From an uncultured Cellulomonas sp. (lineage in GTDB: Bacteria > Actinomycetota > Actinomycetes > Actinomycetales > Cellulomonadaceae), in the NCBI RefSeq assembly GCF_947494015.1, contig NZ_CANLTL010000006.1, positions 1 through 64,000 of the forward strand: 64,000 nt of DNA, read 5' to 3'. Positions 1-64,000 of this stretch are shown piece after piece (within the stretch, counting starts at the first letter, position 1; every line of letters begins with the position of its first letter). Made by a program: the position numbers and the translations under genes. Under the pieces are notes generated by a model. The model was not told where the DNA came from. It ran no database searches and saw nothing but the letters and a program-made list of their open reading frames with translations.

Positions 1-140
1 TGGCGGGTCAGGCGAGCAGGTGGCGGGTCAGGCGAGCAGGTGGCGGGTCAGGCGAGCAGGTGGCGGGTCAGGCGAGCGGGTGGCGGGTCAGGCGAGCGGG
101 TGGCGGGTCAGGCGAGCGGGTGGCGGGTCAGGCGAGCGGA
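1..140. repeat. 20-bp tandem repeat array, 7 units visible (TGGCGGGTCAGGCGAGCRGG), truncated by window edge
   Basis: Units at 1,21,41,61,81,101,121; units 1-3 end AGCAGG, 4-6 AGCGGG, 7 AGCGGA; last unit contains the purC stop codon (TCA at 128-130 on + strand). Confidence 0.97.
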
Positions 141-1084
141 CGACCGGTCAGCCGCTCGTACGCCTCCAGGTAGCGGTCCGTCGTGCGGCGCACGACGTCG
201 TCGGGAAGCGGGGGCGGGGGCGTGTCGGACGTGCGGTCCCAGCCGGACTCCGCCGACGTCAGCCAGTCCCGCACGTACTGCTTGTCGAAGCTCGGCTGCG
301 CGCGCCCGGGCTGCCACCCGTCGGCGGGCCAGAACCGCGACGAGTCGGGGGTCAGCACCTCGTCACCCAGGACCAGCGCGTCGCTGCCGGGGAGCCGACC
401 GAACTCGAGCTTGGTGTCGGCGAGCACCACGCCGCGCTCACCGGCGATCGCCTCGGCGCGCGCGTAGATCGCGAGGGTGAGGTCCCGCAGCCGGTGCGCG
501 GTCGGGCCGCCGACCTGGGCGGCGACGACGTCGAGGGACACGTTCTCGTCATGCTCCCCGACGTCGGCCTTGGTGGCCGGCGTGAAGATGGGCGTGGGCA
601 GGCGCGAGCCGTCGACCAGCCCGGGACCGAGGCGGACGCCGCACACCTGACCGGAGGCCTGGTACTCCGCGAGGCCCGAGCCGGTGAGGTACCCGCGTGC
701 CACGCACTCCACCGGCACCATGTCCAGCCGCCGGCACACCATCGCGCGTCCGGCGACCTCGTCGGGGACGCCGTGCGGACCTGCCGACGCGGTGACGACG
801 TGATGCGGCACCAGGTCGGCGAGCTGCTCGAACCACCACAGGCTCAGCTGGGTGAGCACCACGCCCTTGCCGGGGACCGGCGTGGGGAGCACGTGGTCGT
901 ACGCGCTGACCCGGTCGCTGGCCACGACCAGGACGACGTCGCCGTCCGGGTGCGGACGCTCGGGCAGGTACAGGTCGCGGACCTTGCCCGCGTAGTGGTG
1001 CCGCCACCCGGCCAGCACGGGCGGGTCGCCGGGACGAGGGTCGGGCCGCGGGCTCGACTGCGGGTCGGGCTGCGTGGGGGTCAC
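128..1084 (-). CDS. purC: Phosphoribosylaminoimidazole-succinocarboxamide synthase
   Basis: Translation HHYAGKVRDLYLP...VPVECVARGYLTGSG...KLEFG typical of SAICAR synthetase; adjacent to purD. Confidence 0.96.
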   Translation of the reverse strand: MTPTQPDPQSSPRPDPRPGDPPVLAGWRHHYAGKVRDLYLPERPHPDGDVVLVVASDRVSAYDHVLPTPVPGKGVVLTQLSLWWFEQLADLVPHHVVTASAGPHGVPDEVAGRAMVCRRLDMVPVECVARGYLTGSGLAEYQASGQVCGVRLGPGLVDGSRLPTPIFTPATKADVGEHDENVSLDVVAAQVGGPTAHRLRDLTLAIYARAEAIAGERGVVLADTKLEFGRLPGSDALVLGDEVLTPDSSRFWPADGWQPGRAQPSFDKQYVRDWLTSAESGWDRTSDTPPPPLPDDVVRRTTDRYLEAYERLTGRPLA

Positions 1085-2406
1085 GGTGCGACCTGCCCGG
1101 AGGCCGCGGCGAGCGCGATGTCGCGGCGGTGGTGGGAGCCCGGCAGGGTGACGGCGTCGACGCCCGCGTAGGCGGCGTCGCGGGCGGCGGCCAGGTCCGG
1201 GCCGGTGCCCACGACCGACAGCACCCGGCCCCCCGAGGCGACCAGCGCGCCGTCGTCGGACGTCCGGGTGCCGGCGTGCAGCACCTGGGCGCCGGTGGCC
1301 TGGGCGGCCTCGATCCCGCCGACCGGGTCACCGCTGCGGACGTCCCCGGGGTACCCGTGCGCGGCGACCACCACGGTGACGGCGGCCTCGTCCCGCCAGC
1401 GCAGCGGCGGCAGGTCGGCGAGCCGGCCCGTGGCGGCGGCGTGCAGCACCCCGGCCAGCGGGGTGGCCAGCCGTGCCAGCACGACCTGCGTCTCGGGGTC
1501 CCCGAACCGTGCGTTGAACTCGACCACCCGGGTCCCGCGAGACGTCAGGGCCAGCCCGACGTAGAGGACGCCCGCGAACGGGGTCCCGCGTCGCGCCATC
1601 TCGTCGACCGTCGGCTGCGCGATGCGGGTCACGACCTCCTCGACCAGGCCGGGCGGCGCCCACGGCAACGGGCTGTACGCGCCCATGCCCCCGGTGTTGG
1701 GCCCCTGGTCGCCGTCCAGGGCGCGCTTGGCGTCCTGCGCCGGAGCGAGCGGGACGACGGACGCACCGTCGGTCAGGCAGAACAGGGACACCTCCGGGCC
1801 GTCGAGGTACTCCTCGACGACCACGGTCGGCTCCGGCCCGCCGCCATCGGGGCGCCCGGCGTCGCCGACGGACCCGGCGTCGCTGCGGGACCGCAGGCAC
1901 GCGAGCGCGTGGGCGAGCGCCTCGTCCCGGTCGGACGTGACCACCACGCCCTTGCCCGCGGCCAGGCCGTCGTCCTTGACCACGTGCGGGGCGCCGAACG
2001 CGTCGAGCGCTGCCTCGACCTCCTGCGCCGTCGTGCACACGTGCGCCATCGCGGTCGGCACCCCCGCGGCGGCCATGACCTCCTTGGCGAAGGCCTTGGA
2101 CCCCTCGAGCGCCGCGGCCTCGGCGCCCGGGCCGAAGCACGCGATGCCGGCGTCCCGGACGGCGTCGGCGACGCCGGCGACCAATGGCGCCTCGGGGCCG
2201 ACGACGACGAGGTCCGCGCCGAGCTCGGTCGCCAGGGCCGCGACGGCGGCGCCGTCGGTCGCCGTGACCGGGTGCAGGGTCGCGTGGGCGGCGATGCCGG
2301 GGTTGCCGGGCGCCGCGTGCAGCTCGTGCGGGCCGTCGGACCCGGTGGCCAGCGCGCGGACGAGGGCGTGCTCACGGGCGCCGGTTCCGATGACGAGGAT
2401 CCTCAC
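1081..2406 (-). CDS. purD: Phosphoribosylamine--glycine ligase
   Basis: MRILVIGTGAREHAL...VVVGPEAPLVAGVADAV...NTGGMGAYSP; ATGA-type overlap with purC. Confidence 0.97.
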   Translation of the reverse strand: MRILVIGTGAREHALVRALATGSDGPHELHAAPGNPGIAAHATLHPVTATDGAAVAALATELGADLVVVGPEAPLVAGVADAVRDAGIACFGPGAEAAALEGSKAFAKEVMAAAGVPTAMAHVCTTAQEVEAALDAFGAPHVVKDDGLAAGKGVVVTSDRDEALAHALACLRSRSDAGSVGDAGRPDGGGPEPTVVVEEYLDGPEVSLFCLTDGASVVPLAPAQDAKRALDGDQGPNTGGMGAYSPLPWAPPGLVEEVVTRIAQPTVDEMARRGTPFAGVLYVGLALTSRGTRVVEFNARFGDPETQVVLARLATPLAGVLHAAATGRLADLPPLRWRDEAAVTVVVAAHGYPGDVRSGDPVGGIEAAQATGAQVLHAGTRTSDDGALVASGGRVLSVVGTGPDLAAARDAAYAGVDAVTLPGSHHRRDIALAAASGQVAP

Positions 2407-2495
2407 GGCTCGTCAGCGTAGTGCGCGCCGGCTCCGGCGACCGGGGCGTCCACGGGGACGCCGCAGCGACCGGCCGGCTCGGGGATACTGGCCGC

Positions 2496-2714
2496 GTGGA
2501 GCTGCCCCTCGCCTGGTCCCTGGTCCTCGTCCTCACCGCCGGGTGGAACCTGCTGATCTGGCCACGGTTCTGGCAGCGGATCGCGCGTGACCCGCGTTCG
2601 CGGGACGCGGCCGGTCGGGCGACCACGTTCCGCACGGTGCACGCGGTGCTGATCGCCGTCTCGCTGGCGCTGGCGCTCGCCGTCGGCGTGCTCGGGGTGC
2701 TCACCCTGGTCTGA
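2496..2714 (+). CDS. Small two-TM membrane protein (SCO4848-like family)
   Basis: GTG start VELPLAWSLVLVLTAGWNLLIWPRFWQRIARDPRS; two hydrophobic helices. Confidence 0.7.
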   Translation: MELPLAWSLVLVLTAGWNLLIWPRFWQRIARDPRSRDAAGRATTFRTVHAVLIAVSLALALAVGVLGVLTLV

Positions 2715-2740
2715 GCCGGCCGCACCCGGCCGAGCCGGGC

Positions 2741-2776
2741 GATCCGGGCGATCCCGGCGATCCCGGCGATCCCGGC
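2741..2776. repeat. 9-bp tandem repeat (GATCCCGGC), 4 units
   Basis: gatccgggc gatcccggc gatcccggc gatcccggc in convergent intergenic region. Confidence 0.85.
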
Positions 2777-2832
2777 GAGCGGGCTGCGGACAGGGTGCCG
2801 GTGGTGCGCGGCCGCCCGGCAGCGGCCGGCCG

Positions 2833-3420
2833 TCAGCGTCCGGTGCGCAGCCGCTCCTCGAGGCCCGCACGCACCGCGGGCCACTCGTCGACGAGGATCG
2901 AGAACACGACCGTGTCCCGCCAGCTGCCGTCCGCACGCGGCTGGTGCCCGCGCAGCACGCCCTCACGGGTCGCGCCCAGCCGCGCGATCGCGGCCTGGGA
3001 CCGCTCGTTGCGGACATCGGTCTGGATCTTGACCCGGTGGAAGCCGCAGTCGTCGAACGCGTGCCCGAGCAGCGCGAGCTTGGCGGCCGGGTTGACGCGC
3101 GTGCCCCAGACCGCAGGCGAGTACGCCGTCCAGCCCAGGTACACCCGGCCCTCGGCCGGGCGCGCGTCCCCGAGGCTGCTGGTGCCGACCAGCCACGCCT
3201 CGGCCGGGTCGCCGTCGGGCAGCACCTCGACCGCGAACGCGGCGTGGTCCGGCCGGGTGAGCAGCCGGTCGACGAACCCGGTCATGTCCCCGGCGGTCAG
3301 CGGGCGGCGTCCCCCGGCGTAGCCCGCCGCCCACACGCGCGGCTCGTCGAGCGCGGCGAACAGGGCCGGGGCGTCGTCGGCGACCAGCGGGCGCAGCCGG
3401 ACGTCGCCGACGGTGAGCAC
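2833..3420 (-). CDS. GNAT family N-acetyltransferase (RimJ/RimL-like)
   Basis: GTG start VLTVGDVRLRPLVADDAPALFAAL...HRVKIQTDVRNERSQAAIARLGATREGVLRGH. Confidence 0.85.
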   Translation of the reverse strand: MLTVGDVRLRPLVADDAPALFAALDEPRVWAAGYAGGRRPLTAGDMTGFVDRLLTRPDHAAFAVEVLPDGDPAEAWLVGTSSLGDARPAEGRVYLGWTAYSPAVWGTRVNPAAKLALLGHAFDDCGFHRVKIQTDVRNERSQAAIARLGATREGVLRGHQPRADGSWRDTVVFSILVDEWPAVRAGLEERLRTGR

Positions 3421-3608
3421 CCGGCCGCCCGGCAGCCGCGCGGGCCGCCACTGCGCAGCCGGCCCGCCGGCGACCGGGGCACCGGCGTCGCAGGACGGCC
3501 CGCCGCCGGGCCGACCAGCCCGGCCCTGCGGACCCGGCACCCCGTCCAGCGGCCGGTCCGGCACCCCGTCGGGCGGCTCGGACCGGTCCGGAGCGGCGTG
3601 CCGACCGC

Positions 3609-4895
3609 TCACGCCAGCAGGTCGTGCCGCGCGATCGTCGCCTCGCGGTCCGGTCCGACGCCGACCGCGGAGATCCGCGTGCCGGACATCTCCTCCAGCG
3701 CGAGCACGTACCGCTGGGCGTTCTTGGGCAGGTCCTCGAAGGTGCGGCAGCCCGAGATGTCCTCGCTCCAGCCGTCGAGCTCCTCGAGCACCGGCGTGGC
3801 GTGGTGGAAGTCGCTCTGGTCCTGCGGCATCTCGTCGTGCCGGACGCCGCCGACGTCGTAGGCGACGCAGACCGGCACCTTCTCCAGGCCGGTCAGCACG
3901 TCCAGCTTGGTGAGCACGAGGTCGGTCAGCCCGTTGACGCGGCCGGAGTACCGCGCGATGACGGCGTCGTACCAACCGCACCGACGCGGCCGACCGGTGG
4001 TCACGCCGTACTCCCCGCCGGTGGCACGCAGGTGCTCGCCCATGTCGTCGAGCAGCTCGGTCGGGAACGGGCCCTCGCCCACCCGCGTCGTGTACGCCTT
4101 GATGACGCCCACCACCCGGTCGATCCGGGTCGGCCCGATCCCCGAGCCCGTGCACACCCCGCCGGCGGTCGCGTTCGACGACGTGACGAACGGGTAGGTG
4201 CCGTGGTCGACGTCGAGCATGGTCGCCTGGCCGCCCTCGAACAGGACGGTGCGGCCGGCGTCGAGCGCCCGGTTCAGCTCGAGCGAGGTGTCGGCGACCA
4301 TCGGCCGCAGGCGCTCGGCGAACTCCAGCAGCTCGTCGACGGTCTCGTCGACGGTGATGGCGCGACGGTTGTACACCTTGACCAGCAGGTGGTTCTTCTG
4401 GTCGAGGGCGCCCTCGACCTTCTGGCGCAGGATGTTCTCGTCGAACAGGTCCTGCACGCGCACGCCGACGCGGTTGATCTTGTCCGCGTACGTCGGGCCG
4501 ATGCCGCGGCCGGTGGTGCCGATCCGGCGCTTGCCGAGGAACCGCTCGGTGACCTTGTCCAGCGTCCGGTTGTACGGCGCGATGAGGTGCGCGTTGCCGG
4601 AGACCATCAGCCGGCCGACGTCCACGCCGCGCGCGATGAGCGCGTCGAGCTCGGAGAACAGCACCGCGAGGTCGACCACGACGCCGTTGCCGATCACCGG
4701 CACGACCCCCGGGGACAGGATCCCGGACGGCAGCAGGTGCAGGGCGTACTTCTCCCCGCCCACGACCACCGTGTGCCCGGCGTTGTTGCCGCCGTTGTAC
4801 TTCACGACGTAGTCGACGCGTGACCCGAGCTGGTCGGTCGCCTTGCCCTTGCCCTCGTCGCCCCACTGGGCCCCGACGACCACGACGGCTGGCAT
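3609..4895 (-). CDS. purA: Adenylosuccinate synthetase
   Basis: [23 protein letters not shown]...[15 protein letters not shown]...[14 protein letters not shown]. Confidence 0.98.
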
Positions 4896-5077
4896 CTCAT
4901 CACCACTCTCACGGCTGCCCGACGGCGGAGGTGGGCGCCCGGCCCGATCGCCGACGGCGCACCCGCGGCCCCGGGCGGCAGCGACCCGGTACCGCCGAAA
5001 GGCTACCCGAGGCCCGCCGGTGGCACGCCCATGGGGGTGCCATGGATCGGGCTTGACCGGCGGTCGAGCCGCCCGGC

Positions 5078-5521
5078 TCAGCGCAGGGCGCGGACCTCGT
5101 CGGCGCTGGTCCCGGAGTCGGTGAGGAACGTCCGGCACCGCTCGGCCTCGTCCCCCTCGCCGATGGCGTCGGCGGCGTCGGCGAGCGCGAGCAGAGCCCG
5201 CAGGAAGCCCTGGTTGGGCTCGTGGGACGCCGGGACGGGCCCCTGCCCCCGCCACCCGGCACGCCGCAGCGCGTCCAGGCCGCGGTGGTAGCCGGTGCGC
5301 GCGAAGGCGTACGCCGCGACGGGGTCGGCCGGGTGCGCGTCGTGCCCGGCGAGCGCGCGCTCGGCCAGCAGCGCCCACACGTACGACGACGCGGGGGCGG
5401 CGCGGACCGCGTCGCGGACGTCGGCGCCGTCGGCCAGCACCGCGCGGGCCTGCGCGTCGGCACCGTCGGCCGGGAGCAGGGTCGCGGGCGTGCCCAGGAG
5501 GTTGGGGTGGTCGTGGCTCAT
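5078..5521 (-). CDS. DUF3151-like protein
   Basis: [19 protein letters not shown]...[14 protein letters not shown]...[20 protein letters not shown]; near purA/fba as in other actinobacteria. Confidence 0.75.
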
Positions 5522-5711
5522 GCGGCCATTGTGGGGCCGGGGCGCATGCGGTGCGCACGCCGTCACCCGCGCACCGCCCGTCCGGACCTCACCGAGCGGT
5601 CCCCGCGGCCCCGTGGTTACAGTCGACCCGCTCCGCCGGCTGCGCCCCTCGCCCCGGCCGGGGCGCGCGCGGCGCGCACGGGTGCGCCGCCTGGATGCTC
5701 GGAGCCTTGCC

Positions 5712-6083
5712 GTGATCGAGATCGCCACGTCCCCGTCGACCACGACACTGGTCATCGCCGGCGACCTCGACCTCGTCGAGCGGGACCAGTTCCCCGAGAT
5801 CGCCGCCCGCGTGACGGGCCTGCGGCGCCAGCTGCTGGTGATCGACATGTGCCGGGTGACCTTCATGGACTCCACCGGCGCGGCGTTCCTCATCTCCCTG
5901 GCCGACTCCTCGCGGCGCCGGGGCGGCGCGACGGTGCTGCGCAACCCGGACCCGCGGGACCTCTTCGTGCTCGAGGTGTGCGGGGCGCTGAGCCTGTTCC
6001 GGATCGACGAGACCCACCGGTGCGAGCCGGCCACGCCCGTCGACGGCGTGCAGCCCGTCGCCACGGACCGCGGCGAGGGGTAG
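5712..6083 (+). CDS. STAS-domain anti-sigma factor antagonist
   Basis: GTG start VIEIATSPSTTTLVIAGDLDL...VTFMDSTGAAFL phosphoacceptor motif. Confidence 0.85.
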   Translation: MIEIATSPSTTTLVIAGDLDLVERDQFPEIAARVTGLRRQLLVIDMCRVTFMDSTGAAFLISLADSSRRRGGATVLRNPDPRDLFVLEVCGALSLFRIDETHRCEPATPVDGVQPVATDRGEG

Positions 6084-6095
6084 AGCACGTCCCGG

Positions 6096-8297
6096 TCAGG
6101 TCGGGGGACGTGACGGCGCCGGCAGTGCCGACGGCCGGACCCGCGCCCACACGAGCTTGCCGCTGCCGCTGGGCCGCCAGCCCCACTCCGCGAGCCGCTC
6201 GACGATCTGCATGCCGAACCCACCGATCTTGCCCGAGTGACCGTCGGTGGCGACCGGCGGCGCCGGGTTGGCGTCCTCCACCTCGATCCGCAGTCCCTCC
6301 CCGGTGTCGTACAGCCGTAGCGCGACGTGCCCCCAGCCGTGCAGGACGGCGTTGGCCATGAGCTCGGAGACCACGAGCTCCGCGCTGGCCGCGCCGTCGA
6401 TCTGCCAGGTGTGGCACGTGCGCAGCACGGCGTGCCGGGCCTGCGCGATGGAGCCGGGCTCGCTGGGCAGCAGCCAGCGACGCTGGCGAGGGTCCCCGGC
6501 CCCCGCAGAGCCGTGGGCCTCCCGGTCCACCGGCACGCGGACGACGACGACGGCGACGTCGTCCTCGGGTGCGTCGGCGAGGGCCGCGAGCAGCTGCTCG
6601 CCGACCCCGGCCGCGTCGTGGGCCGTCAGGCGCAGGCAGGCGTCGGCCAGTGCGCCGACCCCGTCGCGCAGCGAGCGGTCCCGGCGCTCGATGAGACCGC
6701 CCGTGTAGAGCACGAGCAGGTCACCGGCCCGCAGCTCCTCGGTGGCCGCCGTGCGCGCGCCCTCGCCGAAACCGATCAGCGGACCGGACGCCGCCGCGAG
6801 CTGGCGCACCTGCCCGTCCCGGACCAGCACCGGCGGCAGGTGCCCGGCACGGGCGTACTCCAGCGTCCAGGCGCCGTCGGACGCGTGCCGCAGCGTGGTC
6901 AGCACGAGGCTCGCCGAGCGCGGGATGCGCAGGCCCGCCACCAGGTGGTCCACCCGGGTCAGGACGTCACCCGGGGACGGGTGCTCGTAGGCGTACGCGC
7001 GGACGACCGAGCGCAGCTGCCCCATCGCCGCCGCCGCCTCGATGTCGTGCCCGGCGACGTCGCCCACCGCGATCCCGACCACGCCCGGACCCACCGGCAG
7101 GATGTCGTACCAGTCGCCGCCGACCTGCGCGTGGGTCGAGCTGGGGGCGTAGTGGCTCCACACGTCCAGGCCGGGGACGTCGACGTGCTCGGGCAGCATC
7201 GCCCGCTGGAGGGCCTCGGCGAGCCGGTGCTCGCGGGCGTACAGCCGGGCGTTCTCGACCGCCATGCCCACCCGGCGGGCGGTCAGCAGGAGCACCGTCG
7301 CGGCGCCGTCCTCGACGCCGCGCCGTCGCTCCGGCCCGTCCGGTCGGTCGCCGGCCCGGGCCGGGACGGCGACCAGCACGCCCAGCACACGCGAGCGCCC
7401 CTGCACCGGCAGCACCGTGACCGTCCCCGGGGGGTGCGGGAGGGTGGCCAGCTCGCGTCGCAGGTACCCGACCAGCCACCCTCCGGCCGTGCGCGGGCCG
7501 CCCTCGTCCGCGGCCAGGTCCAGCTCCACCGGCCCGTCGACCGTCCCGTCCAGCAGCCGCTGGACCGGGTCGGGCGGGGCCTCGACCGCGGCGCCGGCGT
7601 CGGCGAGCTCGAGCGCCTGCTGGTGCACGGTCATCTGCGGCGGCGGCCCGTGCCGGTGCCGGCGGCCGGTGTGCGTGGTCGACAGGTCGATCCCGTCGAC
7701 GGGCCGCAGCCCGTTGTCGTCCAGGAAGAACCCGGCCCACGCCACCACGTCGCGCATGAGCAGGTCGGCGATGTGCCGCAGGGCGTGCGGCTCGTCGAGG
7801 TCGGCGAGCAGGTCCGAGACCCGGGCGACCACCCCCAGGCCGGCGCCGCGGCGACGCTCGGCCAGCACGGCGCGGGTGCCCTCCTCGCGCCGCGCGACGG
7901 TCTCGCTGACGTCCTGCTGGACGCCGACCCAGTGGGTGAGCCGGCCGGCGTCGTCCCGCACGGGCGAGATCGAGACCTGACTCCAGAAGGCGCCGCCGTC
8001 GCGCCGGTAGTTGACCAGGGTGACCCGCGCGGCGCGCTCCTCGGCGACGGCCTGCGCGAGCCGGCGCGCGTGCGCGACGTCCGTGGCGGGCCCCTGCAGG
8101 ATCCGCGGGTTGCGGCCGAGCACCTCGGCCCGGGTGTACCCGGTCGCGGCGATGAAGGCGTCGTTGACCCACACGATCGGCTGACCGGGGGCGCGGGCGT
8201 CGGTGATGACGACGGCCAGGTCGGTGGCCTGCAGCGCCCGGTCCAGGAGCTGCGCCATGGACGTCGGCGGCAGGTCGGGGGTCAGAGAATTGACCAC
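6096..8297 (-). CDS. PAS-GAF-SpoIIE(PP2C)-HATPase multidomain phosphatase / anti-sigma regulator
   Basis: PAS (NDAFIAATGYTRAEVLGRNPRILQG), PP2C motifs (GGDWYD, GDVAGHD, AGHLPP), HATPase N-box (ELMANAVLHG). Confidence 0.9.
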   Translation of the reverse strand: MVNSLTPDLPPTSMAQLLDRALQATDLAVVITDARAPGQPIVWVNDAFIAATGYTRAEVLGRNPRILQGPATDVAHARRLAQAVAEERAARVTLVNYRRDGGAFWSQVSISPVRDDAGRLTHWVGVQQDVSETVARREEGTRAVLAERRRGAGLGVVARVSDLLADLDEPHALRHIADLLMRDVVAWAGFFLDDNGLRPVDGIDLSTTHTGRRHRHGPPPQMTVHQQALELADAGAAVEAPPDPVQRLLDGTVDGPVELDLAADEGGPRTAGGWLVGYLRRELATLPHPPGTVTVLPVQGRSRVLGVLVAVPARAGDRPDGPERRRGVEDGAATVLLLTARRVGMAVENARLYAREHRLAEALQRAMLPEHVDVPGLDVWSHYAPSSTHAQVGGDWYDILPVGPGVVGIAVGDVAGHDIEAAAAMGQLRSVVRAYAYEHPSPGDVLTRVDHLVAGLRIPRSASLVLTTLRHASDGAWTLEYARAGHLPPVLVRDGQVRQLAAASGPLIGFGEGARTAATEELRAGDLLVLYTGGLIERRDRSLRDGVGALADACLRLTAHDAAGVGEQLLAALADAPEDDVAVVVVRVPVDREAHGSAGAGDPRQRRWLLPSEPGSIAQARHAVLRTCHTWQIDGAASAELVVSELMANAVLHGWGHVALRLYDTGEGLRIEVEDANPAPPVATDGHSGKIGGFGMQIVERLAEWGWRPSGSGKLVWARVRPSALPAPSRPPT

Positions 8298-8394
8298 GAT
8301 CGCCTCCGATCGTCTAGCGTTCCAGAAGGAGCCCCCAGCGCGCCGCCTTCACGCGCTGCCGAGGCACACGTGGTGGCCTGCGAAGAGGAGCATT

Positions 8395-8832
8395 GTGCGA
8401 GACGGTAACAGCCCGATGGACGACGGTCCCACGGGGATGGACACGGCGGTCCCGCTGACCGGGACGCACGCCGCGACAGCAGCAGAGCCGGGCTCCGTGC
8501 ACGTCATCGTGGGCGCCGAGCGCACCCGCATCGTGCTGTCCGGTGAGGTCGACGCGGACCTGGGGTCGGACCTCCAGGAGGCCACGGCCGAGGCCGAGGC
8601 GGCCGGGCTGCCGATCGAGGTCGACGCCCACCACGTGACGTTCATGGACTCGTCCGGTGTCGCGTTCCTGGCCCGGCTGTCCACGCGCAGCCCGTCCCGG
8701 GTGCGGCTGATCCGGGTCCCCCCGACGGTCCGCTTCCTGCTCGAGGTCACCCGGATCGGCGAGCTGCTCGACGTCGTCGACGGCGACCCGGGCTTCGACC
8801 CGGCACCGGACGGGTCCAGCACGACGTCCTGA
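8395..8832 (+). CDS. STAS-domain anti-sigma factor antagonist
   Basis: VIVGAERTRIVLSGEVDADLGSDLQ...HHVTFMDSSGVAFLARL. Confidence 0.85.
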   Translation: MRDGNSPMDDGPTGMDTAVPLTGTHAATAAEPGSVHVIVGAERTRIVLSGEVDADLGSDLQEATAEAEAAGLPIEVDAHHVTFMDSSGVAFLARLSTRSPSRVRLIRVPPTVRFLLEVTRIGELLDVVDGDPGFDPAPDGSSTTS

Positions 8833-8852
8833 CCGGCACTCGCCCCGAACGA

Positions 8853-8888
8853 CACGAGGCCCCGCGGCGAAAGCCGCGGGGCCTCGTG
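8853..8888. terminator. Bidirectional hairpin terminator
   Basis: Perfect 16-bp stem cacgaggccccgcggc-gaaa-gccgcggggcctcgtg between convergent STAS and fba genes. Confidence 0.9.
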
Positions 8889-8905
8889 CACTGCTGGTGG
8901 AGCGG

Positions 8906-9928
<1,023 letters not shown>

Positions 9929-10035
9929 CGAGTGCTCTCCTGCACGTGAGTGGGGATGTGTCCGGGTGAAAGTCTGGCACGGATGGCCGCGGCCGGGTCG
10001 GGCCGTCCGTCCCGGGCGCCACCGGCGGCCCTGCG

Positions 10036-10734
10036 CTACGCCCCCGTGCCGGGCGGGGTCGCGTGCTGCACGACCCAGGCGTGCATCGCGATCGCCGCGG
10101 CCGCACCGGCGTTGATCGACCGGGTTGAGCCGAACTGCGCGATGTGCAGGACGTCGCGCACGGCGGCGCGGGCGGCGTCGGACAGGCCGGTGCTCTCCTG
10201 GCCGAACAGCAGCACGCACGCCCGCGGCAGCCGGTACCCCTCCAGCGGGACCGACCCCGGCAGGTTGTCGACGCCGAGGACCGGCAGCCCCGCCGCGCCG
10301 GCCCACGCGAGGAGGGCGGCCACGTCGGGGTGGTGGCGCACGTGCTGGTAGCGGTCGGTGACCATCGCGCCGCGCCGGTTCCACCGCCGCCGGCCCACGA
10401 TGTGCACCTCGGCGGCGGCGAACGCGTTCGCGGTCCGCACGACCGAGCCGATGTTCAGGTCGTGCGACCAGTTCTCGACCGCGACGTGGAAGGGGTGCCT
10501 GCGGGTGTCGAGGTCCGCGACGACCGCCTCGAGCGTCCAGTAGCGGTAGCGGTCCACGACGTTGCGCCGGTCGCCCTCGGCCAGCAGCACCGGGTCCAGC
10601 CGCGGGTCGTCCGGCCAGGCCGCCGGTCCGCCGGGCCACGGCCCCACGCCGACCTCCACCGGCCGGTCGTCGGGCCGGGTCCGCTCAGCCGACTCGTCAG
10701 GGTCGGTCCGCTCGTCGTCGGGGTGGGGAGGCAC
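10036..10734 (-). CDS. TrmH/SpoU family RNA methyltransferase
   Basis: WSHDLNIGSVVRTANAFAAAEVHIVGRRRWNRRGA...LLFGQESTGLSD...QFGSTRSINAGAAAAIAMHAW. Confidence 0.88.
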   Translation of the reverse strand: MPPHPDDERTDPDESAERTRPDDRPVEVGVGPWPGGPAAWPDDPRLDPVLLAEGDRRNVVDRYRYWTLEAVVADLDTRRHPFHVAVENWSHDLNIGSVVRTANAFAAAEVHIVGRRRWNRRGAMVTDRYQHVRHHPDVAALLAWAGAAGLPVLGVDNLPGSVPLEGYRLPRACVLLFGQESTGLSDAARAAVRDVLHIAQFGSTRSINAGAAAAIAMHAWVVQHATPPGTGA

Positions 10735-10822
10735 GCGGCGATCCTGCCGCACCCGCGCAGGGTCACCGGATCTGCGGACCGCGCGCACAGGTCCCGCACA
10801 CCGACCCCCGTACCCTGGGGGC

Positions 10823-11584
10823 GTGATCGACATGACCGCGCTCGCGGCCGCCCTGCCCACCGCCGGACCGCTGGCGACCATCGGCCCGGACTTCCTCGAC
10901 GCCGAGCACCTGATCAGCCAGTTCGGCGCGTACGCGCTCGGCGGCATCGTGCTCGTCGTCTTCATCGAGACCGGGCTGCTGTTCCCGTTCCTGCCGGGGG
11001 ACTCGCTGCTGTTCACCGCGGGCATGCTCGTCGCGCAGGACGAGATCACCGTGCCGCTGTGGGTGCTGTGCCTGGCACTCTTCGCGGCGGCGTTCGTCGG
11101 TGACCAGCTGGCCTACTTCATCGGGCACAAGGTCGGGCCCAGGCTGTTCAACCGGCCGGACTCGCGCATCTTCAAGCAGGAGTACATCGACCAGACGTAC
11201 GCCTACTTCGACAAGTACGGCGGGCGGACGATCATCGTCGCGCGCTTCGTGCCGTTCGTGCGGACGTACGCGCCGGTCGTGGCCGGCGTCGCGAGGATGC
11301 GCTACCGCACGTTCGTGTCGTTCAACGTGGTCGGTGCGCTGCTGTGGGGCGTGGGCGTGACCGTGCTGGGCTACTTCCTCGGCCAGATCGAGTTCGTCCG
11401 CACCAACATCGAGATCATCCTCATCCTCATCGTCGGGCTGTCCCTGGTGCCGGTCGCGATCGAGCTGCTGCGCGCCCGCAGCCGCCGGCGCGACCCCCGC
11501 TACGACGAGCCGCACGAGCGGGAGCGGGTCGAGGCGGAGCGGCTGGAAGCCGAGCGGGTCGAGGCCGAGGAGGTCGACGGATGA
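10823..11584 (+). CDS. DedA family membrane protein
   Basis: FIETGLLFPFLPGDSLLFTAG...FVGDQLAYFIGHKVG...RFVPFVRTYAPVVAGVARM. Confidence 0.93.
   Translation: MIDMTALAAALPTAGPLATIGPDFLDAEHLISQFGAYALGGIVLVVFIETGLLFPFLPGDSLLFTAGMLVAQDEITVPLWVLCLALFAAAFVGDQLAYFIGHKVGPRLFNRPDSRIFKQEYIDQTYAYFDKYGGRTIIVARFVPFVRTYAPVVAGVARMRYRTFVSFNVVGALLWGVGVTVLGYFLGQIEFVRTNIEIILILIVGLSLVPVAIELLRARSRRRDPRYDEPHERERVEAERLEAERVEAEEVDG
11522..11566 (+). repeat. 15-bp coding tandem repeat (ERVEA x3) at C-terminus of DedA protein
   Basis: gagcgggtcgaggcg / gagcggctggaagcc / gagcgggtcgaggcc. Confidence 0.8.
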
Positions 11585-12420
11585 GCGAGCTGGGCACGCA
11601 GGGGACGCCCGCACCGCCCCGGCCCGCCCCCGCGGCGCCGCGCTCCATCGAGTGCTGGCTGTCGGACATGGACGGCGTCCTGGTCCACGAGGGCTCGGCC
11701 ATCCCCGGCGCCGCGGACTTCATCACGGCGCTGCGCGACCACGGTCGGCCGTTCCTCATCCTCACGAACAACTCGATCTTCACCCCGCGCGACCTGCGGG
11801 CCCGGCTCGCCGCGAGCGGCCTGGAGGTGCCCGAGGAGGCCATCTGGACCTCCGCCCTGGCCACCGCCCAGTTCCTGCGGGACCAGGTGCCCGGCGGCAG
11901 CGCCTACGTGATCGGCGAGGCGGGCCTGACCACGGCGCTGTACGAGAGCGGGTACACGCTCACCGACACCGACCCGGACTACGTCGTGCTGGGCGAGACC
12001 CGCACGTACTCCTTCGAGGCGATCACCAAGGCGATCCGCCTGATCCAGGGCGGCGCGCGGTTCATCGCGACCAATCCGGACGCGACCGGCCCGAGCAAGG
12101 AGGGCGACCTGCCGGCGACCGGCGCGGTGGCCGCGCTCATCACCCGGGCGACCGGCCGTGAGCCGTACTTCGTGGGCAAGCCGAACCCGATGATGTTCCG
12201 GTCCGCGCTCAACCGCATCGACGCGCACTCCGAGCACACCGCGATGGTGGGCGACCGGATGGACACCGACATCGTCGCCGGCATCGAGGCCGGCCTGACG
12301 ACCTACCTGGTGCTCACCGGCTCGACCCGGGCCTCGCAGGTCGAGCACTTCCCGTTCCGCCCGGCGCACGTCGTGGACTCCGTCGCGGACCTCGTGGCCC
12401 GCGTGCGCGACGGCGGCTGA
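11581..12420 (+). CDS. HAD-IIA family hydrolase (NagD-like)
   Basis: CWLSDMDGVLVHEGSAIPGAADFI...LTNNS...MVGDRMDTDIVAGIEAGL; ATGA overlap with dedA. Confidence 0.92.
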   Translation: MSELGTQGTPAPPRPAPAAPRSIECWLSDMDGVLVHEGSAIPGAADFITALRDHGRPFLILTNNSIFTPRDLRARLAASGLEVPEEAIWTSALATAQFLRDQVPGGSAYVIGEAGLTTALYESGYTLTDTDPDYVVLGETRTYSFEAITKAIRLIQGGARFIATNPDATGPSKEGDLPATGAVAALITRATGREPYFVGKPNPMMFRSALNRIDAHSEHTAMVGDRMDTDIVAGIEAGLTTYLVLTGSTRASQVEHFPFRPAHVVDSVADLVARVRDGG

Positions 12421-12422
12421 CC

Positions 12423-13160
12423 TCAGCCCGCCTCCCCCGGCTCGCCCGCGAGGGCGGCGGCGTGCGCGGTCACCCAGACGGCGTCGCGCCGGTACAGCGC
12501 GGCGTGCTCGCGAAGGTGCCCACGGCCCGGGCCGTCCGCGCGCCGCTCGGTGAAGGCGGCGAGGTCCCTGAGCCGCTCCACCACGGTCGCCAGCACGGCC
12601 GCCGGGGCGAGCGGGTGGGCGTACGCCCCGAGCAGCAGCCGCAGCCGCCGGCGGCGCTCGGTCAGGCTGCCCGGCAGCGCGTCGGTGTTGCGGGGGTCGG
12701 CCAGCGGCACCCACCGGTAGGCGAGGTACGCCACGTCCCACACCCGGGAGCCGGGGGACGCGGTGTCCCAGTCCAGGACGCCGACCAGCTCGCCGCGGTC
12801 CCACACGACGTTGTCCGGCGCGAGGTCGTTGTGGCAGATCACCTCGACCGGGCCGTGGGTCGGGAGCTGCCACGGGCCGTCGTCGGCGGGGAAGGACGCG
12901 GTCGCGGCGTGCAGGCGCGCCACGCACCGGGCGACGACGACCAGGACGTCGTCGTGCCAGACCCACCCCGGCAGGGGGTACTGCGGGACCTCGCCCGGCA
13001 GGTGGGCGAGGACCTCCCGGCCGTCGTCGTCGATCCCGAGCGGGCGCGGGACGACGTCGACGCCCGCGGCGATCAGGTGCTCCAGCAGCCGGTGCACCGT
13101 GGGCGTCCACGGCCCGGCGGTACGCCGCACGGTCCGACCGACCCGGACGGGGTCGCTCAT
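12423..13160 (-). CDS. Aminoglycoside phosphotransferase-like kinase (APH family)
   Basis: VEVICHNDLAPDNVVWDRGELVGVLDWDTASPGSRVWDVAYLAYRW. Confidence 0.85.
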   Translation of the reverse strand: MSDPVRVGRTVRRTAGPWTPTVHRLLEHLIAAGVDVVPRPLGIDDDGREVLAHLPGEVPQYPLPGWVWHDDVLVVVARCVARLHAATASFPADDGPWQLPTHGPVEVICHNDLAPDNVVWDRGELVGVLDWDTASPGSRVWDVAYLAYRWVPLADPRNTDALPGSLTERRRRLRLLLGAYAHPLAPAAVLATVVERLRDLAAFTERRADGPGRGHLREHAALYRRDAVWVTAHAAALAGEPGEAG

Positions 13161-13206
13161 GCTGCCGCCGGGCAGCACCTCACGGTCGGTCACGTCGGTC
13201 CGAGGC

Positions 13207-13791
13207 CTACAGCCCCAGGTCGGGGAGCCCGAACAGGGCGTGGTACGGGACGCCGAGCGCTTCGATCCGCTCCTGGGCGCCGGTCGCACGGTCGACGATG
13301 ACCGCGACCGCCACCACCTCGGCGCCGGCCTCGCGGGCGGCCTCGACGGCGGCGATCGGCGAGGACCCGGTCGTGCTGGTGTCCTCGAGGACGACGACGC
13401 GTCGGCCGGCGATGTCGGGCCCCTCGACGCGGCGCTGCATGCCGTGCGCCTTGGCCTCCTTGCGCACGACGAACGCGTCCAGGTCCTGCCCGCGCGACGC
13501 CGCGGCGTGCAGCAGGGCGGTCGCGACCGGGTCGGCGCCGAGCGTGAGCCCGCCGACGGCGTCGATCTCCGCGGTGCCCAGGCCGAGCTCCTCGAGCCGG
13601 TCGAGCAGCACGTGCCCGACGAGCGGTGCGGCGCGGTGGTGCAGGGTCACCCGGCGCAGGTCGACGTAGTAGTCGGCCTGCGCGCCGGAGGACAGGGTCA
13701 CGCGTCCGCGGACGACGGCGAGCTCGGTGATGAGGTCGCGCAGCTGCTCGCGCGGCGTCGGCGACAGGGCGCGGGTGTCGGTGGAGGTCAC
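13207..13791 (-). CDS. pyrE: Orotate phosphoribosyltransferase
   Basis: VTLSSGAQADYYVDLRRVTLHH...GGLTLGADPVATALL...VVLEDTSTTGSSPIAAVEA. Confidence 0.95.
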   Translation of the reverse strand: MTSTDTRALSPTPREQLRDLITELAVVRGRVTLSSGAQADYYVDLRRVTLHHRAAPLVGHVLLDRLEELGLGTAEIDAVGGLTLGADPVATALLHAAASRGQDLDAFVVRKEAKAHGMQRRVEGPDIAGRRVVVLEDTSTTGSSPIAAVEAAREAGAEVVAVAVIVDRATGAQERIEALGVPYHALFGLPDLGL

Positions 13792-13800
13792 CGGGCGAGG

Positions 13801-14571
13801 CTATCGGGCGCGCGAGCCCGGCCGGTGGGAGCCCACCGCGCGCACCGCGGACCGCGGCAGCGTGCGCAGCAGTGCGGACACCAGCCGGTAGCGCACGCTC
13901 GGGGTCGAGATGACGGCGCCGCGCCGGACGTCCGCCAGGGCGGTCGCCACGACGTCGTCGGCCCGCAGCCAGGCGGCCTCGGGCACGGCCCCCATGTCGA
14001 GCTCGGCGCGCTCGTGGAACTCGGTGTGCACGAAGCCCGGGCACAGCACGGTCGCGGTGACGCCGGTGCCGGCCAGCTCCACGGCGAGCCCCTCGGTGAA
14101 GGACCGCACCCACGCCTTGTGCGCGGAGTACGTGCCCGACGCCGTCAGCGCGGCGACCGACGCGACGTTGAGGATCGCCCCGCGCCCGCGCGCCGTCATC
14201 GGCCCGGCGGCCGCGTGCGACAGGACCATGACGGCCCGCACCATGACGTCGAACGCGCGCTCCTCCCGGTCCAGGTCGCCGTCGACGAAGCGCTGCCGCA
14301 CGGCGAACCCCGCGTTGTTGACCAGCAGGCCCACGGGCCGCTCGGTGGACCGCAGGCGGTCGGCGACCCGGTCCACGTCGGCGCGGTCGGACAGGTCGGC
14401 CGCGAGCACCTCGACGTGCACGCCCGCGGCCGCGTGCAGGTGGCCCGCGACCCGTTCCAGCCGCTCGGTGTCCCGGGCGACCAGGACCAGGTCGTGACGC
14501 GCGGTCGCCAGCTGCCAGGCGAACTCCAGACCGAGCCCTGCGGTGGCGCCGGTGATCAGTGCGGTACCCAT
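13801..14571 (-). CDS. SDR family oxidoreductase
   Basis: TALITGATAGLGLEFAWQLA...LLVNNAGFAVRQ...YSAHKAWVRSFTEGLAVEL. Confidence 0.9.
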   Translation of the reverse strand: MGTALITGATAGLGLEFAWQLATARHDLVLVARDTERLERVAGHLHAAAGVHVEVLAADLSDRADVDRVADRLRSTERPVGLLVNNAGFAVRQRFVDGDLDREERAFDVMVRAVMVLSHAAAGPMTARGRGAILNVASVAALTASGTYSAHKAWVRSFTEGLAVELAGTGVTATVLCPGFVHTEFHERAELDMGAVPEAAWLRADDVVATALADVRRGAVISTPSVRYRLVSALLRTLPRSAVRAVGSHRPGSRAR

Positions 14572-14609
14572 GCGGGTCACCCTACGGGCGGGCGGTTAGC
14601 CTGGCGCGC

Positions 14610-15464
14610 ATGCGCCTGGCCACCTGGAACGTCAACTCCGTCCGCTCCCGGGTGGACCGGGCCGTCGCCTTCCTCGAGCGCACCGGGACCGACGTGCTGG
14701 CGCTGCAGGAGACGAAGTGCCGCGACGACCAGTTCCCGCGGGCGGCCTTCGAGGCGGCCGGGTACGAGGTCGCCACCTTCGGGTTCAGCCAGTGGAACGG
14801 CGTGGCGCTGGTCTCGCGGGTCGGGCTGGACGACGTCGAGCGCGGGTTCCCGACGCAGCCGGGGTTCGGCGAGGCGCCGGGCCCCGAGGCGCGCGCGATC
14901 GGCGCGACCTGCGGTGGGGTGCGGGTGTGGAGCCTGTACGTGCCGCACGGCCGCGCGGTGGGTGACCCGCACTACCGGTACAAGCTCGCCTGGCTGGACG
15001 CGCTGCGCACGCAGGCCCAGGGGTGGCTCGACCCGGCGACGGGTGACCCCGACGCCGCCGTCGCCCTGGTCGGGGACTGGAACGTGGCCCCCCGGGACAC
15101 CGACGTGTGGGACCTGGCGGTGTTCGCCGACCAGACCCACATCACCCCGCCCGAGCGCGCGGCCTTCGCCGCGTTCGAGTCGGCGGGGTACACCGAGGTG
15201 ACGCGGGTCCACGTGCCGCAGGACCGCCGGTACACCTATTGGGACTACCAGCGGCTGCGGTTCCCGCGCGACGAGGGGATGCGGATCGACTTCGCGTACG
15301 TCTCGCCGGCCGTGGCGGCGCGGACCACCGCGGTGTCCATCGAGCGCGTCGAGCGCAAGGGCAAGGCGCCGTCGGACCACGTGCCCGTCGTCCTGGACCT
15401 GGCGGACACGGGGGCCCGCACCGGGGCGGACGGGTCGGCGGACGCCGCGGCGGACGCGGCGTGA
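14610..15464 (+). CDS. xth: Exodeoxyribonuclease III
   Basis: MRLATWNVNSVRSRVDRAVAFLERTGTDVLALQETKC...GDWNVAPRDTDVWD...MRIDFAYVSP...SDHVPVV. Confidence 0.95.
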   Translation: MRLATWNVNSVRSRVDRAVAFLERTGTDVLALQETKCRDDQFPRAAFEAAGYEVATFGFSQWNGVALVSRVGLDDVERGFPTQPGFGEAPGPEARAIGATCGGVRVWSLYVPHGRAVGDPHYRYKLAWLDALRTQAQGWLDPATGDPDAAVALVGDWNVAPRDTDVWDLAVFADQTHITPPERAAFAAFESAGYTEVTRVHVPQDRRYTYWDYQRLRFPRDEGMRIDFAYVSPAVAARTTAVSIERVERKGKAPSDHVPVVLDLADTGARTGADGSADAAADAA

Positions 15465-16126
15465 GCAGCGACGACCGCTGGACGGCGGCGGAGCCGTACT
15501 ACGCCCCGGGGTGGCCGGCGCCCCGCACCCGCCGTGAGGGGCTGGCCGTCGCCTCGTTCGTCACGGCGCTGGTCGGGCTGGGGGTCGTGGGCATCGGCCT
15601 CGGGATCGCCGCGCTGGTCCGGATCCGGCGCGGCCCCACGGTCGGGCGCGGCTACGCGGTGGCCGGGGTGGTCCTCGGCGCCGTCTGGACGGTCGCCCAG
15701 GTGGTCGTGGTCGCGGGGCTGGTCGCGACTGCCGCGGCGTCCCGTCCGCTGCCGGTCACGATCGACGCGGCGCAGACCGCGTCGGTCGGGCAGCTGCGGA
15801 CCGGTCACTGCCTGGCCGACCTGCCCGCCGACGGCGACGTCAGCGAGGTGGAGGTCGTCCCGTGCGGGGAGCCGCACGGCGCCCAGGTGATCTCGGAGTA
15901 CCGCTTCGCCGACGACGCCGTCTGGCCCGGGCAGGACCGTGCGCACCGGCTCGTGGCCGGGGGCTGCCAGCTGAGCCAGGCCGAGACGGACGCCGGGGTC
16001 GAGGTCCGCACCTGGGCGCCGACCGAGGCCTCCTGGCGCGACGGCGACCGCACCGGGCTGTGCCTGGCCCGGGTCGGGCCGGCCGTCACGGGCTCCCTGC
16101 TCGACGGCTCCGCCGACCTCCCCTGA
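15461..16126 (+). CDS. DUF4190-type membrane protein with extracytoplasmic C-terminal domain
   Basis: REGLAVASFVTALVGLGVVGIGLGIAALVRIRRGPTVGRGYAVAGVVLG; ATGA-type overlap with xth. Confidence 0.8.
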   Translation: MSSDDRWTAAEPYYAPGWPAPRTRREGLAVASFVTALVGLGVVGIGLGIAALVRIRRGPTVGRGYAVAGVVLGAVWTVAQVVVVAGLVATAAASRPLPVTIDAAQTASVGQLRTGHCLADLPADGDVSEVEVVPCGEPHGAQVISEYRFADDAVWPGQDRAHRLVAGGCQLSQAETDAGVEVRTWAPTEASWRDGDRTGLCLARVGPAVTGSLLDGSADLP

Positions 16127-16183
16127 CCCGTCGCGTCCCGTCCCGCCCCGCGCCGCCCGCCCCGCGCAGCCCGCCCCACCCGC

Positions 16184-16240
16184 CGAGTGCGACGTTCCGG
16201 ACCCTTGGCGGGCGCCGAACGGTCCAGGACGTCGCACTCG
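16184..16240. repeat. 57-bp dispersed palindromic element, copy A
   Basis: CGAGTGCGACGT...GGTCCAGGACGTCGCACTCG; 12-bp perfect terminal arms; between convergent DUF4190 and clpB genes. Confidence 0.85.
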
Positions 16241-16270
16241 CGGGGTGGACGGGCGGGCGGGAAGAGGTGG

Positions 16271-18901
<2,631 letters not shown>

Positions 18902-18977
18902 CGGTCCTCCGCCTCGTGCGTCCGAGCTGTGTCGCGGGCCGCCTGCGCGGCACCCCGACGAGCACAACATCCGGAGA

Positions 18978-18998
18978 CTTGAGTCTGTTCCGCTCAAC
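18978..18998. promoter_or_regulatory. HAIR-like element (HspR operator) upstream of clpB
   Basis: CTTGAGT-ctgttcc-GCTCAAC; matches CTTGAGT-N7-ACTCAAG except 2 positions in the right arm; 77 bp from clpB ATG. Confidence 0.8.
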
Positions 18999-19063
18999 CT
19001 TAGCGCGACGCGGACCCGGCGGTCGTCCTGACGCCCCGGGGGTACGGCTGGCACGATCGGTCC

Positions 19064-20041
19064 ATGACGCCCGCCGACGACGCGACACCCGACGTCCTCG
19101 GACCGGGCTGGACGTCCCGGACGCTGCGACTCGCCCCCGACCACGAGGGCGAGGTGGTCGCGACCCTCGTCCACCGGGACGACGACGCCGCGACGCACCG
19201 CCCCGCGCGGGGCGCCGTGCTGTACGTGCACGGCTACGTCGACTACTTCTTCCAACGTCACCTCGGCGACGCCTGGGCCGCGCACGGCTTCAGCTTCTAC
19301 GCGCTCGACCTGCGCAAGTACGGCCGCTCGCTGCGACCGTGGCAGACCGCCAACGACGTCACCGACCTGCGCACGTACGTCGAGGAGCTCGACGCCGCCG
19401 CGAGCGTCATCCGCGAGCAGGACGGTCACGACACGCTCGTGGTGCTGGGGCACTCCACCGGTGGTCTGCTGGCGGCGCTGTGGGCGCACGCTCACCGGGG
19501 CCGCGGGACGGTGGACGCGCTCGTCCTCAACAGCCCGTGGTTCGACCTGAACCGCGACTGGATTTACCGCGTCGTGGTGACCCGGGCGGTCGACGTCGTG
19601 GGACGGGTGCAGCCGGACCGGGTGGTCGGTGCCGTCGGGGTGCACTACGGGCAGAGCCTGCACGTGGACACCGGTGGCGCGTGGGAGTACGACCTGGCCT
19701 GGAAGCCGCACGAGGGCTTCCCGGTGCGGGCCGGCTGGCTGCGCGCCGTGCGCCGCGGGCACGCCCGGGTGGCGCGCGGCCTGGACATCGACTGCCCCGT
19801 GCTGCTGTGCTGCGCCGAGCGCAGCGGGCCGTTCGACCGCTGGCACCCGGACCTGGCCACGACCGACTCCGTGCTCGACGTCGAGCAGATGGTCGCGCGG
19901 GCACCCGGCCTGGGCCGCGACGTGACGGTCGTCCGGATCCCCGACGGCGTGCACGACCTGGCGCTGTCCGCGCCGGGCCCGCGGCAGCGGTACTTCGACG
20001 AGATGCTCACCTGGGCCGACCAGCAGCTGCCGGTCAGCTGA
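19064..20041 (+). CDS. Alpha/beta hydrolase (monoacylglycerol lipase-like)
   Basis: [38 protein letters not shown]...[17 protein letters not shown]. Confidence 0.88.
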
Positions 20042-20690
20042 GCGGCGGCCGGGGCGCCGGCGCCTGCCAGCCGCGGTGCAGCGCGAGCAGCCGGACCCCC
20101 ACGATCAGCACCACGCATCCCCAGGTGATCGCCGGGTGGGCCACCCCGGCGGACCACGTCGCCGCGATCACGGCCGCGCCGAGAGCGGCCGGGATCGCGT
20201 ACAGCTCGCGGTGCGCCAGGACCCGCGGCGGCTCCCCGGCCAGCAGGTCCCGGATGGCACCGCCGCCGACACCGGTGAGCACCCCGACGATGACGGCGGT
20301 GTGCGCGGTGGTGCCCAGGTCGAGGGCCTTGAGCGTGCCGGCCACCGCGAACAGGCCGAGCCCGACGGCGTCGAGCACGAGCACCAGCCGCTGGATCCGC
20401 GACACCCGCGGGTGGAAGAAGAAGGTCAGCAGTCCGGCGACCGTCGCCGCGGTCAGCAGCCGCCAGTCCGAGATGCCCACCGGTGGGACCGCCCCGATCA
20501 GCACGTCGCGCAGGATCCCGCCGCCCAGCCCCGCCGCGGCCGCCAGCACCAGCACGCCCACCACGTCGAAGCTCTTGCGCACCGCGGCGAGCCCGCCGGA
20601 CAGCGCGAACGCGAAGACGCCGACGAGGTCGAGCACGAGCAGCGGCCAGGACCCGGTGTCCAGGGCGGAGGTGGCATCGACGAACGGCAC
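20034..20690 (-). CDS. TRIC cation channel / UPF0126 family membrane protein
   Basis: [51 protein letters not shown]; repeated GGGxxRD motif. Confidence 0.9.
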
Positions 20691-20832
20691 GCGTGCAGGC
20701 TAGGGCGCGCGGATCGGTCCCGACGGCGACGTCCACCCCCGGCAGGACCTTCGGCTGTGGCGCCGCGACGAGCCCACCCTAGAGTCGGCGGCGACCCGGG
20801 AGTGAGCCCGGACCGCACGGAGGAGGACGACG

Positions 20833-21336
20833 ATGTTCGACACCATCGCAGGACTGCCGCTGCACGTGCTGGTCGTGCACGCGACGGAGGTCATCGTTCC
20901 CGCAGCAGCGCTCGCCGTCCTGCTCGCTGCCCTCTGGCCGCGCTTCCGCCGGTGGGCGACGTACGCCCCCGCGGCACTGGCCGTCGCCGGCCTGGTCCTC
21001 GTGCCGCTGTCCACCGAATCCGGGGAGGCACTGGAAGGACGGGTGGGCGAGAGCGAGCTGGTGGAGGTGCACGCGCATCTGGCGGACGGACTGCTGCCCT
21101 GGGCCGCGGGCCTCGCTCTGGTCGCACTCGCTCTGCTGTGGTGGTCCCGCCGCGAGGTACGGCGCGACGCGGGGACGGCGCCCCGCTGGATCGCGGCTGC
21201 GCTCGTGGCGGCGGCCCTGACGACGGCGACCGGCACCGCTGTCGAAGCCGTGCGCGTCGGGCACAGCGGTGCGGCCGCGGTGTGGTCCGCCACCGTCCAG
21301 TCGACGAGCCCGGCGCCCGGTGACGACGACGACTGA
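20833..21336 (+). CDS. DUF2231-like membrane protein
   Basis: GLPLHVLVVHATEVIVPAAALAVLLAALWPRFRRW...LVPLSTESGEALEGRV. Confidence 0.75.
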   Translation: MFDTIAGLPLHVLVVHATEVIVPAAALAVLLAALWPRFRRWATYAPAALAVAGLVLVPLSTESGEALEGRVGESELVEVHAHLADGLLPWAAGLALVALALLWWSRREVRRDAGTAPRWIAAALVAAALTTATGTAVEAVRVGHSGAAAVWSATVQSTSPAPGDDDD

Positions 21337-21407
21337 CCCGTCCCGCCTGCGGCGCCCACCTCCGGCACCGCCGCCCGACCCCGGGACATGGTCGGTGACC
21401 GGTCCGA

Positions 21408-23261
21408 TCAGCCGGCCAGGGTGGACGCGGGCACCGGTGTCGCCATCTCGACCTCGGCGGCCGGCAGCGGGCGCGCGTACAGGTAGCCCTGCGCCCGGGC
21501 GCAGCGCAGGTCGCGCAGGATCGTCGCCTGCTGCTCGGTCTCCACGCCCTCGGCGACCACGTCGAGGTGCAGGCTGCGGGCCAGCTCGATGATCGAGGAC
21601 ACCAGCGTCGTCGCGGTGCCTCCGGTGCCCAGGTCGCTGACGAAGGACCGGTCGATCTTGACGGTGTCGACCGGCAGCCGCCGCAGGTAGGACAGGCTCG
21701 AGTAGCCGGTGCCGAAGTCGTCGATGGCGATCCGGACGCCCAGCGCACGCAGCCGGGTCAGCCGCTCGGTGACGGCGTCGACGTCACGCACCAGGACGCC
21801 CTCGGTGATCTCCAGGGTCAGCCGGCGCGCCGGCAGCCCGCTGGTGGCCAGGGCGTCCGCGACCAGGGTCAGGACGTCGTCGTCGGCCAGCTGGTGCGGG
21901 GACAGGTTGACCGCGACGTCCACCGGCACCCCGGTCAGCTCGGACCAGTCGGCCGCCTGCCGGGTCGCGGTGCGCAGCACCCACGCGCCGATCGGCACGA
22001 TGTGGCCCCCCTCCTCCGCCAGCGGGATGAAGACGTCCGGCGGCACCGGCCCACGGGTGGGGTGGTGCCAGCGCAGCAGCGCCTCGTAGCCCGACGCGCT
22101 GCCCCCGCTGAGCGCGACCGTCGGCTGGTAGTAGACCTCGAGCTGGTCGTCGGCGAGCGCCCGGCCGAGGTCCGCGGTGAGGTCGGCCTTGTCCCGGATC
22201 GCCCGGTCCATGCCGTCGGCGTAGACCACGACCTGGTTCTTGCCGGTCGCCTTGGCCAGGTACATCGCCAGGTCGGCGTTGCGCAGCAGCGACTCCACCG
22301 ACGCGTGCGGGTCGCCGCCGGGGTCCGCGATGCCGACGCTGCCCGTGACCACCAGGAGCCGTCCGTCGACGTGCACGGGGTCGACGAGTGCCCGCAGCAC
22401 GCGCTGGGCGACGGCGCGGGCGGTGTCCGGCTCGCCCTGCACGAGCAGCGCGAACTCGTCGCCGCCGAGGCGCGCGACGAGGTCGACGCCCCGCACGCAC
22501 CCGCGCAGCCGGTCCGCCACGCCCTGCAGCAGGTGGTCGCCCACGCTGTGCCCCATCGAGTCGTTGACGTCCTTGAAGTCGTCGAGGTCGATGAACAGCA
22601 CGCTGACCGGCGTGCCACGCCGCAGCGCGGTCGCCAGCGTCTCGCGCAGGAACGTGCGGTTGGCCAGCCCGGTGAGGGCGTCGCGCAGCCCCTGCTGCTC
22701 GTTGAGCCGCCAGGCGGCGAGATGGGCCAGGCTCGCGGCGAGGATGAAGCTGCCGTGGATGGCGGCCCACACCAGCGGGGCGTGCAGGTCGGCGGCGTGG
22801 CCGTAGACGGCGTGCGGGTGCATCGACCCGACGATGCCGTGGTGCAGCAGGACCATCGCCAGGCCGACGCCGAACGGCACCCAGTCCTGGTACAGCGCCA
22901 CGACCCCGACCATGACGAAGAAGTGGAAGTGCATCTCGGTCAGCCCGCCGCACAGGTGCACGGCAGCCACCGAGGCGGTGAACAGGCTCACGCTGGCCGC
23001 GAACGCGCGCACCGTCCGCCGCTGCCGCCGCAGCACCGCGACGCCGAGCGGCGCGACGATGGCGCCGCTCCACAGCAGCGCCGCGGCCATCCCCTGACCG
23101 CTGACCACCGCGAAGATGCCGATCCCGGCCGCCTGCGCCACCGCGATCTGGACGATGGCGCGGTGGCGGCGGCGCCACACGTCGTCGGCCAGCATGCGCC
23201 CGGCGGGCAGCATGTGGCCCAGTCGCAGCCGCGCGAGGGCGGGGGGTACGGCTCGGCTCAT
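21408..23261 (-). CDS. Membrane-anchored GGDEF-EAL cyclic-di-GMP enzyme
   Basis: Multiple N-terminal TM segments; RGVDLVARLGGDEF; SGYEALLRWHHP; EITEGVL; IDDFGTGYSSLSYL; KIDRSFV; EGVET. Confidence 0.93.
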   Translation of the reverse strand: MSRAVPPALARLRLGHMLPAGRMLADDVWRRRHRAIVQIAVAQAAGIGIFAVVSGQGMAAALLWSGAIVAPLGVAVLRRQRRTVRAFAASVSLFTASVAAVHLCGGLTEMHFHFFVMVGVVALYQDWVPFGVGLAMVLLHHGIVGSMHPHAVYGHAADLHAPLVWAAIHGSFILAASLAHLAAWRLNEQQGLRDALTGLANRTFLRETLATALRRGTPVSVLFIDLDDFKDVNDSMGHSVGDHLLQGVADRLRGCVRGVDLVARLGGDEFALLVQGEPDTARAVAQRVLRALVDPVHVDGRLLVVTGSVGIADPGGDPHASVESLLRNADLAMYLAKATGKNQVVVYADGMDRAIRDKADLTADLGRALADDQLEVYYQPTVALSGGSASGYEALLRWHHPTRGPVPPDVFIPLAEEGGHIVPIGAWVLRTATRQAADWSELTGVPVDVAVNLSPHQLADDDVLTLVADALATSGLPARRLTLEITEGVLVRDVDAVTERLTRLRALGVRIAIDDFGTGYSSLSYLRRLPVDTVKIDRSFVSDLGTGGTATTLVSSIIELARSLHLDVVAEGVETEQQATILRDLRCARAQGYLYARPLPAAEVEMATPVPASTLAG

Positions 23262-23307
23262 GCCGGGCCCATCGGCCGCGATCGCGTCGCTGTGACGGCT
23301 CGGCACC

Positions 23308-25134
23308 TCACACCCGCGCCCGGGACGCCCGCACGAGCAGCGCACCGAGCAGGGCGAGACCGAGCGCGGACACCAGCAGGCCGGCCGGCTCCGACCCGGT
23401 CTGCGCCAGCGACGGCGCCGCGGACGGCGCAGCGGTGGTCGACGGCGCCAGGGCGGTCGCCCCAATCGAGCTGCCGCCCGCCGCGGCGGCCGTGAACGGC
23501 CTCGCGGTGCCCGACGGCGGCGCGGTGAGCACGGCGGAGCCGGTCCCCGGCTGCGACGCCGACGGGGCCGCCTGGGCGACCGGACCCGTGGTCGCGTCGT
23601 CGACGGACGCCGTCGAGACCCGCACGGGCAGCGCAGGGGTGGGTCGCGCGGGCCCGGCCACGACGGCCGCCGCGACGAGGCCGGCGGTCGCGGCGTCGGC
23701 GGCTGCGCCGGCGTCCTCGAGCACCAAGGCCGGGGTCGGTGCCGGCTCGGGGACGGGGACGGCCTCGGGGGGTGCGGTCGGAGCGCCGTCGACCCCCGGG
23801 GCGCGGCCGGTGGCAGCTCCGGTGACGTTTCCGGTGGCGACAGTCGGGGCGAACGTCGCGTCCGTCGTCTGACCGTAGGCGTCGACGACGCGGACGGTGG
23901 CGGGCGTCGCCGCACCGGTGAAGCCGCCGTCGGGGGCGAACCGCACGGCCGCCGCGACCGCGTCCACCGCGTAGACCCCCTCGCCGGGCACGACCACGGT
24001 GGGCGCCTCGGTGCCGCCCGCGTCCACCAGCGTCACCCGGCCGCCGTCGGGCACGGGGACGGTGACGACCTGGTGGAGGCCGGGCGCACCGGTGGTCTGC
24101 GTGCCGACCGCGAACGGCGCCGCGGGCAGCCCGACCGTCGGGCTCACGGTCACCCACCGGTCCTCGCCCGTGGCGTCGGTGACGGACACCAGGGCGGGCA
24201 TCGCGTCGCCGAGGAAGCCGGCGACCGGGCTGAACGTCACCGTGCCGGTGGTCGGGTCGAGGGCGTAGACGCCCTGCCCGTCGACGGTGACCGACGTGGC
24301 CGGTGCACCGTCCGCGCCGATCAGGGCGACACCTCCGCCGACCGGCGCGACGACCATCGTCACCTGCACGTCGGTCCCCACGCCCGACGTCGCCCGGGCG
24401 GACGGCGTCGCGCCGACGGGCACGACCGTGGCGGTGTACACGCCGTCGGCGGCGCGACCCAGGGCGTCGACCCGGCGGACCGCCACCGCGGGGGCGTCCC
24501 CGAGCCAGTCCTGCCCGGGGGTGAACGTCAGCACCCCGGTGGACGGGTCGAGCGTCGTGGTGCCCGCGTCGGTGACCAGGGACGTCGCCGGCTCCCCCAG
24601 GGGGTCGAGGAGCGTGACCGCACCGCCGGGCGGCACGTCGAGCGGGACGACGGGGCTCTGCGGGGCCGTGCGCGGCCCGACGGAGCGGACGTCGAACGCC
24701 GCCGGGGCGGCCGGCGCGTGCACGTGCGCCGTGACGACCCCGCTCGCCGTCCCACCGTCGCGGTCGCGCAGCCGGTAGCCGACCGTCGCCGTGTCGCCGG
24801 CGACCCCGGGCGCGGGGGTGAAGGTGACGACCCCGCTGGCCGGGTCGAGCACGAAGTGCCCGCCGGGCACGTCGACCGCGTCGGCGGGCGCGCCGGCGGC
24901 GCCGACCAGCACGACCGAGCCGCCGACCGGGACGGGCGCGGCGACGGCCTGGGTCAGCGGCGCCACACCCGCCGAGGCGAGTGCGGGCGCCGGCTCCGCC
25001 GACGCGGAGGCGGCGGCAGCGGGCGCCGCGACCGCGGGCACGGTGCCGACCGCGAGGAAGCCGGCACCGAGCGCGGCCACCGCCAGCAGGCGGCGTCGTG
25101 CACGCCGGGGGGACGGGGCACGGTCAGCGGTCAC
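23308..25134 (-). CDS. Secreted cell-wall-anchored protein with CshA-type repeats and C-terminal LAXTG sorting signal
   Basis: Signal peptide; four repeats of G(V/T)(V/L)TFTP-like motif; C-term LAQTGSEPAGLLVSALGLALLGALLVRASRARV. Confidence 0.82.
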   Translation of the reverse strand: MTADRAPSPRRARRRLLAVAALGAGFLAVGTVPAVAAPAAAASASAEPAPALASAGVAPLTQAVAAPVPVGGSVVLVGAAGAPADAVDVPGGHFVLDPASGVVTFTPAPGVAGDTATVGYRLRDRDGGTASGVVTAHVHAPAAPAAFDVRSVGPRTAPQSPVVPLDVPPGGAVTLLDPLGEPATSLVTDAGTTTLDPSTGVLTFTPGQDWLGDAPAVAVRRVDALGRAADGVYTATVVPVGATPSARATSGVGTDVQVTMVVAPVGGGVALIGADGAPATSVTVDGQGVYALDPTTGTVTFSPVAGFLGDAMPALVSVTDATGEDRWVTVSPTVGLPAAPFAVGTQTTGAPGLHQVVTVPVPDGGRVTLVDAGGTEAPTVVVPGEGVYAVDAVAAAVRFAPDGGFTGAATPATVRVVDAYGQTTDATFAPTVATGNVTGAATGRAPGVDGAPTAPPEAVPVPEPAPTPALVLEDAGAAADAATAGLVAAAVVAGPARPTPALPVRVSTASVDDATTGPVAQAAPSASQPGTGSAVLTAPPSGTARPFTAAAAGGSSIGATALAPSTTAAPSAAPSLAQTGSEPAGLLVSALGLALLGALLVRASRARV

Positions 25135-25329
25135 GGGGGCTGCCTCCTGGTCGACGGCGCTCCCGACGGGCAGCGCTCACACCCTCGGCATCGGGCGATC
25201 CCGGGCCGGTCTGAACGGTCCGGCGGTCACGTCACCCGGGTGCCGGAGTGCGGCGGCCCGGTCCGCACGCATCCGGGGGAACCTGCGGAGCGGCCCGCAC
25301 CCGGCGGCGACGCGCACCGATGGGCAGGC

Positions 25330-25821
25330 ATGACCCTCAACCTCATCTGGTCCCAGACCTCCGCCGGCGTGCTGGGCGGCGCCACGGGCGCCGCACCGTG
25401 GACCCTGCCCGAGGACGTCGAGCACGTCCGGCGCCTGACCGCCGGGTGCCCGGTCCTCCTGAGCCGCGCCGCGTGGGACGCCCTGCCCGGGCCGCTGCGG
25501 CCGCTGCCCGACCCGGACACCATCGTGCTGACCCGCGACCGCGCGTGGTCCGCCGCCGGCGTCACGGTCGTCGCCGACGTCGACGCCGCCCTGACCGCGA
25601 CGGCCGGCCGCCGAACCTGGGTGCTCGGCGCCGGCCGGGACCACCCCGAGCTGCTCGCACTCGCCGACCGGGTGGAGATCACCGAGGTCGATCTCGACGT
25701 CCCCGGCGACGTCGTCGCGCCGGTGCTGGGGCACCGGGTGTGGTCGAGCGTGACCCAGGCGTGGCGGGTCTCGAGCAGCGGGGTGCAGTACCGGTTCGCG
25801 TCCTACCTGCGCGCGGCCTGA
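25330..25821 (+). CDS. Dihydrofolate reductase-like protein (divergent)
   Basis: MTLNLIWSQTSAGVLGGATGAAPWTLPEDVEHVRRLTAG...LADRVEITEVDLDVPGDVVAPVL. Confidence 0.75.
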   Translation: MTLNLIWSQTSAGVLGGATGAAPWTLPEDVEHVRRLTAGCPVLLSRAAWDALPGPLRPLPDPDTIVLTRDRAWSAAGVTVVADVDAALTATAGRRTWVLGAGRDHPELLALADRVEITEVDLDVPGDVVAPVLGHRVWSSVTQAWRVSSSGVQYRFASYLRAA

Positions 25822-25923
25822 CCTGTTCGCCGCTGTCTCTCGACGGCGGACCGACCGGCCCGAGGACGACGAAGGCTCCGATCGGCGTGGTACCGACCAG
25901 GGCCTCGAACCTGCTCAGATCTG

Positions 25924-25996
25924 TGCGCCCGAAGGGATTCGAACCCCCAACCTTCTGATCCGTAGTCAGATGCTCTATCCGTTGAGCTACGGGCGC
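25924..25996 (-). tRNA. tRNA-Arg (ACG)
   Basis: gcgcccgtagctcaacggatagagcatctgaCTACGGAtcagaaggttgggggttcgaatcccttcgggcgca; cloverleaf, 7-nt loop CTACGGA. Confidence 0.95.
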
Positions 25997-26149
25997 GTGG
26001 CCTCACGGCCGCCGCCAACGATAGCGTCCCGGCGCCGCACGCCCAAACCGGGCGGCCGCCGACGGCCGTGGGGTGGGTCACGCAGCGACCCTCGGGAGCA
26101 CCGCGGGGCAGGCGCCGCGGAGTGGGCGCCGCGGAGCACAGACGACGAC

Positions 26150-26178
26150 GGCCCCGGCTCACAGAAGGAGCCGGGGCC
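26150..26178 (-). terminator. Hairpin downstream of tRNA-Ser(GCT)
   Basis: ggccccggctc-acagaag-gagccggggcc perfect 11-bp stem. Confidence 0.8.
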
Positions 26179-26186
26179 GTGCGATG

Positions 26187-26275
26187 CGGAGACGGTGGGA
26201 TTTGAACCCACGGAAGGGTTGCCCCTTCACGACCTTAGCAGGGTCGCGCACTAGACCTGGCTATGCGACGTCTCC
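26187..26275 (-). tRNA. tRNA-Ser (GCT)
   Basis: ggagacgtcgcatagcc...cgaccCTGCTAAggtcg...gggttcaaatcccaccgtctccg; long variable arm. Confidence 0.95.
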
Positions 26276-26403
26276 AGGCTCGCACAGGCTACCCGCCCGG
26301 CGGACCGGCTCGCAAAGCGCGCACCGGTCGCCCGATGGGCCGCCCGTCCATTCCCAGCGACGGGCCGGACGGGTATGTTCGTGCGGCCTGCGAGGAGGTC
26401 ACC

Positions 26404-26907
26404 GTGCCCTACACCGTCATCACCATCCGCCCCGAGCACTGGGTCGAGTTCCGGGAGATCCGGCTGCGGATGCTGGCCGACACCCCGATCGCCTTCGGTG
26501 AGACGCTCGACCACGCGCGGGGCACCTCGGACGCGGGGTGGGTGGCACGGGTGGCCCGCGCGACGCAGCCCGACCGCACCGCCGTCGCCGCGGTGGACGA
26601 CGACGGCGCGTGGATCGGCACCATGAGCGCGTACCTGTCCGAGCCGGGCGTCGCCACGGTCGCGGCGGTGTGGGTCGACCCCGAGCACCGCGGCGGCGAG
26701 GCCGGCGTGACCGACCGGTTGATGGAGGCGCTGGTCGAGTGGGCCCGCACCACCGCTCGCGCCACGGCGATGCGGCTCACCGTCCACGAGGACAACGAGC
26801 GCGCCGCCGCCTACTTCGAGCGGGTCGGCTTTGCACCCACCGGCGAGACGCAGCCGTACGAGCTCGAGCCCGGCGGTTCGCTCCGCGTCATGCAGCGCGA
26901 CCTGTGA
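26404..26907 (+). CDS. GNAT family N-acetyltransferase
   Basis: VPYTVITIRPEHWVEFREIRLRMLADTPIAFGETL...AAVWVDPEHRGGEAGVTDRLMEALVEWAR...LTVHEDNERAAAYFERVGF. Confidence 0.9.
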   Translation: MPYTVITIRPEHWVEFREIRLRMLADTPIAFGETLDHARGTSDAGWVARVARATQPDRTAVAAVDDDGAWIGTMSAYLSEPGVATVAAVWVDPEHRGGEAGVTDRLMEALVEWARTTARATAMRLTVHEDNERAAAYFERVGFAPTGETQPYELEPGGSLRVMQRDL

Positions 26908-26952
26908 CGGGCTGACCGGACATCCCGCCCCCGGTCGCCCGCGCGCGGCCCC

Positions 26953-27510
26953 TCACGGCATGGTGCGGATCGGCTCACCGTCGGTGCCCACGACCCACCA
27001 GACGTCGTTGACCGCCTGACCCGTCGTCTCCCCCGGCGCCGTGTCGTTCTGCCAGAGGTACAGCGGCCAGTCCCCGTAGGTCACCTGGGTGGTGCCGTCG
27101 GTCCGCTCCACCGTGCCGAGCAGGGAGTCGTCGAGCCCCTCGCCGACCGTCGCCTCGCCCTCGGTCAGCAGCGGGGGCCATGCCACCGCGCAGTCGTCGT
27201 AGCAGGTGCTCTCGCCCGTCTCGGCGTCGGGGTCGAACATGTACAGGGTCATCCCGTCGCCGTCCACCAGGACCTCGCCGAGGGACGTCGTCGCGGCGTC
27301 GACGGTTGCGGCGTCGCCGGCGGGCTCCGCGGCCTCGGTCGGCTCCTCGGTCGGCGTCTCGTCGTCCTCGGGCGGGCTCGGCGAGACGTCGGGCTGCTCC
27401 ACCGCGTCGCCGGGGGCGACGTCCGTGTCGCCGTCGTCGGCGCCGCTGCACCCGGCCAGCGCGACCAGTGCGATCCCCACCACCGCTGTGCGCCTCATCC
27501 GCATCCGCAT
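26953..27510 (-). CDS. Lipoprotein with secreted repeats of unknown function (COG4315-like)
   Basis: Lipobox VALAGCSG; GEVLVDGDGMTLYMFDPDAETGESTCYDDCAVAWPPLLTEGE and YGDWPLYLWQNDTAPGETTGQAVNDVWWVV. Confidence 0.87.
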   Translation of the reverse strand: MRMRMRRTAVVGIALVALAGCSGADDGDTDVAPGDAVEQPDVSPSPPEDDETPTEEPTEAAEPAGDAATVDAATTSLGEVLVDGDGMTLYMFDPDAETGESTCYDDCAVAWPPLLTEGEATVGEGLDDSLLGTVERTDGTTQVTYGDWPLYLWQNDTAPGETTGQAVNDVWWVVGTDGEPIRTMP

Positions 27511-27593
27511 CGTCGTCACCCGTTCCCCTGCCGCGCGGGCGCCCGGCCGGCGACCGCTCTCACCCGGGGACACGCGCAGGGAGGCGCCGTGGT

Positions 27594-28334
27594 TCACCGT
27601 GCCGCGCGCAGCAGGACCGTCCCGTCCTCCGCGAGGACCTCGAGCCGGTCGATGTCCGGGGCGCGCACCGCGGTGGCGGCGTCGATCGTCAGCTCACGCC
27701 CCGCGACGGCGTTCCAGGTGGCCACCTGCTGGCTGGTCCCGGCGGTGTCGTGGACGACGAGCGAGTAGCGCAGCTGCTCACCGTCCGCGACGGTCGCCAG
27801 CTCCGGCGGGTAGGCGCACTCCAGCTCGATCTTGGTGCCCCAGGCGACCTCGCGCAGGCTCGCGCTGGCGGACAGCTCCGTGGCCCCCAGGGCGCTGAAG
27901 TCGACCTGGGCCGTGGGCGGCGGCGGCTCGTCACGGCCACCGGCGCCCGGCCCGAACCACGCCAGGGCGGCCACGACCAGCGCGGCCGCCGCGGTGGTCA
28001 GCGCGCTCGCCCAGCGCAGCGTCCGCACCCGCCGCTCGCGCCGGTCCTCGCGCTCACCGGCGTCGACCACCCGGGCCAGCACCGCCGAGGACGCCCCGGC
28101 GTCCGCGCCGTCGTCGTCGGCTGCGGTGACGTCGTCGAGGGACTCCACGACGTCGGCGGGAAGGCGCCGCAGCACTCCGGGCAGGCCGGCCAGCTCGGTG
28201 ACCGAGCGCGTGCACGCATCGCAGGTCTGCAGGTGCGCCTCGTAGCGCGCGCGCTCCTGCGGCGACAGCGCACCCAGGACGTAGGCCGCGTCGTCCATCT
28301 CGAACGGGTCCGGCGCGACGTCGGAGGTACTCAT
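27594..28334 (-). CDS. Anti-sigma factor with ZAS (HxxxCxxC) zinc finger and TM helix
   Basis: YEAHLQTCDACTRSV; one TM; start overlaps ECF sigma stop (28331-28334). Confidence 0.88.
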   Translation of the reverse strand: MSTSDVAPDPFEMDDAAYVLGALSPQERARYEAHLQTCDACTRSVTELAGLPGVLRRLPADVVESLDDVTAADDDGADAGASSAVLARVVDAGEREDRRERRVRTLRWASALTTAAAALVVAALAWFGPGAGGRDEPPPPTAQVDFSALGATELSASASLREVAWGTKIELECAYPPELATVADGEQLRYSLVVHDTAGTSQQVATWNAVAGRELTIDAATAVRAPDIDRLEVLAEDGTVLLRAAR

Positions 28335-28840
28335 CCCACCACCCCCATCTCCTGGAGCACGAGCCGCAGCGCGCGCAGCGCGTAGTGCGTCCGTGACTTG
28401 ACCGTCCCGGCCGGGATCCCGAGCCGCTCCGCCGCGTCGCTGACGGACCGGCCCAGGAAGTAGCACTCGACGAGGACCTTGCGATGGTCCGCCGAAAGTC
28501 GCGCGAGCGCCTCCGCGACCAGCCAGGTCTGCAGCGCGTCGTCGGTCTCGTCGCGGCCGCCGTGGTCGGGCACCTCGCCGGTGGTCACCTCCAGACGCGT
28601 GCGGCTGGACCGCCAGTCGTCGATGACCAGGTTCCGGGCGACCGTGAACAGCCACGCCTGGCGGGCGTCGCGGTCGGCCTCGAGGACGCGCGACGAGCGC
28701 CAGGCCCGCAGCAGCGTCTCCTGCACGACGTCCTCGGCCCGCCCCCGGTCGCCGCCGGTCAGGCGCATGGCGTACCGCCACAGGGCGGGCCCGCACTCAC
28801 CGTGCAGGTCCCGCATCAGGTCCGCTCTGCTGGCCGCCAC
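28331..28840 (-). CDS. ECF-family RNA polymerase sigma factor
   Basis: MRLTGGDRGRAEDVVQETLLRAWRSSRVL...AWLFTVARNLVIDDWRSSR...GIPAGTVKSRTHYALRALR. Confidence 0.93.
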   Translation of the reverse strand: MAASRADLMRDLHGECGPALWRYAMRLTGGDRGRAEDVVQETLLRAWRSSRVLEADRDARQAWLFTVARNLVIDDWRSSRTRLEVTTGEVPDHGGRDETDDALQTWLVAEALARLSADHRKVLVECYFLGRSVSDAAERLGIPAGTVKSRTHYALRALRLVLQEMGVVG

Positions 28841-28947
28841 GCCGCACCTCCCGACCTGACCACGAACGGCGGCGGCGTTCCGTTCACCGCCGCGCTCACG
28901 CTAGGGCAGCGACGCCGTCCGTCACGGCCGAACGGCCCGGTGGCCGG

Positions 28948-30297
28948 TCAGTGCGAGCAGCCGCCCGGGCCGTGCGCCGGCACGGGAGCGCCCGGCTCGT
29001 CGGCGACCGCACCACCGGCGACCGCAGCACCGGTGACCGCACCGTCCGCGACCGCACCACCCGCGGGGTGCCCGCCGTCGCCCAGCCCGCGGTCGTCGCG
29101 GAAGACGACGCCCTCCTTGAGCACCATGACGACCCGGCGCATCGCGCCGATGTCCCGGGTGGGGTCGCCGTCCACGAGCAGCAGGTCGGCGAGCTTGCCG
29201 ACCTCGACCGTGCCGACGGCGTGCAGCAGGTCCACGTTCTCAGCGGAGTGCCGGGTGCCGGCCACGATCGCCTGCATCGGGGACAGCCCCGCGGCGACCA
29301 TGAGCTCCAGCTCGTGCGCCATGTCGTCGTGGCGGTTGAACGGCGTCCCGGCGTCCGTGCCGGCCGCGATCCGCAGGCCCGACCGCACGGCCGCGGTGAA
29401 CCCGTCGATGCTGGCCTGCCGCTGCCGCTCCGCCTTGGTCACCACCCACGCCGGCACGTCGGCGGCGTGGTCCAGGATGCCGGCGAGCGCGCTCAGGGTC
29501 GGGACGAGGAACGCGCCCTGCCCGACGGCGAGGTCCAGCGCCTCGTCGTCGAGGTAGAAGCCGTGCTCGATCGAGTCGATCCCGGCGCGCAGGGCGTTCT
29601 TGATGCCGGCGTTGCCGATCGCGTGCGTCGTCACCCGCTTGCCGGCGCTGTGCGCGACGTCGGCCACCACCCGCAGCTCGTCGACGGTCAGCGACGCGTG
29701 CGCGGGGTCGACCCCGGAGGTCAGCACCCCACCGGTGGCCATGACCTTGATGAAGTCGGCGCCGGACTTGAGCTCCTGGCGGGTCGCGCGGCGCACGTCG
29801 TCGGGCCCGTCCGCCTCGTTGCCCATGAAGTGCCCGTGCCCGCCGGTCATCGTGATGACCCGGCCCGCCGCCCGCACCCGGGGGCCCTCGACCAGGCCGT
29901 CCGCGATCGCCCGGCCCAGGTCGATCGCGATCCCGCTCGGCGCGCCGCAGTCGCGCACCGTCGTCACCCCGGACTCGACCGTGAACCGTGCGTTGCGCGC
30001 GGCCCGCAGGGTGCCCAGCGGCACGGTGTCGTCGCGGACCTGCGCGGCCAGGTCGGGGGCGCCGTCGTTGGCGAGGTGCACGTGCGCGTTGACCATGCCC
30101 GGGAGCAGGGTGCGGCCGCCGCAGTCGCGGATGCGCTCGGGCGCGAACGCGGGGGCCTGGGCGGTCGGCCCGATCCAGGCGATGCGTCCGCCGTCGACGA
30201 CGACCGACCGGCCCGGCGCGGGCGGGGCACCGGTCCCGTCGACGACGACGACGTCGCGCAGCAGCAGTGCGTCCGTGCCGTCCGGCAGCTCGGTCAT
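28948..30297 (-). CDS. Metal-dependent amidohydrolase family protein
   Basis: GGRTLLPGMVNAHVHLA...GADFIKVMATGG...TTHAIGNAGIKNALRAGIDSIEHGF...IAAGTDAGTPFNRHDDM. Confidence 0.9.
   Translation of the reverse strand: MTELPDGTDALLLRDVVVVDGTGAPPAPGRSVVVDGGRIAWIGPTAQAPAFAPERIRDCGGRTLLPGMVNAHVHLANDGAPDLAAQVRDDTVPLGTLRAARNARFTVESGVTTVRDCGAPSGIAIDLGRAIADGLVEGPRVRAAGRVITMTGGHGHFMGNEADGPDDVRRATRQELKSGADFIKVMATGGVLTSGVDPAHASLTVDELRVVADVAHSAGKRVTTHAIGNAGIKNALRAGIDSIEHGFYLDDEALDLAVGQGAFLVPTLSALAGILDHAADVPAWVVTKAERQRQASIDGFTAAVRSGLRIAAGTDAGTPFNRHDDMAHELELMVAAGLSPMQAIVAGTRHSAENVDLLHAVGTVEVGKLADLLLVDGDPTRDIGAMRRVVMVLKEGVVFRDDRGLGDGGHPAGGAVADGAVTGAAVAGGAVADEPGAPVPAHGPGGCSH
29003..29062 (-). repeat. 15-bp coding tandem repeat x4 in C-terminal tail of the amidohydrolase
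   Basis: + strand units gcgaccgcaccaccg/gcgaccgcagcaccg/gtgaccgcaccgtcc/gcgaccgcaccaccc; encodes GGAVADGAVTGAAVAGGAVAD. Confidence 0.85.
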
Positions 30298-30356
30298 CGC
30301 GGGACCCTTCGCTCGTGTGCCGGCGCCAGCCGGCCTGTACCGGTGGACCGGCATGG

Positions 30357-30448
30357 CGGAGGGCGTGGGATTCGAACCCACGAGGACGGGGGTGTCCCGC
30401 CCCAACGGTTTTCAAGACCGTCTCTTTCGGCCGCTCAGACAGCCCTCC
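30357..30448 (-). tRNA. tRNA-Ser (TGA)
   Basis: ggagggctgtctgagcggccgaaagagacggtCTTGAAAaccgt...gggttcgaatcccacgccctccg; long variable arm. Confidence 0.95.
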
Positions 30449-30493
30449 GGTGCGCACGACATCATGCCAGCCACGGTGGCTAGGGTCGTCGTC

Positions 30494-31471
30494 GTGCATG
30501 CCGTGACCGTCCCGCAGCCCGGCGGGCCCGACGCCCTGGTCCTGTCCGAGGTCCCCGACCCCGTCCCGGCTCCGGGGCAGGTCCTGGTCGACGTCGCCGC
30601 CGCGGGGGTCAACCGCGCCGACCTGCTGCAGCGGGAGGGCCACTACCCGTCCCCGCCCGGCGCGCCGCCGTGGCCGGGCCTCGAGGTCTCCGGGACGGTC
30701 GCCGCCGTCGGCGACGGCGCCGGGCGGTGGGCCGTCGGGGACGCGGTCTGCGCGCTGCTGGCGGGCGGCGGGTACGCCGAGCGCGTCGTCGTGGACGCGG
30801 GCCACGTGCTGCCGGTGCCCGACGGCGTCGACCTCGTGGACGCCGCCGGCCTGCCGGAGGCCGTCTGCACCGCCTGGTCCAACCTGGTCGACGTCGGCCG
30901 GCTGCGTGCCGGCGAGACCGTGCTGATCCACGGCGGGTCCGGCGGGGTCGGGTCGATCGCGATCCAGCTGGCCGCCGCCCGCGGGGCGCGCGTGCTGACC
31001 ACGGCCGGCGGGCCCGAGCGTGCGGCACGCTGCCGGGACCTCGGCGCGGACGTCGCCATCGACCACCGGGCCGACGACGTGGTCGCGGCCGTCCGCACCG
31101 CCACGGACGGGCGGGGCGTGGACGTGGTCCTGGACGTCCTCGGCGCCGGTGCGCTCGCCGCGAACCTCGAGTCCCTGGCGACCGGCGGACGGCTGGTCGT
31201 GATCGGGATGCAGCGGGGGCGGCGGGCCGAGCTGGACCTGGGGGTGCTGCTGGCCAAGCGTGCGACCGTGGTGGGCACGACCCTGCGGTCGCGCCCCACG
31301 GCGGAGAAGTCCGCCCTCGTCGCCGCGGTCCGCGAGCACGTCTGGCCGCTGGTGGCCGGGGGCGACGTCCGGCCGGTGGTGCACGCCCGCATCCCGCTCG
31401 CCGAGGCGCCGCGGGCCCACACCGAGCTCGACGGCGGCGACGTCTTCGGCAAGCTGCTGCTGGTGCCCTGA
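30494..31471 (+). CDS. Zinc-type NAD(P)H:quinone oxidoreductase (MDR family)
   Basis: VHAVTVPQPGGPDALVLSEVPDPVPAPGQVLVDVAAAGVNRADLLQREGHYP...LIHGGSGGVGSIAIQLA. Confidence 0.92.
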   Translation: MHAVTVPQPGGPDALVLSEVPDPVPAPGQVLVDVAAAGVNRADLLQREGHYPSPPGAPPWPGLEVSGTVAAVGDGAGRWAVGDAVCALLAGGGYAERVVVDAGHVLPVPDGVDLVDAAGLPEAVCTAWSNLVDVGRLRAGETVLIHGGSGGVGSIAIQLAAARGARVLTTAGGPERAARCRDLGADVAIDHRADDVVAAVRTATDGRGVDVVLDVLGAGALAANLESLATGGRLVVIGMQRGRRAELDLGVLLAKRATVVGTTLRSRPTAEKSALVAAVREHVWPLVAGGDVRPVVHARIPLAEAPRAHTELDGGDVFGKLLLVP

Positions 31472-31534
31472 CCCGACCGGCGACGGCCCGGCGCCCACGT
31501 GCGGCGCGGCGCGGCGCGTGGTGATGATGGAGCC

Positions 31535-32212
31535 ATGACCACCCCTGCCGCACCGGGCCCGGCGCCGTCCGGGTCCCCCGTCCCCGCGCACGACGCCGCC
31601 ACCGGGGACCCTGCCCAGCCGCGGATCGTCGTCGTCGGCCCCGACGGGCGCCCGGCGGCCGGTGCCCCCGAGGGGGACGCCGAGCCGCACACCGGGTCGG
31701 ACGGCGGGCCGGACGGCGGGTCGGACGGCGGGGCGGACGGGGACCCGGAGGACCCGCGCGCGCTGGTCGACCAGCCGACCAAGGTCATGCGCATCGGCAC
31801 GATGGTCAAGCAGCTGCTCGAGGAGGTCCGCAGCGCGCCGCTCGACGAGGCGGCCCGGTCGCGGCTCGCGGCGATCCACGCCCGGTCCGTGCGCGAGCTC
31901 GAGGACGGGCTGTCGCCGGAGCTGGTCGCGGAGCTGCGCCGGATCACCCTGCCGCTGGGCGAGGGGACCGCGCCGTCGGACGCCGAGCTGCGGGTCGCGC
32001 ACGCGCAGCTGGTCGGCTGGCTCGAGGGGCTGTTCCACGGCATCCAGACCGCGATGGTCGCCCAGCGGATGGCGACCCAGGCCCAGGCCCAGCTCGCCCA
32101 GATGCGGCACGCCCTGCCGCCCGGGGCCGACGCCGGCCAGCCGGGGCTGCGACCGATGCCGCCGGCCGGGGCCGCCGACGACGTCCGCCCGACCCCCGGT
32201 CAGTACCTGTAG
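31535..32212 (+). CDS. bpa: Bacterial proteasome activator (Bpa / DUF2587)
   Basis: DQPTKVMRIGTMVKQLLEEVRSAPLDEAARSRLAAIHARSVRELEDGLSPELVAEL...GLFHGIQTAMVAQRMATQAQAQLAQMR; C-terminal GQYL. Confidence 0.9.
   Translation: MTTPAAPGPAPSGSPVPAHDAATGDPAQPRIVVVGPDGRPAAGAPEGDAEPHTGSDGGPDGGSDGGADGDPEDPRALVDQPTKVMRIGTMVKQLLEEVRSAPLDEAARSRLAAIHARSVRELEDGLSPELVAELRRITLPLGEGTAPSDAELRVAHAQLVGWLEGLFHGIQTAMVAQRMATQAQAQLAQMRHALPPGADAGQPGLRPMPPAGAADDVRPTPGQYL
31694..31741 (+). repeat. 12-bp coding tandem repeat x4 in bpa linker
   Basis: gggtcggacggc gggccggacggc gggtcggacggc ggggcggacggg = GSDG GPDG GSDG GADG. Confidence 0.85.
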
Positions 32213-32220
32213 CGGCGGCG

Positions 32221-33126
32221 TCAGCCCGGGGTCACGGGCTCCGGCGCCCGGGAGGCCGGCGCCGACCGGCCCGAGGTGAGCACGATCGCGCCCGAGACCG
32301 CGAGCAGCCCCACCACCTCCAGGCCGTGCGGCCACTGCCGCAGCGCGACCGCGCCGACGACCGCGGCCGTGGCGGGCAGCAGCGCGAGCAGGACCGCGAA
32401 CGCCGCGGCGCCGATGCGGCGCAGCACCACCTGGTCGATCGCGTAGGGCACCGCGGAGGACAGCACGCCGACGCCGATCACCGCGAGGGCCAGCCGCCAG
32501 TCCGCGAGCACGGGGACGGCGTCGCGGGCGAGGAACGGCGCGAACACGACCGCCCCGGCGACCATCGCCAGCGACAGCGAGCTCACCCCGGAACCCCGGA
32601 CCGCGATCCGCCGGCCGAGCAGGATGTACCCGGCCCAGCACAGCGCCGAGACGCCGATGGCGATCAGTCCGACCACCACGTCAGGCCCGCCGCCGCCCCC
32701 GTCGTGCTGCTGGACCGTCACCCCGGCCAGCAGCACCACGCCGGCCGCCGCGAGGGCGATCCCGGCCCGTTCCCGCCAGCCGCGGCCGGTGACCGCAGCG
32801 ACCGCCACCGGCCCGATGAACTCGATCGCGACGGCGGTGCCCAGCGGGAGGTGGTCGATGGCGACGTAGAAGGCGACGTTCATCGCGGCGAGCACCGCGC
32901 CGAACAGCGCGGCGGCCAGCAGGTCGCGCCGGTCCCACCGGGTGCGCCACGGACGGCGCCACAGCACCAGGACGACGGCCGCGACGACGATCCGCAGCCA
33001 CGCGACCGTCGGGGCAGCCACCGTGGCGAACAGGCCCACCGCGATCGCGGCGCCGACGTACTGGGTCAGGCCGGAGGCGATGAACAGGGCCGGCGCCGGG
33101 ACCCGGTCGAGGGCGCCACTGCGCAC
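32221..33126 (-). CDS. EamA family (RhtA-like) transporter
   Basis: Ten hydrophobic helices; LPLGTAVAIEFIGPVAVAAV; SSAVPYAIDQVVLRRIGAAAFAVLLALLPATAAVVGAVALRQ. Confidence 0.88.
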   Translation of the reverse strand: MRSGALDRVPAPALFIASGLTQYVGAAIAVGLFATVAAPTVAWLRIVVAAVVLVLWRRPWRTRWDRRDLLAAALFGAVLAAMNVAFYVAIDHLPLGTAVAIEFIGPVAVAAVTGRGWRERAGIALAAAGVVLLAGVTVQQHDGGGGGPDVVVGLIAIGVSALCWAGYILLGRRIAVRGSGVSSLSLAMVAGAVVFAPFLARDAVPVLADWRLALAVIGVGVLSSAVPYAIDQVVLRRIGAAAFAVLLALLPATAAVVGAVALRQWPHGLEVVGLLAVSGAIVLTSGRSAPASRAPEPVTPG

Positions 33127-33190
33127 GCTGCCCCCTCTCCCTGCCGCGGGGCGTCGCGGCCCCGGGCGTCGTCCGGCCCGGGCGGACGTG

Positions 33191-33230
33191 CGTCCGGGCG
33201 CCGAGGTCGGTGGACCTCGACGCCCGGACG
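33191..33230 (-). terminator. Hairpin, likely terminator of the 33310-36861 ABC operon
   Basis: cgtccgggcgccgaggtc...gacctcgacgcccggacg, 18-bp arms with one mismatch. Confidence 0.7.
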
Positions 33231-33309
33231 GTAGCGCACCGGCGGGTGCCGGCCTGCGCCGCAGGCCGGCTGGCGGGCGGCCGGCGGGCGGCCGGCCGGC
33301 CGGTGCGGG

Positions 33310-34260
33310 TCAGCCCTTGACGGACCCGGCGAGCAGGCCGCGGACGAAGTACCGCTGCAGGGCCAGGAACACCACGACCGGCACGACCATCGCCACGAAC
33401 GCACCCGAGGACAGCAGGTGCCACGTCTCGCCGCGGTCACCGGCGAGGGTGGCCAGACGCACCGTCAGCGGCGACACCTGCTGCTGGGAGCCGAAGACGA
33501 GGGCCACGAGCAGGTCGTTCCACACCCACAGGAACTGGAAGATCGCGAACGCCGCGACCGCCGGGACGAGCAGGGGCATGAGCACGCGGAAGAAGATCTG
33601 CACGTGGCCGGCGCCGTCCACCCGGGCCGCCTCGACCAGCGACGGCGGGATGTCCTTCATGAAGTTGTGCAGCAGGAAGATCGCCAGCGGCAGCGCGAAG
33701 ATCGAGTGCGAGAGCCACACCGCCCAGAACGACCCCGCCAGGTCCCACTGCACGTACTGGGTGAGCAGCGGGATCATCGTGATCTGGATCGGGATGATCT
33801 GCAGCGCGAAGACCGCCACGAACAGCACGCTGCGACCCTTGAAGTCGATCCACGCGAAGGCGTACGCCGCCAGCAGCGCGATGCTGATCGGGATGATGAC
33901 CGCCGGGATCGTGACGACCACCGAGTTGAGCACGTACTGGGCCAGCGGCTGGTCGCCCTCGAACAGCACCGACCGGTAGTTGTCCAGCGTCACGCTCGGG
34001 CTGCCGAAGAAGTTCCACCACCCGTTGGCCCGGATGTCCTGGACGGGACGGAACGAGGTGACGAACAGACCGAACGTCGGGACCGTCCACAGGATCGCGA
34101 TGACGATCGCGATGCCCGAGGCCCACGGGGAGCTGAGCTTCTTGCGGGCCTTGTCGGCCCGCTGGTCGATGCCCTTGCCCATCCCGGGGGGCGCGCCGCC
34201 GTCGACCTCGCCGCGCGTCTTCTTGTCGAACGCCTGCGGGGGTGCCGGGTTCGTGGTCAT
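33310..34260 (-). CDS. Carbohydrate ABC transporter permease (MalG-like)
   Basis: TM protein; EAARVDGAGHVQIFFRVLMPLLVPAVAAFAIFQFLWVWNDLL EAA loop. Confidence 0.93.
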   Translation of the reverse strand: MTTNPAPPQAFDKKTRGEVDGGAPPGMGKGIDQRADKARKKLSSPWASGIAIVIAILWTVPTFGLFVTSFRPVQDIRANGWWNFFGSPSVTLDNYRSVLFEGDQPLAQYVLNSVVVTIPAVIIPISIALLAAYAFAWIDFKGRSVLFVAVFALQIIPIQITMIPLLTQYVQWDLAGSFWAVWLSHSIFALPLAIFLLHNFMKDIPPSLVEAARVDGAGHVQIFFRVLMPLLVPAVAAFAIFQFLWVWNDLLVALVFGSQQQVSPLTVRLATLAGDRGETWHLLSSGAFVAMVVPVVVFLALQRYFVRGLLAGSVKG

Positions 34261-35288
34261 CGGATCTCCTCCGAGAGGCGCAGCTGACGGACGTTGTAGA
34301 TGACGACCGGGATGACGATGAGGAACAGGATGACGGCGAGCGCCGCACCCATCCCGGCGTTCCCTTGCACGAAGCTCTGGGCGTAGAACTCGTTGGCGAC
34401 CACCGACGTGCCGAAGTTTCCGCCGGTCATCGTCCGGACGATGTCGAAGACCTTGAGCGTCGTCATCGCGATGGTGGTGATGACGACCACGAGCGCGGGA
34501 CGGATGCTGGGCACCGTGATGTACCGGAACATCTGCATGCCCTTGAGGCCGTCGAGGGTCGCGGCCTCGACGATGTCGTCCGGGATGGCCTTGATCGCCG
34601 CGGAGAGGATCGTCATCGCGAACCCGGCCTGGATCCAGATCAGGACCGCGATGAGGAAGACGTTGTTCAACGGCTGGTTGATCAGGAACTGGTAGGGCTC
34701 CAGCCCGAGCCAGACCAGCAGCTGGTTCGCCAGGCCGGTCTGCGGGCGGGCGGCGTCACGGAACTCGTACACGAAGCGCCAGATGATCGAGGCGCCGACC
34801 AGGGAGATCGCCATCGGCAGGAAGATCAGCGCCTTGGCGGCCTTCTCGAACCGGGTCTTGTCGACCAGCACGGCGTAGACCAGCCCGATGAACGTCGCCA
34901 GGGTGGGGACCAGCAGGACCCACAGCGCGGTGTTGCGCAGGACGATCTGGAAGGACTCCTGCGTGAACGCGGTCACGTAGTTGTCCAGACCGATGAACTC
35001 GGTGCCGTTGCGGTTGAAGAACGACTCGTACGTCGTGCGCAGCGCGGGGTAGACCAGGCCGAACCCGAGCGCCAGGACCGCCGGCCCGGCGAAGCCCAGG
35101 GTCACCACCCAGTTGGGGACGTGCTTGGGCCGGTCCACCGCGAGCAGGATGGCGCCCATCACGATCACGAACAGCAGGACGGCCACGACCATGAGCGCGA
35201 GCTTGTGGCCTGGGGTCTCGGCGTCCAGCAGGAAATCCTTGGTGAGGTCCCAGAAGTAGCTGACCCACAATCCGATGTTCTCGAACAT
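34257..35288 (-). CDS. Carbohydrate ABC transporter permease (MalF-like)
   Basis: EAATLDGLKGMQMFRYITVPSIRPALVVVI EAA loop; overlaps 33310 gene. Confidence 0.93.
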   Translation of the reverse strand: MFENIGLWVSYFWDLTKDFLLDAETPGHKLALMVVAVLLFVIVMGAILLAVDRPKHVPNWVVTLGFAGPAVLALGFGLVYPALRTTYESFFNRNGTEFIGLDNYVTAFTQESFQIVLRNTALWVLLVPTLATFIGLVYAVLVDKTRFEKAAKALIFLPMAISLVGASIIWRFVYEFRDAARPQTGLANQLLVWLGLEPYQFLINQPLNNVFLIAVLIWIQAGFAMTILSAAIKAIPDDIVEAATLDGLKGMQMFRYITVPSIRPALVVVITTIAMTTLKVFDIVRTMTGGNFGTSVVANEFYAQSFVQGNAGMGAALAVILFLIVIPVVIYNVRQLRLSEEIR

Positions 35289-35401
35289 TCACGCCTCCGC
35301 AGCTCGGGCGGCGCCGCAGCGGTGCGGCGCCCCCGCCGATAGGACCGTGCCGGCCCCACGCTGCACCCCGCCGGGACCGGGTGACAAGCAGGGGACGGTG
35401 C

Positions 35402-35439
35402 GACGGCAGGGGCCCACGTCGCCGTGGGCCCCTGCCGTC
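35402..35439 (-). terminator. Intra-operon hairpin downstream of the substrate-binding protein gene
   Basis: Perfect 17-bp stem gacggcaggggcccacg-tcgc-cgtgggcccctgccgtc. Confidence 0.85.
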
Positions 35440-35448
35440 ACCGGTGCG

Positions 35449-36861
35449 TCAGCTCTCGGGCCAGGAGCCCTCGATGAACGTCAGCACCTGGTCGGCGCTC
35501 GTGCTCTCGTCGCTGACCCAGTTCGTCATGCCCTCCCAGAAGGAGCCGGCACCCACCGGGCCGGGCATCAGGTCGGAGGCGTCGAACCGGAAGGTGTACT
35601 CGTCGCTGGCCAGGATCTCGCTGGCGAGCCGGTCGATCGGCGACTGGAGCAGCTCCGGGTCCAGGCCGCTGTTGGCGGACACCCAGCCCGCGTTGGAGAC
35701 CTCGGCCTTGTCGTTGGCCCACACGTCGCTCGCCAGGAAGGCGTGGAACGCGTTGACCTCGGGACGGTCCTCGAAGGAGACGACGAACTCGCCACCGCCG
35801 AGCATCGGCTTCTCGTCCTCGGACATGCTGGGCAGGTAGAACGCGAAGACGTCACCGTCCTCACCGATCTCCACGTCCTCCTGGGCCTGCTGCCAGTTCA
35901 CCCCGTAGAAGTTGGCCGCGCGGTGCATCCAGCAGTCACCGGTCAGGATCGGGAACCCGGCGGCGTCCCAGGCGGTGTTCGCGATGCTGGACACCCCGCC
36001 CAGACCACCGTTGACGTAGTCGGGGTTGCGCACGATCTCGCCGGTCGTCTCGAGCGCCGAGACGATCGCCGGGTCGTTGAACGGGATCTCGTGGGTGTAC
36101 CACTGGTCGTAGACGTCCGTCCCGGCGGTGCGCAGGACGACGTCCTCGAGCCAGTCCGTCATGGGCCAGCCGGTCGCGTCACCCGACGCGATGCCGACGC
36201 ACCACGGCTTGGTCTCCGGGTGCTCCGTGGCGATCTGCTCGGTCAGGGCCATCAGCTCGTCCCAGGTGGTCGGGATCTCGTACCCGGCCTCCTCGAACAT
36301 CGACGGCGAGTACCAGACGAACGACTTGGCGTTGGCGCCGAGCGGCGAGCCGTAGAGCGTCCCGTCGACCGTGCCGTAGTCACGCCACTCGTCGGTGAAG
36401 AACTCGTCGACGTTGGCGGCGACCTCGTCCGAGGCGGGCTGGATCTGCCCGGGGAAGTCGGTCACGAGCCGCTGCAGGAGCCCCGGCTGCGGGATGTAGG
36501 CGATGTCGGGTGCGGCACCGGACTGCATCCGGACCGCGATCTGGGCCTCGAACTCGTCGTTCGCCTCGTACTCGATCGTCGACCCGGTGCACCGCTCGTA
36601 CTCCGCGTACGACGCCTCCTGCGCCTCGGCCTCGTCGCCGGTGATGGTCGTGTAGACGGAGACCTCGGTGCCGTCCAGGTCGCCCATCTCGATGAACTGC
36701 TCGTAGTCCTCGCAGCCCTCGGCGACCTCGCCGCCACCACCGCCGCCGCCCGTGCCGCCGTCGTCCTCCGGCGGTGGGGTGCAGGCGGTCAGGACGAAGG
36801 CGAGTGACATCGTCCCGGCGATCGCCGTCGCGACTGCGCGGCCCTTCTTGATGCTGCTCAT
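35449..36861 (-). CDS. ABC transporter substrate-binding lipoprotein (alpha-glucoside/maltose type)
   Basis: Lipobox VLTACTPPP; AAPDIAYIPQPGLLQRLV...GSPLGANAKSFVWYSPSMFEEAGYEIPTTWDELMALTEQ. Confidence 0.92.
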   Translation of the reverse strand: MSSIKKGRAVATAIAGTMSLAFVLTACTPPPEDDGGTGGGGGGGEVAEGCEDYEQFIEMGDLDGTEVSVYTTITGDEAEAQEASYAEYERCTGSTIEYEANDEFEAQIAVRMQSGAAPDIAYIPQPGLLQRLVTDFPGQIQPASDEVAANVDEFFTDEWRDYGTVDGTLYGSPLGANAKSFVWYSPSMFEEAGYEIPTTWDELMALTEQIATEHPETKPWCVGIASGDATGWPMTDWLEDVVLRTAGTDVYDQWYTHEIPFNDPAIVSALETTGEIVRNPDYVNGGLGGVSSIANTAWDAAGFPILTGDCWMHRAANFYGVNWQQAQEDVEIGEDGDVFAFYLPSMSEDEKPMLGGGEFVVSFEDRPEVNAFHAFLASDVWANDKAEVSNAGWVSANSGLDPELLQSPIDRLASEILASDEYTFRFDASDLMPGPVGAGSFWEGMTNWVSDESTSADQVLTFIEGSWPES

Positions 36862-37067
36862 TCGGCTTCCTCCACGTCGACGTGGGGCGGCGTGCACCCC
36901 GGAACCAGCCCGCCGGATGCACGCTTTCGCGCACCACGCCGGGCACCAAAGCCATGCAAGCGGTCGCACGGCCGCGGGGGCAACCCGAAACGGACACTTT
37001 GGGATACGGGTCCGGTAACGATGTGGTCACGCTCCCGCCCGGGCCGCCGGTGCGCTGACCTGGGACG

Positions 37068-37931
37068 TCAGTCGAGCAGCCGGTGCAGCACGTCGAGCAG
37101 GCCGTCGTCGTCGATGGTGCCGGTGACCTCGTCGGCGACCGCCCGCACGGGCTCGGGCGCATGCCCCATCGCCACCCCGAGCGCGGCCCACTCGAGCATG
37201 GCCAGGTCGTTGCTGCCGTCCCCGACGGCGACCGTCCGGGACGGCTGGACGTCCAGCTCGCGGCGCACCCGCTCCAGCGCGCTGGCCTTGGTGACGCCGT
37301 GCGGGGCGACGTCCATCCAGGCGGTCCACCCGATCGCGTAGGTCACGTCCTCCAGGCCCATCCGGTGCACGAGCCGGTGGAACTCCTCGGGCGTGTGCCC
37401 CGGGCTGCGCACCACGAGACGGGTCACGTGGTGGGCGGCCAGGTCGTCGATCTCGACCACGGAGTGCACGCCGGTGAGCTCGCCGTCGGGGAAGGGGGCA
37501 CTCACACGGAAGCCGACGCCGACCTCCTCGACGGCGAACAGCGCGTCGGGCAGAGACGCGTGCAGCAGCCGCAGCGCCGGGCCCGGGTCGAAGGTGATGA
37601 CGTCGACCAGCCGGTACCCGCCGGGCTCGGCCGGGTCCAGACGCGCGGTGACCGAGCCGTTGGACGCCACCGCCCACCCCGCGGTGATGCCGAGCTCGTG
37701 CGCCACGGGGACGGTGGCGTGCAGCGAGCGACCCGTCGCCAGGACCACGTGCGCACCGGACGCCCGCACGGCGGCGACCGCATCACGCACGTCGTCGCTG
37801 ATCACCTCGTCGTAGGTCATCACGGTGCCGTCGATGTCCAGGGCGACCAGCAGCGGGCCGTGGCCGACCAGGCCGGCCGGGCTGAGCCGGTCGTCGTCGT
37901 CCGGGGTGCCCGGTGCGGGCGGGGGGTTCAC
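37068..37931 (-). CDS. HAD-IIB (Cof-type) hydrolase
   Basis: [26 protein letters not shown]...[20 protein letters not shown]...[26 protein letters not shown]. Confidence 0.92.
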
Positions 37932-39205
37932 CGCGCCACCGGCTCGAGCACCTCGAGGCCGCCGAGGTAGCCGCGCAGGCCCTCGGGCACCCGCACCGAG
38001 CCGTCGGCCTGCTGGTGGTTCTCCAGGATGGCCACGATCCACCGCGTGGTGGCCAGGGTCCCGTTGAGCGTGGCGACCGGCCGGGTCTGCCCCGCCGCGG
38101 TGCGCTCCCGGATGCCGAGCCGGCGGGCCTGGAAGGTCGTGCAGTTCGACGTGGACGTCAGCTCGAGGTAGCGCTGCTGGGACGGCAGCCACGCCTCGCA
38201 GTCGAACTTGCGGGCCGCGCTGGACCCGAGGTCCCCCGCGGCGGTGTCGATGACCCGGTAGGGCAGCTCGGCGCGCGCGAGCATCTGCTCCTCCCAGGCG
38301 AGCAGCCGCTGGTGCTCGTCCGCGGCCTGCTCGACCGCGCAGAGGGAGAACATCTCGACCTTGTGGAACTGGTGCACCCGGATGATGCCGCGGGTGTCCT
38401 TGCCGTACGACCCGGCCTCGCGGCGGTAGCACGCCGACCAGCCCGCGTACCGGCGCGGGCCGGCGTCCAGGTCGAGGATCTCGTCCGCGTGGTAGCCCGC
38501 GAGCGCGACCTCGCTCGTGCCGGTGAGGTACAGGTCGTCCGACTCGATCCGGTAGATCTCGTCGGCGTGCGCGCCGAGGAAGCCGGTGCCGGCCATGACC
38601 TCGGGCTTGACCAGGGTCGGCGTGATCATCGGGGTGAAGCCGGCCGCGACCGCCTGGTCGACTGCGGCGTTGAGCAGCGCGAGCTCCAGGCGCGCGCCGA
38701 TGCCGGTGAGGAAGTAGAACCGCGAGCCGGACACCTTCGCCCCGCGCTCGGTGTCGACGGCCCCGAGCGCCTCGCCGATCTCCAGGTGGTCGCGCACGGT
38801 GACGCCCTCGGCCGCGAAGTCGCGGCGCCGGCCCTCCTCGCGCAGCACGACGTAGTCGTCCTCACCGCCCGCGGGCACGCCGTCGGCCACGACGTTGGCG
38901 ATCCGGTGCATCGTCTGCTCGAGCCCCGCGGCGGCGGCGTCCGCCTCGGCCTGGCGGGCCTTGACCTCCTGGGCGAGCTGCTTGGTGCGGGCCAGCAGGG
39001 CGGCCTTCTCCTCGCCCTGCGCCGCGGCGACCTGCTTGCCGAGCGTCTTCTGCTCGGCGCGCAGGCTCTCGAACTCGGTCAGCGCGGACCGGCGCCGGGT
39101 GTCCGCGGCGAGGGCGGCGTCCACGAGGGCGGGGTCGTCGCCGCGGGCGCGCTGGCTGGCGCGGACGACGTCGGGGTGGTCACGGAGCTCGCGCAGGTCG
39201 ATCAC
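37928..39205 (-). CDS. serS: Seryl-tRNA synthetase
   Basis: [24 protein letters not shown]...[12 protein letters not shown]-like class II motifs ([37 protein letters not shown]). Confidence 0.97.
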
Positions 39206-39390
39206 ACCCCCGAGGGTAACGACCCGGCCACGACGCACATCCCGGGTGCCGGGCCGCGGGGCGGTCCGGGGCGCCGCGCGGGGGCGGCACCGGGACCGTC
39301 CGGACGGGACCAGTGCCATCGAGGGGCGGCACGGCCAGCGGGACGGCGGGCGGACGGCCCCCGGTCGGCTCGCGCCGTACGGTGTGCGCC

Positions 39391-40611
39391 ATGGTGTGGT
39401 CGGAGTGGCTCAGCGTCGTCGCCCTGCTCGTCGCGGTGGCCGCGCTGCTCCTCTCCTCGGTCGCCCTGCGCGTGGCGCTGCGCGCACGCCGGACCCGGCG
39501 CCGACCGCACCGACCGTCGCTGCCGCACCCCGTCGCGCCGGCGCCCGACGGGCTGCTGGCCTCACCCATGTCGCCGACGAGCGGCACCCAGGTGGCGTTC
39601 GTGTGCAACCCGACCAAGCCCGGCGCGGTCGAGCTGCGCGACGCCGCGATCCGGGCGTGCGCGTCGCGGTACATGCCCGAGCCCATGTGGTTCGAGACCA
39701 CCCAGGCCGACCCCGGCGTCGGCCAGGCGCGGGCCGCCGTCGAGCGCGGCGCCACGACGGTGGTGGCGGTCGGCGGCGACGGGACCGTGCGAGCCGTCGC
39801 CGAGGCGCTGGCCGGCACCGACGTCGCCATGGGCCTGATCCCCCTCGGCACCGGCAACCTGCTGGCCCGCAACCTGGACCTGCCGCTGACGGACACCGAC
39901 GAGCTGCTGCGGCTGGCGCTGACCGGTCCGGCCCGCACCATCGACGTCGGCTGGCTGCGGGTGGAGAGGTACGAGGACACGGTCGCGGACGACATCGCGG
40001 AGGCCGCCGACGACGTCCCGCAGGCATCCGGCGGTCAGGTCGGCCCGCCGCCCCCCGGGGCCTCGGAGCCGCCGCGCGACCACATCTTCCTGGTCATCGC
40101 CGGGCTCGGCTTCGACGCGGCGGTGATGGGGGACGCCGACGAGGTCCTCAAGCAGCGGGTGGGCTGGTTCGCCTACTTCCTCGCCGGCATCCGGCACCTC
40201 AACGCCCGGCGGATGCGGCTGTCGCTGTCGGTCGACGACGGCGTGGTCAAGCCGGTGCGGGTCCGCAGCCTGCTGATCGGCAACTGCGGGCGGCTGCCCG
40301 GCGGCATCACGCTGCTGCCGGCCGCGCAGATCGACGACGGCGTGCTGGACCTCGGCGCCATCGACACCCGGGGTGGCATCGCGGGCTGGACCCAGCTCGC
40401 GGGAGAGGTGGCTCTGCAGGGCATCGGCGTCCGCACCGAGCTGCCGGGCAAGATGGGCAAGATCGAGCACTCGCGCGCCCGCACGGTCCGCGTCGTCGCG
40501 GACCGTGCCGAGCAGATCCAGGTGGACGGGGACAACATCGGCGAGGCGTTCGAGCTCAGCGCGCGGGTCGCCCCGGCCGCGCTGCGCGTGCGCACCGCGG
40601 CGCGCGGCTGA
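39391..40611 (+). CDS. Diacylglycerol kinase family protein with N-terminal TM anchor
   Basis: [16 protein letters not shown]...[44 protein letters not shown]. Confidence 0.93.
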
Positions 40612-40651
40612 TCACGGCCGGCGCCGGCCGGTCACCACTGCTCCCGGCTGC

Positions 40652-41593
40652 TCACGACGCAGCCGGCACCAGGGCGGACCACGCCGCCGGGTGCAGCCTC
40701 CACTGCTGCGCCGCGACCGGTCCGGAGACCTCGCCGTCGACGTCGGCCGGGAACGGCTCCCCCGGTGCGGCCTCGATCCGCACCACCCGGCCGCAGGCCG
40801 TGCGCACGTCGGCACGCCGCACGTGCGACCCCGTGGTCAGCTGCTTGGCGTAGCCGAGCCGCGCCAGCGGGCCGACCGCCTCGGAGACCACCACGTCCGC
40901 GACCGCGTCGCGCGGGTCGGCGCCCGGCACCAGCGGGGCACCGCCGCCCACGGTCTCCCCGAGCCCGATCGCGACCATCAGCAGCCGCGTGCCGCCGGCG
41001 TGCAGCGGCTCGCCGTCGACGGTGACCCGCAGCCGCCAGCCGCGCTCGGTGAGGCCGGCCAGGACCGCTCCGGCCGGGTAGGCGAGCACGCCGAGCCCGA
41101 CCCGGTGCAGGACGGGCTTGAGGCCGGCGGCGTTGCGGGCGGCCGCGGCGCCGACCCCGACGTGCACCGCGTTGACGGCGACGGCGCCGTCGTCCCCGAC
41201 GAGCACCGCCATCCCGTGCGGTGTGCCGGTCAGCGCGGCGTCGGCCGCCCGTGCCGGGTCGTCGGGGATGCCCAGCGACCGGGCGAGGTCGTTGCCCGTG
41301 CCGAGCGGGACGATGCCGACGGGCCCGGCCGACCCGAGTGTGCCGGCGTCGTGCAGGGTCTGGACCGCCGCCCGCACCGACCCGTCCCCACCGAGGACCA
41401 CCAGCCGCCGACCCGCGAGCCCGGCGAGGGTGTCGGCGAGGTGGTCGAGGTCGGTGGTCGCCACCAGCTCCACCCGGGCACCGGCGTGGCCGGCGGCGGC
41501 CCGCAGCGCCGCGACGGCGTCGTCGACCTGCGGCCCGCCGGCGGACCCGGCGGCCGCGTTGACCACCGCGAGCAGGTCGGGCTGGGTCGGCAT
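40652..41593 (-). CDS. Diacylglycerol kinase family protein
   Basis: LLAVVNAAAGSAGGPQVDDA...RLVVLGGDGSVRAAVQTLHD...GIVPLGTGNDLARSLGIP. Confidence 0.92.
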   Translation of the reverse strand: MPTQPDLLAVVNAAAGSAGGPQVDDAVAALRAAAGHAGARVELVATTDLDHLADTLAGLAGRRLVVLGGDGSVRAAVQTLHDAGTLGSAGPVGIVPLGTGNDLARSLGIPDDPARAADAALTGTPHGMAVLVGDDGAVAVNAVHVGVGAAAARNAAGLKPVLHRVGLGVLAYPAGAVLAGLTERGWRLRVTVDGEPLHAGGTRLLMVAIGLGETVGGGAPLVPGADPRDAVADVVVSEAVGPLARLGYAKQLTTGSHVRRADVRTACGRVVRIEAAPGEPFPADVDGEVSGPVAAQQWRLHPAAWSALVPAAS

Positions 41594-41638
41594 GCGTCCT
41601 CCTGGCGGGTCGGGGGTACGGCTGGGTCGAGCGGGCGG

Positions 41639-42607
41639 CTAGCGCGCCCGGCCCTCGCGCAGCTCGTCCACCCAGTCGCGGGCGCCGGCGAAGTCGGCGT
41701 CGGTCATGCCCGGCAGCACCTGGGTGGCGACGCCGTCGGCGCGTGGGTACGACCCGAGGAAGCGCACGTGCGGGCAGACCCGGTGCAGTCCCATCAGCGC
41801 CTCCGCGACCCGAGCCTCGGCCACGTGCCCCTCGGCGTCGATGGAGAAGGAGTACCGGCCGATGTGGTCGCCGATCGGCCGGGACTCGATCCGGGACAGG
41901 TTCACGCCGCGGGCCGCGAACTGCTCGAGCATCTCCAGCAGCGCACCGGCGTCGTTGCTCGGCAGGTGCACCACCAGCGACGTCTTGTCCGAACCGGTCG
42001 GTGCGGGCACCGGGCCGGGCCGCCCCACCACGACGAACCGCGTCACCGCGCGCTCGTTGTCGGCGACGTGCTCGGCGAGCACCTGCAGGCCGTACAGCTC
42101 GGCGGTGAGCGGCGCGACCAGCGCCGCGTCGAAGCCCGGGTCGGCCGGAGCCGTGCCCGCGGCCGGGTCGGCCAGCAGCGCACCGGCCGCCGCGGTCGAG
42201 GTCGCCGGCACGTGCACCGCGCCGGGCAGGTGCGCGTTGATCCAACGTCGGCACTGCGCCCACGCGTGCGGGTGGGTCGACACCCGGCGCACGTCCGCCA
42301 GGCGCGTCCCGGGCCGCCCGGCGAGCACGAAGGTGATGGGCACGAGCACCTCGCGCAGCAGCACCAGCGCGAGCCCGGTCGCCAGGGTGTCCAGGGTCGC
42401 GGTCACGCCGCCCTCGACCGAGTTCTCGATCGGGACGACCGCGTAGTCCGCCCGCTCGGCACGCACCGACTCCAGCGCGGAGACGACGTCGACCTGGGGC
42501 AGGTACCGCGCCTCGTCCGGGCCGGTGACCTGGCGCAGGGCGGCCTCGGTGAAGGTCCCCGCCGGGCCCAGGTAGGCGTAGCGCGGGGGCGGTGCGGTCG
42601 CGGCCAC
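41639..42607 (-). CDS. pheA: Prephenate dehydratase
   Basis: YAYLGPAGTFTEAALRQV...VVPIENSVEGGV...TSLVVHLPSNDAGALLEMLEQFAARGVNLSRIESRP; ACT domain; alternative start at 42631. Confidence 0.95.
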   Translation of the reverse strand: MAATAPPPRYAYLGPAGTFTEAALRQVTGPDEARYLPQVDVVSALESVRAERADYAVVPIENSVEGGVTATLDTLATGLALVLLREVLVPITFVLAGRPGTRLADVRRVSTHPHAWAQCRRWINAHLPGAVHVPATSTAAAGALLADPAAGTAPADPGFDAALVAPLTAELYGLQVLAEHVADNERAVTRFVVVGRPGPVPAPTGSDKTSLVVHLPSNDAGALLEMLEQFAARGVNLSRIESRPIGDHIGRYSFSIDAEGHVAEARVAEALMGLHRVCPHVRFLGSYPRADGVATQVLPGMTDADFAGARDWVDELREGRAR

Positions 42608-42724
42608 GGGTCGCGCTCCTCTCGTCGGCACGTCGCGGGCAAGTCGTCGGCAGGTCGCCGGTAGGGCGCTGCGAGCCTAGTGGGCGGTCCGTCGGCGCCG
42701 TGAGGGCGCCCGTAGGGTGGTGCG

Positions 42725-45247
42725 GTGCCCCTGCGACCGAGCTCCGTCCGCGCGCTGTGCGCCGCGGTCCTGGCCGCCCTGCTCGCGTGCGTGGTGCTGC
42801 TGACGACCGCGGGGGCGGCGACCGCGGTCGCGGAGCCCGGCGAGCAGCGGGTCGTCGTGGTCGGTGCGACCGGCCTGCGCTGGGACGACGTCGGCGCGCT
42901 CACCACGCCCGCGCTGTGGGCGCTGTCCCGCGAGGGGGCGGTGGGAACGGTCGCCGCCCGCAGCGTGCGGTCCTCGGCATGCCCGGCCGACGGCTGGCTC
43001 GCGCTGTCCGCCGGTGCCCGCGCCGCCGACCTGCCCGGCGAGACCGCCAACGAGTGCCGTCGGCTGCGGCCGGCGGGGCCCGGACAGCCGGCACCGGGCT
43101 GGGCCGACTACCTGCAGTCGGCGGACGCGGAGGCGTTCGACGCCCGGCTGGGCCTGCTGGGCGCCGCGGTGGCCGACGGCGGGGTGACGGCGACCGGGTT
43201 CGGCGGGGGTGCCGCGATCGCCCTCGCAGGACCTGACGGGGTGCCCGCCGGGGAGGTGCGGGCGGTGCCGGTCGACCCGGACGCGCTCACCGGCCGGGTC
43301 GCGGACGCGCTGGCGACGTCCGAGCTGGTCGTGGTGGACGCCGGTTCCGTGCGCGACCCCGGCCAGGGCCTGGTCGACCGGCCGTCGTCCGGCATCGACG
43401 CCGACGGCGACGGCATGCCGGACCCCGGCGCCGAGCCCCTGCCGGAGACCGAGCCGGCCGAGGACGGCGAGCTGGCCGCCCCGGACGCCGTCACCGAGCC
43501 CACCCGGTCCGAGCAGGTCCGGCTGGTCGACGAGCGGGTCGCCGCGGTGCTCGAGGCCGTCGCGGACGCCGACCACCCCACGACCGTGCTGGTCGCCTCG
43601 CTGGCGGACTCCGGCCGGTCCCCGCACCTGCAGCTGGCCGGCGCGCTGGGCCCCGCCGCCGTGCCCGGGGGCGAGCCGTTCACCGACGGCCTGCTCTCCT
43701 CGCGCTCGACCCGCCAGCCCGGCTACGTGATGACCACGGACCTGACGCCGACGGTGCTCACCGCGCTGGGCATCCGCGACGCGGCCCCGACCGGCGCCCT
43801 GGTCGGGTCCCCCATCGCCGCGGTCGACGGGCCCGCGCCGGCGAGCCGGCGGGTGGCCGCCATGGTCGACGAGGACCGCCACGCCTGGGCGGTGCGCCCG
43901 CTCGTGGCGCCCTTCTTCACCGTGCTGATCGTGATGAACCTGGTGCTGTACGCCCTGGTCACGCTCGGGCTCAACGGCGCCGTCCTGGAGAGCCTGAGCA
44001 GCGGGCTCAACCGGGTGCTGCCAGGCCGGCGGGGGGGCGCCGTGGCCGCCGCGCTGCGCGGGCGGCCGGTGCCGGTCCTGGCGGGGCTGCGCGTCGCCGG
44101 GGTCGCCGTCGCGTCCGTCCCCGTCGCGACGTTCCTGGCGAACCTGCTGCCGTGGTGGCGCGCCACGCCGCCGTCGTACGCGCTGGCCGGCCTGGTGCTC
44201 GCCTGGGTCACGGTGGTCACCGGGCTGGCGTTGCTGCCGCGGTGGAAGACCTGGCCGCTGGGCCCGCTCGGCGTGGTGGCCGCGGTGACCGCCGTGGTGA
44301 TCACGGTGGACGTCGTCGCCGGCGGCCGCCTGCAGATCTCGTCCCTGATGGGCGTCCAGCCACTGGTCGGCGCGCGGTTCTACGGCTTCAACAACCAGGC
44401 GTTCGCGCTGTTCGCCGCGAGCAGCGTGCTGCTCGCGGTCGCGCTGGCCAACCCCCTGGTGCAGCGCGGCCGACGTCGCCTCGCCGCCGCCCTGGTCGCC
44501 GTCATCGGCGTGGTGGCCACGGTGCTGGACGGCATGCCGGGCCTGGGCAGCGACTTCGGCGGGCCGCCCGCGCTGGTCCCCGGGTTCGCCGCGCTCGCGC
44601 TGCTCGCCGCCGGCACCCGGATCAGCTGGCGCACGGCGCTGGCGGTCCTGGCCGGGGCCGCCGCCGTCGTGATCGGCTTCGCGGTCATCGACTGGACGCG
44701 GCCGGTGGACGCCCGCACGCACCTCGGGCGCTTCGTGCAGACCGTGCTCGACGGCGGCCTCTGGCCGGTGATCGTGCGCAAGGCCGGTCAGAACCTGGAG
44801 ATCCTGTTCGGCAACTGGCTCACCCTGCTCGCGATCGGCGGGATCGCGCTGGTGGTGCTCGTCCTGGGCAGGCCGCTGCGCACCGCCGCCTCCGCGCCGG
44901 ACGGCGGTCCCTTCGGCTGGCTCTCGGCCGGTGCGCCGCTCGCCCGGCTGGGGTCCGACGCGCCGATGCTGCGTCCGGGCCTGGTCGCGCTCGCGGTCAC
45001 CCTGGGGATCGGGTTCGCGATCAACGACTCCGGGGTGGTGATCCCCGCCGTCGGCGTCGCGGTCGCGGTGCCGCTGCTGGTGGCGGCGTGCGCGGGCTGG
45101 ATGCTCTCGGTGCGGCCGGCACGGCAGGAGCCCACGCCGGCCGGTGGCGGGCCCGTGGGTCGGGCTCCCGGGGGCAGCACCGCGGTCGCGGTCCCGGAGC
45201 CGGACCCGGATGCCGACCCGGGCACCCGCAGGGCGACCACCCGCTGA
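42725..45247 (+). CDS. Polytopic membrane protein with N-terminal alkaline-phosphatase-like extracytoplasmic domain
   Basis: Signal-like N-terminus, RVVVVGATGLRWDDVG...TVAARSVRSSACPADGWLALSAGARA...TTDLTPTVLTALGI then multiple TM helices. Confidence 0.75.
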   Translation: MPLRPSSVRALCAAVLAALLACVVLLTTAGAATAVAEPGEQRVVVVGATGLRWDDVGALTTPALWALSREGAVGTVAARSVRSSACPADGWLALSAGARAADLPGETANECRRLRPAGPGQPAPGWADYLQSADAEAFDARLGLLGAAVADGGVTATGFGGGAAIALAGPDGVPAGEVRAVPVDPDALTGRVADALATSELVVVDAGSVRDPGQGLVDRPSSGIDADGDGMPDPGAEPLPETEPAEDGELAAPDAVTEPTRSEQVRLVDERVAAVLEAVADADHPTTVLVASLADSGRSPHLQLAGALGPAAVPGGEPFTDGLLSSRSTRQPGYVMTTDLTPTVLTALGIRDAAPTGALVGSPIAAVDGPAPASRRVAAMVDEDRHAWAVRPLVAPFFTVLIVMNLVLYALVTLGLNGAVLESLSSGLNRVLPGRRGGAVAAALRGRPVPVLAGLRVAGVAVASVPVATFLANLLPWWRATPPSYALAGLVLAWVTVVTGLALLPRWKTWPLGPLGVVAAVTAVVITVDVVAGGRLQISSLMGVQPLVGARFYGFNNQAFALFAASSVLLAVALANPLVQRGRRRLAAALVAVIGVVATVLDGMPGLGSDFGGPPALVPGFAALALLAAGTRISWRTALAVLAGAAAVVIGFAVIDWTRPVDARTHLGRFVQTVLDGGLWPVIVRKAGQNLEILFGNWLTLLAIGGIALVVLVLGRPLRTAASAPDGGPFGWLSAGAPLARLGSDAPMLRPGLVALAVTLGIGFAINDSGVVIPAVGVAVAVPLLVAACAGWMLSVRPARQEPTPAGGGPVGRAPGGSTAVAVPEPDPDADPGTRRATTR

Positions 45248-45308
45248 GAGCCCGCGGCGACCCGGGCTCAGCGGTCGTCCGTGCCGGGGCGAGGCCGGAG
45301 GTTCGGGC

Positions 45309-46115
45309 TCAGCGGTGCGTGCGAGGGCTGGGCGGCGGCAGCACGACCTCCCGCGCGCCGCCGACCGCGGACCGCACCCGGCGGCTGCTCACCGCGAGCA
45401 TGACGTCGCGGTACTGCGCGGCCCGGTGGAGCTGGCCCTTGAGGTCCTTGCCGGACGGTCGGTGCCGCAGCTCGCACGGGACCTCGACGGCGATGAAGCC
45501 CTGCCGCAGCAGGTCGATCGTCATCCCGGTCTCCACCCCCCAGCCCCGGGCGAGCGGCGTGGCGGCCTCGAACGCCTCGCGGGTCAGGCAGCGCATGCCG
45601 GACAGCGGCTGGGTGGGCGTCCAGCCGGTGGCCCGCTGGATCGCGCGCCGGGCCGCACCGACGACGAAGCCGCGGCCACCGGCTCCGGGCTGGGGCGGCA
45701 GCAGCGCGATCGAGACGTCCGCGTGGCCCTCGAGGACCGGCGGGACGAGCGGCGCGGTGTTGACCGCCGTGTCGCCGAGGTCGCCGTCGATGAACAGCAG
45801 CAGCCGGGGCGGCCGGTCGGCGACGTCGCGCATGGCGACCACGGCGGCGCCGGTCTCCATCGCGGCCGCCTTGCCGCGGTTGTGCGAGTGCCGCACGACG
45901 ACGGCGCCCGCCTCCCGGGCCACGTGCTGGGTGTCGTCGACGCTGCCGTCGTCGACCACGAGGACCAGGTCGACGTGCGGGATCGCACGGGCGGACCGGA
46001 CGGTCGCGGCGATCCGCCGGGACTCGTCCTTCGCGGGGACGATGACCGCGACCCGCTGGCGCGCGCGGCTCGGGCTCCGGCGCTGCGCTGCGGGCTCCGA
46101 GGTCACGCGTTCCAC
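45309..46115 (-). CDS. Glycosyltransferase family 2
   Basis: VAVIVPAKDESRRIAATVRSARAIPHVDLVLVVDDGSVDDTQHVAREAGA...LLFIDGDLGDT. Confidence 0.92.
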   Translation of the reverse strand: MERVTSEPAAQRRSPSRARQRVAVIVPAKDESRRIAATVRSARAIPHVDLVLVVDDGSVDDTQHVAREAGAVVVRHSHNRGKAAAMETGAAVVAMRDVADRPPRLLLFIDGDLGDTAVNTAPLVPPVLEGHADVSIALLPPQPGAGGRGFVVGAARRAIQRATGWTPTQPLSGMRCLTREAFEAATPLARGWGVETGMTIDLLRQGFIAVEVPCELRHRPSGKDLKGQLHRAAQYRDVMLAVSSRRVRSAVGGAREVVLPPPSPRTHR

Positions 46116-46151
46116 CCTAACGACATGTCCGCGGTCGGCCAGGCGGGCACG

Positions 46152-46979
46152 TCAGCGGAGGGTGACCTGGCGCGAGACCAGTCCGGCCCGGGCACGGCGG
46201 GCGTCCGCGTCCAGCGGTGCGGTGTCGGCGAGGGCAGCGTCGAACCGCTCCCCGAACTCGGCCGCGGGGCCGTCGATCTCGGCGGCCCCCGTCCCGGGCG
46301 GCAGCTCCCACACCGGCACGACGACGCCGCTCGAGCGGAAGTAGCCGATGAAGCGGGCGTCCCCGATGGCCGACCGGCGGGCGGCGTGCAGGCGCGCGAG
46401 CGCGTCGACCATCGCCTGCTCGTCGTGCGGCATGGCCCAGCGCAGGAACTCCTTGTCCCCCATCCGGCACCAGTACGCGGAGTCGACCGAGGCGAGCTTG
46501 ACGGTGGGGATGATGGTGGAGTCGGCCTCCTCCAGGGACGCACGCACCTCCGGGGTCACCTCGGTGTCGGCGGCGAGCCAGTAGTCGAAGCCCTCGTGCA
46601 CCGTGACGTCGAACGGCACCGTCAGGTCGAGCACGTCCTGGAGCCGGGGGCCCGGCTCCGGCAGCGCGGTCGTGGTGACCGGCATGCCCGGCTCGAGGTC
46701 CAGCGCCTCGATGAGGGACGCCGCGATGTCGCGGCTGGCGTCCCCGGAGCCGGCGCGGGTCTGCAGGGCGAGCATGACGACGCCGTCGGCCCGGTGCAGC
46801 GCCGGCCAGGCCATGGGCAGGATCGTTGTGACGACGACGTCGCGCGAGCCGTACTCCGCGGTGGTGCGGGCCGTGGCGGTCGCGGCGGGGACGACCTCGC
46901 GCATCGCCACCCAGTCCGGCTCCCCCGGCAGGCCCTCGAAGGGGCGCAGGACGAACGGGATGGACGCTTTCTTTGCCAT
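46152..46979 (-). CDS. DUF5926 family protein
   Basis: MAKKASIPFVLRPFEGLPGEPDWVAMREVVPAATATA...conserved actinobacterial hypothetical. Confidence 0.8.
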   Translation of the reverse strand: MAKKASIPFVLRPFEGLPGEPDWVAMREVVPAATATARTTAEYGSRDVVVTTILPMAWPALHRADGVVMLALQTRAGSGDASRDIAASLIEALDLEPGMPVTTTALPEPGPRLQDVLDLTVPFDVTVHEGFDYWLAADTEVTPEVRASLEEADSTIIPTVKLASVDSAYWCRMGDKEFLRWAMPHDEQAMVDALARLHAARRSAIGDARFIGYFRSSGVVVPVWELPPGTGAAEIDGPAAEFGERFDAALADTAPLDADARRARAGLVSRQVTLR

Positions 46980-47067
46980 GCCGTGAGACTACCGGGCGAC
47001 GACGACGCCGCCGCCCGGGTGCCGGCGCGGGCCCGCGGGCCGGCGGTGGCCGGTGGGCGGTGGCCCG

Positions 47068-47388
47068 TCAGACGACCGGCAGTCCAGCGCGTGACCAGTC
47101 CACCATGCCGCCGTCGACGTTGACGGCGTCCCGGCCACCCTGCACGAGCCAGGCCGTGGCCCGCGCGGAGCGACCGCCGGCGTGGCACACCACGAGCAGC
47201 CGGCGGTCGTCCGGGAGCTCGTCGACGCGGTCCGGCAGCTCGCCGAGCGGGATGTGGACGGCGTCCGGGGCGTGGCCGGCGTCCCACTCGTCCTGCTCGC
47301 GCACGTCCACCAGCACCGAGCCCGGCGGGACGGGCTGGGCGGGGTCGAGGTCGGTCACCTGCACGGAGGGCACGGAGGGCGGGAACAT
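47068..47388 (-). CDS. Rhodanese-like domain protein
   Basis: [26 protein letters not shown]...[22 protein letters not shown]. Confidence 0.93.
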
Positions 47389-47450
47389 CGGGCCAGGCTA
47401 GTGCGGGCGAACCCGTGCCGCCCGGGCCGCCCGGTGCAAGGATCGGCGCC

Positions 47451-49133
47451 ATGCACCCGCGCGCCGGAACCCCCGCCCAGCCCGAGGACCTCATCGACGT
47501 CGATGCCGTCGTGAGCGCCTACTACGACCGCGTCCCCGACCTGGACGACGTCGCCCAGCAGGTCGTGTTCGGGACCTCCGGCCATCGCGGGTCGAGCCTG
47601 GACGGCGCGTTCAACGAGGCGCACATCATCGCGACGACCGCCGCGATCGTGGAGTACCGGCGCTCCCAGGGCACCGACGGGCCGCTGTTCATCGGCCGCG
47701 ACACGCACGCGCTGTCCGAGCCCGCGTGGCGCACCGCGCTGGAGGTGCTCGCGGCGGCCGGCGTGGAGGTGCACGTGGACGCGCGCGACTCCTGGACGCC
47801 GACCCCGGCGGTGTCGCACGCGATCCTGCTGCACAACGGCGCGGCCACGTCCCAGGGGGTCCGCACGAGCGGACCGGGGCTCGCGGACGGCATCGTGGTG
47901 ACGCCGTCGCACAACCCCCCGCGCGACGGCGGCTTCAAGTACAACCCGCCGCACGGCGGGCCGGCGGGCTCGGACGCGACGGGGTGGATCGCGGCCCGCG
48001 CCAACGAGCTGCTGCGCGCCGGGGTGGGCGGCGTTCCGCGGGTCGGCGTCGAGACGGCGCTGGCCGCGGACACCACCCGCCGGCACGACTTCCTCTCCGC
48101 GTACGTCGACGACCTGCCCAACGTGCTGGACCTCGCCGCCATCCGCGAAGCGGGTGTACGGATCGGCGCCGACCCGCTGGGTGGTGCCGCGGTCGAGTAC
48201 TGGGCGGCCATCGCCGAGCGCCACGGGCTGGACCTGACCGTCGTCAACGCCGAGGTCGACCCGCGCTGGTCCTTCATGACCCTGGACTGGGACGGCAAGA
48301 TCCGGATGGACTGCTCCTCGCCGTCCGCCATGGCGTCCCTGGTGGGGGTGATGGCCGGCGGCGCGGGCGGCCGTCCGCCGTACGACATCGCGACCGGCAA
48401 CGACGCGGACTCCGACCGGCACGGCATCGTCACCCCGGACGCCGGGCTGATGAACCCGAACCACTACCTCGCGGTGGCGATCCGGTACCTGTACTCCGGC
48501 GCCCGCCCGCAGTGGTCACCCGACGCGGCGATCGGCAAGACGCTCGTGTCCTCGGCGCTCATCGACCGGGTCGCGGCAGCGACCGGCCGGACGCTGCTGG
48601 AGGTCCCGGTGGGCTTCAAGTGGTTCGTGCCGGGGCTGCTCGACGGCTCGGTGGGCTTCGGCGGGGAGGAGTCCGCCGGGGCGTCGTTCCTGCGCCACGA
48701 CGGCACGGTGTGGACCACCGACAAGGACGGGATCCTGCTCGCGCTGCTCGCCTCGGAGATCACCGCACGGACCGGCAGGACGCCGTCGCAGCACCACGCG
48801 GAGCTCGTCGGGGAGTTCGGCGAGTCCTGGTACGCGCGGGTCGACGCACCCGCCACGCTCGAGGAGAAGGCCACGCTGGGCAAGCTCTCGCCCGAGCAGG
48901 TCAGCGCCACCGAGCTGGCCGGTGAGGAGATCACCGCCAAGCTGACGGCGGCCCCGGGCAACGGCGCCGCGATCGGCGGGCTGAAGGTGACGACCGAGAA
49001 CGCGTGGTTCGCGGCTCGCCCGTCCGGCACGGAGAACGTCTACAAGATCTACGCCGAGTCGTTCGTCTCGGCCGAGCACCTCGAGCGGGTCCAGAGCGAG
49101 GCCAAGGACGTCGTCGCCAACGCCCTGGGCTGA
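47451..49133 (+). CDS. pgm: Phosphoglucomutase (alpha-D-glucose phosphate-specific)
   Basis: [22 protein letters not shown]...[24 protein letters not shown]...[15 protein letters not shown]...[17 protein letters not shown]. Confidence 0.97.
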
Positions 49134-49202
49134 CGCCTCGCCCCCGCTCGCCACGCGCCGACCGCGACCGGGGCGGGTGCGGCGGCTGCCCCGGCAAGAG
49201 GT

Positions 49203-49259
49203 CGAGTGTGACGTCGTCCACCGTTCGCGGGACGCGACCGGTCCACGACGTCGCACTCG
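49203..49259. repeat. 57-bp dispersed palindromic element, copy B
   Basis: CGAGTGTGACGT...GGTCCACGACGTCGCACTCG; 44/57 identical to copy A with no gaps; between convergent pgm and GNAT genes. Confidence 0.85.
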
Positions 49260-49261
49260 GC

Positions 49262-49326
49262 GGGGAGGGGGTGCGGCGGGGTGAGTGCGGGGTGGGTGCG
49301 GGGGTGCGGGAGTGCGGGGGTGGGGT
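49262..49326 (+). repeat. G-rich low-complexity tract (GTGCGGG)n, G-quadruplex-prone
   Basis: ggggagggggtgcggcggggtgagtgcggggtgggtgcgggggtgcgggagtgcgggggtgggg. Confidence 0.75.
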
Positions 49327-49329
49327 TGG

Positions 49330-49665
49330 TCAGCCGCCCTGGCCGCGGCCGGCCTCGGTGCGGACCAGGTCCTGGTACTCGGGGTGGTCGCTGATGAAGG
49401 CCGAGACGAACGCGCACAGCGGCATCACCCCGCGGCCCGAGGCCCGCAGCTGGTCCAGGGCCTCGCGCACCAGCTGGGTGCCGACGCCGTGCCCCTCCTC
49501 GCCCGGGTCGACCTCGGTGTGCACGAGCTCGAGGTCGGCGGCGGAGGAGTCCTCCCCGGTGTGCTGCGCCGGGCGGTAGTCGATGAAGCCGACCACCTCC
49601 CCGTCGGCGCCGAGCGCCTCGAACCGTGAGCTCTCCGGACGGTCCACGACCGTGACGTTGTCCAT
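49330..49665 (-). CDS. Small GNAT-like N-acetyltransferase (YjdJ-like)
   Basis: GEVVGFIDYRPAQHTGEDSSAADLELVHTEVDPGEEGHGVGTQLVREALDQLRASGRGVMPLCAFVSAFISDHPEYQDLV. Confidence 0.88.
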   Translation of the reverse strand: MDNVTVVDRPESSRFEALGADGEVVGFIDYRPAQHTGEDSSAADLELVHTEVDPGEEGHGVGTQLVREALDQLRASGRGVMPLCAFVSAFISDHPEYQDLVRTEAGRGQGG

Positions 49666-49766
49666 GGGTCGATCCTGCACCCGGTGGGCGCGACCCGCAG
49701 CGGCGGACGGCGGACGCCCGCCCGGGGTGCGCCTTCGCCGCGCCCCGCGGGTGGGACACTCCTGGG

Positions 49767-51209
49767 GTGCTGCGCCCCTACCGTGAGGTCCTGTCACGAC
49801 CGGGGGCACTGGCCTTCTCCGTGACGGGGCTCGTCGCCCGCCTGCCCATCTCGATGGTGGGCATCGGCATCGTGCTGATGATCTCGGCGTTGACCGGCTC
49901 CTACGCGCTGGCCGGGCGCGTCTCGGCCGTCTACGTCATCGCCAACGCCGTCTGCGGGCCGCGGATCGCGCGCCTGGTGGACCGCCACGGCCAGGCCCGG
50001 GTGATGCGGCCGGCCATCGCCGTCGCGACCCTGGGACTGGTCGCCCTGGTCCTGGTCGCCGTCGGCGGTGCGCACCCGGGGTGGCTGTACGTCACCGCGG
50101 TGCTCGCCGGCGCCCCCGCGGGCTCTTTCGGCGCGCTGGTCCGCGCCCGCTGGTCGTACGTGCTGGACGATCCTCGTCAGGTGCACACCGCGTACTCGCT
50201 GGAGTCCGCCCTGGACGAGGTCGTGTTCGTGGTCGGCCCGGTGCTGGCCACGGTGCTGGCCACGTCCGTGGCCCCGGCGGCCGGCCTCGTGGTGCCGATC
50301 GTCGCTGCCGTGGTGGGTGGCTACCTGTTCCTCGGGCTGCGCGCGACCGAGCCACCGGCCCGACCGGTGCAGCGGGACGGTGGGGACTCCCCGCCCGGTC
50401 GGGCGGTGATGCGGGCGCGCGGGATGGTGGTCCTGGCGCTGGTGTTCGTGGCGGTCGGGGCGATCTTCGGCGCCACGGACGTCTCGACGGTCGCGTTCGC
50501 CGAGGAGCGCGGGTCGAAGGGGGCGGCCGGGTTCGTGCTGGCCGCGTTCGCGATGGGGTCGCTGATCGCCGGGCTCGGGTACGGCGCCCGGCACTGGGTC
50601 AGCCCGCTGTGGCGACGGTTCGTCGTCAGCGTCGTCGCGCTGGCCGTCGGCGCGTCGCTGTTCCTGACCGTCACGAGCATCCCGATGCTGGCCGCCGTCA
50701 TGTTCGTCACCGGCTTCGCCATCGCGCCGGCCCTCATCAACGGCAACGGCCTGGTGCAGCAGCTGGTCACCCCGGCGCAGCTCACCGAGGGCCTGACCTG
50801 GGTCGCGACCGCGCTGGGCGTCGGGGTGTCGGTCGGCTCCTCGGTCGCGGGCGGGCTGGTCGACCGCAGCGGCGCGCACGGCGGCTTCACCGTGGTGGTC
50901 GTCGCCGCGTCGTCGGCCGTCCTGGTGACCCTGCTGGCGGCCGGGATCCTGCGCGCGGACAGCGCCGGTCGCGAGGCGCAGCCGGCCACCGAGCCCACCG
51001 TGGTCGACGTCGTCCCCGGTGGGCCGTCGAGCGGCCAGGGCCGCGTCACGACCACGGCGACGGACGAGCCCGCGGACCCGACCGGCGGCGCCGCCGTCGC
51101 GAGCGGCCGGCTCGGCGACGCCGCGGCGGACCGTCAGGCGCTGCCGGACGGCGACTCGTCGGCCGCGGCCGCGACCGGCGGCACGGGCGCACCCGGGTCG
51201 ACCGGGTAG
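49767..51209 (+). CDS. MFS transporter
   Basis: Twelve-TM pattern; SVTGLVARLPISMVGIGIVLMISALTGSYALAGRVSAVYVIANAVCGPRIARLVDRHGQARV. Confidence 0.9.
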   Translation: MLRPYREVLSRPGALAFSVTGLVARLPISMVGIGIVLMISALTGSYALAGRVSAVYVIANAVCGPRIARLVDRHGQARVMRPAIAVATLGLVALVLVAVGGAHPGWLYVTAVLAGAPAGSFGALVRARWSYVLDDPRQVHTAYSLESALDEVVFVVGPVLATVLATSVAPAAGLVVPIVAAVVGGYLFLGLRATEPPARPVQRDGGDSPPGRAVMRARGMVVLALVFVAVGAIFGATDVSTVAFAEERGSKGAAGFVLAAFAMGSLIAGLGYGARHWVSPLWRRFVVSVVALAVGASLFLTVTSIPMLAAVMFVTGFAIAPALINGNGLVQQLVTPAQLTEGLTWVATALGVGVSVGSSVAGGLVDRSGAHGGFTVVVVAASSAVLVTLLAAGILRADSAGREAQPATEPTVVDVVPGGPSSGQGRVTTTATDEPADPTGGAAVASGRLGDAAADRQALPDGDSSAAAATGGTGAPGSTG

Positions 51210-51478
51210 GCCTCGACCGGCGACGACGGCGCCAGCCCGCGGGACGACCCGACGGCGGTCCGCACGCTCTCCACGACGCGCCCCTTGAGCGCGGCGCTCT
51301 CCGACCGTGCCAGGTCGGCCGCCTTGCCCTTCAGCTCGGTGACGCCCGCCTGGACCTGCGGGCTCCGCCACGCCGTGGCCGCCCACCCCTGCAGGGTCTC
51401 GAACCGCTGCCGGCCCGCCCGGGTGCCGAGCACGTAGCCCACGCCCGCGCCCACGATGAATGCCGCCTTCGATCCCAT
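51134..51478 (-). CDS. YtxH-like small membrane-associated protein
   Basis: MGSKAAFIVGAGVGYVLGTRAGRQRFETLQGWAATAWRSPQVQ; 3' end overlaps MFS gene by 76 bp. Confidence 0.75.
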   Translation of the reverse strand: MGSKAAFIVGAGVGYVLGTRAGRQRFETLQGWAATAWRSPQVQAGVTELKGKAADLARSESAALKGRVVESVRTAVGSSRGLAPSSPVEAYPVDPGAPVPPVAAAADESPSGSA

Positions 51479-51529
51479 CCGTCGCCTCCTCGTCGGTCCT
51501 CCGCGGGCCCGGCCCGCGCCGCGACGAGG

Positions 51530-52306
51530 CTAGCCGCCGACCGCCCCGGCGGCGCGGTCGTCGGTGCGGTCGGCGCTGGGAGCCTTGCCGCCCCACGTCG
51601 CCGCCAGCGGGCTGTCGTCGAGCTCGCGCAGCAGGTGGGAGACGTCGTCGTACACCGCGACGGCGCCCGCGTCGGTGAGCTCGGCGGCGCTCGTGCCGCC
51701 GGTCAGCAGGCCCACGCACGGCACGTCCGCGCGGACGGCCGCCTGCACGTCCCACACGGAGTCGCCGACGAAGACCGCCCGGTCGGCGCCGACGCCGGCC
51801 TTGTCGAGCGCGACCTGGACGAGCTCGGGCTCCGGCTTGGCCGACTCGACGTCCTCGGCGGCGGTGATCGCGTCGATCACCTCGTCCAGGTCCAGGACCG
51901 CCCGCAGCCGCTCGAGCTCCTCCGGGACCGCCGACGTCGCCAGCACCGTGACCGCGCCCCGGTCCGAGACCGCCCGGACGAGCTCGCGGGCGCCGTCGAA
52001 GGCGCGCAGCTGGTCGGCCATCTCGGCGTACCGCTCGCTGTGGCCGTCCTTGACCTCCTCGCCGATCCGGTCGACGTCGTCGCCGAGCAGGTCGGCGAGC
52101 AGCAGCGAGGACCCCATCCCGATGGCCCGGTGGATGCGCCAGGAGTCCACCGGGTGGCCGGCGGCGGTGCAGGCCAGCGCCCAGGCATGCACGTGCAGGA
52201 AGTTGGAGTCGACCAGCGAGCCGTCGATGTCGAACAGCACGGCGCCGGGCCCGGCGCCGTCGGAGCCGGACGCGGACGAGCGGTCGCCATCGGAGGTGGA
52301 GGTCAT
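51530..52306 (-). CDS. HAD-IA family hydrolase (phosphoglycolate phosphatase-like)
   Basis: VLFDIDGSLVDSNFLHVHAWALAC...ESAKPEPELVQVAL...AVFVGDSVWDVQAAVRADVPCVGLLTGG. Confidence 0.93.
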   Translation of the reverse strand: MTSTSDGDRSSASGSDGAGPGAVLFDIDGSLVDSNFLHVHAWALACTAAGHPVDSWRIHRAIGMGSSLLLADLLGDDVDRIGEEVKDGHSERYAEMADQLRAFDGARELVRAVSDRGAVTVLATSAVPEELERLRAVLDLDEVIDAITAAEDVESAKPEPELVQVALDKAGVGADRAVFVGDSVWDVQAAVRADVPCVGLLTGGTSAAELTDAGAVAVYDDVSHLLRELDDSPLAATWGGKAPSADRTDDRAAGAVGG

Positions 52307-52343
52307 GCCTCAGGTCTACCGCGCGGCTGCGGGGCCCGCATGC

Positions 52344-53513
52344 TCAGGCCAGCGTCGTGCCGAACGCCAGACCGAGCACGTACGTGATGCCCGCCGCGCC
52401 GAAGCCGATCAGCAGCTGGCGGCCGGCGCGGCGCAGCGGCGGCCCGCCGGAGAGCACGCCGACCGTCGCGCCCGTGGCCAGCAGCGCGAGCCCGACCAGG
52501 GCGCAGGCGACCAGCACGGCGGCGAGACCGTCGAGCCCGAGCAGGTACGGGAGCACCGGCACCAGGGCGCCCGAGGCGAAGAAGCAGAAGCTCGACCCCG
52601 CAGCCCCCAGGGCGGAGCCGACGGCCTCGTGCTCGTCGACGTCGGGGGCGCCCGCCGACGCGGAGACGGGCGCGGCCCCCGCCGGTGGCGTGCCGCCGGT
52701 CGCCGGCCGCTCGTCGGCACCGGGTGGCGTGTCGAGGCCGGCCAGCACCTCGCGGGCATGCTCGGCGGCGGCGTCGGGGCTCATCCCGCGGGCGCGGTAG
52801 ACCAGGGCGAGCTCGTTCGCGTCCACATCGAGGTGCGGCAGCACCTCGCGCGCGCGGGGGTCGGGGGTGGATGCGGCCAGCAGCTCGCGCTGGGACCGCA
52901 CCGACACGAACTCCCCGGCCGCCATCGACAACGCTCCGGCCAGCAGCCCGGCGATCCCGGTGAGCAGGACGGTGGCCTGCGCCACGCCGCTCGCGCCGAT
53001 GCCCAGCACGAGCGCGAGGTTGCTCACCAGGCCGTCGTTCGCCCCGAAGACCGCTGCGCGGAAGGTGCCGGACATGCGGTTGCGCCCGCGCGTGGCCAGG
53101 CCTCGGACGACCTCCTCGTGGATGCGCTCGTCGGCCGCCATGGTCGGCGTCGCATCCGCCTCGGTCGCGTAGTCCGACCGCGCCTCGGCCCGTTGGGCCA
53201 GGGCCAGGACGAAGACCGAGCCGAACCGGCGGGCGAGCAGGGCCAGGGTGCGCGTGCGCCAGTCACCCCGGCGGGGACGGCCGACGTCGGGCCCGAGCAG
53301 GTCGAGCCAGTGGGCGGCGTGGCGTCCCTCCGCCTCGGCGAGCGCGAGCAGGATGGCGCGCTCCTCACCGGTGCGGCGACCGGCGAGGTCGCGGTAGACG
53401 GCCGCCTCGGCGCGCTCGTCGGCGAGGTACTGACGCCAGCGCCGCAGGTCCTTCGGGGTCCGGCGACCGCCCGGTGAGACCCGGGCGGAGCGGTGCGCAG
53501 ACGTGTCAGGCAT
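52344..53513 (-). CDS. Ferritin-like/rubrerythrin domain fused to VIT1/CCC1 transporter
   Basis: N-term RRWRQYLADERAEAAVYRDLAGR...LAEAEGRHAAHW; C-term FRAAVFGANDGLVSNLALVLGI...SMAAGEFVSVRSQRELL. Confidence 0.92.
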   Translation of the reverse strand: MPDTSAHRSARVSPGGRRTPKDLRRWRQYLADERAEAAVYRDLAGRRTGEERAILLALAEAEGRHAAHWLDLLGPDVGRPRRGDWRTRTLALLARRFGSVFVLALAQRAEARSDYATEADATPTMAADERIHEEVVRGLATRGRNRMSGTFRAAVFGANDGLVSNLALVLGIGASGVAQATVLLTGIAGLLAGALSMAAGEFVSVRSQRELLAASTPDPRAREVLPHLDVDANELALVYRARGMSPDAAAEHAREVLAGLDTPPGADERPATGGTPPAGAAPVSASAGAPDVDEHEAVGSALGAAGSSFCFFASGALVPVLPYLLGLDGLAAVLVACALVGLALLATGATVGVLSGGPPLRRAGRQLLIGFGAAGITYVLGLAFGTTLA

Positions 53514-53629
53514 GGGCCCGATCCTCCCAGACGCTGCCGACGGACCCGTCCGGCGAGTTGCCGTGCCCAGCGCCATGGCGGACGGTGGATCCGGCCGCTC
53601 GGACACCCGGGGCCGGAAGGGGGACTGCC

Positions 53630-54061
53630 ATGCCGGACCAGCGATCCATCGACGCGGAGCTGTCGTCGGTCGCGCCCGCACGGCGCTGGGCACGGGAGAA
53701 GTTCGACGCGGCGGGCGTGGAGCCCGCGGTCCGGGACCTGCTCGTGCTGCTGGTCAGCGAGGTGGTGACGAACGCCGTCGAGCACGCCGCGCCGCCGCTG
53801 CTGCTGCGCATCGACGTGACCGACGAGGCGACCCGCGTCGAGGTCGAGGATCGCGCTCGCGAGCTGCCGATCCTCAAGGACCCCGAGCCGAGCGAGCCGG
53901 GCGGCCGCGGGATCAAGTTCGTCGACGACCTCGCCACCCGGTGGGGCACCGAGCCGCCGAGCACGCCGGACGGCGTGAAGACGGTGTGGTTCGAGGTGGC
54001 GCACCGACCGGACGACCGGTCGTCGTCCGGCCCGGCGACGGACGGCGCCGGCGAGGGCTGA
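53630..54061 (+). CDS. ATP-binding (HATPase_c) anti-sigma-factor-like protein
   Basis: VRDLLVLLVSEVVTNAVEHAAPPLLLRIDVTDEATRVEVEDRARELP...GGRGIKFVDDLATRWG. Confidence 0.87.
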   Translation: MPDQRSIDAELSSVAPARRWAREKFDAAGVEPAVRDLLVLLVSEVVTNAVEHAAPPLLLRIDVTDEATRVEVEDRARELPILKDPEPSEPGGRGIKFVDDLATRWGTEPPSTPDGVKTVWFEVAHRPDDRSSSGPATDGAGEG

Positions 54062-54136
54062 CCTCGCCGGCACGCCGGGGACGGCCGGTGGCCGACCCCG
54101 GCCGGCTGCCCGGTGGGGCAGCCGGCGTGGGGACCG

Positions 54137-55126
54137 TCAGCTCGCGGGAGCCGCCGCGCGCAGCCGCTCCAGCAGGGGCCCGGCGGCGGTGTCGAGGAAC
54201 TCCTGCTGCTTCTCGTCGCCGACCTGGACCAGCGCGATGTCGGTGAAGCCGGCCTCCCAGTACGGCCTGACCGTCTCCACGATCGCGTCCAGGTCCGGCC
54301 CGCACGCGATCTGCCCGGCGACGTCGTCGGGCCGCACGAACTGGCTCGCGGCGTCGAAGGCCTCGGTCGTCGGCAGGTCGGCGTTGACCTTCCAGCCGCC
54401 GGCGAACCAGCGGAACTGCTCGTGCGCGCGCTCCAGGGCGGCGTCGGCGTCGGTGTCCCACGAGATCGGGATCTGCCCGATCTTGCGCCCGGGCGCCAGG
54501 TCGGCCTTCGCGCGCTCGGCGTCCCAGTGCTCGATCGCGTCGCCGTCGGGCTCCACCGCGATGAGGTGGTCCGCCCACGGGGAGAACCGGGAGATGGACT
54601 GCGGGCCGGAGACGGCCACGCCGATCTGCACCTTCTCGTCCGGCAGGTCCCAGATCTTCGCCGAGTCCACGCGGAAGTGGTTGCCGTCGAAGGTCAGCCG
54701 CTCGCCCGCGAGCAGCTCACGGAGGATCTCGATCGCCTCCTCGAGCATGTCGTGACGCTCACCGACCGCGGGCCAGCGCTCCCCGACGACGTGCTCGTTG
54801 AGGTTCTCCCCCGCGCCCAGCCCGAGGATGAAGCGGTTGTCCGACAGGACACCCAGCGTGGCCGCCTTCTGCGCCACGACGGCCGGGTGGTACCGGACCG
54901 TCGGGCAGGTCACGTACGTCATGAGCTCGACCCGCTCGGTGGCGTGCGCGACGGCGCCGAGCATCGACCAGGCGTAGCCGGCATGGCCCTGGGCGTCGAG
55001 CCACGGGAAGTAGTGGTCGCTGGACACCTCGAAGTCGAAGCCCTGCCGCTCGGCACCCACCGCGTACCGCACGAGGTCCTTGGGGCTGCTCTGCTCGGTC
55101 ATCAACGTGTACCCGAATCGCGTCAT
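54137..55126 (-). CDS. LLM-class F420-dependent oxidoreductase (TIGR03557-like)
   Basis: MTRFGYTLMTEQSSPKDLVRYAVGAERQGFDFEVSSDHYFPWL...LGLGAGENLNEHVVGERWP. Confidence 0.92.
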   Translation of the reverse strand: MTRFGYTLMTEQSSPKDLVRYAVGAERQGFDFEVSSDHYFPWLDAQGHAGYAWSMLGAVAHATERVELMTYVTCPTVRYHPAVVAQKAATLGVLSDNRFILGLGAGENLNEHVVGERWPAVGERHDMLEEAIEILRELLAGERLTFDGNHFRVDSAKIWDLPDEKVQIGVAVSGPQSISRFSPWADHLIAVEPDGDAIEHWDAERAKADLAPGRKIGQIPISWDTDADAALERAHEQFRWFAGGWKVNADLPTTEAFDAASQFVRPDDVAGQIACGPDLDAIVETVRPYWEAGFTDIALVQVGDEKQQEFLDTAAGPLLERLRAAAPAS

Positions 55127-55178
55127 GGCGCCACGGTCCCACCGGCCGGCCGGGGCGGCATCTCGACGCGACGAGCGG

Positions 55179-56315
55179 TCAGCGCACCGGGCCGGCCCAC
55201 GGCTCGACCCCGGTCCGCACCACCTCGCCGGTGCGGGCGGACTCCACGATCGCGCGCCCGACGAGGTGGTCCTGGCAGCCTTCCGCGAGCGGGTACGGCG
55301 GCGGCGCGTCGCCCGCGACCCACGCCGCGGTGCCGGCGAGCAGCGAGGCGCCGGCGATGTCGTCGTCGCCGAGCCGGGCACCCTCGAACGGGTTCCGGTA
55401 GAGCACCTCGCCGTCCAGGCTCAGGTGCTCGAGGTCGAAGCCGGGCAGGTCCTGCTCGACGCCGGTCTGCCGCCGCACGAGGTGCGACTCGACGATCGTG
55501 CGGGGCCCCGTCATCCGCATGAGCCGGTCGTCGACCATCTCCCCGTGGCTGCCGCGCAGCACGAGGCGGTTGACCCGCAGCCGGTTGCGGGACTGGTTGT
55601 CGGTGAAGTCGTACAGCGCGCTGCGCCCGCCGCCGAGATCCAGCGTGGCCAGGGTCGTGGTGGCCGCGTGCGGCTCGTCGTCGTCGGTCCAGCCGGCGCG
55701 GCTGAGCGGGCTCACCAGCGGCGCGGAGAACGTCCGCGCGTGCACCGTGACCGGGTCGAACCCCGCACCGAGCATCGCCCGGATCAGGGACACCGCGTGG
55801 TACTCGTGCGTCGAGGACACCTGCACGGACGTCGGCACCCCCAGCACCCCACGACGGGCCAGCGTGATGCGGGCGGCGTGCGCGGGCATCCGGGGGCTGT
55901 GCTCGGCGACCTGCACGAGGCCGGACGCGCCGACGTCGGCCCACAGCGAGCGCAGCCCGGCGACGTCGGGCGCGGGCGGCGTCTCGACGAGCACCGGCAC
56001 GTCGGCCGCCACGAGCTCGCGGATCACCCCCGGGGCGACGTCCCAGGGGACGGAGACGAGGACGAAGTCCGGCCGGTCGGCCGCGAGCGCCTCGGCGACG
56101 GTCCGGTACGCCGGGACGTCCCAGGTGCGCTCCACGTCGCCACCGGGTTCGGCACGGCGGCTGACCACGCCGGTGACGGTGAAGCGGTCGGGCAGCACGT
56201 GGGCGAGGCGGTTGAAGAACTGCGCCCGGTAGCCGCTGCCGACGACGGCGAAGCGCGCCCGCCGGGTGATGCCCGAGGCACCACCCGGCGGGGCGGTCTG
56301 AGGGGGTGTCGGCAC
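55179..56315 (-). CDS. Gfo/Idh/MocA family oxidoreductase
   Basis: RFAVVGSGYRAQFFNRLAHVLPDRFTVTGVVSRRAE...DVPVLVETPPAPD. Confidence 0.92.
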   Translation of the reverse strand: MPTPPQTAPPGGASGITRRARFAVVGSGYRAQFFNRLAHVLPDRFTVTGVVSRRAEPGGDVERTWDVPAYRTVAEALAADRPDFVLVSVPWDVAPGVIRELVAADVPVLVETPPAPDVAGLRSLWADVGASGLVQVAEHSPRMPAHAARITLARRGVLGVPTSVQVSSTHEYHAVSLIRAMLGAGFDPVTVHARTFSAPLVSPLSRAGWTDDDEPHAATTTLATLDLGGGRSALYDFTDNQSRNRLRVNRLVLRGSHGEMVDDRLMRMTGPRTIVESHLVRRQTGVEQDLPGFDLEHLSLDGEVLYRNPFEGARLGDDDIAGASLLAGTAAWVAGDAPPPYPLAEGCQDHLVGRAIVESARTGEVVRTGVEPWAGPVR

Positions 56316-56317
56316 GG

Positions 56318-57211
56318 TCAGGACAGCAGCTCGCCGCCCGTGGCACCGAGGACGTCCCCGGTGACGTAGCTCGACTCCTGCGAGGCGAAGAACACGTACA
56401 GCGGGGCGAGCTCGGCGGGCTGGCCGGCCCGGCCCATCGGGGTGTCGGTGCCGAACGACTCGACCTTGGACTCGGGCATGGTCGCCGGGATCAGCGGGGT
56501 CCAGATCGGCCCGGGGGCCACCGCGTTGACCCGGATACCCTGCTCGGCGAGCTGCTGGGACAGCCCGCGCGTGAAGTTGAGGATGCCCGCCTTCGTGGTG
56601 GCGTAGTCGAGCAGCGCCGGGCTGGGGTCGTAGGCCTGGATCGAGGTCGTGTTGATGATGGTGGACCCCGGCTGCAGGTGCGCCAGCGCCGCCTTGGTGA
56701 TCCAGAACATCGCGTACAGGTTCGTCTTGAACACCCGGTCCAGCTGCTCGGTCGAGATGCCGAGCAGGCTGTCGGGCTGCGCCATCTGGTAGGCGGCGTT
56801 GTTCACCAGCGTGTCCAGACCGCCGAGCTCGCGCACCGTGGTCTCCACGAGCTCGACGCAGTGCGACTCCTCGCGGATGTCACCGGGGATGGTGACGGCC
56901 TTGCGTCCGGCGTCCCGCACGAACCCCGCGGTGACCTGAGCGTCCTCCTCCTCGTCCGGGAGGTAGGAGATCGCGACGTCGGCGCCCTCGCGGGCGAAGG
57001 CGATCGCCACCGCGCGGCCGATGCCGGAGTCGCCGCCGGTGATCAGGGCACGCTTGCCCTCCAGCCGCCCGAACCCGCGGTAGCTCTCCTCGCCGTGGTC
57101 CGGGTCCTGCGGCATGTCGGACGTCAGGCCGGGGTGGGCGATCTTCTCCGCCGGGTGCTCGCCGTCGTGGTACTGCTCCGTCGGGTCCTGCGGGGTGGTC
57201 TGGTCGCTCAT
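56318..57211 (-). CDS. SDR family oxidoreductase (YhdF/YghA-like)
   Basis: LEGKRALITGGDSGIGRAVAIAFAREGADVAISYLPDEEEDAQVT...LVNNAAYQM...NAVAPGPIWTPLIPATMP. Confidence 0.95.
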   Translation of the reverse strand: MSDQTTPQDPTEQYHDGEHPAEKIAHPGLTSDMPQDPDHGEESYRGFGRLEGKRALITGGDSGIGRAVAIAFAREGADVAISYLPDEEEDAQVTAGFVRDAGRKAVTIPGDIREESHCVELVETTVRELGGLDTLVNNAAYQMAQPDSLLGISTEQLDRVFKTNLYAMFWITKAALAHLQPGSTIINTTSIQAYDPSPALLDYATTKAGILNFTRGLSQQLAEQGIRVNAVAPGPIWTPLIPATMPESKVESFGTDTPMGRAGQPAELAPLYVFFASQESSYVTGDVLGATGGELLS

Positions 57212-57395
57212 GGGTCAGTGGTACCGCCATGTGAGGCGGCTCACCACCGGAGCGGGTCCGACCGGACGGGAGCGGACGCTCCCAGCGGACGTCCAGGTTC
57301 GGGGCGTACCGTGGAACCACAGCCGGACCCGCAACCGCGATCGCGCGCGTCCCATCCCGGGGACCGGCCCCACCCCAGACCGAAGGGCCAGACCT

Positions 57396-58349
57396 TTGCG
57401 CCGACTCGCTACCGCCACGGTGTCCGCCGCCGTGGCGTCCCTGCTGCTCCTGACCGGCTGCGCCGGCTCGGAGGCGGGTGACACCTCGACGCCGTCGCCG
57501 AGCGCGAGCGACGACACCACCGCCACCGCACCCGAGGGCCCCACCCCGGAGGACGTCGCCGCCCTCGAGGCCGTGACCGTCGAGGGCGACGCCGGCGCCG
57601 AGCCGACCCTCACCTTCGACCAGCCGTTCGAGGTGAGCGCTCCGGTCGCCCGCGTGGTGACCGAGGGCACCGGAGCACCGCTCGAGGAGGGCCAGATGCT
57701 CTCCATGAACTTCGTCCAGGTGTCGGGGACCGACGGCAGCACCATCGGCTCGACGTACGGCACCGCCCCGGCCCAGCTCACGCTCGGCGACCCCCAGGTG
57801 TTCGGCACGCTGACCGAGGCGCTCATGGGCCAGAAGGTCGGCGCGCGCCTGCTGTTCGCGGCGCCCGGCGCCGAGGGGTCGACGATCATGGCGATCGAGG
57901 TCGCCGACGCCAAGACCATCCCGACGCGTGCGGAGGGCACCGCCATCACCCCGGCTCCGGGCCTGCCGACCGTCACCCTCGCCGACGACGGCGCCCCGAG
58001 CATCGACCCCGTCGACGCCGAGCCGCCGACGGAGCTCGTCGTGCAGCCGCTGATCGAGGGCACCGGTCCGGAGGTCACGTCCGGCCAGAGCGTCACCTTC
58101 CAGTACAGCGGCTGGCTCTGGGACGGCACGCCGTTCGACTCCTCGTGGGAGAAGGGCTCTCCCTTCACGACGACGATCGGCGCCGGCCAGGTCATCCAGG
58201 GCTGGGACCAGGGGCTCGTCGGCCAGAAGGTCGGCAGCCAGGTGCTCCTGGTGATCCCGCCGGCCCTCGGCTACGGCGACACCGACCAGGGCGCGATCCC
58301 GGCCGGGTCGACCCTCGTCTTCGTGGTGGACATCCTCGCCGCGAGCTGA
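57396..58349 (+). CDS. FKBP-type peptidyl-prolyl isomerase lipoprotein
   Basis: TTG start, lipobox LLLTGCAG; C-term VTFQYSGWLWDGTPFDSSWEKGSPFTTTIGAGQVIQGWDQGLVGQKVGSQVLLVIPPALGYG. Confidence 0.93.
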   Translation: MRRLATATVSAAVASLLLLTGCAGSEAGDTSTPSPSASDDTTATAPEGPTPEDVAALEAVTVEGDAGAEPTLTFDQPFEVSAPVARVVTEGTGAPLEEGQMLSMNFVQVSGTDGSTIGSTYGTAPAQLTLGDPQVFGTLTEALMGQKVGARLLFAAPGAEGSTIMAIEVADAKTIPTRAEGTAITPAPGLPTVTLADDGAPSIDPVDAEPPTELVVQPLIEGTGPEVTSGQSVTFQYSGWLWDGTPFDSSWEKGSPFTTTIGAGQVIQGWDQGLVGQKVGSQVLLVIPPALGYGDTDQGAIPAGSTLVFVVDILAAS

Positions 58350-58397
58350 CCCGCGCCGCCGGCCTGCCGCCGGCCCACCGCTGCCGAGCCAGCACCC

Positions 58398-58428
58398 GAC
58401 GCCCCCGGTCCCACGGACCGGGGGCGTC
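58398..58428 (+). terminator. Intrinsic-type hairpin after FKBP gene
   Basis: Perfect 14-bp stem gacgcccccggtcc-cac-ggaccgggggcgtc in convergent intergenic region. Confidence 0.88.
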
Positions 58429-58499
58429 GTCGTCCCCGCCGGGACCGGGCGCACGGGCTGGACCGGGCCGAGCCGCGCGTCCTGCTGCCGGTCCGGCGG

Positions 58500-58685
58500 T
58501 CAGGGACGGGTCGCGGTGCCGTCCACGCCCGGCTGGCCCGGCTGGCCGGCCTCGCCGGTGACGTCGACGCCCGGGTCGGCGCCGTCGTCGGCCGGGTGGG
58601 CGCGCAGGTGCAGGATGCTCGCGACGAGACCGCCCCACACGACCACGATCGAGATCACCAGGAACAGCAGGGCCACCGGGGTCAT
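58500..58685 (-). CDS. metS: MetS-like small subunit of NSS transporter
   Basis: 61-aa single-TM protein MTPVALLFLVISIVVVWGGLVASILHLR, overlapping the NSS gene stop. Confidence 0.8.
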   Translation of the reverse strand: MTPVALLFLVISIVVVWGGLVASILHLRAHPADDGADPGVDVTGEAGQPGQPGVDGTATRP

Positions 58686-60262
58686 CGCCGGGCCTCCGTC
58701 CGTGAGCGGCGGGCGGCCACGCCCGGCAGGGTGTCGGGGGTGAAGCCGTCCACGTCGTGCCGCCACCGCAGGGAGGTCAGCGCGACCGCGGCGATCGGCA
58801 GCAGGACCACCACGCCCCAGCCGAAGCCGTTGGTGAACCACCGGGGGTAGCCCTCGTAGCCGTCCTGGATCAGCGTGACGGCGCCGGAGACGAGGATGTA
58901 GCCCAGCACCACGGGGACCACCAGGCCGATCAGCACCCGCCACCAGGTCCCGACCCGCAGGGACGACACGGCGTTGAGGTGGGCCTGCAGCTCGGGCAGC
59001 CGCCGGACGACCCAGGTGGCGACCACCGCCGTGAGCACGGCCGACGTCAGCACACCCACCTCGTTGACGTACTTGTCCACGGTGTCGAGCACGTACAGCG
59101 CCGTCCGGGTGGAGAACAGCGCGACGGAGAGCAGCGCCGCCACCGCGCCGATGCGCAGCGCACCCTGGCGCGCCGTCAGGCCGAACTTCTCCTGGAAGGC
59201 CGCCGAGACGACCTGCAGGATCGACAGCAGGGACGTCAGGCCCGCGAGCGTCAGGGACCCGAAGAACAGCACCCCGAAGATCGGGCCGCCGGGCATCATC
59301 GAGATGATCTGCGGGAAGGCGATGAACGCGAGCGAGACGCCGGCGATGCCCTCCAGCTCGGCGACCGTGGTCCCGCTCTGCGCCGCCATGAACCCCAGCG
59401 CGGCGAAGACGCCGATCCCGGCGAGGATCTCGAAGGAGGAGTTCGCGAAGCCGACCACCAGCCCGGTGGAGGTCAGGTTGGACCGCCGCCGCAGGTAGGA
59501 CGAGTACGTGATCATGATCCCGAACGCGATGGACAGCGAGAAGAAGATCTGCCCGTACGCGGACACCCACACGCCGGGGTCGGCCAGCGCCGACCAGTCG
59601 GGGGTGAAGAACGCGTTGAGGCCGTCGACCGCGCCGTCGAGGAACAGCGCCCGGACCACCAGGGTCACGAACAGCACGACCAGCACCGGCAGGAACACCA
59701 GGTTCGCCCGCTCGAGGCCCTTCTGGACGCCGAGCGCCAGGATCGCGAGCACGACCACCCAGACCAGCAGCAGGGGGATCAGGACCGACGGCACCACGTC
59801 CGCGCTCACCCCGGGGGCGTCCGCCAGCTGCAGGTACTCCCCGTACAGGAAGGCCTGGGTGTCGTCGCCCCACGCCTGGGTCACGGAGAACACCAGGTAG
59901 CTCGCCGACCAGGCGATGATGACCGTGTAGTACAGGATGATCGCGAAGCTGATCGCGACCTGGAACCAGCCCAGCGTCTCCCCGCCGCGGCCCGCCAGGC
60001 GGCGCAGCGCGGCCGGTGCCGAGCCGCGGAAGCGGTGGCCGATCGAGTAGTCGAGCAGCAGCACGGGGATGCCGGCGGTGAGCAGCGCGACCAGGTACGG
60101 GACGAGGAAGGCGCCGCCGCCGTTCTCGTACGCGACGCCCGGGAACCGCCAGATGTTGCCCAGGCCGACCGCGGAGCCGATCGCGGCGAGGATGAAGCCC
60201 CGCTGACCGGACCACTGCTCGCGGGCGCGGGGCGACGGCTGCGTCGGCGCGGTCTTCGACAT
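58682..60262 (-). CDS. metP: NSS family sodium-dependent (methionine/alanine-type) transporter, MetP-like
   Basis: EQWSGQRGFILAAIGSAVGLGNIWRFPGVAYENGGGAFLVPYLVALLTAGIPVLLLDYSIG. Confidence 0.88.
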   Translation of the reverse strand: MSKTAPTQPSPRAREQWSGQRGFILAAIGSAVGLGNIWRFPGVAYENGGGAFLVPYLVALLTAGIPVLLLDYSIGHRFRGSAPAALRRLAGRGGETLGWFQVAISFAIILYYTVIIAWSASYLVFSVTQAWGDDTQAFLYGEYLQLADAPGVSADVVPSVLIPLLLVWVVVLAILALGVQKGLERANLVFLPVLVVLFVTLVVRALFLDGAVDGLNAFFTPDWSALADPGVWVSAYGQIFFSLSIAFGIMITYSSYLRRRSNLTSTGLVVGFANSSFEILAGIGVFAALGFMAAQSGTTVAELEGIAGVSLAFIAFPQIISMMPGGPIFGVLFFGSLTLAGLTSLLSILQVVSAAFQEKFGLTARQGALRIGAVAALLSVALFSTRTALYVLDTVDKYVNEVGVLTSAVLTAVVATWVVRRLPELQAHLNAVSSLRVGTWWRVLIGLVVPVVLGYILVSGAVTLIQDGYEGYPRWFTNGFGWGVVVLLPIAAVALTSLRWRHDVDGFTPDTLPGVAARRSRTEARR

Positions 60263-60464
60263 CGGGTCCTCGTTCCGGCGTCACGGCTCGGCCGGGCCCG
60301 GCCCGGCACGGACGGGGACGGCCCCCTCGCCCCGCGCCGACCCTAGCGGCGTCCCCCCGGCATGTCTCGGCGGGCACGCAGGTCGCCGCGACCCGGTGCC
60401 GCGCCCCCCGCCCCGACGTGGGCCTGCGGTTGTCCGGCGCACCGGTTGGCCGCACCGTGGACGG

Positions 60465-61442
60465 ATGACCACCGCGGACGTGCTGATCGTCGGGGCGGGC
60501 CCGGCCGGGCTGAGCGCCGCCCTCGTCCTGGGCCGGGCCCGACGCAGTGTCGTCGTCGTCGACCTGGGACGACCGCGCAACGCCGCGGCCGGCAGCATGC
60601 AGGGCTTCCTGTCCCGCGACGGCACCCCGCCCACCGAGCTGCTGGCCATCGGGAGGGAGGAGGTCGCGCGGTACGGCGTCGAGCTGCGTGACGGCGAGGT
60701 GGTGGGGCTGCACCACGACGGCGACGTGCTGGTGGCCACCCTGGCCGACGGCGACCGCCTGACCGCCCGCCGGGTGCTCGTGGCGACCGGGCTCGGCGAC
60801 GCGCTGCCGTCGGTGGACGGCGTCGCGGAGCGGTGGGGACGCGACGTCCTGCACTGCCCGTACTGCCACGGGTACGAGGTCCGGGACCGCCCGGTCGCGG
60901 TGCTCGGCCGTGGCGACGTCTCGGTGCACTACGCCCAGGTGGTCCGGCAGTGGTCGTCCGACGTGGTGCTGCTGCGTCACCGGCTGGCCCCGCCCGGCCC
61001 GCGCGAGCAGGAGGAGCTCGCGGCGCGGGACATCCGGGTGGTCGACGGCGAGGTGGCCCGGCTGGTCGTGGAGGACGACCGGCTCGCCGGTGCCCGGCTC
61101 GTCGACGGCACGCTGGTGCGGTTCGAGGTGCTGTTCGTCGGGGCGGCGACCGGCACCCGGCTGCACGACGCGCTGCTGCGCGACGTCGGCGCGCAGTTCT
61201 GGGACGGGCCGGTCACGGACGTGCCCGAGGTCGACGCGACCGGTCGCACCTCCGTGCCCGGGGTCTGGGTCGCGGGCAACGTCGCGGACCCCACCGCCCA
61301 GGTGGTCGTGGCCGCCGGGCAGGGCTACGCGGCGGGCGTGGCGCTCAACTCCGACCTGCTCGACGACGACGTCGCGGCGGCCGTGGCGGCCTACCGCGTC
61401 AGCCGCGGGGCCACCGGCGCCCAGGTGACGCCCACCCGGTAG
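60465..61442 (+). CDS. Thioredoxin-reductase-like FAD/NAD(P)-binding oxidoreductase
   Basis: DVLIVGAGPAGLSAALVLGRARRSVVVVD...DVLHCPYCHGYEVRDRPVAVLG...GVWVAGNVADPTAQVVVAAGQG. Confidence 0.92.
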   Translation: MTTADVLIVGAGPAGLSAALVLGRARRSVVVVDLGRPRNAAAGSMQGFLSRDGTPPTELLAIGREEVARYGVELRDGEVVGLHHDGDVLVATLADGDRLTARRVLVATGLGDALPSVDGVAERWGRDVLHCPYCHGYEVRDRPVAVLGRGDVSVHYAQVVRQWSSDVVLLRHRLAPPGPREQEELAARDIRVVDGEVARLVVEDDRLAGARLVDGTLVRFEVLFVGAATGTRLHDALLRDVGAQFWDGPVTDVPEVDATGRTSVPGVWVAGNVADPTAQVVVAAGQGYAAGVALNSDLLDDDVAAAVAAYRVSRGATGAQVTPTR

Positions 61443-61453
61443 CGGCCGCCGGG

Positions 61454-62350
61454 TCAGCCCTTGAGACCGGCCCGGCCGACGCCCTCGACGATGTACCGCT
61501 GGGCCGCGACGTACAGCAGCAGCACGGGGGCGCTGGCGATCACGGCCCCGGCCATGAGCAGGTCGTACCGGACGGCGTTCGCGTTCTGCAGGGTCGACAG
61601 CCCCGCGGGCAGGGTCTGGTTCTCCGGCGAGAACAGCACGTACACGGGCCACAGGAAGTCGTTCCAGTTCGTCAGGAACGACAGCATCGCCAGCGTCACC
61701 AGGGCCGGCCGGGACAGCGGCAGGATGATCTGGCGGAACGTGCGCCAGCGGGTCGCCCCGTCGATGAAGGCGGCCTCCTCGAGCTCCTTGGGCAGGCCCA
61801 GGAAGAACTGACGCAGGAAGAACACCCCGAACGCGCCCGCCGCCCCGGGCAGCACCACCGCGGCCAGGGTGTCGAGCCAGCCCAGCCGGCCCACGATCAG
61901 GTAGTTCGGGATCAGCAGGATGACCGGCGGGATGAACAGGGTGGCGATGATGACGCCGAACACGATCTTCTTGCCGCGGAACTCCACCCGGGCCAGCGCG
62001 TAGCCGGCCATCGAGGCCGTCACCAGGATCACGAGCGTCTGGAGCGTCGCGGCGAGCAGGCTGTTGACCAGCCAGCGCACGACGGGCGTCCCGGAGGTGC
62101 CCAGGATCGACTCGTACGCCTGCAGGGTGGGGTCGTCGGGGATCCACTGCGGCGTCGACGCGGCGGCCCCCGCCGTGGTCTTGAACGACGTCGTCAGCAT
62201 GTAGATCAACGGGGAGATGAACACCAGCGTCAGGACGACGAGCAGCACGTAGAGCACCACGCGCCGGGAGCTGGTCCCCCGTCGCGCCGGCTCCGGGCTC
62301 TGTGCCGTCCGCGGGGTGGGTGGCGTACGTGGCGCCGCGACCGTGCTCAT
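61454..62350 (-). CDS. Carbohydrate ABC transporter permease
   Basis: ELEEAAFIDGATRWRTFRQIILPLSRPALVTLAMLSFLTNWNDFLWPVYVL. Confidence 0.94.
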   Translation of the reverse strand: MSTVAAPRTPPTPRTAQSPEPARRGTSSRRVVLYVLLVVLTLVFISPLIYMLTTSFKTTAGAAASTPQWIPDDPTLQAYESILGTSGTPVVRWLVNSLLAATLQTLVILVTASMAGYALARVEFRGKKIVFGVIIATLFIPPVILLIPNYLIVGRLGWLDTLAAVVLPGAAGAFGVFFLRQFFLGLPKELEEAAFIDGATRWRTFRQIILPLSRPALVTLAMLSFLTNWNDFLWPVYVLFSPENQTLPAGLSTLQNANAVRYDLLMAGAVIASAPVLLLYVAAQRYIVEGVGRAGLKG

Positions 62351-62389
62351 GGCTGCTCCTGTCCCGGTGGCGGATCGTCGCGCTGCGCC

Positions 62390-63385
62390 TCAGCGGGCGT
62401 CGCGGTCACGGAAGACGTAGAAGACGGCGACGCTGACCGCCGCCAGGAAGACCGTGAAGATGAGGGACATCGCCGAGGCGACGCCCGAGTTGAAGCTCGT
62501 CAGGCCGGTCTCGGCGATCTGGTAGATCGCCGTGCGGGTGTCCTGACCGGGCCCGCCCTGCGTCATGAGGTACGACTGACCGAACATGTTCACCGACGCG
62601 ATGATCGTCACGCTGGTGATGAACAGCAGCACCGGGCGCAGCCCGGGGAGCGTCACGTTGCGGAACCGCTGCACGGCCGTGGCGCCGTCCATCCTGGCCG
62701 CCTCGTACAGCTCGGGCGAGATGTCCTGCAGCGCGGCGAGGTAGATGACGGTGTTGAAGCCGAGCGTCCACCACAGCGTCACGCCGACCAGCGAGACCCA
62801 GGCCCACGGCAGCTGGGTCAGCCACGGGATCGCACCGGACAGCCCGACGGCGTCCAGGTAGCTGTTGACGAGACCGATGTTGGTGTCGAGCAGGTAGCGC
62901 CACAGGACCGCGACCACGGCGACCCCGAGCACGTACGGCGCGAAGTACATCGCCCGGAAGAAGTTGCGGCCGCGGAACCTGAGGTTCATGGCGAGCGCCA
63001 CGGCGAGCGGCAGCACCAGGAGCAACGGCACGGACGCGAGGGTGAAGATCGCGGTCGCCTGCATGCCGCTCCAGAACGGAGCCGCGAACGGCGAGTCACC
63101 GGTCAGCAGCCCGGTGTAGTTGTCCAGCCCCACGAACGGCTTCTCGGGGAGCGTGTAGTCGTAGTCGTGCAGGCTGATCCACAGCCCGAAGACCGCCGGG
63201 ACGATGACGAACACGGTGAAGAGCACGAGGTAGGGCAGCAGGAACAGCCAGCCGTCACGGGTGTCCCGGCCCTGGGTCGACGCCGTGTCGCGAGGTCTGG
63301 CCGCGACGTCCTTGCCGGCCACGGTGCCGGGCTTGCCCCCTGCTGCGGCTGCGGCGCGCAGCCCTGTCCCGGTCGAGGACATCAC
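62390..63385 (-). CDS. Carbohydrate ABC transporter permease
   Basis: ELYEAARMDGATAVQRFRNVTLPGLRPVLLFITSVTIIASVNMFGQSYLMT. Confidence 0.94.
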   Translation of the reverse strand: MMSSTGTGLRAAAAAGGKPGTVAGKDVAARPRDTASTQGRDTRDGWLFLLPYLVLFTVFVIVPAVFGLWISLHDYDYTLPEKPFVGLDNYTGLLTGDSPFAAPFWSGMQATAIFTLASVPLLLVLPLAVALAMNLRFRGRNFFRAMYFAPYVLGVAVVAVLWRYLLDTNIGLVNSYLDAVGLSGAIPWLTQLPWAWVSLVGVTLWWTLGFNTVIYLAALQDISPELYEAARMDGATAVQRFRNVTLPGLRPVLLFITSVTIIASVNMFGQSYLMTQGGPGQDTRTAIYQIAETGLTSFNSGVASAMSLIFTVFLAAVSVAVFYVFRDRDAR

Positions 63386-63386
63386 G

Positions 63387-64000
63387 TCACCTCTCGAACT
63401 TCTGCAGGTTGCCCTGCATCAGGGCGGTGGCACGCTCTGCAGCCGCGCTCAGCGCGGCGGCGGGCTCGGCGCGGCCGAGCACGGAGTCGGCGACGGCGGT
63501 CTCCAGGGTCTGCGCCTGGACCTCCCCGACGGCGGCGACGGTGGGCAGGAACCGCATGGACGGGATGGCGTCGGCCACCGCTGCCTGCGGGCTGGCGCGG
63601 AACTCGGGTGTCTCGCGCGCCTCGGAGCGGGCCGGGATCATCCCGGCCGCAGCCCACGCCGCCGAGTTGTCCGTCAGGTACCGCAGGAACGCCTTCGAGG
63701 CCAGCAGGCGGTTGTCGTCCGGGGTGCGGCTGCGGAACAGCACCAGCTGGTGGGAGTTGGCCCACACCGCCGGCTCCGTGCCGACCGTGGGGATCGGCGC
63801 CAGGCTCCACCGCAGGTCCGGCGCCGTGGCCTGCAGGTCGTTGATCTGCCAGATGCCGTCCCACGTCACGGCGCCCTCGCCGTTCTTGAAGGCGGTGTAC
63901 TGGGAGTCCGGCGCGACGTTCGGCGGGCTGAACCCCTGGTCGATGTTCTGGGTCATCCAGGTCAGCGCCTGCACGCCGGCGTCGCTGTCGAAGGTCGCGC
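63387..64000 (-). CDS. ABC transporter substrate-binding protein (C-terminal part; truncated by window end)
   Basis: Frame open to window end; YTAFKNGEGAVTWDGIWQINDLQATAP...LASKAFLRYLTDNSAAWAAAGMIPARSEA typical of extracellular family 1 SBPs. Confidence 0.88.
   Translation of the reverse strand, partial: ATFDSDAGVQALTWMTQNIDQGFSPPNVAPDSQYTAFKNGEGAVTWDGIWQINDLQATAPDLRWSLAPIPTVGTEPAVWANSHQLVLFRSRTPDDNRLLASKAFLRYLTDNSAAWAAAGMIPARSEARETPEFRASPQAAVADAIPSMRFLPTVAAVGEVQAQTLETAVADSVLGRAEPAAALSAAAERATALMQGNLQKFER

Follow-up and report, generated by a model that had tools for sequence, protein, structure and literature searches.

What kind of element is the 57-bp palindrome that lies between two convergent genes at positions 16184-16240 of the window (the whole stretch of 64,000 nucleotides of Cellulomonas DNA that was analysed), and how did a second copy come to occupy a similar place at 49203-49259? 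The two copies, A and B, and their neighbours are the following:

16184..16240, no strand assigned: copy A of the 57-bp extragenic palindrome (sequence, fold, covariance-model matches)
16184..16195, + strand: left outer arm of copy A, CGAGTGCGACGT (exact)
16229..16240, - strand: right outer arm of copy A, the reverse complement of the left arm (exact)
16199..16225, no strand assigned: inner block of copy A, GGACC ... GGTCC (column conservation, dialect comparison)
49203..49259, no strand assigned: copy B of the 57-bp extragenic palindrome (sequence, fold, covariance-model matches)
15461..16126, + strand: DUF4190/septum-formation-like gene, 3′ end toward copy A (gene call, Pfam)
16271..18901, - strand: clpB, convergent partner at copy A (gene call, Pfam, ortholog comparison)
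47451..49133, + strand: phosphoglucomutase (pgm) gene, 3′ end toward copy B (gene call, Pfam)
49330..49665, - strand: GNAT acetyltransferase gene, convergent partner at copy B (gene call, Pfam)

An earlier note on this DNA had placed both palindromes at these positions, folding end to end and flanked by convergent genes, and sequence, fold, gene calls and Pfam matches confirmed it. Copy A, the top-ranked inverted repeat of the window, has perfect outer arms of 12 bp, and the arm of copy B carries a single T/G mismatch (T7 vs G51). The predicted RNA hairpins reach -42.0 kcal/mol (z -7.3) for copy A and -40.4 kcal/mol (z -5.9) for copy B, and no shuffled sequence equalled either. A comparison of the window with Rfam at the gathering threshold returned three tRNAs only, the 57-bp element matching no family, and literature searches, mainly outside subscription journals, gave nothing relevant on the arm sequence, on Cellulomonas palindromic or inverted repeats, or on actinobacterial bidirectional terminators or REPs, in keeping with the earlier view that this is not a recognised described family. 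The window also holds three GC-rich near-perfect hairpins unrelated in sequence to the element (8853-8888, 35402-35439 and 58358-58391), the first and the last of which sit in convergent gaps and resemble normal terminators.

The genome of the window is a draft assembly of 4.28 Mb in 44 contigs. The arm pattern GAGTGNGACGT-gap-ACGTCNCACTC, with gaps of 15 to 45 bp allowed (37-67 bp in total), matched this genome 17 times, always with a gap of 33 bp (55 bp in total), and the reversed control gave no match, so that the 57-bp element family is not the product of chance. The earlier note had proposed a covariance-model search for further copies, and such a model, built from 16 copies, found 140 strand hits in the same genome, that is, about 70 palindromic copies (copy A was matched on both strands with E values of 2.5e-15 and 5.5e-14, and copy B at 8.6e-14 and 1.0e-12). 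A weight matrix derived from the same 16 copies and scored on the stretches round the elements recovered 67 copies at 35 places. The exact-arm copies are uniform in length, and conservation by column bears out the near-invariance of the outer arms noticed in copies A and B (columns 1-12 and 46-57). Also conserved are a block GGACC/GGTCC (columns 16-20 and 38-42) and TT/AA (columns 22-23 and 35-36), whereas the centre is free. The resulting stem is about 20 bp long, with the arm termini (CGAGTG) paired and the CGTC of the element located within the paired arm instead of forming an unpaired tag. Single halves fold weakly, at about -5 kcal/mol vs -35 for the whole element, and the 77 arms of the genome lie nearly all within elements, the exceptions being about ten isolated exact arms that look coding and occur near chance level.

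Base pairing within the element is kept through compensatory changes. The relatives used for comparison were C. aerilata NBRC 106308 (G003), C. fimi SB (G001) and a further Cellulomonas species with a complete chromosome (G004). In a set made of the copies from the genome of the window and from C. aerilata, one per array, partner columns pair beyond column composition (mean z 0.77 vs -0.06 for 585 non-partner pairs), a value reached by no random non-partner set; pairing is strongest for columns 7/51, 13/45 and 12/46. When the copies of other Cellulomonas were added, the difference grew to 2.06 vs -0.10, partly through differences between species. Individual cases include a compensated arm change in C. 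fimi SB (CGAGAGTGACGT..ACGTCACTCTCG) and a compensated variant (AGTGAGACGT..ACGTCTCACT) common to the genome of the window and C. aerilata at one orthologous place. A shuffle test on the 16-copy alignment alone did not find pairing above composition, and the evidence for pairing therefore comes from the larger set. Since hairpin-templated mutation could also preserve pairing, the covariation indicates a hairpin but does not in itself establish an RNA function. Selection at the RNA level could not be demonstrated from a bias of G.U over A.C mismatches, the sense strand of the co-directional copies having no such excess in a small sample (24 vs 28).

These compensatory changes bear on the idea that the element is a double-stranded site for a dimeric DNA-binding protein, either a chromosome organiser or a regulator, whose dyad symmetry would yield the hairpin as a by-product. 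Such a site would fit a 12-bp arm that hardly changes from one species to the next although the inner part does, a constant length of 57 bp with a 72-bp array period, and the 13-bp arm that in another genus of the family (genome G013) recurs every 21 bp, or two helical turns. However, compensated changes in the arm and the inner stem are unexpected for half-sites read independently, the genome of the window is devoid of divergent (promoter) copies, and its 72-bp period does not correspond to an integral number of turns of 10.5 bp. We regard a protein site as quite improbable, and the protein-binding palindrome put forward in the earlier note is weakened, as a fixed site, by the compensatory arm changes.

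A more telling feature is the location of the copies with respect to genes, which was obtained with a simple codon-usage gene caller on the stretches round the elements. At the 28 loci of the genome with both neighbours called, 16 copies or clusters lie between convergent and 12 between co-directional genes, with none between divergent ones; no copy overlaps a called gene, and the usual position is 10-100 bp past a stop codon. Since 16 of the 60 adjacent gene pairs of the window are divergent and hold 38% of its intergenic length, finding no divergent locus among 28 has a chance of about 2e-4 by pair count and 2e-6 by length. Among the relatives, C. aerilata has 8 convergent loci, 8 co-directional ones and 1 divergent one; the corresponding numbers are 4, 4 and 0 for C. 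fimi SB and 2, 5 and 1 for G004, where one copy overlaps a gene call. A bias toward convergent genes, as anticipated from copies A and B, thus stands insofar as convergent loci are numerous and divergent ones absent, but the 12 co-directional loci indicate that the true rule is a position downstream of a gene. The copies of G004 are scattered across its complete chromosome, and clustering in a macrodomain was rejected. As for the flanks, the 40 nt upstream of the element contain 55% C and 27% G, and the 40 nt downstream 59% G, 22% C and 10% T with no T-run, a skew that exceeds that of nine element-free convergent gaps. To transcripts from either side this would look like the C-rich, G-poor surroundings in which Rho loads.

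The reading that we favour, and that has in our judgement about an even chance of being correct, is that the element belongs to an undescribed family of extragenic palindromes, dispersed and centred on Cellulomonas, that would work as two-way hairpins at gene ends and would spread and be homogenised at the DNA level. Upon transcription from either side, a copy would fold into its stem of roughly 20 bp and either end or protect both mRNAs, for which reason selection would tolerate and keep the element at the 3′ ends of genes. Because there is no U-tract and a C-rich, G-poor stretch precedes the hairpin, the likeliest form of this activity would be termination assisted by Rho, in which the hairpin sets the ultimate 3′ boundary. 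At the DNA level, copies would spread and overwrite each other through non-autonomous transposition or through gene conversion acting on the hairpin, which would turn the inner block into a genome-specific dialect. In favour of this reading are the copy number and fixed length, the absence of divergent and intragenic loci in the genome of the window with a similar placement in three relatives, the covariation of partner columns, the hairpins at the orthologous clpB and pgm-GNAT sites, the skewed flanks and the difference between dialects. The absent U-tract, the lack of a G.U bias, the many old orthologous copies and the failure to find a spreading enzyme count against this explanation.

Tandem amplification is frequent in the genome of the window, where 15 clusters are arrays. 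Of the 15, 12 repeat with a period of exactly 72 bp, made up of the 57-bp element and a spacer of 15 bp (one unit among them is 4 bp short), and the remaining three have periods of 82, 83 and 94 bp. The spacer sequence is common within an array, differs between arrays and ends in GC; a common ancestral array as the source of the 15-bp spacers was rejected, little being shared past the final GC (P 0.01-0.05 with GC fixed). Two of the 12 arrays with the 72-bp period may be copies of one another, since both lie at contig starts and have the same spacer. In the case of C. aerilata, arrays at two orthologous places show periods of 102/102/97 and 132/133 bp. One array in the genome of the window is located 3′ of a 5S rRNA gene, past a canonical U-tract terminator, which counts against the favoured reading, an extra terminator seeming redundant there. 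Contigs C5, C9, C17, C18, C21 and C27 start or terminate at or near 57-bp arrays, and array copy numbers taken from this draft assembly are therefore probably underestimated. Arrays of this kind could probably serve for strain typing and are likely places for assemblies to break.

A draw of 297 Micrococcales genomes, which left out C. aerilata and G004, showed strong enrichment of the exact 12-bp arm in the genome of the window only (73 vs 3), while C. fimi SB gave a fainter signal (13 vs 5). For a 13-bp arm, the counts against the control are 52/1 in the genome of the window, 41/1 in C. aerilata, 24/2 in G004, 10/1 in C. fimi SB and 81/3 in G013. The architecture occurs in at least three other Cellulomonas genomes and, with the copy number of about 70, upholds in a broad sense the genus-level REP/BIME-like element suggested earlier. 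C. aerilata has about 35 copies, and most of its places examined are orthologous to places in the genome of the window. The elements found in C. fimi SB and G004 mostly measure 56-58 bp, with one reaching 67 bp, and combine the same or similar arms with other genome-specific inner blocks. The inner block of copy A belongs to such a dialect, which is common to C. aerilata and absent from C. fimi SB and G004. Comparison of copies from the genome of the window with one another gives an inner-half identity of 0.64; the corresponding value for C. fimi SB is 0.54, and that across these two genomes is 0.285. Detection of the relatives' copies with a model of the window genome's own copies introduces a bias that opposes seeing such a difference. 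Between the genome of the window and C. aerilata the identity is 0.61.

Orthologous sites offer a closer view. At the 3′ end of clpB, the site of copy A, C. fimi SB has an element in its own dialect. The hairpin present there in C. aerilata is GC-rich and unrelated, and the majority of the other relatives also have an unrelated one, although some show none. The convergent pgm-GNAT pair that flanks copy B is found in C. aerilata too, with another hairpin instead of the element. At the equivalent position to copy B in C. aerilata (L127:19661-19708), a CACGTG tandem repeat (GGCCTCCCGCTTCACGTGACCC twice) follows the pgm terminator hairpin. The presence of other hairpins at both sites indicates that the element substitutes for a 3′-end hairpin and that copies are gained or lost. 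The earlier statement that this does not look like an ordinary terminator is thus right about the unusual sequence family, but less so about the site, since that of clpB holds ordinary, unrelated hairpins in most species.

Such equivalence of the clpB position to unrelated hairpins, the many C. aerilata copies at orthologous places and a slightly higher inner-region identity of orthologs (0.607 vs 0.561 for non-orthologs between the genome of the window and C. aerilata, permutation P 0.008) would all be expected if the copies were simply vertically inherited bidirectional terminators, alike through a few local duplications and with no need for mobility or homogenisation. This we consider very improbable, because about 70 copies, one length among those with exact arms, dispersal over 35 places and an inner block that differs genome-wide in other species call for a copying or homogenising process.

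A Y1 transposase (PF01797, RAYT-type) was present in none of six genomes, all main carriers included, with 5 of 14 controls positive, so the check for a RAYT/transposase gene advised in the earlier note turned up no RAYT in any carrier, and a RAYT-driven REPIN was rejected. No excess of 1-9-bp direct repeats was found at 35 cluster ends, which led to the rejection of a MITE with target duplication. Exact arms outside elements amount to about ten chance-like matches. A MITE-like nature, the other proposal made earlier, is therefore unsupported by the tests run, neither target duplication nor, in the search with exact arms, an autonomous partner having been found. The exact-arm pattern had no match in IMG/VR contigs, and phage-borne spread was likewise rejected.

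A purely selfish, REP/MITE-like miniature mobile palindrome with an unrecognised enzyme and no function, whose placement would reflect purging from genes and promoters, would account for the abundance of copies, the genome-specific inner blocks, the tandem arrays, the presence or absence at orthologous sites and the lack of an RNA-specific mismatch bias. It fits poorly with the missing target duplication, Y1 transposase (six genomes) and exact-arm autonomous partner, with long retention at orthologous places and with a site equivalent to hairpins of other species, and we judge it rather unlikely. A bolder and rather improbable proposal is that a hairpin-directed, non-Y1 DNA process copies and overwrites the elements of each genome, keeping the arm, swapping the inner block genome-wide and amplifying 72-bp (57 plus 15) units. 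If true, these non-coding repeats would homogenise themselves by means of a putative enzyme and would be new in kind.

Dispersed palindromes are best known from Proteobacteria, where many are linked to RAYT transposases, and the 57-bp family extends a similar 3′-end placement to an actinobacterium in which no Y1 transposase was found. RAYT-associated REPs and REPINs share with it the many extragenic copies, mostly downstream of genes, but its halves lack a strong stem-loop, and there is neither an unpaired GTAG-type tag nor a RAYT. The uptake sequences (DUS/USS) known from Neisseria and Haemophilus resemble the 57-bp element in forming terminator-like hairpins where inverted pairs lie at the ends of genes, and in having species dialects; those sequences are, however, found as hundreds to thousands of single copies, whereas the 77 arms here are almost only paired within elements. 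An analogue of DNA uptake sequences was rejected, isolated arms being near chance level. In actinobacteria, intrinsic terminators without a U-tract have been reported, and the element resembles them as a GC-rich hairpin just past a stop codon, usable from both sides. It is also like a bidirectional 3′-end hairpin in the broad sense, lying just past the stop codons of one or both sides, and differs from a classical intrinsic terminator in having no T-run after the hairpin. Ordinary terminators share structure only, whereas this is a family of fixed length with conserved arms, arrays and genome-specific inner blocks. U-tract terminators are believed to be frequently missing in GC-rich actinobacteria, which makes the copies direct targets for studying how transcription ends, and the constant arm with genome-specific inner blocks at orthologous sites such as clpB provides a natural experiment on the spread and replacement of hairpins.

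Further parallels are found in the palindromic repeats with GTAG and CGTC tags (Di Nocera et al. 2013, PMC3733652), described in a text that makes no mention of Actinobacteria or Cellulomonas. Like these and REP/BIME/REPIN elements, the 57-bp palindromes are dispersed and extragenic, lie mostly between convergent or co-directional genes downstream of coding regions (PMC3733652), and form species-specific families, REP-type dimers being also able to form long hairpins; unlike REP/BIME/REPIN elements, they consist of a single fixed 57-bp palindrome instead of 20-40-bp units. CGTC repeats share with them the lack of a dedicated transposase. A CGTC-tagged REP has an unpaired terminal CGTC, an 8-9-bp stem, a 4-5-base loop and a CCA-like tail (PMC3733652), in contrast to the paired CGTC and stem of about 20 bp seen here. 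Neisseria dRS3 is classed as a CGTC-1 repeat (PMC3733652), and the dRS3/NIME arrays are likewise intergenic clustered palindromic repeats, but differ in unit size, sequence and layout from the 72-bp period with array-specific 15-bp spacers.

Other repeats were encountered in related genomes. In G013, a complete genome, the 13-bp arm GCCGAGTGYGACG (81 occurrences, control 3) forms direct repeats every 21 bp, with forward blocks followed by reverse blocks, which are distributed over L185-L204 (e.g. L185:2050-2281, L186:2072-2410 and L192:2043-2377) and sometimes enclose a gene or a second repeated sequence. The latter, GTGGGTGCG...AAGGCGTCAAGGAGTGCGCACGGCC...GCACCCACCCGC, lies between the 21-bp blocks at L186:2170-2360, L192:2110-2300 and L191:2440-2560, and looks like a separate MITE-like element. 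Finally, the Micrococcales matches L040, L048/L058, L049/L056 and L050/L057 are palindromes comparable in size but with different arms (GAACACGACGTT, GACTGGGACGTT, GACTTGTGACG and CGAGTGCGAGGTTGTTGG), which suggests further families, their likeness being biased by detection with the model of the window genome's copies.
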